Shown here piece after piece: positions 1 through 39,566 of a DNA stretch of 39,566 nt. A program made the translations under genes and the position numbers. The notes under the pieces were generated by a model, which was given only the letters and a program-made list of their open reading frames with translations, was not told where the DNA came from and did not search any database. Each line of letters begins with the position of its first letter. Positions within the stretch are counted from its first letter, which is position 1. Source of the stretch: Leptolyngbya sp. DLM2.Bin15 (GTDB lineage Bacteria; Cyanobacteriota; Cyanobacteriia; RECH01); the NCBI GenBank assembly GCA_007694125.1, contig RECH01000193.1, forward strand, positions 1-39,566, given 5' to 3'.

Positions 1-670
1 CGCGATAGTGGCCGCGATCATCGGTGTAGGGCTCGGTGTAGCCGCCGAGTTTAATTTCCACCTTGGCTTCTGGACGCGCAATTTCCCAAGGGTTGCCCAG
101 TTTTAACCAGTTGTCAGGAATTTCTAGCTGAAATCCATTGCGAATAATTTGGTGGAAAATGCCAAATTCGTAGCGAATGCCATAGCCAATAGCCGGCATT
201 TCCAGCGTCGCGAGGGAGTCTAGAAAACAAGCCGCCAAACGACCTAAACCGCCATTGCCAAGACCTGGATCTTCCTCCTGTTCTAGAAGCTTATCCATGT
301 CGAGTCCTGTTTCGGCAACGGCTTGCTTCACTTGGTCATAGATTTCCAGGTTGATCAAGCTATTGCCCAAATGCCGACCCATGAGAAATTCTGCGGACAG
401 GTAGGCGACCATTTTCACCTTTTCGTCCGTGTAGCGTTCTTGGGTTCTTAGCCAGCGGTAGAGGAGGCGATCGCGTACTGTGTAGGCCAGGGCGGTATAA
501 AAGTCGTTCTCGGTGGCTGTAGCGGCGTTTTTGCCTTGGAGAAAAAATAGGTGGTCGGCAAAGGCGCGCTTGAGCGTTTCGATACTCAGCCCAGTACGGT
601 CATCTTCAATTTGAACCGTGGGACATTCGAGGGACTGGTTTTGGCTGTTGATTACGTCGTAGGTTGTCAT
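1..670 (-). CDS. glgP: glycogen/maltodextrin phosphorylase, N-terminal part (runs off the window)
   Basis: Reading the minus strand from the ATG at 668-670 gives an open frame of 223 codons to the window edge, beginning MTTYDVINSQ. It contains the alpha-glucan phosphorylase signatures AYLSAEFLMGR and EEDPGLGNGGLGRLAACF (about residues 88-155), followed by YGIRYEFGIFHQ. The enzyme releases glucose-1-phosphate from glycogen in the cytoplasm; the full family length is about 800-850 residues, so roughly three quarters lies outside the window, including the PLP-binding lysine. The start is supported by AGAGGA placed six bases before the ATG. The phosphoketolase gene ends 140 bp upstream on the same strand, so the two may be co-transcribed, although no direct evidence is visible. 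Confidence 0.95.
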   Translation of the reverse strand, partial: MTTYDVINSQNQSLECPTVQIEDDRTGLSIETLKRAFADHLFFLQGKNAATATENDFYTALAYTVRDRLLYRWLRTQERYTDEKVKMVAYLSAEFLMGRHLGNSLINLEIYDQVKQAVAETGLDMDKLLEQEEDPGLGNGGLGRLAACFLDSLATLEMPAIGYGIRYEFGIFHQIIRNGFQLEIPDNWLKLGNPWEIARPEAKVEIKLGGYTEPYTDDRGHYR

Positions 671-810
671 GGATTCCTCTCACGATTGTGCAGTCGGGTC
701 AACATAGGCGGGGGCGATCGCTAGATGCAGATCGCATAACGAGATCTGAGGCAAGACCCAGAGGAGGGTCAGGGGGCGATCGCCCAACGCCCCTGTCGTC
801 GTGGATGACC

Positions 811-3192
811 CTAGTAGGGCCACATCCAATCCCGGATATCGGGCATATCTTGCCCATGGCGGGCAATGTAGTGTTTGTGATCGATCAGCTTGTCCCGTAG
901 CGTTTGCATCACGTAGGCACCCGTACTCTGAAGAGAGGGAACTCGTTCAATCACGTCCATCGCCAAGTGGAAGCGATCGAGGTCATTGAGCACCACCATA
1001 TCAAATGGCGTGGTGGTGGTTCCTTCTTCTTTGTAGCCGCGCACGTGCATATTCTTATGGTTGGTGCGGCGATAGGTGAGCCGATGAATCAGCCAAGGGT
1101 AGCCGTGGTAGGCAAAGATGATCGGCTTATCGGTGGTAAAGAGGGTGTCAAACTCCTTATCGTTCAGCCCGTGGGGGTGTTCACTCTCCGGTTGGAGGGT
1201 CATCAAGTCCACCACGTTGATCACCCGTACCTTAAGGTCAGGGAAATGCTGCCGCAGTAGATCCGTGGCTGCCAGCGTTTCCAGGGTAGGCACATCGCCA
1301 GCGCAGGCAAGCACCACATCCGGTTCACTGCCCTGATCGTTGCTAGCCCAGTCCCAAATGCCGATGCCCTTGGTGCAGTGCTTGACGGCTGCATCCATGT
1401 CTAGATATTGCAGCGACGGTTGTTTCCCCGCCACCACGACGTTGACATAGTGCCGACTGCGCAGACAGTGGTCGGTCACCGACAGCAGGGTGTTGGCATC
1501 GGGGGGTAGATACACCCGAATCACATCTGCTTTTTTATTGATCACATGGTCAATAAAACCGGGATCTTGGTGGCTAAAGCCGTTGTGATCCTGCCGCCAC
1601 ACGTGGGAGGTGAGCAGGTAGTTGAGGGAAGCAATGGGGCGTCGCCAGGGAATATGGCGAGTGGTCTTCAGCCATTTGGCATGTTGGTTAAACATGGAGT
1701 CGATCAAATGGATGAAGGCTTCATAGCAGGAGAAGAAGCCATGGCGACCGGTGAGCAGATAGCCTTCTAGCCAGCCCTGACAGGTGTGCTCGCTCAAGAT
1801 TTCCATGACCCGACCATTGGCAGCCAGGTGATCATCTTCGGGGAGCGTCTCGGCGACCCAGGTGCGCTCGCTGACCTCAAAGATGGGATGCAGACGGTTG
1901 GACGCTGTTTCATCAGGGCCAAAGACCCGAAAGTTTTGGCTATCCATGTTTTGCTTCATCACGTCCCGGAGGAACTTGCCCATTTCCAAGGTGGCTTGGG
2001 CGTAGGTGGTAGCAGGTTTGGGAACGGGAACGGCATAGTCTTGGAAGTCTGGCATTCGCAGATCCCGCAGCAGGATACCGCCGTTGGCATGGGGATTGGC
2101 ACCCATGCGGCGATCGCCCTCGGGGGCTAGGGCCGCCAGTTCAGGGATCAGCGTACCGGCTTCATCAAACAGCTCTTCCGGCTTGTAGCTCTTCATCCAG
2201 TCTTCTAGCAGCCGGATGTGGTCTTCATTGGTGGCCAAGTCGGAGAAGGGAACTTGGTGCGATCGCCAATAGTCCTCGGTTTTCTTGCCATCCACTTCTT
2301 TGGGCCCCGTCCAGCCCTTGGGCGACTTGAGGACGATCATGGGCCATTGGGGCCGCTGCCGGTAGCCGTTAGTGCGGGCATCTTGCTGAATGGTCTTGAT
2401 TTCAGATATGGCCAGCTCCATGGTGCGAGCCATGAGCTGGTGCATCTCTTCAGGATCCGAGCCCTCCACAAAGTAGGGACGGTAGCCATAGCCTACAAAC
2501 AGGCTTTCTAGTTCCCCATGGCTGAGGCGAGACAGCACGGTGGGGTTGGCGATCTTGTAGCCATTCAGGTGCAAAATCGGCAGCACTGCCCCGTCGTGAA
2601 CCGGGTTGAGGAATTTGTTGGAATGCCAACTGGCCGCCAGCGGGCCGGTTTCTGCCTCCCCGTCGCCCACCACGCAGGCCACAATCAAGTCTGGGTTATC
2701 AAACGCGGCTCCATAGGCATGGGATAGGGCATAGCCCAACTCGCCGCCTTCATGGATCGAGCCAGGGGTTTCTGGCGCAACGTGGCTAGGAATTCCGCCA
2801 GGGAAGGAAAACTGCTTAAACAGTCTGAAGATTCCGTCTTCATCCTGGGAAATATTAGGGTAGAACTCGCTGTAGGTACCTTCTAGATACGTATTGGCGA
2901 CTAAACCGGGGCCACCGTGCCCTGGCCCGGCGATGTAGACCACATTCAGGTCTTGAGCCTTAATCAAGCGATTGAGATGGACGTAGATGAAATTTAGCCC
3001 AGGGGTGGTGCCCCAATGTCCCAAGAGGCGAGGCTTAATGTGCTCCAACTTGAGGGGCTCTTTCAGCAACGGATTGCCGTAAAGGTAAATTTGCCCTACG
3101 GAAAGATAGTTGGCGGCGCGCCAATAGGCGTTGATTTTGCCCAGATCTTCCGCTGATAGAGGTTTGGATTTGATGACGTCTGCAACAACCAT
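811..3192 (-). CDS. xfp: xylulose-5-phosphate/fructose-6-phosphate phosphoketolase
   Basis: A thiamine-diphosphate enzyme that splits xylulose-5-phosphate or fructose-6-phosphate with phosphate into acetyl phosphate and an aldose phosphate. Visible motifs, numbered from [10 protein letters not shown], are [11 protein letters not shown] (58-68), AGPGHGGPG (88-96), [17 protein letters not shown] (148-164) and the cofactor-binding GDGEAETG (176-183). At 793 residues it matches the family length of about 790-800. The frame stays open upstream to 3267, but those 25 extra residues resemble no family N-terminus, so the ATG at 3190-3192 is preferred; its Shine-Dalgarno is weak. Glycogen phosphorylase follows on the same strand, which would join glycogen breakdown to the phosphoketolase route. 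That link is inference from adjacency. Substrate preference between C5 and C6 sugars cannot be read from the sequence. Confidence 0.96.
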
Positions 3193-3703
3193 AGGTATGA
3201 ACTCTAGTGTGATGTTCTCAATGACAGTGCTAGGGAAGGGAGGAGCGATCGCTCTTAACCAACCCACGACACAATTCAGGATGCGAACTTGAGAATTCTA
3301 GACGCTGTCCTGTAGGCCAACCGGGAGACCAACATGGCTGAGTTCGTCAAGGGAAAACGAACGTGGTTGTTAGAATAGCCGCCCATCGATAGCTTCACGT
3401 CTAAAAACTATCGAGTGATGAGGATCCGACGGTGGTACGCTAACAACCCTGCCTCCAATCTAGAGGCACTATGGGGGAATACCGGCAATAGCTTGTAAAT
3501 TTCTTCAGGTTTGGGTGTGCTAAGAACGAAAAATCGTCCTCCTCTACCTCGGCACAACTCGATGAGCACCTAGTTTTCAATCGCTTCCTTGGCTATAGGT
3601 GTAGATCATTGCAGCGCGATCGCCATCTACCGCAGGGTGGGGATTGTCCCATACACCACCCAGGCACCGCCCATACGCCACTGCTAGGACGGCAAAACCC
3701 CCA
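3193..3703. other. intergenic stretch upstream of phosphoketolase
   Basis: No convincing gene. It must contain the minus-strand promoter of the phosphoketolase, for which I see no consensus -35/-10 pair. Its centre holds a nested set of inverted repeats listed separately (3365-3468). Confidence 0.5.
3365..3468 (+). other. nested inverted repeats, candidate structured RNA
   Basis: Outer arms GGTTGTTAG (3365-3373) and CTAACAACC (3440-3448) are perfect complements. Inside them lie TCGATAG (3386-3392) and CTATCGA (3408-3414), also perfect. Between these, GCCGCC (3378-3383) can pair with GGTGGT (3431-3436) if two G-U wobbles are allowed, which works only in RNA copied from the plus strand. A further hairpin, TGCCTC/GAGGCA (3450-3455 and 3463-3468), follows at once. 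No open frame uses this segment. The pairing is seen; an RNA function is inference. Confidence 0.35.
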
Positions 3704-3734
3704 TAAGAAAACCGCCTTGGATGCACCAAGACGG
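3704..3734 (-). terminator. rho-independent terminator of leuCD
   Basis: On the minus strand CCGTCTTGG, a five-base loop and CCAAGGCGG form a nine-pair stem with one wobble, followed by TTTTCTT. It sits 78-108 bases after the leuD stop, in the right orientation to end the leuC-leuD transcript. Confidence 0.75.
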
Positions 3735-3811
3735 TCAGCAATGGGACACATTTAAGCGGCAGCGTCTGCTTGCGAGACTTCCTTCAAGAACTCCCACCTG
3801 CTGCCTAAGAC

Positions 3812-4405
<594 letters not shown>

Positions 4406-4463
4406 GGGTGTCTCCAAGGGATAAATGTGGGAACTACAAGCGGGGATCAAGGCTGGGCAGTCG

Positions 4464-5867
4464 CTACAGGACGCTGCGGACGTCGGTCACCTGGCCAGCG
4501 ATCGCTGCTGCCGCTACCATCGCCGGACTCATCAAGAGCGTGCGTCCTGAGGAGGATCCCTGCCGTCCTTTGAAGTTGCGGTTGGAGGACGAGGCGCTAA
4601 TTTGGGATCCCTGGAGCTTGTCGGGGTTCATGGCCAAACACATGGAACAGCCCGGTTCACGCCATTCAAACCCCGCATTCACAAATACATCATGGAGACC
4701 TTCCGCCTCCGCCTGCTGCTTCACCCGCTCGGAGCCAGGGACGACAAAGGCCTTGACCGTAGAAGCCACCCGCTTGCCCTTGGCTACCTTGGCGGCTTCC
4801 CGCAGATCTTCGATGCGGCCGTTGGTGCAGCTACCGATGAAGCAAACGTCGATGGGCGTCCCCTGAATCGGGCTACCGGGCTGCAGCTTCATGTATTGGT
4901 AGGCTTCCTGAGCGATCGCCCGTTCGTCCTCCGGCATGGTGTCCGGTGTGGGGATCGGTTCGCTGACGCCAATCCCTTGCCCTGGCGTGATCCCCCAGGT
5001 GACCGTCGGTTCAATATCCGCCGCATCGAAGACCACCACATCGTCGTAGTGTGCATCAGCATCACTGCGCAGACCGTTCCACCAGGCCACCGCTTGATCC
5101 CAGGCCTCACCCTTGGGGGCAAAGTCCCGCCCCTGGAGGTAGTCGTAGGTGGTCTGGTCGGGATTAATGTAGCCGCAGCGAGCGCCGCCTTCGATGGCCA
5201 TGTTGCACACGGTCATGCGCTCTTCCATGGACATCTGTTCAAACGTAGTACCGGCATATTCGTAGGCATAGCCCACGCCGCCCTTGACGCCGAGCTTGCG
5301 GATGATGTGGAGAATCACATCCTTGGCATAAACCCCCGGATTGAGGGTGCCGTTGACTTCCACCCGCCGCACCTTGAGCTTCGACAGAGCCAGGGTTTGG
5401 GAGGCCAACACATCCCGCACTTGGCTGGTACCAATCCCAAAGGCGATCGCCCCGAAGGCTCCGTGGGTGGAGGTATGGCTATCTCCACAGGCAATGGTCA
5501 TGCCGGGCTGGGTCAACCCTTGCTCTGGGGCAATCACATGGACGATGCCCTGGTTGCCGGACTTGACGTTATAAAAGGTGATGCCGTTATCGGTGGCATT
5601 GCGTTCGATGGCCTGCATCATCTCTTCGGCCAGGGTGTCTACAAAGGGACGGGCCTGGTTTTCCGTGGGGACGATGTGGTCCACGGTGGCGACGGTGCGA
5701 TCGGGGAAGAGAACCTTAAGGCCGCGATCGCGCAGCATGGCAAAGGCTTGAGGACTAGTGACCTCGTGGATCAGGTGCAGTCCAATAAAAAGCTGTGTTT
5801 GACCAGAGGGCAAGGTGCCCACGGTATGTAAGTCCCAAACTTTATCGAAGAGAGTGCCTGCGCTCAT
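4464..5867 (-). CDS. leuC: 3-isopropylmalate dehydratase large subunit
   Basis: Catalytic large subunit of isopropylmalate isomerase, an aconitase-family enzyme carrying a [4Fe-4S] cluster. The 467-residue protein has [13 protein letters not shown] (127-139) and the three cluster ligands C347 (FIGSCTNGR), C407 and C410 ([13 protein letters not shown]). The C-terminal substrate region [12 protein letters not shown] is intact. AGAGGA lies ten bases before the ATG. The gene is divergent from a LysR-type regulator across a 142-bp gap that contains a T-N11-A dyad, which suggests regulation by that protein; this is inference. Confidence 0.97.
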
Positions 5868-5902
5868 GGCGATCGTCCTCTGAAGTGTCTATATCGGCGT
5901 AC

Positions 5903-5917
5903 CTTCTACCCTAGAAG
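5903..5917. promoter_or_regulatory. candidate LysR-type operator (T-N11-A dyad)
   Basis: CTTCTACCCTAGAAG is a perfect six-base dyad around a three-base centre, with T5904 and A5916 exactly eleven bases apart, the classic LysR-family box. It lies 36 bp upstream of leuC and 92 bp upstream of the divergent LysR gene. A second dyad, ATAG-N8-CTAT at 5941-5956, lies nearer the regulator's own start and beside an AT-rich stretch that could be its -10 region. Confidence 0.55.
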
Positions 5918-6009
5918 CGAATCCTAGAGATGTCCAATATATAGTTAGGGCACTATTAATATATAAAACGTATGAGTCTTTCTCCAGGCAGAGCATCTCC
6001 AGCCAAACC

Positions 6010-6894
6010 ATGATTGAATTTCGACATCTGCGCTATTTCGTTGCCGTAGCGGAAGAACTACACTTTGGGCGCGCCGCCGAGCGACTGCACATGGCCCAGC
6101 CGCCCCTGAGCCAGCAAATCCGTCAGCTTGAGGAACAGCTTGGTTTTCAGTTGTTTCATCGCACCAAGCGCCGGGTGACACTTACCGAGGCGGGGCAGGT
6201 GTTTTTGGATCACAGCCAGGATTTGCTGCAGCAGCTTGAGCGGGCGGTGGAATCGGGGCGTCAGGCCAGCCGTGGGGAAGTGGGGCAGTTGGCGATCGGC
6301 TTCGTGAGTTCTGCCACCTACAACGTGCTGCCGATGATTCTGCACGAATTTCGCGATCGCTTCCCCCAAGTCAACCTCACGCTGCGGGAACTGACGACGG
6401 ATCAACAGGTGCGCTGGCTGGCGGAAAATCGTCTCGACGTCGGCTTCATTCGCCCGCCCATCGACGATGCTCAGCTTAAAACCCAGGTGATTTTGCAGGA
6501 ACCGCTGGTGGTGGCTCTGCCGGTTCACCATCCCCTGGCTGCCCAAGCGGCCATTTCCCTAAGATCGCTGGCGGGAGAATCCTTCATTCTCTTTCCCCGC
6601 CGCCTGGCTCCCGGCCTGTATGACCAAGTGATTAGTCTTTGCCAATCGGCGGACTTTAGCCCCAAGGTAGTTCAAGAAGCCATCCAAATGCAGACCATTG
6701 TCAGCCTGGTGGCCGCCCGGATGGGCGTGGCGATCGTACCGATATCCATCCAGCACTTGGGGCGCACCGGCGTGGTCTATCGCCCCCTGCAAGAACCCAC
6801 ACCCCAGGCAGCGATCGCCCTCCTCTGGCATCCAGACAAACTCACCCCCGTCAGCCAACAATTTCTGGCCATGGTCAACCGCTTGACCCATTAG
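6010..6894 (+). CDS. LysR-family transcriptional regulator
   Basis: A 294-residue protein of standard LysR layout: a winged helix-turn-helix at about 1-60 (MIEFRHLRYFVAVAEELHFGRAAERL, then QPPLSQQIRQLEEQLGFQLFHR), a linker helix, and a two-lobed effector domain from about 90 to 290 with GQLAIGFVSSATYNVLP at its start. The start is fixed by the invariant N-terminal pattern rather than by a Shine-Dalgarno sequence. It is divergent from leuC, and LysR regulators usually control the divergent gene; a leucine-pathway intermediate would be a reasonable effector, but nothing in the sequence proves it. It ends 14 bp from the convergent histidine kinase gene. Confidence 0.93.
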   Translation: MIEFRHLRYFVAVAEELHFGRAAERLHMAQPPLSQQIRQLEEQLGFQLFHRTKRRVTLTEAGQVFLDHSQDLLQQLERAVESGRQASRGEVGQLAIGFVSSATYNVLPMILHEFRDRFPQVNLTLRELTTDQQVRWLAENRLDVGFIRPPIDDAQLKTQVILQEPLVVALPVHHPLAAQAAISLRSLAGESFILFPRRLAPGLYDQVISLCQSADFSPKVVQEAIQMQTIVSLVAARMGVAIVPISIQHLGRTGVVYRPLQEPTPQAAIALLWHPDKLTPVSQQFLAMVNRLTH

Positions 6895-6908
6895 TTGGGG
6901 ATATCCCA

Positions 6909-8975
6909 TTAGGTTTCGCTTGATCCCATGCCATACATCGGCAGATCCAGGGTGATCTGGGTGCCATACTGGGGGGTAGACTGCAGACCAATATGCCCTC
7001 GATGTTGATGCACGATAGTTTGATAGCTGACGGTGAGCCCCAGCCCTGTACCGCGCCCCACGTCTTTGGTGGTGAAAAAGGGATCAAAGATGCGGGTTTG
7101 GTGTTCTGGCGCAATGCCCGGGCCGTTGTCAGCGATCGCGATCCGAATCCAGGTCTGGCCTGTTTCGCGATCGGAGTAGAGCGCCGTGGTGATGTCAATA
7201 AACTTTGGGGTGTGGGAGGGCAGATCGGCTAGGGCATCGAGGGCATTGCCGACAATATTCACAAACACTTGATTGAGCAACTGGGGGTAGCATTCTACCC
7301 AGGGCAAATCGCTATAATGCCGCCGCACCGTCACATCGAGGGGAATCTGGCTTTTGAGGATATCCAACGCGGTATCGAGACTGTCGTGCAGGTCGGCCAG
7401 CTTCCATTCTGCTTCATCCAGCCGGGCAAACCGCCGCAGAGACAGGACAATCTGGCGAATGCGCTCCGCCCCAGTTTGCATCGACCGCAGGGTGTCGGGG
7501 AGATCTCGCAGTAAAAAGTCGAGGTCGAGGTCGTCGATCAGCGATTGTAATTCCTCATCCCCAGGGGTGCGATCGCGGTAGAGCTGCACCAGTTGCATCA
7601 AGCCCTCCACATACTTCTCCACGTGGGGAATGTTGCCGTAGATGAAACTCACCGGATTATTGATCTCATGGGCTACTCCCGCCACCATCCGCCCTAGGCT
7701 AGACATTTTCTCACTTTGGATGAGCTGGGCCTGGGTATGCTGCAGATCCAGCAACGTTTGGCTAAGCTGCTGGGCCTGGGCGCGACTGGTTTCCGCCTGC
7801 TGCTGCACCTGGGTATAGAGATAGGCCTGCTGAATGGAAATGGCGAGCTGATCTGCCACCGCCTGGGCCAGTTCCTGGTCGTCTTTTGACCAATAGCGCA
7901 CATGGCTGCACTGGTTGATGTACAAAATGGCGTGGAGGCGCTCCTTGGTTTGCACCGGCACCATCAGGGCCGAGCGAATCTGGGCATCCTGATACTCGGG
8001 ATTGCAGTCTCCAATGCGCGGATCCTGGGATACATCGGTGATCACCACCCGCTGCCGATGTTCGGTCACCCAACGGGTGATCGGCCCGTTGGTATCAAAG
8101 CCCTCAATCGACGGCAAAAAGGGCGGGCGACAGACTTCAAAGAGGTAGTGTTGGCGAAAAACGTTGCCAATGCGCTCGGTATCCGGCAGGCTTTGAAACA
8201 ACTGCGAGGTTTCATCCGGCGGGTTGACCAAATGCACCAGGCAGCGATCGCTACCGATGGCATCCATCACCTGGGTAATGGTTTGGGAGAGCACCAAGCG
8301 CAGATCCAAACTTTGGCGAGTTTGATTGGTGATGTAGTTCACCACCTGCTCTCGCCGCGCCTGTTTTTGGATAGTTTCGTAGAGCTGCGCCTGGTAAATG
8401 GCCACCTCAAGCTGCTGGGCAATGGTTTGAATCAGATCTAGATCCGCATTGCTCAGGGGCGTGCTGCAGGAGCCCAGGGCCGCAATAAACCCAAGGGCAT
8501 TGGCCTGCCCCTTCACCGGCACCAGCAAATTCACCGGCTGCCCCAGCACCTCCCAGCGCGGTAGATGGGGCGATCGCATTTGAATAAACGGACGACTCAA
8601 CAACCCTTGCCCATGGGATGGAGAGGTTGTGAGCCCTGCTGCAAATTCTCCTTTGCGCACCAAGGTTGCTGCACTGCCAAATCGAGCTAGGGGATAGTAG
8701 CCCACCAAGGATGGATGCTCGGACGGCTGGGTTTGGCAAACCACTTGAATGCGCTGGATATCTTTGAAATACCAGAAAAACAAGCAGGACTCGACCCCCA
8801 ATAGATCTGAGATTTCATCGACAGCCGTTTGCAGCACCACATTCAGCTCTAGAGAGCCGCGAATGCGATCGAGAATGCGACGCAGGGATTGACTTTGCTG
8901 CGCGGAGGGAGAAGATCCAGACACCAAAATATTTTTAAGCTGGTGGAGAAATAAAAGCACGGTCGTCAGCAGCAC
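6909..8975 (-). CDS. GAF-GAF sensor histidine kinase
   Basis: A 688-residue kinase without transmembrane helices apart from a short hydrophobic N-terminus. Two GAF-type sensor domains occupy about 35-200 and 215-390, followed by a coiled coil rich in Gln (about 385-425). The phosphoacceptor is H436 in VAGVAHEINNP; the ATPase domain shows the N box (FVNIVGNALDAL, about 571-582), DNGPG (616-620), DPFFTTK (631-637) and GTGLGL (642-647). No receiver domain or adjacent response regulator is present, so it is an orphan kinase. The GAF ligand is unknown; cysteines occur but no obvious bilin-attachment motif. The GTG start at 8973-8975 has no clear Shine-Dalgarno sequence, so the first residues are uncertain. 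Confidence 0.92.
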   Translation of the reverse strand: MLLTTVLLFLHQLKNILVSGSSPSAQQSQSLRRILDRIRGSLELNVVLQTAVDEISDLLGVESCLFFWYFKDIQRIQVVCQTQPSEHPSLVGYYPLARFGSAATLVRKGEFAAGLTTSPSHGQGLLSRPFIQMRSPHLPRWEVLGQPVNLLVPVKGQANALGFIAALGSCSTPLSNADLDLIQTIAQQLEVAIYQAQLYETIQKQARREQVVNYITNQTRQSLDLRLVLSQTITQVMDAIGSDRCLVHLVNPPDETSQLFQSLPDTERIGNVFRQHYLFEVCRPPFLPSIEGFDTNGPITRWVTEHRQRVVITDVSQDPRIGDCNPEYQDAQIRSALMVPVQTKERLHAILYINQCSHVRYWSKDDQELAQAVADQLAISIQQAYLYTQVQQQAETSRAQAQQLSQTLLDLQHTQAQLIQSEKMSSLGRMVAGVAHEINNPVSFIYGNIPHVEKYVEGLMQLVQLYRDRTPGDEELQSLIDDLDLDFLLRDLPDTLRSMQTGAERIRQIVLSLRRFARLDEAEWKLADLHDSLDTALDILKSQIPLDVTVRRHYSDLPWVECYPQLLNQVFVNIVGNALDALADLPSHTPKFIDITTALYSDRETGQTWIRIAIADNGPGIAPEHQTRIFDPFFTTKDVGRGTGLGLTVSYQTIVHQHRGHIGLQSTPQYGTQITLDLPMYGMGSSET

Positions 8976-9516
8976 GGATGCTCAGAACAGGGGTGAACGG
9001 AATCGATGGCGTTTTACCAGCCGAACCAAGGGAGCTAATTCAATCTGACCGATCCATGGATCAGCAGGCATTAGGAAAGCAGACCACCGGGGGAGGCGAT
9101 TCTACCCAATCAAGCATCAGAAGAGGGGGCTCACCGTTGAAGGTTTTGAGATGGCACGGTAGATCGACACATCAGGGCTCCCCATACCTCATCTAGGGCG
9201 AGAGCAACGGATCATTACTGGCAAATGAAAGATATTGGATGGAAGACGTTGGAAGGTGGGTTGCCTATGTCAGAATCCTTGCCTGACACCAAGCCACTGA
9301 GCCTATCCTTGGACATGAATACGAACTGTTCACACGATTGCACCGACCCCGGACAACGATCCCAAGTATCGGGGAATTCTATGACAGATGGACTGCGCCA
9401 CACCCTGAAACGTTGCCGACACAAGCTTTTATCCTAGCTATTTCCCAAGGCAGTAGGCTACCCCCTTGAGCTAGCCCTTGTCTTAGAACAATAACTTTTG
9501 CTTGTTTGGCTGATTT
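8976..9516. other. intergenic, no supported gene
   Basis: Open frames here lack recognisable products. The only mildly supported one begins at 9267 (56 codons, with AAGGTGG upstream), but its composition looks random. The promoter of the histidine kinase should lie in the first part. Confidence 0.4.
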
Positions 9517-9656
9517 GATCAAATTGCACGTGATTAAGATCACTCTTATCACTGTACCAAGATCACTAAGGTCATCCAGTCTAGATCACTACAAAATCAT
9601 GATTTGATCACGCCACTTTGGCTAGAGGATCACCGGTGAGTTCACTGAGACATCAC
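9517..9656. repeat. phased ATCA(C) array, seven copies at 21-23 bp
   Basis: GATCA occurs at 9517, 9538, 9561, 9584, 9606 and 9628, with spacings of 21, 23, 23, 22 and 22 bp. A seventh, ATCAC at 9652, continues the series after 23 bp. All but the first read ATCAC, and the preceding bases are mostly A/T. The sequence between copies is not conserved, so this is not a simple tandem duplication. Two helical turns between sites places all on one DNA face, as in iterated operators or iterons. It lies directly upstream of the small gene at 9726. Confidence 0.6.
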
Positions 9657-9661
9657 AGCGC

Positions 9662-9697
9662 CTTCATACAATATCTACGATACTCATGAGTATGAAG
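9662..9697 (+). promoter_or_regulatory. inverted repeat over a probable -10
   Basis: CTTCATAC (9662-9669) and GTATGAAG (9690-9697) are perfect eight-base inverted repeats. A 14-bp palindrome, ATACTCATGAGTAT (9680-9693), overlaps the right arm, so two folds compete. TACAAT (9667-9672), a five-of-six match to a -10, overlaps the left arm. The start codon is 29 bases further on. Confidence 0.45.
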
Positions 9698-9725
9698 CCC
9701 CCCCACCAATCAGGAACCTCAGCTC

Positions 9726-9929
9726 ATGCATACCCAACCTCACCTGCACTTTACGTCCCTCGAACAAATTATTCAGCGCATTTTTGAAACTCGCTGTATC
9801 ACACGTCTCGACCAACAGCAGTTTATGAGCATGGTACGGTCAGCCGGAGCGATCGCTCCCCAAGACCAAGCGCTGATTAACCGGGTGTTTGATGCCCTGC
9901 GCCACGGACGCTTGAAAGTTACCGACTAG
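9726..9929 (+). CDS. small conserved cyanobacterial protein, unknown function
   Basis: A 67-residue protein with the pattern FTSLEQIIQRIFETRCITRLDQQQFMSMV, then a second helix-rich half ending in a basic tail (DALRHGRLKVTD). I recognise the general form, 'SLE..I..VF.T..IT..DQ..FM', from short cyanobacterial proteins with no assigned function; that recall is not a database result. AGGA lies ten bases before the ATG. No cysteine pair, signal peptide or membrane segment is visible. The gene stands alone downstream of the phased ATCAC array and the inverted repeat, an unusually elaborate upstream region for so small a gene. Confidence 0.75.
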   Translation: MHTQPHLHFTSLEQIIQRIFETRCITRLDQQQFMSMVRSAGAIAPQDQALINRVFDALRHGRLKVTD

Positions 9930-10051
9930 GCTCGACACCGCCACCATCCACCAGGCTAGACCAACGGGTATCAGAGTTGCCCACCTAGCGATCGAAAAGA
10001 TGGTAGATTCTGATTCAACTTCACTTGCCAGCGCGCTCTGGGAGGCACACC

Positions 10052-11344
10052 TTGAATCAGTCTGCGTCAACGTCTACTCCGACGTCTACCCCAACCTACG
10101 ACATTCTGCTCCGCCAGGGATCTCTGCTCCACCCCGATCGCCCCTCTGAGATCGTCGATCTAGGCATTCGTGATGGACAGATTGCCGCGATCGCCCCCCA
10201 TCTCGACGGCACCGCTATTACAGAACTGGATGTGACCGGTCAGGTGATCAGTCCGCCCTTGGTGGAATCCCATATTCATCTTGACTCTGCCCGCACCATT
10301 GGCAACCCCCGCTGGAACCAAAGCGGCACCTTGTTTGAAGGCATTGATATTTGGAGCGATCGCAAAAAGACGCTAACCGTTGAAGAAGTATGCGATCGGG
10401 CTGTGGGCACCCTCAAGCAGCAGGCGCTGCAGGGGGTGCTGTTTGTGCGCAGTCACGCGGATGTCAGTGAACCCACCCTCACGGCCCTGCAAGGATTATT
10501 GGCCGCTCGGGAGCAGGTGAAGGATTGGATGACGCTGCAGGTGGTAGCATTTCCCCAAGATGGGATCTACAGCCAGCCGAAAAATAATGACCTCATGGAA
10601 GAAGCCATGAAGCTGGGCGCTGATGCGGTGGGCGGCATTCCCCACTATGAACTCACGCGGGAGGATGGGGTGCAGTCGGTGCATCGCATCTTTGACCTAG
10701 CAGAACGCTACGATCGCTTGATTGATGTTCACTGTGATGAAATCGACGACGACCAGGCCCGCTTTTTGGAAGTCATGGCCGCCTGCGCCATTCGTCGCGG
10801 CAATGGTGCCAAGGTCACCGCTAGCCACACCACCGCCTTTAGCTCCTACAACAATGCCTATGCCATGAAGCTCCTAGGCTTTTTGCAGCGCGCCCAGATC
10901 AACTTTGTCTCCAACCCCCTCATTAATATCACCCTCCAAGGACGCACCGACACCTACCCCAAACGGCGCGGCGTGACGCGGGTAAAGGAGCTATGGCAGT
11001 TGGGGCTCAATGTCAGCCTGGGTCATGACTGCATTCAAGATCCTTGGTATAGCTTAGGTACCGGCAATATGCTAGATGTAGCCAGCATGGCGATCCATGT
11101 TTGCCACATGACCGGCCAAGCCGAAATCGATGCCTGCTACAACATGGTGACCTGGCATGGAGCCAAAACGCTGAATGTGGCGGATGACTATGGTCTAGAG
11201 GTGGGTAAACCGGCGAATGTGATTGTGCTAGCAGCCAGCGATCGCTACGATGCCATTTGCCGGCGTGCTACGGTGCAGTATGTGATCTCCCGTGGGCAGA
11301 TGCTGGCCCAGACCCGTCCTCCCGAACCCCAGTGGTGCCGATGA
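10052..11344 (+). CDS. codA: cytosine deaminase (amidohydrolase family)
   Basis: Closely follows the E. coli CodA pattern: HIHLDSARTIGNPRWNQSGTLFEGI, RLIDVHCDEIDDDQARF, VTASHTTAFSSYNNAY, PKRRGVTRVKEL and GHDCIQDPWYSLGTGNML. Expected metal and catalytic residues are present, numbered from the TTG at 10052: H74 and H76 (HIH), H227, E230, H259 and D326. The enzyme hydrolyses cytosine to uracil and ammonia for pyrimidine salvage; related family members act on isoguanine or other ring amines, so exact substrate is inferred. The frame extends upstream to 10025, but GGAGG at 10041-10045, six bases before the TTG at 10052, fixes the start. The stop overlaps the start of the DUF309 gene. Confidence 0.92.
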   Translation: MNQSASTSTPTSTPTYDILLRQGSLLHPDRPSEIVDLGIRDGQIAAIAPHLDGTAITELDVTGQVISPPLVESHIHLDSARTIGNPRWNQSGTLFEGIDIWSDRKKTLTVEEVCDRAVGTLKQQALQGVLFVRSHADVSEPTLTALQGLLAAREQVKDWMTLQVVAFPQDGIYSQPKNNDLMEEAMKLGADAVGGIPHYELTREDGVQSVHRIFDLAERYDRLIDVHCDEIDDDQARFLEVMAACAIRRGNGAKVTASHTTAFSSYNNAYAMKLLGFLQRAQINFVSNPLINITLQGRTDTYPKRRGVTRVKELWQLGLNVSLGHDCIQDPWYSLGTGNMLDVASMAIHVCHMTGQAEIDACYNMVTWHGAKTLNVADDYGLEVGKPANVIVLAASDRYDAICRRATVQYVISRGQMLAQTRPPEPQWCR

Positions 11345-11754
11345 CTGATCCGATTCCCGCCGATTTTTGGCAAGGCGTTGACCAATTTAACCAAGGCGAT
11401 TTCTATGCCTGCCACGACACCCTAGAAGCCATTTGGATGGAAGCGCCCCACTACCAAAAGGGTTTCTACCAAGGGGTGTTGCAACTAGCCGTAGCGCTCT
11501 ACCATCTGAGTAACCACAACTGGCGAGGCAGTGCCACCTTGCTAGGGGAGGGCGTACATCGCCTAGCCGCCTATCCATCCGACTACGCTGAGATTGATGT
11601 GGCACAGTTGATGCGCCAAAGTGCCGTCCTGTTGCGATCGCTTCAGGAATTGGGGCCGGATGAGGTGGAAGCGATCGCCCAGCAGGTGTTTCATCCTGTA
11701 GACCCTGCCCAATCTCTCTGTCCGGTGATTCGGCGGTTAGATGCTGATGAGTAG
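11341..11754 (+). CDS. DUF309 family protein
   Basis: A 137-residue helical protein with the family signature H-x3-E-x2-W (ACHDTLEAIWMEA, about residues 23-35), followed by QKGFYQGVLQLAVALYHLSNHNWRGSATLL, typical of DUF309. Its biochemical role is unknown. The ATG at 11341 shares four bases (ATGA) with the codA stop, so the two are translationally coupled; the longer upstream frame would lie inside codA and is rejected. Coupling to a deaminase may hint at a shared pathway, but DUF309 genes occur in varied contexts. Confidence 0.88.
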   Translation: MTDPIPADFWQGVDQFNQGDFYACHDTLEAIWMEAPHYQKGFYQGVLQLAVALYHLSNHNWRGSATLLGEGVHRLAAYPSDYAEIDVAQLMRQSAVLLRSLQELGPDEVEAIAQQVFHPVDPAQSLCPVIRRLDADE

Positions 11755-12187
11755 TTCCACATACTTTCAACCAGGCAAATGCCAAATGCCGGAATCAGCA
11801 CCTAAAGAACGCCCTCACCGATACTAGCCGCCGCATAACGGTGAAGTTGTGCGGTGGCGGAAAACCTTGAATTCCCGCCAATAACCTCTGCTCCGTTCGT
11901 ACCAACGTAGTGTAGGTTGTTCTTCAGAATGCTAGATATGGCGTACGTCACCCAAAAGAAATGATCTTATTAACGAAAAGATTAGGTTTTTGATAATATA
12001 AGACAACAAACTATTCAGTATTATCGGAACCGATAACAATGCTTAGTCATCCGTTCGCATGAGTTGGAAACACCGGAATAGTTTAAATCTATCCAACTGT
12101 CTACATGCTCAAGACTTGGCGGTAATTGACGATGCGAGCACGACGATAAATGTCAACAACCGTACCTGTATTGAAGTACTAAATGAC
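11755..12187. other. intergenic, AT-rich, with one attC-like repeat
   Basis: No gene supported. The stretch marks a visible drop in GC relative to the codA side. It contains the first copy of the repeat described at 11832-11880. Confidence 0.4.
11832..11880 (+). repeat. attC-like repeat, copy 1 (degenerate)
   Basis: Starts CGCATAACGGTGAAG, identical over 15 bases to copy 2 at 12298, with scattered similarity continuing to about base 40. Within it TGGCGG (11855-11860) pairs with CCGCCA (11875-11880) across 14 bases. The GCATAAC end resembles the outer box of integron attC sites, but the complementary GTTATGC end is missing here. Confidence 0.4.
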
Positions 12188-12421
12188 TTATGGAGCATTG
12201 ATTGTAACCTCAATAACCACTGCGATCGCTGAACGCGCTGGCTGCTTAATTGTCTCATGGATAACCTCTAAATATCCCTCCCATTGGTAAGATAAGTCGC
12301 ATAACGGTGAAGGTGAGCGGATGCCATAAACCCTGAACTCATCACCAGAGCTTTCCTTCAGTCCGCTGCGCCAGAATTGTTGTGCCGCGCTAGCATACTT
12401 TACCAGCTTGTCAACTGGCAA
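12188..12421 (-). CDS. doubtful small ORF downstream of the C11 peptidase
   Basis: A 77-codon frame with a TTG start that overlaps the end of the C11 peptidase gene by eleven bases. It contains the second attC-like repeat (12298-12345) within its reading frame, as well as one GCGATCGC. The product (MPVDKLVKYASAAQQFW...) resembles nothing I know and has no domain or signal. It may be a remnant or a chance frame. Confidence 0.22.
   Translation of the reverse strand: MPVDKLVKYASAAQQFWRSGLKESSGDEFRVYGIRSPSPLCDLSYQWEGYLEVIHETIKQPARSAIAVVIEVTINAP
12298..12345 (+). repeat. attC-like repeat, copy 2 (degenerate)
   Basis: Shares CGCATAACGGTGAAG with copy 1, 466 bp away in the same orientation, then TG.GCGG and AAACC.TGAA.TC in register. 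No matching right arm is evident. It ends 66 bp from the end of the C11 peptidase gene. Confidence 0.4.
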
Positions 12422-13583
12422 CTATCCTTCTATATAATCTTACTAAATCAACTCCTTGATATAAGGCGAGAGAACTATAGCGAGAAATATCTTGGCTAGT
12501 TTCTGGAAGATATAAACTTAAACCACATAACCCCTCTGAATTAGTGTTGCTGTGGGGACGACGGCCATAAACTTCTCCCCCTGTTTTGTAAGATGCAATA
12601 ACTGATGAACTTAAGAACTCAGCAAACTCAGCAAACTCATTTTGCTCTTGATTACTGACCCTTGAGAGATAACCAAGTAGAACAAGCGCATCACAATGTT
12701 GCTCACCAAAATAGTGATAGGTTGGGAGATCTGATTGGCTGATTGCTGGTAAATGGTTGTTAAGAATCGGCTCAAGCAATCTTGAGAGCTTCTCTGGAAC
12801 GTGCTCAACCGCTTGATTGTCCACTAAAGTTAGTGTGTGAAACATATCAGCTCTTTCAGAATTCATGATAGCTATGGCTGCGTCATGCCCATCAACCGAT
12901 GATGCAAGGTGATTTAGAAAACCTTCGTAGTAGTAGTTAGGGGCACCAAGAGTAAGCTGGGAGGCAAGAGTGTACTTAGCACAGTTTCTTGCTTCGTATA
13001 CGACTTCTAGCGTGGCTTTATTGCAGTTTTGAAAAAAGAGCAGTTCAACTCGCTCATGCACAGATTGGTTGAAGGTGCTAACTGCATCTGCAAACTGGTC
13101 AACTCTCATCCATGTGCGGGGCTGACGATTTATTCTGTGATCATCGGGACTAACTTCATTAATCTTTCCTCCGTGACCCACAACAATTACTGCCCAATGC
13201 TCTGCTTCAAAAGTCTGATTTGCCCAATCAAGATACGCTGCAAAAGCATATACATCGCTACTATCTTCTCCTGATACACCGACTTCAGTGACAGTGCCAT
13301 CAATAAGTTGGCGACGACGCATTTGAGGATCACCCCAGTAGTCTGATTGAACAACTACAGCGATTTCAGAGTTTTGTGTACCACTGGTTAACATTTCAAC
13401 GATTGGCTCGCCAAAACGTGCAAGGTCATTGTCATACGGCATCCAGTACAAAACGACCCATTTATGGCGTGACTTGACTTGAGTAGACGCAGAACTTATG
13501 GCAAAGGTGAAATCTCTGCCCACAATCCCAGCAAAACATGCTGACCCCATTGCAATATACTGGCAGAAACTTCTTCGCTTCAT
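12411..13583 (-). CDS. clostripain-like cysteine peptidase (family C11), probably exported
   Basis: A 390-residue protein with the C11 (clostripain) fold pattern: HKWVVLYWMPYDNDL near the N-terminus, the catalytic His in VIVVGHGG (H137) and the catalytic Cys in LLFFQNCNKATLEVVYE (C187). The N-terminus MKRRSFCQYIAMGSACFAG resembles a twin-arginine signal (paired Arg, then Phe and a short hydrophobic segment), so export is likely but unproved. The family cleaves after basic residues and some members self-activate; specificity cannot be read here. The gene is AT-richer than its neighbours, lacks GCGATCGC and stands alone among repeats, which suggests acquisition by transfer. Confidence 0.82.
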   Translation of the reverse strand: MKRRSFCQYIAMGSACFAGIVGRDFTFAISSASTQVKSRHKWVVLYWMPYDNDLARFGEPIVEMLTSGTQNSEIAVVVQSDYWGDPQMRRRQLIDGTVTEVGVSGEDSSDVYAFAAYLDWANQTFEAEHWAVIVVGHGGKINEVSPDDHRINRQPRTWMRVDQFADAVSTFNQSVHERVELLFFQNCNKATLEVVYEARNCAKYTLASQLTLGAPNYYYEGFLNHLASSVDGHDAAIAIMNSERADMFHTLTLVDNQAVEHVPEKLSRLLEPILNNHLPAISQSDLPTYHYFGEQHCDALVLLGYLSRVSNQEQNEFAEFAEFLSSSVIASYKTGGEVYGRRPHSNTNSEGLCGLSLYLPETSQDISRYSSLALYQGVDLVRLYRRIVAS

Positions 13584-13955
13584 AATGATGAGTTTGAGCT
13601 TTGTGGTTATATGAAACTAAATTAGCATCAGATACTAACAGGTAACATTTCGGTACTGCTCCTACCAAAGATTAAGCGGTACAATTTTGTTTATGCTGAA
13701 TATTCCCCCTCTGATCGTCATAACAACCTCCACCAAGATGATTAGCAAGACCACAACTGAATATCACCTCCTCTGGAGAGGACTAGGCTGAAAATCGATA
13801 GTATAGCGCCCCTGCCTGGGGTGTTATGCAGACTTTAATCAGTAGGCTTAACGGAAATAGAGAAAGCAATCAATTCTTGACATGAAGCCATCGAGACTGA
13901 TTATTAACGCATCAATTTTGATGTCGAGCAACTGATTACCGATAAGGTCTAGTCT

Positions 13956-13989
13956 ATACGATCAATATGAGTGATTATAATGATCGTAT
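13956..13989. repeat. perfect 9-bp inverted repeat
   Basis: ATACGATCA (13956-13964) and TGATCGTAT (13981-13989) are exact complements separated by 16 AT-rich bases. It could be an operator or a small transcript hairpin; no T-run follows on either side, so it is not a standard terminator. Confidence 0.5.
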
Positions 13990-14174
13990 GCTTGATAACA
14001 CCTTGGTTATAGTAGTTATACAAATTGCTGTCAGTATAATCCGCCTATTTCAGGGTGTTATATAGCTAGCTTCAGACAATTTTCACGATCAGCATAAGAC
14101 CATTGTACGCGGTATTTAGTACATAAGTTCTGCTTGAGGGTTCTTGGCTTACGATCGCCTCTCGACTCAGAGCA

Positions 14175-14228
14175 GGGCGATCAGTGCTCTTATCGATATC
14201 AAAGACAGCACCCGAAGAGCGATCGCCC
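14175..14228. repeat. long imperfect hairpin containing HIP1 halves
   Basis: GGGCGATC-AGT-GCTCTT (14175-14191) pairs with AAGAGC-GATCGCCC (14215-14228): fourteen pairs with a three-base bulge around a 23-base loop. Lack of a T-run argues against termination. Confidence 0.5.
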
Positions 14229-14302
14229 CCTGTGTTTCAAGATATATCCGTCGCCCCTTGCATACCGCGAGACAAAACAGATGAACAAACGATGAACAAA
14301 AC

Positions 14303-14362
14303 CCTAAGCTGCCCCTAAGCTATCTAGACAGTTTTAACCAAAGCTTAAGATATTATTACTCT
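14303..14362 (+). promoter_or_regulatory. candidate Pho box cluster (SphR/PhoB-type)
   Basis: Cyanobacterial Pho boxes are eight-base direct repeats, PyTTAAPyPy(T/A), spaced by three bases. Here TTTAACCA (14333-14340, 8 of 8), CTTAAGAT (14344-14351, 6 of 8) and ATTACTCT (14355-14362, 6 of 8) follow with a strict 11-bp period. Just upstream CCTAAGCT occurs twice (14303-14310 and 14314-14321), again with an 11-bp period. The next gene is a secreted 5'-nucleotidase, a typical Pho target. Binding is inference. Confidence 0.55.
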
Positions 14363-14419
14363 AGATCTTAGATTGTTCAACAAAAGCTTTGCTGATCAAG
14401 ACTTCTAAGCTTCTTACCT

Positions 14420-14425
14420 TATAAT
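14420..14425 (+). promoter_or_regulatory. -10 element of the RTX phosphatase gene
   Basis: TATAAT is a perfect -10 match, with no good -35 at 17 bp, as expected of an activator-dependent promoter. It lies 58 bp after the last Pho repeat and implies a leader of about 125 bases. Confidence 0.4.
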
Positions 14426-14556
14426 CAACTACGTTAACGCAACAGTAGCATGATCATAATCCAACGATGACCCAACCTTAAGTCCCATGTGGGAAGTGTG
14501 GACATTGAGACCTTTGCGCACTCAATCGTTCAGTCAAACTACATGGATTTTGGGTC

Positions 14557-17031
14557 ATGACCTTTACACTCCAACTGCTGCATGCGGCCGATCAAGAAGC
14601 GGGAATTCCTGCCCTTGAAGATGCCCCTCGCTTTTCTGCCGTCCTCAATGCCCTGCGGAATGATGGCTTTGGTGCAGATGGAACGCTCACCCTGTCATCG
14701 GGAGATGCCTACATTCCTGGCCCGTTCTTTAGCGCTAGCGAAACGCTGCTAGGGGCTGCCGGCCGGGCGGATATTCTGATTCAAAATGAATTGGGCTTTC
14801 AAGCGATCGCTTTTGGCAACCACGAGTTTGATTTGGGCACCGGCGCAATTCGCAATCTGATTGCCCCAGCCACCGTTGACATTAACGGCGAAACCATCAA
14901 CTACCCTGGCGCGCTTTTTCCCTATCTCAGCGCCAACCTAGACTTCACCAATGACGCCAATCTCTCTGGACTGGTGGTTGCCGATGGTGCAGCGCCCCAG
15001 CCCAACTCCATCGCTCGCAGCGTGGTGATTCAAGAAGGCGGCATTGATTTCGGGATTGTCGGTGCCACAACGCCAACCCTGTCCCGGATTTCGTCACCCG
15101 GTGCTGGTGTTGATATTCTGGGTACTGAAAGTATTGAGAGCTTAGCGGCAGCGATCCAAGCGGAGGTTGATAATCTTACCAATGCTGGCATTCAGCATAT
15201 TATTTTGCTGGCTCATATGCAGCAACTTGCCATTGAGCTAGAGCTGGCTCGTCTCCTCGAAGGGGTAGACATTATCGTGGCGGGTGGCTCCAATACTATC
15301 CTGGCCAATGACACCGATCGCCTCCGAGCTGGAGACGTTGCGGCTGGCACCTATCCGATCATTGTGGACACCGATAGCAACGGCGCGCCCAAGGCAGAAC
15401 CGGTGGTGGTGGTCAACACCGATGGCAACTACCGCTATGTGGGGCAACTGGTGGTGACCTTTGATGAAAATGGGGTAATCATTCCAGGCAGCATTGACTC
15501 GGCAGTCAGCGGAGCCTATGCCACGGATGCGGCTGGTGTTGCGGCCTTGAATGCCGAGAATCTAGTGGATCCAGAGATTCAGCAGATTGTAGACGAACTA
15601 TCGGCGATCATCTCTAGTCTAGATGGTTCGATTTTTGGCAACACCTCGGTTTTCCTCAACGGCAGCCGTGCAGATGTGCGCACTCAGGAAACTAACCTAG
15701 GTAATTTAACTGCTGACGCTAACCTATTTGCTGCTCGAAAAAGCGATCGCACCGTGCAAGTGTCGCTGAAAAATGGCGGCGGTATTCGCGACAATATCGG
15801 TTTTGTCACCTTCCCGGCTGGCTCCACCGATCCCAACGATGCTCTGCTGCTTCCACCTAGCGCCAACCCTCTGGCGGGCAAGGAGGAGGGCGATATCTCG
15901 CAGCTCGATGTCAGCAATGCCCTGCGGTTTAACAACGAACTATCCTTAGTCACCATCACCGCACAGCAACTGCGCTACCTGATGGAGCATGGGGTGGCGG
16001 CCAGTGGAGCCGGCGCGACGCCAGGCCAGTTTCCCCAGGTGGGCGGCATGTCCTTTAGTTTTGATGCCACCCGCACCGCCATTGTGTTTGGTGAGAATGG
16101 AGCAGTGGTCACCGAGGGCGATCGCATCCGTAACCTAGCGCTGCTGGATGATAACGGCCGCGTGGTGGATGTGCTGGTGCGCAATGGCCGCCTTGTGGGC
16201 AATCCCAACCGGGAGATTCGCATGGTCACGCTGAGCTTTTTAGCCGATGGGGGAGATAGCTATCCGCTGAACTTCTTTGCCACCAACCGGGTAGACTTGC
16301 TGGAAGAGGGCGTGCGCACCGGGGCTGCCACCGATGCGGATAATGGCACCGAACAGGATGCCCTAGCGGAATATTTGCTGGATCAGTTCTCCACCAATCC
16401 TTTCAACGAACGGGATACACCAGCCCAGCGCGATCGCCGCATCCAGAACCTAGAGGTGCGCGATGATGCCGTGCTGGATCGACGCTTCTTCCTACAGGGC
16501 ACGAACGGTCGTGATGTTCTAGCGGGTGGCCCACGCAATGATCAACTGCTAGGACGTGGGGGAGATGATGTCCTGCGTGGGTTCGGCGGCAATGATGTGC
16601 TCAATGGCGGTGCTGGCAATGATCGTCTGAATGGCGGCGCTGGCAACGATGTGTTGATCGGTGGTGCTGGCAACGATCGCCTGAATGGTGGTGCTGGCAA
16701 CGATATCTTGGAGGGTGGCTCCGGCAACGACATTCTCCGTGGCGGCGCTGGCAATGATGTGTTAGATGGCGGCGCTGGCAACGATGTGTTGATTGGCGGT
16801 GGCGGTCGTGATCTCTTTGTGATCGGCAGACGCCCTGGTGTGGACACGATTCGCGACTTCAATCAGCGGCAGCGCGATCGCATCGGTCTACTAGGTGACC
16901 TATCCTTTGGGGATTTGACCTTCACGCAGCAAGGTCGCAATACCCTAATTCAGGTCGGACGGCGTGACATTGCGGTGCTGCAACGGGTGGATGCGGATAC
17001 CCTCACCGCTGCCAACTTCCGTACTCTGTAA
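14557..17031 (+). CDS. secreted 5'-nucleotidase/metallophosphatase with RTX repeats
   Basis: An 824-residue protein. The N-terminal metallophosphoesterase domain (about 1-310) shows LLHAADQEAG (D12), LSSGDAYIPG (D50), AFGNHEFDLG (N88, H89) and LLAHMQQ (H220). A 5'-nucleotidase C-terminal domain (about 340-600) contains LGNLTADA, NGGGIRDNIG and FLADGGDSYPL. RTX nonapeptides (GGAGNDVL type) fill about 650-755, followed by a C-terminal segment ending NFRTL. No N-terminal signal peptide is seen, as expected for type I secretion through the C-terminus. The usual D-x-H and GHSH motifs appear as DQE and GGSN, so this is a divergent subgroup whose activity is uncertain. It would release phosphate outside the cell. 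A candidate Pho box lies upstream, a terminator downstream. Confidence 0.9.
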   Translation: MTFTLQLLHAADQEAGIPALEDAPRFSAVLNALRNDGFGADGTLTLSSGDAYIPGPFFSASETLLGAAGRADILIQNELGFQAIAFGNHEFDLGTGAIRNLIAPATVDINGETINYPGALFPYLSANLDFTNDANLSGLVVADGAAPQPNSIARSVVIQEGGIDFGIVGATTPTLSRISSPGAGVDILGTESIESLAAAIQAEVDNLTNAGIQHIILLAHMQQLAIELELARLLEGVDIIVAGGSNTILANDTDRLRAGDVAAGTYPIIVDTDSNGAPKAEPVVVVNTDGNYRYVGQLVVTFDENGVIIPGSIDSAVSGAYATDAAGVAALNAENLVDPEIQQIVDELSAIISSLDGSIFGNTSVFLNGSRADVRTQETNLGNLTADANLFAARKSDRTVQVSLKNGGGIRDNIGFVTFPAGSTDPNDALLLPPSANPLAGKEEGDISQLDVSNALRFNNELSLVTITAQQLRYLMEHGVAASGAGATPGQFPQVGGMSFSFDATRTAIVFGENGAVVTEGDRIRNLALLDDNGRVVDVLVRNGRLVGNPNREIRMVTLSFLADGGDSYPLNFFATNRVDLLEEGVRTGAATDADNGTEQDALAEYLLDQFSTNPFNERDTPAQRDRRIQNLEVRDDAVLDRRFFLQGTNGRDVLAGGPRNDQLLGRGGDDVLRGFGGNDVLNGGAGNDRLNGGAGNDVLIGGAGNDRLNGGAGNDILEGGSGNDILRGGAGNDVLDGGAGNDVLIGGGGRDLFVIGRRPGVDTIRDFNQRQRDRIGLLGDLSFGDLTFTQQGRNTLIQVGRRDIAVLQRVDADTLTAANFRTL
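16507..16812 (+). repeat. RTX calcium-binding nonapeptide repeats (coding)
   Basis: About eleven in-frame 27-bp units encode GG.GND.L.-type nonapeptides that form a calcium-binding beta roll. Several adjacent units differ only at single bases, so recent expansion is likely. Confidence 0.9.
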
Positions 17032-17092
17032 GCTGTACCGTAGGTTCCAAGGTTTTCAGTCTATCTACGGCTGCATCATTCATCTTGGCGTT

Positions 17093-17122
17093 GGGAGGTG
17101 GGCCACGGCTCACCTCCTTTTT
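17093..17122 (+). terminator. rho-independent terminator of the RTX phosphatase
   Basis: GGAGGTG (17094-17100) pairs with CACCTCC (17111-17117), extended by GCC/GGC inside, followed by TTTTT. It begins 62 bp after the stop codon. Confidence 0.8.
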
Positions 17123-17173
17123 ATTAGGTTGTTCCGTAGATAGCGTGTTGAGTTGTTCGAGTAGGCAAGTACC

Positions 17174-17269
17174 ATGGGTGGGTTCCTCTTGGGGGCACTC
17201 TTTGGAGGAGCAGTGGCAGGATTGACCGACAAAGAGGTTGGGTTTGGATATGGGGTTGGGGAATACTAG
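17174..17269 (+). CDS. possible 31-residue glycine-rich mini-protein
   Basis: ATG at 17174 to TAG at 17267-17269 encodes 31 residues starting MGGFLLGALFGGAVAG and ending GYGVGEY. The G-x3-G spacing in the first half is that of glycine-zipper membrane segments. It has no clear Shine-Dalgarno sequence. It lies between a terminator and the DUF2887 gene, and could be a real short membrane peptide, a decayed end of a longer gene, or chance. Confidence 0.28.
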   Translation: MGGFLLGALFGGAVAGLTDKEVGFGYGVGEY

Positions 17270-17298
17270 AGGTTGGTCAATGGTGCATCAGGGGATTT

Positions 17299-18174
17299 AT
17301 GCGACGGGACTCGATTTTCTATAAACTGTTTCAACAATCGCCCACGCTGCTGTTTGAGTTGTTGCCAGAACCACCCGCCAATGCTGAAGCCTATCGATTT
17401 GATGCGGTGGCTGTCAAAGAGCCTCGCTTTGAAATCGATGGGGTATTTTTGCCGCCTGAGGACGATGGAGGGGGCACGGTTTACTTTTGCGAGGTGCAGT
17501 TTCAGAAAGATGAGCGCCTGTATGAGCGGGTATTTGCTGAATCGTTGCTGTATTTCTACCGTAACCGAGACCGTTTCTATAACTGGCAAGTTGTGATCAT
17601 CTATCCCTCAGGGAGTGTAGAGCAGAGCCAACTGCATCCGTATCAAGGGTTGCTGAATAGTGAGCAGGTGCACCGGGTCAATCTCGATGAATTGGGCGAG
17701 ATTCGGCAGTTGCCGCTGTGGCTAGCAGTGATGGTATTGACCACCGTGGCGGAAAGCCAAGCGCCAAATGAAGCTCGGTACTTGCTGGACAGAACCCGTC
17801 AAGAGGTGTCTGACCCAGCCAGTCGCGCCATAATAGAGCTAATCACCACAATCATGGCGTACCGATTTGAAAACTTGAGCCGCAAGGAGATAGAAGCCAT
17901 GCTAGACATCACGCTGAAGGAAACGAGGGTTTACCGAGAAATTAAGGAAGAAGGGCGGCAAGAAGGGCGACAAGAAGGGCGACAAGAAGGGCGGCAAGAG
18001 GAAGCCGCTAACTTTGTGATGCGCCTATTAACAAAGCGGTTTGGGGGACTGCCTCCGGCGCTTAGGGTAAGAGTTGAGGGGTTGTCGTTGGAGCAGTTGG
18101 AGGCGCTGGGGGAGGCGTTGTTGGATTTTGTGGGTGTAGATGAGTTGGTGGAGTGGTTGGCGGAGCGAGGATAG
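17299..18174 (+). CDS. DUF2887/DUF4351 protein (Rpn/PD-(D/E)XK nuclease-like)
   Basis: A 291-residue protein of a family abundant in cyanobacteria. The N-terminal part (about 1-210) starts MRRDSIFYKLFQQSPTLLFELL and has EIDGVFL (D47) and YFCEVQFQKDE (E65-V-Q67), matching the D...E-x-Q/K core of PD-(D/E)XK nucleases as in Rpn-type proteins. A linker of four GRQE units (about 219-234) leads to a C-terminal DUF4351-like helical domain with LSLEQLEALGEALLDF. AGGGG lies just upstream of the ATG. The family is thought to be recombination- or transposon-related, but the function here is unknown. Confidence 0.85.
   Translation: MRRDSIFYKLFQQSPTLLFELLPEPPANAEAYRFDAVAVKEPRFEIDGVFLPPEDDGGGTVYFCEVQFQKDERLYERVFAESLLYFYRNRDRFYNWQVVIIYPSGSVEQSQLHPYQGLLNSEQVHRVNLDELGEIRQLPLWLAVMVLTTVAESQAPNEARYLLDRTRQEVSDPASRAIIELITTIMAYRFENLSRKEIEAMLDITLKETRVYREIKEEGRQEGRQEGRQEGRQEEAANFVMRLLTKRFGGLPPALRVRVEGLSLEQLEALGEALLDFVGVDELVEWLAERG
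17953..18000 (+). repeat. four in-frame 12-bp tandem repeats
   Basis: GGGCGRCAAGAR is repeated four times without interruption, encoding (GRQE)4 in the DUF2887 protein. Such repeats change copy number by slippage; each unit adds four residues without a frameshift. Confidence 0.9.
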
Positions 18175-18177
18175 GCA

Positions 18178-18211
18178 TAAAAAAGCCGCAAGGCTACTGG
18201 AGACCGCGGCT
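18178..18211 (-). terminator. rho-independent terminator of the small minus-strand ORF
   Basis: On the minus strand AGCCGC, a 16-base loop and GCGGCT are followed by TTTTT. It lies 64 bp past the stop of the ORF at 18275-18487 and only 4 bp from the convergent DUF2887 stop. Confidence 0.6.
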
Positions 18212-18274
18212 GAGGGAGATAAGTTTCAAGATGATGACGTCAGGAGCTAACAGCTCAGATAGGCCGGCAACGGC

Positions 18275-18487
18275 TCAGGCAGACAACAACTCAAGGTGCG
18301 GCATCGATCGCTTGGGTTTTGCCACCGTTACGACGGGGAGAGGGGCGATCGCCTCCGAGTTGTTGGTTCTCAGCTTGGCGGATAGGGTGAGCAATGTGTT
18401 GGATTGCTGCACCACTCCATCGCCAAATCGGTTGAGACGGCTGGGGCGCATCCACATGATGTAGGATTGACGGTGGCTAGATTCCAT
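18275..18487 (-). CDS. small protein of unknown function
   Basis: A 70-residue frame beginning MESSHRQSYIMWMRPSRLNRFGDGVV. AAGGAG lies five bases before the ATG, the best Shine-Dalgarno in this part of the window, and a terminator follows in the same orientation, so it looks like a genuine transcribed gene. The product is basic, without signal peptide or membrane helix, and I do not recognise its family. The opposite-strand frame at 18153-18464 has no such support. The leader contains paired inverted repeats (18541-18612) and a GCCGT/ACGGC hairpin just before the ribosome-binding site. Confidence 0.55.
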   Translation of the reverse strand: MESSHRQSYIMWMRPSRLNRFGDGVVQQSNTLLTLSAKLRTNNSEAIAPLPVVTVAKPKRSMPHLELLSA

Positions 18488-19099
18488 AGGAACTCCTTGA
18501 GCATGACCGCCGTTGATAGACGGCAGCTAACATCTGTATGACTTACACGGTGCTAGGGATTGATCCGGAGTGACGGTTGGTTCTACTCCTTGACCAACAG
18601 CGCAGTGTAAGTGCGGTGTACCGAAACGAGTCAAGCCCCCTGTTGCCATCCATGTTCACCTGGATGAACGCTTTGCATATCGAGAGAACTCTAGACATTC
18701 ACTATGGTCTGCGAAAACACGTCCATTGAGGGAGAGGTAGGTGACACTTTGGCAACCTGACCTGTTGTTGTCCGTCGGGATAGACCTGCTGAACCATGGC
18801 GCGTTACTGTTCTCTTTCCCCACCCTCAAGCCTTGATCCGGTGGGTTATGTCTAACGTAGTCCTGAATGAGGTCTGACTTCGTCCGTGAGGGCACGTGAT
18901 TGTTCAGGGGGGGTCACACAACAGCGCGTAAGTTTACGGATTGTTTTGTAACGTTATGTTTCATTATATTGATTTTTGGTGAGCTTGCCCGAGCTTCCGT
19001 AGACCCTCACTTGGCGTGATCTCCGCACTTGCGCAATTTCATGTCCCGCGTCGGTAGAGCTGATAGTATGGTCTGGAGAGGTCAACACTACATAGACGT
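18488..19099. other. intergenic, leader of the small minus-strand gene and psb32 promoter region
   Basis: No further gene supported. A minus-strand TATAAT occurs at 18963-18968 and could be a -10 for a transcript running toward the small ORF, which would give a very long leader. The right end must contain the psb32 promoter; GGAGAGG lies too far from its ATG to be a standard ribosome-binding site. Confidence 0.35.
18541..18612 (-). other. nested inverted repeats in the leader of the small ORF
   Basis: ACTTACAC (18541-18548) and GTGTAAGT (18605-18612) are exact complements enclosing a second pair, GTTGGT (18576-18581) and ACCAAC (18593-18598). In a minus-strand transcript they would fold into a two-stem element 54-125 bases upstream of the start codon. 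A regulatory role is inference. Confidence 0.4.
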
Positions 19100-19816
19100 A
19101 TGGTGAAATCTGCTAATGCCGCTTCGGTCTGGACAGCTTTGTGCAAGCCCGTTTTGATTGCCTTGGTGAGCGTTTTCTTCATGCTCCAAGTGGGAGCATT
19201 GCCAGCCTATGCCACCGGGGTCTACAGTATGCCATCCGTTGCGCCAGGGGATCCCACCTGGGTGATTGATGAGGCTGATATCATTAGTCGCTTGAATCAA
19301 GGCAAGCTCGATCGCCAACTGGCAGCGATCGCTGAAGAGACTGGCGTTGAGGTTCGCTTCGTCACCTTCCACCGTTTAGACTATGGTGAAACGGCCCAGA
19401 GCTTTGCCGATCAGTTGTTTGAAACCTGGTTCCCTACACCGGAATCTCAAGCCAACCAAGTTGTCCTAGTGCTGGATAACGTCACCAATACTACCGCCAT
19501 CCATGCCGATGCATCGGTGGAGGATCGGCTAACGGCAGAGATTGCCGAGAGCATTGCTCAAGAAACGCTGCAAGTGCCCATTCGCGACGGCAATAAATAC
19601 AACCAGGCCTTTCTAGACGCGGGCGATCGCCTCCTAGCCGTGCTGACGGGGCAACCCGATCCCGGGCCGCCCGTGGTTGAAGTCACCATCCAAACCGAAG
19701 GCACCTACGCCAAAGCAGAGGAAACGGATCAAAATAGCTCCACGGCGCTCATTGTCGGCTTCTTGATTGCCGCCACCGTGATCCCCATGGTCACTTACTA
19801 CATCTACGTTCGTTAG
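19100..19816 (+). CDS. psb32: Psb32-type TPM-domain protein (photosystem II repair)
   Basis: A 238-residue protein with an N-terminal signal (hydrophobic about 17-32, probable cleavage after ALPAYA near residue 38), a TPM domain (about 50-190) and a C-terminal transmembrane helix (about 213-236). VIDEADIISRLNQGKLDRQLAAIAEETGVEVRFVTF is the typical TPM start. In cyanobacteria and plants Psb32/TLP18.3-type proteins sit in the thylakoid lumen, anchored by the C-terminal helix, and assist repair of photosystem II. The gene is convergent with a glycosyltransferase-like gene 14 bp away. Confidence 0.87.
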   Translation: MVKSANAASVWTALCKPVLIALVSVFFMLQVGALPAYATGVYSMPSVAPGDPTWVIDEADIISRLNQGKLDRQLAAIAEETGVEVRFVTFHRLDYGETAQSFADQLFETWFPTPESQANQVVLVLDNVTNTTAIHADASVEDRLTAEIAESIAQETLQVPIRDGNKYNQAFLDAGDRLLAVLTGQPDPGPPVVEVTIQTEGTYAKAEETDQNSSTALIVGFLIAATVIPMVTYYIYVR

Positions 19817-19830
19817 ACCAGCACTGGGTA

Positions 19831-21018
19831 TCATCCCCAAAGCTGTTTCGCATCCTCCAGTGTCGGCAACTGTAGCTGATAGGATTGACTTCGCTCAGTC
19901 AAAATTCGCGGGCCGTGATTGATGCCATGCAAATACCGCTTAATTTCTCGTTTCTGAAGTAAAAATTGCCCAAAATATTGCATCGGTCGAACTAGTTTTT
20001 TCTGCAGCGGGGACTGTCGTAGCCACTGGGTATATCCGGCCGCAATTGGGCCAGACAATAGCTGATGCCATTGCATTGCAGTTTGAGCCGGAGTGAACTC
20101 TTGCGACCGACGCAACCCATTTTCAATCATGGCTAGATAGAGATCAGGATTCTGCTTTAGGTGGTGCAGTGCAGCGATCGCATCTTCTGGGGTGCAGACT
20201 TCAATGTAATCCAAACTAGATTGACGAAGTCGTTGATAGGAAGGTTCAGGGCTCAGCAAGGCTGGAACCCCCGCCGTCCAAGCATTAATCAGCTTCAGAG
20301 CGGGTTTTAAAGACGTATCAAAATGGGTTGTGTTTCGGATCGCCATCACCACGTCAGCATCCCGATAGTTCGCCCAGCCTTCAAAGACATTTCCCGTAAA
20401 CTCTGTGTTCATGACTAGGCGAATGTCCATTGCATCTAGCTGGGCTAAAAACTCAGGGGTTCTAAAGGGTGGAAATAGATTGTACGCCTCCCCCTTAAAC
20501 ACCAGATTTTCAATCGTAGCCCCTCTAGATGGATCCCTTGGTTTCATATTAGGTTGGGGACGATGGGAAATGAAGTGATCCAGCCTCTGGGATTGAATTT
20601 GGGAATGATTGATAACAAAGCGCTGATTGCACATCATAGGGCGTGGACAATCGTGATATAACGCTACTACAAAGCTTTTATGCAACCAATCGCGTGCTTT
20701 CAAATAATAGTAAGGTATGAAGCAAATTTGTCCTGGAATAATCTCAGGAACTAGATGAACATCTAAACCACATTGCTTCAGGTCAATATAGGCTTGGGCT
20801 GTCCAAATATCGCTTGTATTTACACCGCGTTCGTAGAGTGATTCCAAGGGAAATTGGTTTGGATACTCTAAAAAATTAGGATTATCAACAATATCCTGCC
20901 ATTTCGGGTCTTTTGTGACAAAATATACTGGATGTGGAAGGGGAGCTAATTGTTCCCAAACAGGCTGTAAACATCCAGTCGAACTTAGGGGACGGCTCAA
21001 TGGTTCTGCTGAAGCCAT
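19831..21018 (-). CDS. glycosyltransferase-like protein (GT-B type C-terminal half)
   Basis: A 395-residue soluble protein. The C-terminal half (about 220-325) has the form of a GT-B donor-binding domain: DADVVMAIRN, KPALKLINAWTAGVPALLSPEPSYQRLR, SLDYIEVCTPEDAIAALHHLKQNPDLYLAMIENGLRRSQEF. The N-terminal half contains YFVTKDPKWQDI and the short motif YHDCPRP, with no signal or membrane segment. This supports a sugar transferase, but neither donor nor acceptor can be inferred. The ATG has no evident Shine-Dalgarno sequence. It stands alone, not in a polysaccharide cluster. Confidence 0.7.
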   Translation of the reverse strand: MASAEPLSRPLSSTGCLQPVWEQLAPLPHPVYFVTKDPKWQDIVDNPNFLEYPNQFPLESLYERGVNTSDIWTAQAYIDLKQCGLDVHLVPEIIPGQICFIPYYYLKARDWLHKSFVVALYHDCPRPMMCNQRFVINHSQIQSQRLDHFISHRPQPNMKPRDPSRGATIENLVFKGEAYNLFPPFRTPEFLAQLDAMDIRLVMNTEFTGNVFEGWANYRDADVVMAIRNTTHFDTSLKPALKLINAWTAGVPALLSPEPSYQRLRQSSLDYIEVCTPEDAIAALHHLKQNPDLYLAMIENGLRRSQEFTPAQTAMQWHQLLSGPIAAGYTQWLRQSPLQKKLVRPMQYFGQFLLQKREIKRYLHGINHGPRILTERSQSYQLQLPTLEDAKQLWG

Positions 21019-21108
21019 ATGGTCTACTCATTATTCAAGAGACAGGGTAGACGTCAGTTATAGCTTAAATTTTTTTCGTTAGACCACTACATCATCTCCG
21101 GAGTTGTC

Positions 21109-21519
21109 CTAGTCTTGAATGTAGTCATGGCCACTGATCAGAGCCATCTCTGCACGCACAAATTCCCGCCCCAGATACAGAGCATGGTCAAATCTGCTGA
21201 GGGGGCAACGGTTGGCGACTTCCGTAATGGCCATGCCCAATTCTTTAGCCGTGCGACCCTGGTAGGTTTGGGTGGGCAGACGCTTGGCATTGCCACCTCG
21301 GGCGCAGAGGGGTTCGCCGGTCTCTGGATCGACAGCGAGACCTTTTTCGTTGATGGCATTGGTGTAGTGGTCGGCGCAGATCAGTCCGGCTTCTCGATCA
21401 ACGTAAATAATAAAATATCCTTCTGGATCCAGCTCGATGAAGCGTTTGGAGAGCTGGTCGTCGAGTTTGGCTAAATCTGCCGCTCTCGGGCGGGTAGTGG
21501 ATGTATGGGGATGGGTCAT
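21109..21519 (-). CDS. DUF4346 domain protein
   Basis: A 136-residue protein matching my memory of the cyanobacterial stand-alone DUF4346 family: LDDQLSKRFIELDPEGYFIIYVDREAGLICADHYTNAINEKGLAVDPETGEPLCARG, then a helix-rich C-terminal half with LSRFDHALYLGREFVRAEMAL. The same domain is known fused to dihydropteroate synthase-like proteins, but no catalytic function is established. It is divergent from the FemAB-like gene across 274 bp. Confidence 0.75.
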   Translation of the reverse strand: MTHPHTSTTRPRAADLAKLDDQLSKRFIELDPEGYFIIYVDREAGLICADHYTNAINEKGLAVDPETGEPLCARGGNAKRLPTQTYQGRTAKELGMAITEVANRCPLSRFDHALYLGREFVRAEMALISGHDYIQD

Positions 21520-21793
21520 AACTCGTTTTTATTGATTACCAATCTCTCAGTTTAAAGGGTGCCGTTGAGGATGGGAACCCGTAGAATCAATGGGAGAAGC
21601 GATCGCTCTTGGTTCTGCATTGCAACTATTTTTCGTGGCGACAACATAAAAGATTGTGGATAATCGTCAATAGCGCTTGTCTACGGCAGGTCTGCTTAGC
21701 AAGCGAGCGGTCATGGTTCGGATGCATAGCCATGTTGCACATTGTCCGCCGCTCAATCTATGTCCACCCTAGCGAATTTTTCTGCAGACTTTC

Positions 21794-22981
21794 ATGGTGG
21801 ATCCCTTAACCTCTCCCTATTCCATCGCTTGGATCGCAAACATGGCAGAACTTCCCCAAGGGGAATGGGATGCCCTAGCCCTGCCGCTGAAAACGCCGTT
21901 TCTGGAGTGGCATTGGCTGAACGCCATGGAAACCTCCCACAGCGTTGTACCCAATACCGGCTGGCTGCCCCAGCATTTGACGGTGTGGCGCGGGCGATCG
22001 CTGGTGGCCGCCGCACCGCTCTACCTGAAGGGACACAGTTACGGAGAGTTTGTGTTCGATCATCAGTGGGCGGATCTGGCCCAACGCATGGGGGTGAAAT
22101 ACTATCCCAAACTCTTGGGCATGTCGCCCTTTACGCCGGCCGAGGGCTATCGGTTTTTAATCGCGCCAGGGGAAGATGAGGCGGTGCTCACTGACCTGAT
22201 GGTGCATGCTATTGATGATTTTTGCGATCGCAACCATATTTCTGCCTGCCATTTTCTCTACGTCGATCCTCAGTGGCGGCAGATGATGGAGCAGCGGGGC
22301 TTCAGTGCTTGGCTGCACCACAACTATGTTTGGAGCAATCAGGGCTACAGCAGCTTCGATGATTACCTAACGTCCTTCAATGCCAATCAGCGGCGCAACA
22401 TTAAGCGGGAACGCAAAGCCATTGAGAAAGCTGGGCTATCGATGCAGATCCTCACGGGAGAGCAGATCACCAAGCCGCTGCTCTCGCTGATGTATGACTT
22501 CTACGCCGATACCTGCGATAAGTTTGGTTGGTGGGGCAGTAAGTACCTCACACGGCACTTTTTTGAGCAGCTCCACCACGACTATCGCCATCGCGTGGTC
22601 TTAGTGGCCGCCTTCAACGACCAGGATCCCCGCAAACCCACAGGCATGTCTTTTTGCCTCACCAAGGGTGATCAGCTTTACGGTCGTTACTGGGGTTCGT
22701 TCCAGGAGTTTGACTGCCTACATTTCAATGCCTGCTACTATGCTCCGATTGAATGGGCGATCGCTCAAGGGATCCAAACCTTTGATCCAGGGGCAGGCGG
22801 GCGACACAAAAAGCGCCGGGGCTTTCCGGCTACGCCCAACTATTCCCTACACCGCATCTACAGCGATCGCCTCCTGCCGATTCTCAGCGCCTATATGCGC
22901 CAAGCCAATGAGCTAGAGCAGCAGGAAATTGACGGCATTAACCAAGATTTGCCCTTTAAGCAGGGATCGGGCAGCAATTAG
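21794..22981 (+). CDS. FemAB-like/GNAT acyltransferase (COG3146 type)
   Basis: A 395-residue protein of the FemAB-like N-acyltransferase family (PF04339): LKTPFLEWHWLNAMETS near the N-terminus, HLTVWRGRSLVAAAPLYLKGHSYGEFVFDHQWAD, NANQRRNIKRERK in the middle (about 197-208), and the characteristic FDPGAGGRHKKRRGFPATPNYSLH (about 330-353). Related enzymes transfer aminoacyl or acyl groups in peptidoglycan or amino-acid metabolism; the substrate here is unknown. No Shine-Dalgarno sequence decides between the ATG at 21794 and one at 21842; the longer form is kept because family members begin before the second. Confidence 0.85.
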   Translation: MVDPLTSPYSIAWIANMAELPQGEWDALALPLKTPFLEWHWLNAMETSHSVVPNTGWLPQHLTVWRGRSLVAAAPLYLKGHSYGEFVFDHQWADLAQRMGVKYYPKLLGMSPFTPAEGYRFLIAPGEDEAVLTDLMVHAIDDFCDRNHISACHFLYVDPQWRQMMEQRGFSAWLHHNYVWSNQGYSSFDDYLTSFNANQRRNIKRERKAIEKAGLSMQILTGEQITKPLLSLMYDFYADTCDKFGWWGSKYLTRHFFEQLHHDYRHRVVLVAAFNDQDPRKPTGMSFCLTKGDQLYGRYWGSFQEFDCLHFNACYYAPIEWAIAQGIQTFDPGAGGRHKKRRGFPATPNYSLHRIYSDRLLPILSAYMRQANELEQQEIDGINQDLPFKQGSGSN

Positions 22982-23131
22982 ACGAGAGGCGGAGAGCGAT
23001 CGCCCCTGGGATGTTGGCCGTTCTCCCGAGCTTTTTCGCGAATCGTCTTAAAATCTATAGGATAGGTTAACCAAGGCGATCGGCGTCCTTGGTTTTCCAT
23101 CCTGTAGGTATCATGCGGCTCTACCCAAACC

Positions 23132-23842
23132 ATGTCCGACCCCGAACAAATCCCACTCTTTGATCTATTCTCCACCCCTGCGCCGCCGCCCTCCGTGGAT
23201 CTGGATCGCATTCCCACCAGTGCCAAGATTCCCATTCCCCCCGGCACCTATGCCGATCTGGAGACCTTAGGGCATCATTGTCGCCAGTGTCAGCGCTGCG
23301 AACTGGGGGAGACTCGCATCCATGCCGTGGTGGGGCGGGGCAATCCTAAGGCTCCCATTATGATTGTGGGGGAGGGGCCAGGGCAGCATGAGGACGAAGC
23401 AGGGCAGCCGTTTGTGGGGCGATCGGGGCAGTTGCTGGAAAAAATTCTGGCCGCGGTGAATATCGACAGTCAGCAAGACGTCTACATTTCCAACATTGTT
23501 AAATGCCGCCCGCCGGGCAACCGCACCCCCACGGCCACTGAGATGGATGCTTGTCGCCCCTATTTGCTAGAGCAAATTCGCTTGGTGGATCCCAAAATCA
23601 TTTTGCTCACCGGCGCGTCGTCGGTGCGGGGCTTGATTGGCGATAAGCGCGGCATCACCAAAATTCGCGGGCAGTGGCTGGAGTGGGAGAATCGTCTCTG
23701 TATGCCCATCTTTCATCCCGCCTACCTGCTGCGCAACGCCTCCCGTGAGCAGGGCAGTCCCAAGTGGTTGATGTGGCAAGATATTCAAACGGTGCGGGCT
23801 AAGCTCGACGAAATTCGCCAAGTGCCGCCCAATGCGCAGTAA
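23132..23842 (+). CDS. uracil-DNA glycosylase, family 4 ([4Fe-4S])
   Basis: Excises uracil from DNA. The 236-residue protein has a poorly conserved 40-residue N-terminal extension, then CRQCQRCELGETR and GEGPGQHEDEAGQPFVGRSGQLLEKIL, the family 4 active-site segment (80-105). Candidate iron-sulfur ligands are C53, C56, C125 and C141, of which the last two have the usual x15 spacing. VKCRPPGNRTP and the catalytic IFHPAYLLRN (H195) are intact. The gene follows the FemAB-like gene by 150 bp on the same strand, with its own probable terminator. Confidence 0.93.
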   Translation: MSDPEQIPLFDLFSTPAPPPSVDLDRIPTSAKIPIPPGTYADLETLGHHCRQCQRCELGETRIHAVVGRGNPKAPIMIVGEGPGQHEDEAGQPFVGRSGQLLEKILAAVNIDSQQDVYISNIVKCRPPGNRTPTATEMDACRPYLLEQIRLVDPKIILLTGASSVRGLIGDKRGITKIRGQWLEWENRLCMPIFHPAYLLRNASREQGSPKWLMWQDIQTVRAKLDEIRQVPPNAQ

Positions 23843-24661
23843 AAGTTTCCGACCGATGTCGTCTTTCAGAGAAAATAGGGCAGACTAGTACTGTTCTGCT
23901 TTTGGACAAAAGCAAGACGGCTGAAGACCAGCGCCATCACGGGTGATTGCTTCCCTATCCTAGGGCTGGCAGTGTGTCATGTCTTGTCCCAATGGTCTCA
24001 TGTGATGAGGCGGGGATAAGGCTTGTCTTGAAAGATTTAGAATCGCAACTGGATCAGTGAATACGGTCATCAACATGAGGATGAATGAACGACAAGGATA
24101 CCTCTGACGGAGTGGATGAGTTCACCTCAGCACCCTGAATGGGCTGTGTTCCCTGATCAACCCATGGTCTACAAATCCATACATCGCCGTTTGCCCTCTT
24201 GTGCTGACCAGCCTAGGGGGAAATGTTGTCGCTTGTTGGAGTTTCGTGTTCTATTGAGTCAGTCTGGTGTCAGTGATACTGGCTAGAAAGTGCTGCTTGC
24301 TAGCAGTTGTGGCAGACTTTGACAGGCTGCGGGTGACCTTAGGTGCATGGTTTAGGTGCATGGGAGGGGCTAGGAGGCCAACGAGGCTAGACGATGGGCG
24401 ATCGCTATCGTTGGCCCTCATGAAGGCCTAGGGTGGGGAGAACAAGTTTCCCATGGTGTTCTCTTTTACAAGTCCATGACGTGCAGGTCAGGACTTTTTG
24501 CGCCATACTCTTAGGCTGTAGTTGACCTAGGCTGTAGGCCTTGTAAAAACCTCGGATGCCGGTTGCATCCATGCACGGCTGGGGATGACTGGTTTGATGC
24601 TTGCTGTTTGTCTATAACGTGTGTGCCCTAGGGGTAAGTCAACGTAGTATTTGGTGCCGCC
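23843..24661. other. 819-bp intergenic stretch before the giant gene
   Basis: No gene supported. It begins with a weak terminator (listed separately). It contains two short direct repeats: TTAGGTGCATGG twice with period 13 (24339-24363), and TAGGCTGTAG twice with period 16 (24512-24537). No consensus promoter for the giant gene is evident. Confidence 0.4.
23880..23904 (+). terminator. weak terminator after uracil-DNA glycosylase
   Basis: GCAGA (23880-23884) pairs with TCTGC (23895-23899), followed by TTTT. The stem is only five pairs, and TGCTTTT/AAAAGCA overlaps it as a second hairpin. Confidence 0.35.
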
Positions 24662-27600
24662 ATGACTAACTTTCGGGATGATTTGACGCAGTCCGAGGCG
24701 ATCGCTTCTGGTCTACCTACGCCAGCGATCGCCTCGGATCGGCTGGAATTGCTTGTCATTGATCCATCCGTACAAGACTATGGGCAGTTGATCGACGGTC
24801 TGCGGCCTGGTGTGGTGGTGTATGTGCTCCATCCGCAGCAGGATGGGATTGAGCAGATCACGGAGCTGTTGCAGCCCTACAATCAGCAGATCCAAAGTCT
24901 TCATCTGATCACCCATGGCGATCGCGGCCAACTGCGGCTGGGTCATAGTCTCCTCACCACCAGCACCCTAGGGCGCTACGGGCGATCGCTGCAGCGTTGG
25001 TCTATGGCCCTGGCTCCCCATGCCGATATCTTGATCTACGGCTGCCAGGTGGCGGCTGGTGTTGCAGGGCATGGGCTCATCCGTCAACTTCAGGCGCTAA
25101 CCGGCGCAAATATTGCCGCTGCCACCACCCCAATTGGTCATGCCTCCCAGGGCGGCACCTGGGACTTGGATGTCAAGCTAGGTGACGTGTCTACCCCCGT
25201 GGTTGTGGATGCAGCGACGCAGCAGGCCTACGCCCATCGGCTAGAGTTGCCTGGCATCAGCATCTCCGATCTCACCGTGGATGAAGACGTGGGCGACGCG
25301 GTCTTTACCGTGACCCTCTCATCGCCTGCCACGGAAGAGGTTGTGGTTAACTTTGCAACCAATGACTTCTCCGCTACGGCTGATGAAGACTACATTCCGG
25401 TTTTTGGGCAATTGACGATTCCCATCGGGGGCACCCAAGGATTCATCACCGTCACCATCATTGATGATGATATTGACGAGGGGCAGGATGGTAACCCGTT
25501 TGAAGGTGAAATCTTTGAGGTCAATCTCTCGGTTGTCTCTGGGGCAGATCCAGCGTCGATAGACTCCAACCTGACAGCGAATGGCGTCATTGTGGATAAT
25601 GACCCAGCGCCAGTGGTGAATGTGCTCAATACGGGGCTTGAGGTGATCGAAGGGGCGATCGCCCGCTTCACCGTTGTTCTAGACCGCCCTGCCGATGGGC
25701 AGATCACGGTGAACTATACCCTCAATGAGGGCACCGCAACGGATGGTGCAGACTATATCTTTCCGGTGACGCCATCGTTGCTGTTTCTGGCGCGGGAGAC
25801 CCAGAAAGTCATTGAAATCACCATTGTTGATGACGATGTGTATGAAAACAATGGGGTGCCCGAGACCTTTTCCCTCCAGCTTCTCAACGCTACGGGTAAT
25901 GCTAGCGGGGATGGGGTAGAACTTGGCCCAAATCGGACGAGCACCGTCAGCATTATTGACAATGACCCGGTGCCGGTGGTCAATGTCAACAATCTCACCG
26001 TTAACGAAGATGTCGGAACAGCGGTGCTTGCGGTAACCCTCAGCAACCCTAGTGACAACATCAGCCGGATCACCTACGCCACAGCAGATGGTACGGCTGT
26101 GAGTACTGGCACCGCCGCTGAGGGTACTCGCGACTATATACCACGGACGGGTACCTTGACCTTCTTGGCTGGGGTCACGGCTTCGCTGATCACGATCACC
26201 ATTGTGGATGACGTGGTGGAAGAGGCGGACGAGCAGTTTTTCGTGAATATTACCGGGACATCGGGCCCCGGTAATGTGGATCTGGTTACTGGCAACACCC
26301 AAGCGGTGGTGACCATTCGCGATAACGATGGTCTGCCGGTGGTGACGGTGCTGGGTGATAGCCAAGAGGAGGGTGCCGATATCTCCTTCACGGTGCAGTT
26401 GTCGCGGGCAAGCACCACGCCCGTTGTGATCAACTACACCACGGTGAATGGAACAGCGATCGCGGAAACCCTGACGCCCGAGCTGGATGGCGATAATGAC
26501 TATACCTTCACCCAGGGCAGCCTCACCTTTGAGCCGGGGCAAACGCAGCTTACCGTGGTGGTTCCAACCACAGCGGATGAGATTTTTGAAGCGAATGAAA
26601 CCTTCACGCTGCAGCTATCCCTAGATCCAGATGCGGATAATGCTACCTTTGCCGGTGGCAGTTCTGTGGGCACGGGTACCATTCTCAATAACGATCCGGC
26701 TCCGGTGATCACCGTGAGTGAGGGCCTGGAGGTGAATGAAGGTGCTTTGGGGAATTTCCCAACCGCCGTGGTGACCTTTACCTTGGATCGTCCCAGCCAA
26801 ATACCGATCACGGTCAACTATGAAACGGAGGACGGGACGGCGGAGAGCGGCGGTAGTATCGCAGCTGGCACCGCCGACTATGTGCCCCTTAACGGCATTT
26901 TGACCTTTAGTGCGGGTTCGACGATCCAACGACTGACGGTGACGGTGAATGGGGACGACACCTTTGAGGGGAGCGATGAAACCTTTGTCCTCAATTTCAG
27001 TAATCCTAGCAGTGGTGCAACCCTAACCACGACCCAAAGCACCGTCACCATTCTTGATAACGATGCCCAGCCGGCGATCGCCATCCTGGATACCTCGGTT
27101 TTAGAGGGCAATATTACTGAAACTACCCAGGCGGTTTTTACCGTTCAGCTCACCAATCCCAGTCAGACGCCGGTAACGGTCACTTACAGCACTGAGGATG
27201 GAACGGCTTCATCTGGGGGTGATATAGCTGCGGGCGAGGGTGACTTTGTTGCGGTGAGCGATGCGGTTTTGACCTTTGCTCCAGGGGTGATTGAACAGTT
27301 GATCACCATTACGGTGAATGGGGATGATATTAACGAAGGCGACGAAACCTTCAGTGTCAACCTGAGTGGGGCGAATGGTGCCACGGTGGCAGATGGAGTA
27401 GCTACCGGCACCATTATCGACAACGATGGGCCGCCAGCGATCGCCATCTTCAACACGAGTGTGGATGAAGTCAACAGCGGCAACACCAGCAGTGCTATCT
27501 TCACGGTACAGCTCAGCAATGCCAGCCAAACAGAAATCACGGTCACCTATAACACCGCTGATGGTACTGCCACATCTGGTGGTGATGCAAATGCGGGCGG

Positions 27601-30600
27601 GGCAGACTATGTGCCGGTGGTGGATGGCGTGCTGGTCTTTGCGCCAGGTACCACCCAGCAGTTGATTACCATCACGGTGAATGGCGATGATGTGGCGGAG
27701 GAGGATGAAACCTTTAGCGTCGTCCTCAGCAATCCATCTGGGGACGCAACCCTAGATCTGGATGCCAGTGAAGCGACGGGGACGATTATTGATAATGACG
27801 ACCCACCGGGGATCGCTATTTTAGATACGGCGGTCACGGAAGGCAATGTGGGGCAGACCACCAATGCAATTTTCACCGTTCAGCTTAGCAATCCTAGCCA
27901 GACGGAGGTGACGGTTGACTACAGCACGGCGAATATTACCACCAGCACCGGTGGCGATCCAGCGACGGGAGGCGATGACTATGTGCCGGTGGCGAGTGCA
28001 ACCCTGACCTTTGCACCCGGTGTCACCCAGCAGTTCATTACCATCACCGTGAATGGGGATAACGTTAACGAGGATGATGAAACCTTTAGCATCACCTTGA
28101 TTAACCCTAGCGGGGCAGACCTAGACAGGGGCCTGGGCATCGGCACCATTATCGATAACGATGCTGCACCGGTGGTGACGATTAGTAATGCCACGGTGCT
28201 GGAAGGTGATGTTGGAGAAACGACCACGGCGGTGTTCACCGTCAGCCTCAGCAATCCCAACCAAGCAGCGGTGACCCTGGCCTACGCCACGGCGGATGGT
28301 ACGGCCGAAACCGGCGGTGACGGAGCCCTGGGAGGTGATGACTATGTGCCGGTACTGGATGGGGCGCTCACCTTTGCTCCTGGCGTTGTTCAGCAGTTTA
28401 TTACGATCACGGTGAATGGCGATAACGTCACAGAACCGGAGGAGACGTTTACCGTTACCCTGAGCGGGGCTACGGGTGGGGCGACGTTGGGTGTTGACAC
28501 GGGCACAGGCACGATTATCGATAATGATGTGCCGCCAGTGATTTCGGTTCTAAATACTTCGGTTCTAGAAGGTAACATCGGCGAAACCAGCGATGCTATC
28601 TTCACCGTACGCCTCAGTAACCCCAGCCAGACGGAGGTGACGGTTGCCTACAATACTGAGGATGGAACGGCTAGCTCTGGGGGAGATATAGCGGCCGGCG
28701 AGGGTGACTATGTGCCGGTGCTGGGTGGCAGTCTGGTCTTTGCGCCAGGAACGACCCAGCAGTTGATTACCATCACCGTGAATGGGGATGATGTTGATGA
28801 AGAGAATGAGACATTTCGCTTAATCCTTTCCGCTCCGACGGAAGCAACCCTGGGTGATGGGGTAGCTACTGGCACGATTATCGACAACGATGGGCCACCA
28901 GCGATCGCCATCCTCAACACCAACGTCAATGAAGGTAACCTCGGGGAAACCACCAATGCGATCTTTACGGTTCAACTAACCAACCCTAGCCAGGCCCAAG
29001 TTACGGTGCCCTATGCCACCGCTGACATTACCACCAGCACCGGCGGTGATGTGAATGCAGGGGGGGCAGACTATATTCCTGTGCTAGATGGTTTCCTTAC
29101 CTTTGAGGCGGGTGAGACCCAGCAGTTTATTACGATCACCGTGAATGGCGATGATGCCAATGAGGGCGATGAAACCTTTAGCGTGACCCTTGGTGAACCA
29201 ACTGGGGGTGCGACCTTGGTGGAGGGGGCTGACACCGCCATTGGCACGATTATCGATAATGATGCCCAGCCAGCGATCGCCATTTTGGGAACGTCGGTGC
29301 TAGAGGGTGATGTGGGCACCACCAGCAACGCCATCTTCACGGTGCAGCTGAGCAATCCCAGCCAGACGGCGATCGCGGTGGACTACAGCACCGTGGATGG
29401 CACGGCCACCTCGGAGGCGGGTCAGGTGGGTCGTGACGACTATGTGCCGTTGGATGGGTCTCTGACCTTTGCACCGGGAGAGACGCGCCAGTTGATCACG
29501 GTGACCGTGAATGGGGATGCGATCAGCGAACCCAACGAAACCTTCACGGTGGTGTTGGACAATCTTCAAGGCACTGCCGAGTTCGCCAACACCACGGCTG
29601 TAGGCACGATCATCGATGATGATGCCAAGCCCACGGTTACCATCAATAACGTCACGGTGCTCGAAGGCGATATCGGGGAGACGAGCAACGCTATCTTCAC
29701 GGTGAATCTGACGACGGCGAGTCAGGAACAGGTGACGGTTGCCTACCGGACGGAGGATGGCACAGCGAGTTCTGGGGGCGATCCTCTGATCGGTGGTGCG
29801 GACTATGTGCCGGTGCTGGATGGGTCTCTGACCTTTGCGCCAGGGGAAACGCGCCAGTTAATCACGATCACGGTGAATGGGGATAACGTCAACGAGGACA
29901 CTGAAACCTTCACGATCATCCTAAGCAATCCCTTGGGTGGCGACGCGACGTTGGCTGATACGACGGCCACGGGGACGATTATCGACAATGATGATCCACC
30001 GGTGCTGAGTATTTCCAATACCTCGGTGTTGGAGGGCGATAGTGGTGAGACGACCAATGCGATCTTCACGGTGCGGTTGAGCAATCCTAGCCAGGAAGCG
30101 ATCGCCCTCACCTACAACACGCAAGATAATACGGCCACCTCCACCGGTGAGATTGACTTGGGTGAGGCGGACTATGTGCCGCTGCTGGATGAGGTGCTGA
30201 ATTTTGCCCCCGGCGAGACCCTGAAACTGATCACCGTGACGGTGAATGGCGACAACATCAATGAAGGAGATGAAACCTTCAACCTTGTCCTAAGCGACAT
30301 CACTGGGGATGTCACCTTCACAAACTTGGTGGGCGTGGGCACCATCGTGGATAACGATGCACCGCCAGTGGTGACGATTAACAGCGTTTCGGTGCTGGAA
30401 GGCGATAGTGGCGACACCACCAATGCGGTCTTTACGGTGCGCTTAGATCGGGCGAACCAAACGCCGGTGACCGTTACCTACAATACAGAAGATGGAACGG
30501 CTACGGCGGGTGGTGATAGTCAGGTCGGCGGTAATGATTATGTGCCGGTGACGAATGGGGTCATCGTCTTTGAACCGGGTGTGCTTGAGCAATTGATTAC

Positions 30601-33600
30601 CATTACTGTCAATGGTGATGATGTCAACGAGCCCAGCGAGACCTTCAACGTCGTTCTCAGCAATCCCACAGGCGGCGCTGAACTGAGCGATACTGCCAGC
30701 GTTGGTACTGGAACCATTATTGACGACGATGCCCAGCCAGCGATCGCCATTTTGGGAACGTCGGTGCTAGAGGGTGATGTGGGCACCACCAGCAACGCCA
30801 TCTTCACGGTGCAGCTGAGCAATCCCAGCCAGACGGCGATCGCGGTGGACTACAGCACCGTGGATGGCACGGCCACCTCGGAGGCGGGTCAGGTGGGTCG
30901 TGACGACTATGTGCCGTTGGATGGGTCTCTGACCTTTGCACCGGGAGAGACGCGCCAGTTGATCACGGTGACCGTGAATGGGGATGCGATCAGCGAACCC
31001 AACGAAACCTTCACGGTGGTGTTGGACAATCTTCAAGGCACTGCCGAGTTCGCCAACACCACGGCTGTAGGCACGATCATCGATGATGATGCCAAGCCCA
31101 CGGTTACCATCAATAACGTCACGGTGCTCGAAGGCGATATCGGGGAGACGAGCAACGCTATCTTCACGGTGAATCTGACGACGGCGAGTCAGGAACAGGT
31201 GACGGTTGCCTACCGGACGGAGGATGGCACAGCGAGTTCTGGGGGCGATCCTCTGATCGGTGGTGCGGACTATGTGCCGGTGCTGGATGGGTCTCTGACC
31301 TTTGCGCCAGGGGAAACGCGCCAGTTAATCACGATCACGGTGAATGGGGATAACGTCAACGAGGACACTGAAACCTTCACGATCATCCTAAGCAATCCCT
31401 TGGGTGGCGACGCGACGTTGGCTGATACGACGGCCACGGGGACGATTATCGACAATGATGATCCACCGGTGCTGAGTATTTCCAATACCTCGGTGTTGGA
31501 GGGCGATAGTGGTGAGACGACCAATGCGATCTTCACGGTGCGGTTGAGCAATCCTAGCCAGGAAGCGATCGCTGTCACCTACAACACGGCTAATATCACC
31601 ACCAATACCGGAGGCGATCCGGCACTAGGGGAAAATGACTATATCCCAGTGGTGGATGGGGTGCTGAATTTTGCAGCCGGTGAGACCCTGAAACTGATCA
31701 CCATTACGGTGAATGGCGATGACATCAGCGAAGGGACAGAAACCTTCAGCGTGAACCTGAGTGGCGTGACCGGGGATGCCATTCCTGGCAACGTCCAAGG
31801 TATTGGCACCATTGTTGATAATGACCCACTACCGCAGATCACCATCTTGGATACGGCGGTGCAGGAAGGGAATTTGGGCGAGACGGCGATCGCCACCCAC
31901 ACGGTGCTCTTGTCTGCCCCCAGTGCCCAGACTGTAACCGTGGGCTTTGCCACGGCCAATGGCACGGCTACCGTGGCAAACAATGACTATCTGGCCACCT
32001 TTGGGCAGATTACCTTTGCGCCAGGGCAAACCGTGGCCACCATCAATGTCACGGTGGTTGGGGATGACACCTTTGAGCCCGATGAAACCTACGTTATCAA
32101 CCTCAGCAACCCCAGTAACGCCTCTCTGGGCAACACCCAGGGTATTGGCACCATCGAAAATGATGATCCCCAGCCGGTAATCTCAATTTTGGGAGTCACG
32201 GTGAATGAAGGTGATGCGGGCACGACCCTAGCTCCCTTCACGGTGCAGTTGTCCAACCCTAGCTTTGCCCCGGTGATTGTGGCCTATGAAACCGTGGATG
32301 GCACGGCGACGGCAGCTCCTGGCGTGGGAGGCAATGACTACGTAGCTGCTTCCGGCTTGGTGACCTTTGCCGCTGGGCAGACGACTCAGGTGGTAAACAT
32401 TACGGTGAATGGTGATACCACCTTTGAAGGCGGCGGCATTGAAACCTTTGAGGTGCGGCTCAGCAGTCCCACCGGTGGCGTCCTTAGTTCCAGCGCCCGT
32501 CAAGCGATCGGTGGCATCCAGGATGACGATGATCTGCCCGTGGTGATGATCAATGATGCCAGTGTTTTAGAAGGAGACACAGGCACCAGTGATCTGATCT
32601 TCACGGTGTCCCTATCTGCTGTCAATGCAGCGACGGCCCAGGTTGCTTATCAGGTGAATGATGGCACCGCCACCGCCGCCGACAACGACTATATTCCCGA
32701 TGCTGGCACGCTGGTTTTTGCACCCGGACAAACGGTGCAAACGCTGACGGTGCAGGTGGTGGGTGATATCGCCTTTGAGGACGACGAGACCCTGACTGTG
32801 GAACTGTCGAACTTTGATGGCATGGCTGCCGGAGATGCGATCGTGGGTACGGGCACCATCCTCAATGACGATGAACCTGCCACCTACAACTTCTTGCGGG
32901 CTGCGTTTAGTGCCCGAGAGGGGGATACCACCAATACCGTCAACCAAGTGCGGGTGGTGCGATCGGGGGATACTACCTTGGCAAGCACGGTGACGGTGCT
33001 GTTGGCGGCAGGTACACCGCCAGCAACGCCTGGGGTGGACTTTACGCCGGGCCCTGTCACCGTTACCTTTGCTCCGGGAGAAACCATTGCGCCTGTCCCC
33101 ATCGAAATTTTGGGCGACACCGATTTTGAGCCCGATGAGGTGATCAACCTCTCCTTTGGAACTGTGACACCGGGGAACAATGGACGCATTGGCACAACCC
33201 AGCCGACGGCTACATTCACGATTCTCAACGATGATCCAGAACCGCAGATCTACGAGTTCAATCGAACCACCTACAGCGCAAGAGAGCCGAGAAGCGATCG
33301 CCGCACGGTAGAAACGGTGCAGGTGATTCGCTCGGGCGATATTACGGTGAACTCGCGGGTGGATGTGCGGCTGACGGGAATCTCTGCAACAGCGGGCGAT
33401 GACTTTGTGGCGGGCCCGGTGCGAGTGCGGTTTAGCCCTGGGGAGACCATCCAGTCGGTGCCAATTACCATCCTGGCGGATGACTTGGTGGAAGATGACG
33501 AAGAGGTGCGGCTCTCCTTCACCAACTTCAACCGCAATGGCATGGCTGGAGATCAGAATACGGCTACCTTCGTGATTCTCGATAATCCTCCCCCAGTTGA

Positions 33601-34477
33601 ACCACCGCCGCCGCCGCCACCGCCGGGTCGGGTGCCAGTCTACAACTTTACCTCTCGCCAGTATCGGGTGTTGGAGGGCGATCGCCGTCGGCGTATCAGT
33701 GAGGTGGAAATTCGGCGAACGGGGAATATCAACATTGGCTCGTCGGTTTGGGTTGAAGTCCGAGGTGTGGGTCGCAATCCAGCGACGCCGGGCGAGGATC
33801 TCTCGGCGGGGCCCATCCGGGTGCGCTTTAAGCCAGGGGAACGGGTGAAACAGGTGCCGATTGTGATCTTTGGCGATCGCGACTTTGAGCCTAATGAACG
33901 AGCCCGCCTGACCATGACCGACTTCAATAAAGGTGGGCGCGCTGGTCAAAATCGCCGCGCTACCCTGGTGATTCTCAACGATGATCCAAGACCCTTGTTT
34001 AGCCCTCGCTGCGCTCCGGGCGATCGCCTTGTGGGTGATAACCAGGACAATGTGCTGCGCGGTGGTCGGGGCAGCGATATTCTCATCGGTCGTGGCGGCA
34101 ACGATCGCCTCTTTGGTGGTGCCTGCGACGATCTCTTAATCGGAGGGCCAGGCGACGATGTCTTAAACGGTGGCCGGGGCAATGATGTCTTGATTGGCGG
34201 GCCGGGGAATGACATCTTGATTGGCGGCAAAGGTAGAAACACCTTTGTCTTTGAAGATGTTCACCATGGGGTGGATATCATTCGAGACTTCAAGCCTGGC
34301 AAGGATCTCATTGACTTCCGAGAGTTGGGCATTCGCTACCGCGATATTTCCATTGGCCCTTCCATTGGCTTAGGGCTGAACCGATCAACGGTGATTAGTG
34401 TGAATGGCCATAACCTGGTGGTGTTGAGGGATATTGAACAGCGCGATGTAGATGTCCGTCGTGACTTCCTGGTTTAA
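24662..34477 (+). CDS. giant DUF4347 / 24 x Calx-beta / RTX surface or secreted protein
   Basis: One unbroken 3271-codon frame. Residues about 27-194 form a DUF4347 domain (LELLVIDPSVQDYGQLIDGLRPGVVVYVL, then LHLITHGDRGQLRLG, DILIYGCQVAAG, GGTWDLDVKLG). From about 199 I count 24 consecutive Calx-beta repeats of roughly 115-125 residues, each ending in a form of GTIIDNDxPP and containing ITITVNGDDxNEGDETF. The last three are more divergent, and a PPPPPPPP linker (about 2980) precedes the final one. RTX nonapeptides follow (about 3120-3200), then FVFEDVHHGVDIIRDFKPGKDLIDF, the usual type I secretion tail. Such proteins are calcium-dependent surface or matrix adhesins in cyanobacteria; adhesion here is inference. 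Repeats 12-14 and 16-18 include an exact 845-bp duplication. Confidence 0.93.
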   Translation: MTNFRDDLTQSEAIASGLPTPAIASDRLELLVIDPSVQDYGQLIDGLRPGVVVYVLHPQQDGIEQITELLQPYNQQIQSLHLITHGDRGQLRLGHSLLTTSTLGRYGRSLQRWSMALAPHADILIYGCQVAAGVAGHGLIRQLQALTGANIAAATTPIGHASQGGTWDLDVKLGDVSTPVVVDAATQQAYAHRLELPGISISDLTVDEDVGDAVFTVTLSSPATEEVVVNFATNDFSATADEDYIPVFGQLTIPIGGTQGFITVTIIDDDIDEGQDGNPFEGEIFEVNLSVVSGADPASIDSNLTANGVIVDNDPAPVVNVLNTGLEVIEGAIARFTVVLDRPADGQITVNYTLNEGTATDGADYIFPVTPSLLFLARETQKVIEITIVDDDVYENNGVPETFSLQLLNATGNASGDGVELGPNRTSTVSIIDNDPVPVVNVNNLTVNEDVGTAVLAVTLSNPSDNISRITYATADGTAVSTGTAAEGTRDYIPRTGTLTFLAGVTASLITITIVDDVVEEADEQFFVNITGTSGPGNVDLVTGNTQAVVTIRDNDGLPVVTVLGDSQEEGADISFTVQLSRASTTPVVINYTTVNGTAIAETLTPELDGDNDYTFTQGSLTFEPGQTQLTVVVPTTADEIFEANETFTLQLSLDPDADNATFAGGSSVGTGTILNNDPAPVITVSEGLEVNEGALGNFPTAVVTFTLDRPSQIPITVNYETEDGTAESGGSIAAGTADYVPLNGILTFSAGSTIQRLTVTVNGDDTFEGSDETFVLNFSNPSSGATLTTTQSTVTILDNDAQPAIAILDTSVLEGNITETTQAVFTVQLTNPSQTPVTVTYSTEDGTASSGGDIAAGEGDFVAVSDAVLTFAPGVIEQLITITVNGDDINEGDETFSVNLSGANGATVADGVATGTIIDNDGPPAIAIFNTSVDEVNSGNTSSAIFTVQLSNASQTEITVTYNTADGTATSGGDANAGGADYVPVVDGVLVFAPGTTQQLITITVNGDDVAEEDETFSVVLSNPSGDATLDLDASEATGTIIDNDDPPGIAILDTAVTEGNVGQTTNAIFTVQLSNPSQTEVTVDYSTANITTSTGGDPATGGDDYVPVASATLTFAPGVTQQFITITVNGDNVNEDDETFSITLINPSGADLDRGLGIGTIIDNDAAPVVTISNATVLEGDVGETTTAVFTVSLSNPNQAAVTLAYATADGTAETGGDGALGGDDYVPVLDGALTFAPGVVQQFITITVNGDNVTEPEETFTVTLSGATGGATLGVDTGTGTIIDNDVPPVISVLNTSVLEGNIGETSDAIFTVRLSNPSQTEVTVAYNTEDGTASSGGDIAAGEGDYVPVLGGSLVFAPGTTQQLITITVNGDDVDEENETFRLILSAPTEATLGDGVATGTIIDNDGPPAIAILNTNVNEGNLGETTNAIFTVQLTNPSQAQVTVPYATADITTSTGGDVNAGGADYIPVLDGFLTFEAGETQQFITITVNGDDANEGDETFSVTLGEPTGGATLVEGADTAIGTIIDNDAQPAIAILGTSVLEGDVGTTSNAIFTVQLSNPSQTAIAVDYSTVDGTATSEAGQVGRDDYVPLDGSLTFAPGETRQLITVTVNGDAISEPNETFTVVLDNLQGTAEFANTTAVGTIIDDDAKPTVTINNVTVLEGDIGETSNAIFTVNLTTASQEQVTVAYRTEDGTASSGGDPLIGGADYVPVLDGSLTFAPGETRQLITITVNGDNVNEDTETFTIILSNPLGGDATLADTTATGTIIDNDDPPVLSISNTSVLEGDSGETTNAIFTVRLSNPSQEAIALTYNTQDNTATSTGEIDLGEADYVPLLDEVLNFAPGETLKLITVTVNGDNINEGDETFNLVLSDITGDVTFTNLVGVGTIVDNDAPPVVTINSVSVLEGDSGDTTNAVFTVRLDRANQTPVTVTYNTEDGTATAGGDSQVGGNDYVPVTNGVIVFEPGVLEQLITITVNGDDVNEPSETFNVVLSNPTGGAELSDTASVGTGTIIDDDAQPAIAILGTSVLEGDVGTTSNAIFTVQLSNPSQTAIAVDYSTVDGTATSEAGQVGRDDYVPLDGSLTFAPGETRQLITVTVNGDAISEPNETFTVVLDNLQGTAEFANTTAVGTIIDDDAKPTVTINNVTVLEGDIGETSNAIFTVNLTTASQEQVTVAYRTEDGTASSGGDPLIGGADYVPVLDGSLTFAPGETRQLITITVNGDNVNEDTETFTIILSNPLGGDATLADTTATGTIIDNDDPPVLSISNTSVLEGDSGETTNAIFTVRLSNPSQEAIAVTYNTANITTNTGGDPALGENDYIPVVDGVLNFAAGETLKLITITVNGDDISEGTETFSVNLSGVTGDAIPGNVQGIGTIVDNDPLPQITILDTAVQEGNLGETAIATHTVLLSAPSAQTVTVGFATANGTATVANNDYLATFGQITFAPGQTVATINVTVVGDDTFEPDETYVINLSNPSNASLGNTQGIGTIENDDPQPVISILGVTVNEGDAGTTLAPFTVQLSNPSFAPVIVAYETVDGTATAAPGVGGNDYVAASGLVTFAAGQTTQVVNITVNGDTTFEGGGIETFEVRLSSPTGGVLSSSARQAIGGIQDDDDLPVVMINDASVLEGDTGTSDLIFTVSLSAVNAATAQVAYQVNDGTATAADNDYIPDAGTLVFAPGQTVQTLTVQVVGDIAFEDDETLTVELSNFDGMAAGDAIVGTGTILNDDEPATYNFLRAAFSAREGDTTNTVNQVRVVRSGDTTLASTVTVLLAAGTPPATPGVDFTPGPVTVTFAPGETIAPVPIEILGDTDFEPDEVINLSFGTVTPGNNGRIGTTQPTATFTILNDDPEPQIYEFNRTTYSAREPRSDRRTVETVQVIRSGDITVNSRVDVRLTGISATAGDDFVAGPVRVRFSPGETIQSVPITILADDLVEDDEEVRLSFTNFNRNGMAGDQNTATFVILDNPPPVEPPPPPPPPGRVPVYNFTSRQYRVLEGDRRRRISEVEIRRTGNINIGSSVWVEVRGVGRNPATPGEDLSAGPIRVRFKPGERVKQVPIVIFGDRDFEPNERARLTMTDFNKGGRAGQNRRATLVILNDDPRPLFSPRCAPGDRLVGDNQDNVLRGGRGSDILIGRGGNDRLFGGACDDLLIGGPGDDVLNGGRGNDVLIGGPGNDILIGGKGRNTFVFEDVHHGVDIIRDFKPGKDLIDFRELGIRYRDISIGPSIGLGLNRSTVISVNGHNLVVLRDIEQRDVDVRRDFLV
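29261..30105 (+). repeat. 845-bp perfect direct repeat, copy A
   Basis: Identical, base for base as I compared them, to 30728-31572. It covers Calx-beta repeats 12 and 13 and the first part of 14. The flanking base on each side differs between copies. The offset is 1467 bp, that is 489 codons or four domains, so the frame is kept. Confidence 0.95.
30728..31572 (+). repeat. 845-bp perfect direct repeat, copy B
   Basis: Second copy of 29261-30105, covering repeats 16, 17 and part of 18. Repeats elsewhere in this gene are clearly diverged at DNA level, so this pair arose or was homogenised recently. Confidence 0.95.
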
Positions 34478-34499
34478 CCCATGAGGAATTGGGAGCCAT

Positions 34500-34534
34500 G
34501 TCCCGTGCTGTACCTGGAACGTCAGCGTCGGGAC
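34500..34534 (+). other. hairpin downstream of the giant gene
   Basis: GTCCCGTGCTG (34500-34510) pairs with CAGCGTCGGGAC (34523-34534) apart from a small bulge. It starts 22 bp after the stop but lacks a T-run, so it may be a processing or stability hairpin rather than a terminator. Confidence 0.45.
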
Positions 34535-34568
34535 AGGGCCCCATGCTGGATGACCCAGCCACAATCAA

Positions 34569-34597
34569 AACCCCTCTCCCAAGCTGGGAAAGGGGTT
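34569..34597 (-). terminator. hairpin, probable terminator of the MscS-related gene
   Basis: AACCCCT-C-TCCCA (34569-34581) pairs with TGGGA-A-AGGGGTT (34585-34597). On the minus strand it is followed by TTTTGATT. It stands 117 bp after the stop of the membrane protein gene. Similar CCCCTCTCCCA hairpins recur widely in cyanobacterial genomes, so it may also be a dispersed repeat. Confidence 0.5.
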
Positions 34598-34713
34598 AAG
34601 AAGGTTGATAGCTAGTGCTCTCTCCCAGACGTGGGACAGATCCTGGATCTCTTTAACCAGATTGGATATGAGTTGATCCGCCACCCGATCGGAGAAGCGA
34701 TCGCTTCCTGAAG

Positions 34714-36288
34714 CTAGCTATCATCCCGGAAAGACGATAGCCACTGGCGCATTTGCTCGGCAGCAATATCACGACCACCTAGACCAAAGGCAATGGCAAT
34801 AGCAACTGCGATCGCGCCTAGCAGCAAGCCAAACGCTAGGTTCACGATGTTTGTCGCAATGCCCATTTGCTGAAGTGCCATGGCTGACACTAAGACAATG
34901 ATGGCAATACGCGCCGTTTGACCCACAATGCGAGCTTGGCGGCCACCAGAACTAACAATCAAATTGAAGGCAACGTTGGATAGGTAGAGACCCACACCAA
35001 ACACAATCACGCCAACTAAGACCTGACCCGATACCGTGAGGATACCCTGAACCAAAACGGTGAGTTGTTGGAACTGGAGTACCTCTGTGGCAGCAACGGC
35101 ACCAATGAGTAGAATGCCAATTAAGACCAACAGCCCAACAATGTCAGACGGCGTGCGGTATGGAACCGTGGACTCTTGCAGCATCGTCGGGGTTTCTCCG
35201 GGTGGAGCACTGGCTGCCGGAGGTGTGGACTGGGTGGGTAGGACACTCGGAAGCCCCAGCCAAGACAGCACGTTATTGAACCCAACCCCTGCCAAAATAC
35301 TGGACACCAGATCAGCCACAAACCGACCAATCACATAAAACACCACGATGATGATTGTGGCGGTGAAAATCTTCGGCAAGGCCGTCAAAATTTGATCCAG
35401 CATGGCCACGGCGGGATCAGAAATAGCTCTGATTTCTAAGGCCCGTAGTGCTGCAACTGCCGTAGGGATCAACACCAAGACATAGGTGATGGTGCCTACC
35501 AAGTTGGAGATGGATAGGGTGCCAGATGCTTCTGTCAGACCCATGCGGCTGCCCAAGCGATCGACGCCTGTAGCGCTGAGCAAATTGGTGACAATGCCGC
35601 GCACAATGCGGGCAATCAGCCAGCCCACAGCCCCAATGATGATGGCGGTCAAAATCTTGGGCAGGGCAGACAGAATTTGATCCAGCAGGTTTTGAACCGG
35701 AGCCAAGGGCCCTTGGAGATCCAAAACATCTAAAACAAGGGGCAAAAAGAACAGAAAGACAAACCAGTACAGCGCATTAGCCAACGTTTCGTTGAGCACA
35801 ATGGGGGATGCACCAGCTTCTGTGCCCGTTTGTTCGGCAAGCTGGTCATCAAGATGAAATCGCTGTAGGCCACGGAGGACAAACAGGCGAACGATGGTTG
35901 CTAACAGCCATGCCACCCCTAGCAGAATGGCAGCGCCACCAATCTTCGGTAGATAGCTGAAAATCTGATCTAGAAAATTATTCAGCGGCTGAGAGACCAC
36001 ATCTAGTCTCAGGGCTTGCAAAAACGCCACAATGACGAAAGCCATCACAATCCAGTAGATGGCTGTTGAGATCCACTTTTCCGTGGGTAGCTTTGTGCCA
36101 TCGGGGCGATCGCCCATGACCCAGCCAGCAATGCGGTTATCGATATCGGTGCGGCTTAGGAGACCGCGTGTGGCAGCGGCAATAACGGTGGCAATAATCC
36201 ACCCCACCACCAAAATAGCGATCGCACCCATGAGGCTAGGTAGGAAGCCCCCAAGTTGCGATCCGAGCGTTTCAAGGAATCCATTCAT
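34714..36288 (-). CDS. MscS-related membrane protein with tandem TM-helix repeats
   Basis: A 524-residue, very hydrophobic protein with four related units, each an amphipathic turn followed by a membrane helix: GSQLGGFLPSLMGAIAILVVGWIIA (about 9-33), FLDQIFSYLPKIGGAAILLGVAWLLA (105-130), LLDQILSALPKILTAIIIGAVGWLIA (201-226) and MLDQILTALPKIFTATIIIVVFYVIG (296-321). This is the 'conserved TM helix' repeat of CmpX-like proteins. The C-terminal helix ending IAIAFGLGGRDIA (about 494-509) resembles the MscS pore helix, but the protein stops 15 residues later, so the MscS beta domain is absent. A role in osmotic or membrane-tension response is inferred. A Pro/Ser/Thr linker occupies about 349-380. 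Confidence 0.8.
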   Translation of the reverse strand: MNGFLETLGSQLGGFLPSLMGAIAILVVGWIIATVIAAATRGLLSRTDIDNRIAGWVMGDRPDGTKLPTEKWISTAIYWIVMAFVIVAFLQALRLDVVSQPLNNFLDQIFSYLPKIGGAAILLGVAWLLATIVRLFVLRGLQRFHLDDQLAEQTGTEAGASPIVLNETLANALYWFVFLFFLPLVLDVLDLQGPLAPVQNLLDQILSALPKILTAIIIGAVGWLIARIVRGIVTNLLSATGVDRLGSRMGLTEASGTLSISNLVGTITYVLVLIPTAVAALRALEIRAISDPAVAMLDQILTALPKIFTATIIIVVFYVIGRFVADLVSSILAGVGFNNVLSWLGLPSVLPTQSTPPAASAPPGETPTMLQESTVPYRTPSDIVGLLVLIGILLIGAVAATEVLQFQQLTVLVQGILTVSGQVLVGVIVFGVGLYLSNVAFNLIVSSGGRQARIVGQTARIAIIVLVSAMALQQMGIATNIVNLAFGLLLGAIAVAIAIAFGLGGRDIAAEQMRQWLSSFRDDS

Positions 36289-36742
36289 AATGGTTAACTA
36301 AAGACTCTCCAACGTACTTCTAAAATACTGGCTCTCACCCTGACCAATCCATACAACTGACATGCAGTACAGAAGGCGAGTGAGCGAATAATAGCGAACT
36401 GCCGAAGATTTAGGCCTAGTCGGTCTAGCAACTTCACGAACGGCAAGCTAGATCGGATATCTAGTATCTAGTCTGGGAACGGGCGAAGAACTCAGGATCC
36501 TATGTGGCTACTAGACGCGACGGCTCAACGTCGTGCCAGCCCTGGGCGATCGCACCAATGATGGGATGGCCATCTTGAAAAAAGGTCGAAACTCTTGGTG
36601 CTAGCTTTTAGGATAGATCTAGGCAAAGACACTAAATCTTCACGGGTAATTTATACCCTGTCTTCGGGGAATTATCTACCCTACATAGATAGATTCCTGA
36701 CTTGGGTGAAGATGACAAGCATCCCAATCGTAGTGAAACAGA
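36289..36742. other. intergenic between divergent genes
   Basis: No gene supported. Small dyads occur near the SRPBCC gene: GGGTA-ATTTA-TACCC (36644-36658) and TATCTA-N7-TAGATA (36673-36691). Either could be an operator. Confidence 0.4.
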
Positions 36743-37219
36743 ATGTCGTTGGACATGGCAGAACAGTATCAAATTTTTGAACAGAGTATCGAAATTCAAG
36801 CCAGCGCAACGGCTGTGGAGCAGTGCTTTACAGACCTAGAGCTGATGCACCGTTGGCTCAATCCAGCCCTGCGTTGTGAACCGGTGGGGGATTGGCGCAC
36901 AGAGGTCGGCAGCCGCAGCCGCTTTTTGATCCAAATTCCATGGTTGAGTCCTGCCCTAGAGAGTGTGGTGGTGGTGCGGGAGCCGGGGCTGGTGGTTTGG
37001 CAATTTGAAGGATTTTTCAAAGGGCGCGATCGCTGGGAATGTTGTCCTACGGCTGGGGGAACCCTGCTGCTCAACCGGTTTGAGTTTATGATCCCCAATA
37101 CTCTAGTGCGCTACGGGTTCAACACCTTCGCGGCAGACTGGACGAAGGGGGACATGAGACATCAACTGCGGCGGTTGAAGCGAGTGGCAGAGGAAACCTA
37201 TCAGCTGACGGCACGCTAG
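36743..37219 (+). CDS. SRPBCC (START/Bet v1-like) protein
   Basis: A 158-residue protein with the helix-grip pattern of SRPBCC/polyketide-cyclase proteins: IEIQASATAVEQCFTDLELMHRWLNPALRCEPVG at the start, SRSRFLIQIPW, VVVREPGLVVWQFEGFFKGRDRWECCP and NRFEFMIPNTLVRYGF, ending in a long C-terminal helix (GDMRHQLRRLKRVAEETYQL). The fold binds hydrophobic ligands or catalyses cyclisation; the ligand is unknown. The second ATG at 36755 is an alternative start. It is convergent with the helicase gene. Confidence 0.8.
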   Translation: MSLDMAEQYQIFEQSIEIQASATAVEQCFTDLELMHRWLNPALRCEPVGDWRTEVGSRSRFLIQIPWLSPALESVVVVREPGLVVWQFEGFFKGRDRWECCPTAGGTLLLNRFEFMIPNTLVRYGFNTFAADWTKGDMRHQLRRLKRVAEETYQLTAR

Positions 37220-37276
37220 GGATCACGATGATGGGCCGCCTCCAGGGTCGAGGTCTTGGCCAACCACGGCCCCTTG

Positions 37277-38761
37277 CTAAAAAGGCGGTTCCTCGTCCGG
37301 CATCTGCCACTCAGCTCCAGCCTCTGCCGCACGACGGCTAGGCACATCCACGGGATCGGCATCGGGGACAAGCTCAAGCTGGGGCGGCCGGGCCTTCGAC
37401 TGCGTATGTCGTCGTTTGGAAACCCCTTCTTCCGCCGTTTCCTCAGCAATCACCTCGTAGAGAATGGCATGTTTAGGGCCGTCACTGCGGCGTAAAATTC
37501 GCCCGAGCCGCTGAATATATTCCCGACTCGAACCACTACCCGAGAGCAAGATGGCGATGCTGGCCTCCGGCACATCCACGCCTTCATTGAGCACATGGGA
37601 CGCGACCAAGACCCGGTATTGCCCCTCTCGAAAACGCTGCAAAATGTTGTGGCGTTCTTTGACTGGGGTTTGATGGGTGAGGGCGGGGATCAAAAAGTCT
37701 TGGGAAATGCGATAGACGGTGGCGTTGTCGTTGGTGAAAATTAGGGTCTGAGCTGGGTAGTGCTGAGCCATTAAATCGTTGAGCACCCGCAGTTTTCCCT
37801 CGGTGCCTAGGGCGATCGCTTTCGATTCTCGATGGGCTAGCATGGCCCGCCGTCCGGCTTTGGAACGAGCGCTAGCTTGAACAAACCGCTGCCATCCCTG
37901 GAGGCTGCCTAGCCAAATATTTTCCTGCTGTAAAAATTTATTGCGGCGCTGGATCAAGTCATCGTAGCGATCGCGTTCGTGGGGAGACAGCGCTACTTTA
38001 ATCTGCACCACCTCATGGTGGGATAGAGATTGCCCGGCCAGATCCTCGGGGGTACGCAGGTAGACCACTGGCCCGAGCAGATCGTCCAAATCCTTGTGGC
38101 GGCCGTCACTGCGATCGGGGGTGGCCGTCAGCCCTAACCGATAGGGAGCGATCGCATATTCGGCAATGACTCGATTAAAGTCACTGGGTAGATGGTGACA
38201 TTCATCGCAGATCAACAGACCGTATTGATTGCCCAACCGTTCCGCATGGATAGCGGCGCTGTCGTAGGTTGACACCAGAATGGGAGAGCGATCGCGGGAG
38301 CCACCGCCCAGCAGCCCCACTTCCACATCGGGAAAAGCTGCCGTCAGATGGGCATACCACTGATGCATCAAATCTAGGGTGGGTACGGTGATCAGGGTGC
38401 TGCGCGGTGTGGCCTGCATGGCCAGTTGGGCCAGGTAGGTTTTGCCTGCAGCCGTGGGTAGAACAACCACACCCCGCCGTCCCTGGTTCATCCAGGCTTG
38501 GAGCGCTTCCTGCTGATGGGCATAGGGCGTGAGGCTGACGGCGGGGGTGAGATCAAGGCGATCGAATCCACGGGCGCGATCGTCAATAGCAGCTCCGTCG
38601 GCCTGTAGGGTTTCGATCAACGGACGATAGTGTAGTGCTGGAATGCGAAACCGTTCAATGCGATCATCCCAGACGGCATGATCGACCCAGGCCTTGCCCC
38701 GGGGAGGTGGATGAAGAATCAGCGTACCGCGATCGAAGGTGAGCGTGGGGGTTCGCGCCAT
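37277..38761 (-). CDS. XPB/Rad25-like superfamily 2 DNA helicase
   Basis: A 494-residue SF2 ATPase. Walker A is PTAAGKT (102-108), motif II DECHH (186-190), motif III TATP (212-215) and motif VI QRLGRILR (417-424); LVASHVLNEGVDVPEASIAI is motif V. The N-terminal 70 residues form the short damage-recognition-like region seen in prokaryotic XPB homologues. The C-terminus (about 455-494) is charged and disordered-looking. It is probably a DNA-repair helicase. The partner nuclease Bax1/DUF790, often beside such genes, is not adjacent in this window. Confidence 0.88.
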   Translation of the reverse strand: MARTPTLTFDRGTLILHPPPRGKAWVDHAVWDDRIERFRIPALHYRPLIETLQADGAAIDDRARGFDRLDLTPAVSLTPYAHQQEALQAWMNQGRRGVVVLPTAAGKTYLAQLAMQATPRSTLITVPTLDLMHQWYAHLTAAFPDVEVGLLGGGSRDRSPILVSTYDSAAIHAERLGNQYGLLICDECHHLPSDFNRVIAEYAIAPYRLGLTATPDRSDGRHKDLDDLLGPVVYLRTPEDLAGQSLSHHEVVQIKVALSPHERDRYDDLIQRRNKFLQQENIWLGSLQGWQRFVQASARSKAGRRAMLAHRESKAIALGTEGKLRVLNDLMAQHYPAQTLIFTNDNATVYRISQDFLIPALTHQTPVKERHNILQRFREGQYRVLVASHVLNEGVDVPEASIAILLSGSGSSREYIQRLGRILRRSDGPKHAILYEVIAEETAEEGVSKRRHTQSKARPPQLELVPDADPVDVPSRRAAEAGAEWQMPDEEPPF

Positions 38762-39049
38762 GATGCCCAGAAAAAAACGGTTGAACTACTGGAACTGTAG
38801 CGCGCTCTGGGTCTCAGCGGGTTACAGGGCAGCTCTCTTTTGATGCAGCCCTGTGGCTCAGAATGCAGCAGTGGTGAAGCCACGCTCCAGCCTACCAGCT
38901 TTGCGTGATAGACCTACCCCAACGATCCCCCATCGGGTTGGCAAACCACGGAACAAACTCAGCAGCTTTGTCACGTTGATTTCAGATTTATTTACAGTTT
39001 TTTAATAGAATTTAAGGTACAAGCGCATTACGAGACGGCATAGCCAACC

Positions 39050-39481
39050 ATGACAGGATTTATTCGCGGCATTTTTGGGTCAAAGAAGAAGCAAGACGAT
39101 TCCTCCTCCCCCCAGCCTGATAAGAACGCTCCCAAAGAGTCTACGGCCTATTTTCTAGATCCCGATGAAGCCAAAACCTACGGCAACATCGACTATATGA
39201 GAACCGCGAAGTCGGTGAAGAAAACCTTCCCGAAAGGGAAAGTGGTCGGCGAGTATACCAAAGCCGTATCCGCCATGGAAGCCATGGACTTCACCAAGTC
39301 TGCAACGCCTCAACCGGTGCAGCGGGATTCCACGGCCTCTGGATCAACCCAGTCCATGTCATCTACGCCTAATACGCCTACTCCGTCCTTCAACACCAAC
39401 GAGGCGACTGGGCAGCGTCGTCAGTCAGATAGCAGCATGGACATGTTCCGCAACATGGCCAAAGACATCAAGAAACGCTAA
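39050..39481 (+). CDS. conserved cyanobacterial protein, unknown function
   Basis: A 143-residue protein with a short hydrophobic-basic N-terminus (MTGFIRGIFGSKKK), a conserved-looking core FLDPDEAKTYGNIDYMRTAKSVKKTFPKG (about 35-63), and a long Ser/Thr/Pro/Asn-rich tail that is probably disordered, ending in MFRNMAKDIKKR. I recognise the 'DYMRT.K.V..TFPK' pattern from cyanobacterial hypothetical proteins without a known function. A strong terminator follows. The 288-bp gap upstream is shared with the divergent helicase gene. Confidence 0.8.
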   Translation: MTGFIRGIFGSKKKQDDSSSPQPDKNAPKESTAYFLDPDEAKTYGNIDYMRTAKSVKKTFPKGKVVGEYTKAVSAMEAMDFTKSATPQPVQRDSTASGSTQSMSSTPNTPTPSFNTNEATGQRRQSDSSMDMFRNMAKDIKKR

Positions 39482-39516
39482 CCCGCTGGGGGACAAGCCA
39501 CTGAATGTATGAATGG

Positions 39517-39543
39517 GAGGGTGCCGGGTGCGCCCTCTTTTTT
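39517..39543 (+). terminator. rho-independent terminator
   Basis: GAGGGTGC (39517-39524) and GCGCCCTC (39530-39537) form an eight-pair stem with one wobble around CGGGT, followed by TTTTTT. It lies 35 bp past the stop of the preceding gene. Confidence 0.85.
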
Positions 39544-39566
39544 GTGTTGCTGGGGCTGAGATGGGC

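Follow-up and report, generated by a model that had tools for sequence, protein, structure and literature searches.

The window, the whole 39,566-nucleotide stretch of Leptolyngbya DNA analysed here, contains a genuine array of six TCAC sites upstream of a small gene, far exceeding what chance would produce. It consists of one inverted-repeat first site followed by five half-sites, ends 26 bp before a GATACT box, and is conserved in relatives, with the layout recurring in much of the cyanobacteria ahead of homologous small-protein genes. The arrangement is probably a promoter array for an activator of the CRP family, which would nucleate at the distal palindrome, extend toward the gene as cooperative dimers on the half-sites, and activate transcription in the class II manner.

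A phased TCAC array at a predicted small-gene promoter

All features of the array lie on the forward strand. The anchor is the palindromic site GTGATTAAGATCAC, of the form GTGA-N6-TCAC, at 9530-9543, and its own TCAC occupies 9540-9543. The half-sites follow at 9563-9566 (a step of 23 bp), 9586-9589 (23 bp), 9608-9611 (22 bp), 9630-9633 (22 bp), and 9653-9656 (23 bp), the last being proximal to the promoter. The predicted -10 box GATACT is found at 9679-9684, and the gene predicted to be controlled by the array, at 9726-9929, encodes a 67-residue protein of an uncharacterised cyanobacterial small-protein family. Transcription of this gene is predicted to start near 9691.

The original prediction listed seven GATCA or ATCAC words, and all are present: GATCAC occurs at 9538, 9561, 9584, 9606, and 9628, ATCAC at 9652, and a further GATCA at 9517. 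The word at 9517 does not belong to the array as its relatives define it, since it reads GATCAA and is TATCAA in the same-genus relative G001. Nor is GATCA the conserved core as had been supposed; the core is (A)TCAC, and the leading G is frequent in the window and not general in relatives. Passed over at that stage were the inverted-repeat anchor, the fixed 26 bp to a -10-like box, and the link to CRP-type sites. Two extra TCAC sequences, at 9549 and 9642, are out of phase with the array, and that at 9549 is lost in G001.

The six observed sites compare with a maximum of three TCAC in a chain phased at 22 or 23 bp across 300 dinucleotide-preserving shuffles of the window. Relaxing the phase to any adjacent pair of steps between 10 and 40 raised this maximum to four. 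The spaced form GATCA-N16-18-GATCA was observed five times versus 0.44 expected. GATCAC as a word is approximately twofold enriched across the entire window (54 versus 24 expected), mostly unphased.

Several other identities were considered. Simple tandem duplication had been discounted from the outset, and in agreement Tandem Repeats Finder reported nothing at the array, whose spacers differ from one another and drift in relatives. HIP1 had likewise been set aside, and GCGATCGC is indeed absent from 9530-9684. The suggestion of iterons did not hold: no replication gene was found, the flanking genes encode a GAF-domain histidine kinase (6909-8975, reverse strand) and an amidohydrolase (10025-11344, forward strand, followed by a DUF309 protein at 11257-11754), and arrays of this type terminate at promoters and are present at several loci within one genome. 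An NtcA promoter was rejected, as GTAN8TAC occurs in the window only at 913 and 11751 and not in the array, and an Rfam RNA identity was rejected as well.

With GATACT as the -10 box, the first base of the last TCAC falls at -38, which would put the centre of a GTGA-N6-TCAC dyad at this site at -41.5, the position of a class II activator. The upstream sites in the window would centre near -64.5, -86.5, -108.5, -131.5, and -154.5. No whole multiple of 10.5 bp fits the steps between sites, suggestive of contacts between neighbours rather than separate contacts with the polymerase.

Conservation and anatomy of the arrays

In G001, whose DNA is approximately 92% identical, the six cores, the palindrome, and GATACT are all unchanged; differences from the window fall at 0/33 core versus 9/122 spacer positions, a pair too close to separate core from spacer drift. 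G026 and G219, which belong to other genera and whose proteins are about half identical, carry TCAC-like cores every 22 bp as far as a GATATT box. In this comparison (related pair L005/L070), 2/29 positions of the cores and -10 box changed compared to 47/112 in the spacers (p = 3e-4), upholding the earlier claim that cores are kept and spacers are not. Further arrays were found in the family relative G003, in the more distant G020, G007, and G005, upstream at L006, L009, and L030, and at a paralogue within the genome from which the window derives. Orthologues and paralogues of the 67-residue gene thus retain phased sites while their spacers vary, as predicted for a selected, iterated operator whose sites are separated by two turns of the helix. 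The array is conserved in relatives and is produced neither by shuffles nor by control spacings, the two points on which the original prediction had been made to depend.

Upstream regions were also selected by protein similarity alone. A locus search with the single window protein as query returned no loci, and a family alignment was used instead. Profile A1, made from one branch of the small-protein family, identified 80 loci in cyanobacterial genomes including Microcoleus, Planktothrix, Trichodesmium, Okeania, and Leptolyngbya, and removal of near-duplicates left 53 upstream regions. Pairs of TCAC in these regions were spaced by 22 bp (80 pairs), 23 bp (53), 44 bp (37), and 45 bp (45), versus a mean of 1.1 at other spacings. 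Three or more phased TCAC were present in 40/53 regions, and each control pitch gave 0-1/53.

The genomes of the class were then searched for three successive TCAC spaced by 21-23 bp, with N22 and KANNNT after the third, using the reversed pattern as control. The pattern matched 150/291 genomes, many with 3 to 10 matches, and the reversed control matched rarely; simple repeats account for some matches in both searches. From the matches listed, a sample of 90 without simple repeats was analysed. Although the pattern permits a 21-bp gap, none of these 90 listed matches uses it. Additional TCAC beyond the pattern were found at -22/-23 in 49/90 and at -44 to -46 in 36/90 of the matches listed, with a mean of less than 1 per distance.

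Pattern-selected and protein-selected arrays were pooled and dereplicated, giving 118 arrays of at least three sites each. Counted outward from the promoter, the gaps in these are usually 23 bp, followed by 22, by 22 or 23, and by 22 bp. A GA[TA][AG]NT box stands 26 bp after the last TCAC in 87/118 arrays, and in the protein-selected arrays, for which the box was not used in selection, the hexamer at +26 is mostly GATGAT, GATATT, or GATACT. The spacer contains an A-rich triplet, located 6-8 bp before the box. A full GTGA at positions -10 to -7 of the site is present in the most upstream site of 79/118 arrays and in 7/354 later sites. Since the first site is mostly palindromic and later sites rarely are, the arrays are directional, with the palindrome distal, the half-sites leading toward the gene, and the promoter at the end. 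A full CRP palindrome at every site was accordingly rejected, the later sites showing no GTGA and the description holding for the first site only. Site 2 shows a preference of its own for A at -5 to -3, and the pooled arrays gave no signal for an 11-bp sub-repeat inside the units.

A lone GTGA-N6-TCAC palindrome, with no ladder, was found at the paralogue promoters L071, L073, L077, L080, L086, L087, L091, L010, and L079. Several of these palindromes are perfect, and no clear -10 box was seen at +26 in these promoters. A TATCGAGTTC-like block downstream of the -10 box and ahead of the start codon, at approximately +36 to +46 from the last TCAC, is also conserved in many array promoters, L226, L228, L266, L272, L277, and others among them, and is weak or absent in the window. 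This block may act as a translation signal or as an early transcribed one.

A candidate CRP-family regulator and alternative explanations

We infer a binding protein that acts cooperatively and as an activator rather than a repressor, in response to cAMP or another signal. In the explanation that we consider probable, a CRP-family dimer would bind the distal palindrome at 9530-9543 with high affinity. From there, additional dimers of the same protein would occupy adjacent positions in the direction of the gene, each recognizing a single good half-site, TCAC, and each held by contacts with its neighbour. CRP dimers are placed on the later sites because the TCAC core and the phase are shared there, the GTGA half being missing. 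The pitch would be fixed at 22-23 bp, about one CRP dimer footprint, because neighbouring dimers touch. The last dimer, at -41.5 over the -35 region, would contact RNA polymerase at the GATACT box, and the outcome would be a steep, cooperative switch on the gene at 9726.

The absence of the GTGA half from the later sites, together with the preference of site 2 for A at -5 to -3, could also be read as the work of two proteins, with a CRP-family dimer on the distal palindrome only and another activator recognizing direct repeats (OmpR-, SARP-, AraC-, or MalT-like) occupying the TCAC ladder and contacting the polymerase. Direct repeats of 22 bp are known for such classes of regulator. We consider this explanation unlikely, as the ladder has the same TCAC core as the palindrome and is in register with it, the last site lies at -41.5 as in CRP and NtcA promoters, and the 11-bp sub-repeat was not seen.

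Examination of the genome revealed five CRP-family proteins above the Pfam cut-off. Only one, G000:C374:27666-28361, carries a recognition helix of the RE..R type, RETVTR (LARETVTRVLNKLE), and its nucleotide pocket reads FGEMAPLDEVPRSTDV, FGE...PRST. Going by residue correspondences, we take RETVTR to be the arrangement by which E. coli CRP recognizes TGTGA/TCACA, and this protein is the candidate binder of the array. Among its close orthologues, the helix is kept in 30/30 inspected, and the pocket was also captured in 27. Array matches were found in 136/196 genomes with a close orthologue versus 14/95 with a diverged, weak, or missing one (Fisher p = 3e-19, ignoring phylogeny). The helix is retained even in diverged orthologues from lineages in which matches to the strict pattern are scarce or absent. 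Lineages that gave no strict-pattern match can thus still encode an orthologue with this helix, and the RETVTR protein is at best necessary and alone not predictive. Autoregulation was looked for, and no array was found upstream of the crp gene itself.

The array might instead be bound by one of the other members of the superfamily, for example an NtcA-like paralogue, given that four further CRP-family proteins exceed the Pfam cut-off and that the promoter geometry is common to the superfamily. These four have the helix TRVTVTR, which is of the NtcA type, and the corresponding site GTAN8TAC is absent from the array, leaving such a regulator a rather improbable one.

As DNA is bent by CRP-type binding and the sites come close to being in phase, one can envisage an architectural, DNA-wrapping element in which the promoter is silenced or insulated by phased bends that curl the DNA upstream of it, or a repressor whose complex over -38 could block the polymerase. 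The -41.5 position and a weak -10 box lacking a -35 fit activation instead, and we regard either of these roles as very improbable. That there is no functional array, and that the sites are relics of tandem duplication or of a compositional bias toward GATC words as the window-wide GATCAC enrichment might hint, is a negligible prospect excluded by the shuffles, the control spacings, the reversed patterns, and the distant conservation.

Predicted target genes and relation to known promoters

Among the 90 matches listed, a member of the window-protein family was among the nearest downstream open reading frames in 50, often 24-36 bp after the box. Other recurrent targets were a small protein with PTYWRKLIE, a secreted protein with YLYGQS and FYMPxSSFDCF, an NfeD-like protein, and another short protein. 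In the genome of the window itself, the anchor combined with the next site was matched 10 times, versus 0 in the control, and at least seven of these matches precede short genes. The arrays on its contigs include C116 (offsets 0, 23, 46, 68, 90, 112), C150 (0, 22, 45, 68), C369 (0, 22, 44, 66, 88), and C372 (0, 22, 44, 66), with shorter arrays on C336 and C68. One array type would probably control a shared set of small-protein genes, both in this genome and across cyanobacteria.

None of the target proteins tested reached the curated Pfam cut-offs, and sequence searches of the PDB with the small-protein profiles and two other target proteins gave no significant relative. The 67-residue window protein is predicted to form three helices. 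Structurally, its model best matches part of CdgR, the c-di-GMP receptor of Synechocystis (8hja; TM 0.70 over the query, E = 2.0, not significant). CdgR partners a CRP-family factor, which we note as a lead only.

Cyanobacterial CRP promoters have been described as TGTGAN6TCACA with TAN3T approximately 22 bp downstream (PMC2633013). A palindrome of this type is present at the window promoter as the anchor at 9530-9543, and the later sites singly do not conform. At the position approximately 22 bp upstream of the box lies the half-site TCAC at 9653, the palindrome being 113 bp further up, and GATACT departs from TAN3T in having G in place of T. The array and the SyCRP1/AnCrpA promoters are alike in the GTGA-N6-TCAC core, the distance from the last site to the -10 box, and the encoding of a protein with a CRP helix (PMC2633013). 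They differ in that the array has three to six sites at a fixed 22/23-bp pitch with only the distal one palindromic, a -10 box of the form GATANT, and targets that are mostly small uncharacterised proteins. Tandem sites, half-sites, and their spacing are never mentioned in the 2009 study of cyanobacterial CRP (PMC2633013). NtcA sites, GTAN8TAC, are centred at -41.5 in class II promoters, and the array shares with these the superfamily geometry of a -41.5 centre followed by a -10 box (PMC3898017). Canonical NtcA promoters have one site with a TAC half, whereas the array has a TCAC half and a ladder.

CRP-family regulators are textbook activators acting via single or independent palindromes. In E. 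coli, tandem CRP sites place several dimers upstream of one promoter on independent full palindromes at varied distances, unlike the half-sites of the array, with their one constant pitch and predicted nucleation from a distal palindrome. Pho boxes, SARP sites, and MalT boxes are iterated direct repeats of 11- or 22-bp pitch with the proximal repeat near the -10 box; the array has another core and a palindromic anchor, and those regulator classes are not indicated in it. We found no description of a phased TCAC or GATCAC promoter form in cyanobacteria in the open-access PMC literature. Judged by sequence, cyanobacterial CRP promoters as such are known, and what would be new is the rebuilding of a CRP-type activator promoter as an anchored ladder.

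A half-site ladder of constant pitch with one terminal palindrome would imply a cooperative assembly not described for the CRP family in the open-access PMC literature. We tentatively propose a directional activator filament, in which a palindrome-nucleated CRP-family protein would extend in 22-23-bp steps to -41.5, and the number of half-sites would set the steepness of a phylum-wide small-protein switch. Dozens of uncharacterised cyanobacterial small-protein genes are joined by the arrays in one predicted regulon with a nameable candidate regulator, and both the role of the regulator and the function of the small proteins become directly testable.

Elsewhere in the window, tandem repeats at 16588-16799 consist of 27-bp units, GGCAACGATGTGCTGAATGGCGGCGCT, that are possibly RTX-like, and a long tandem array with a 366-bp period spans 29376-31381.
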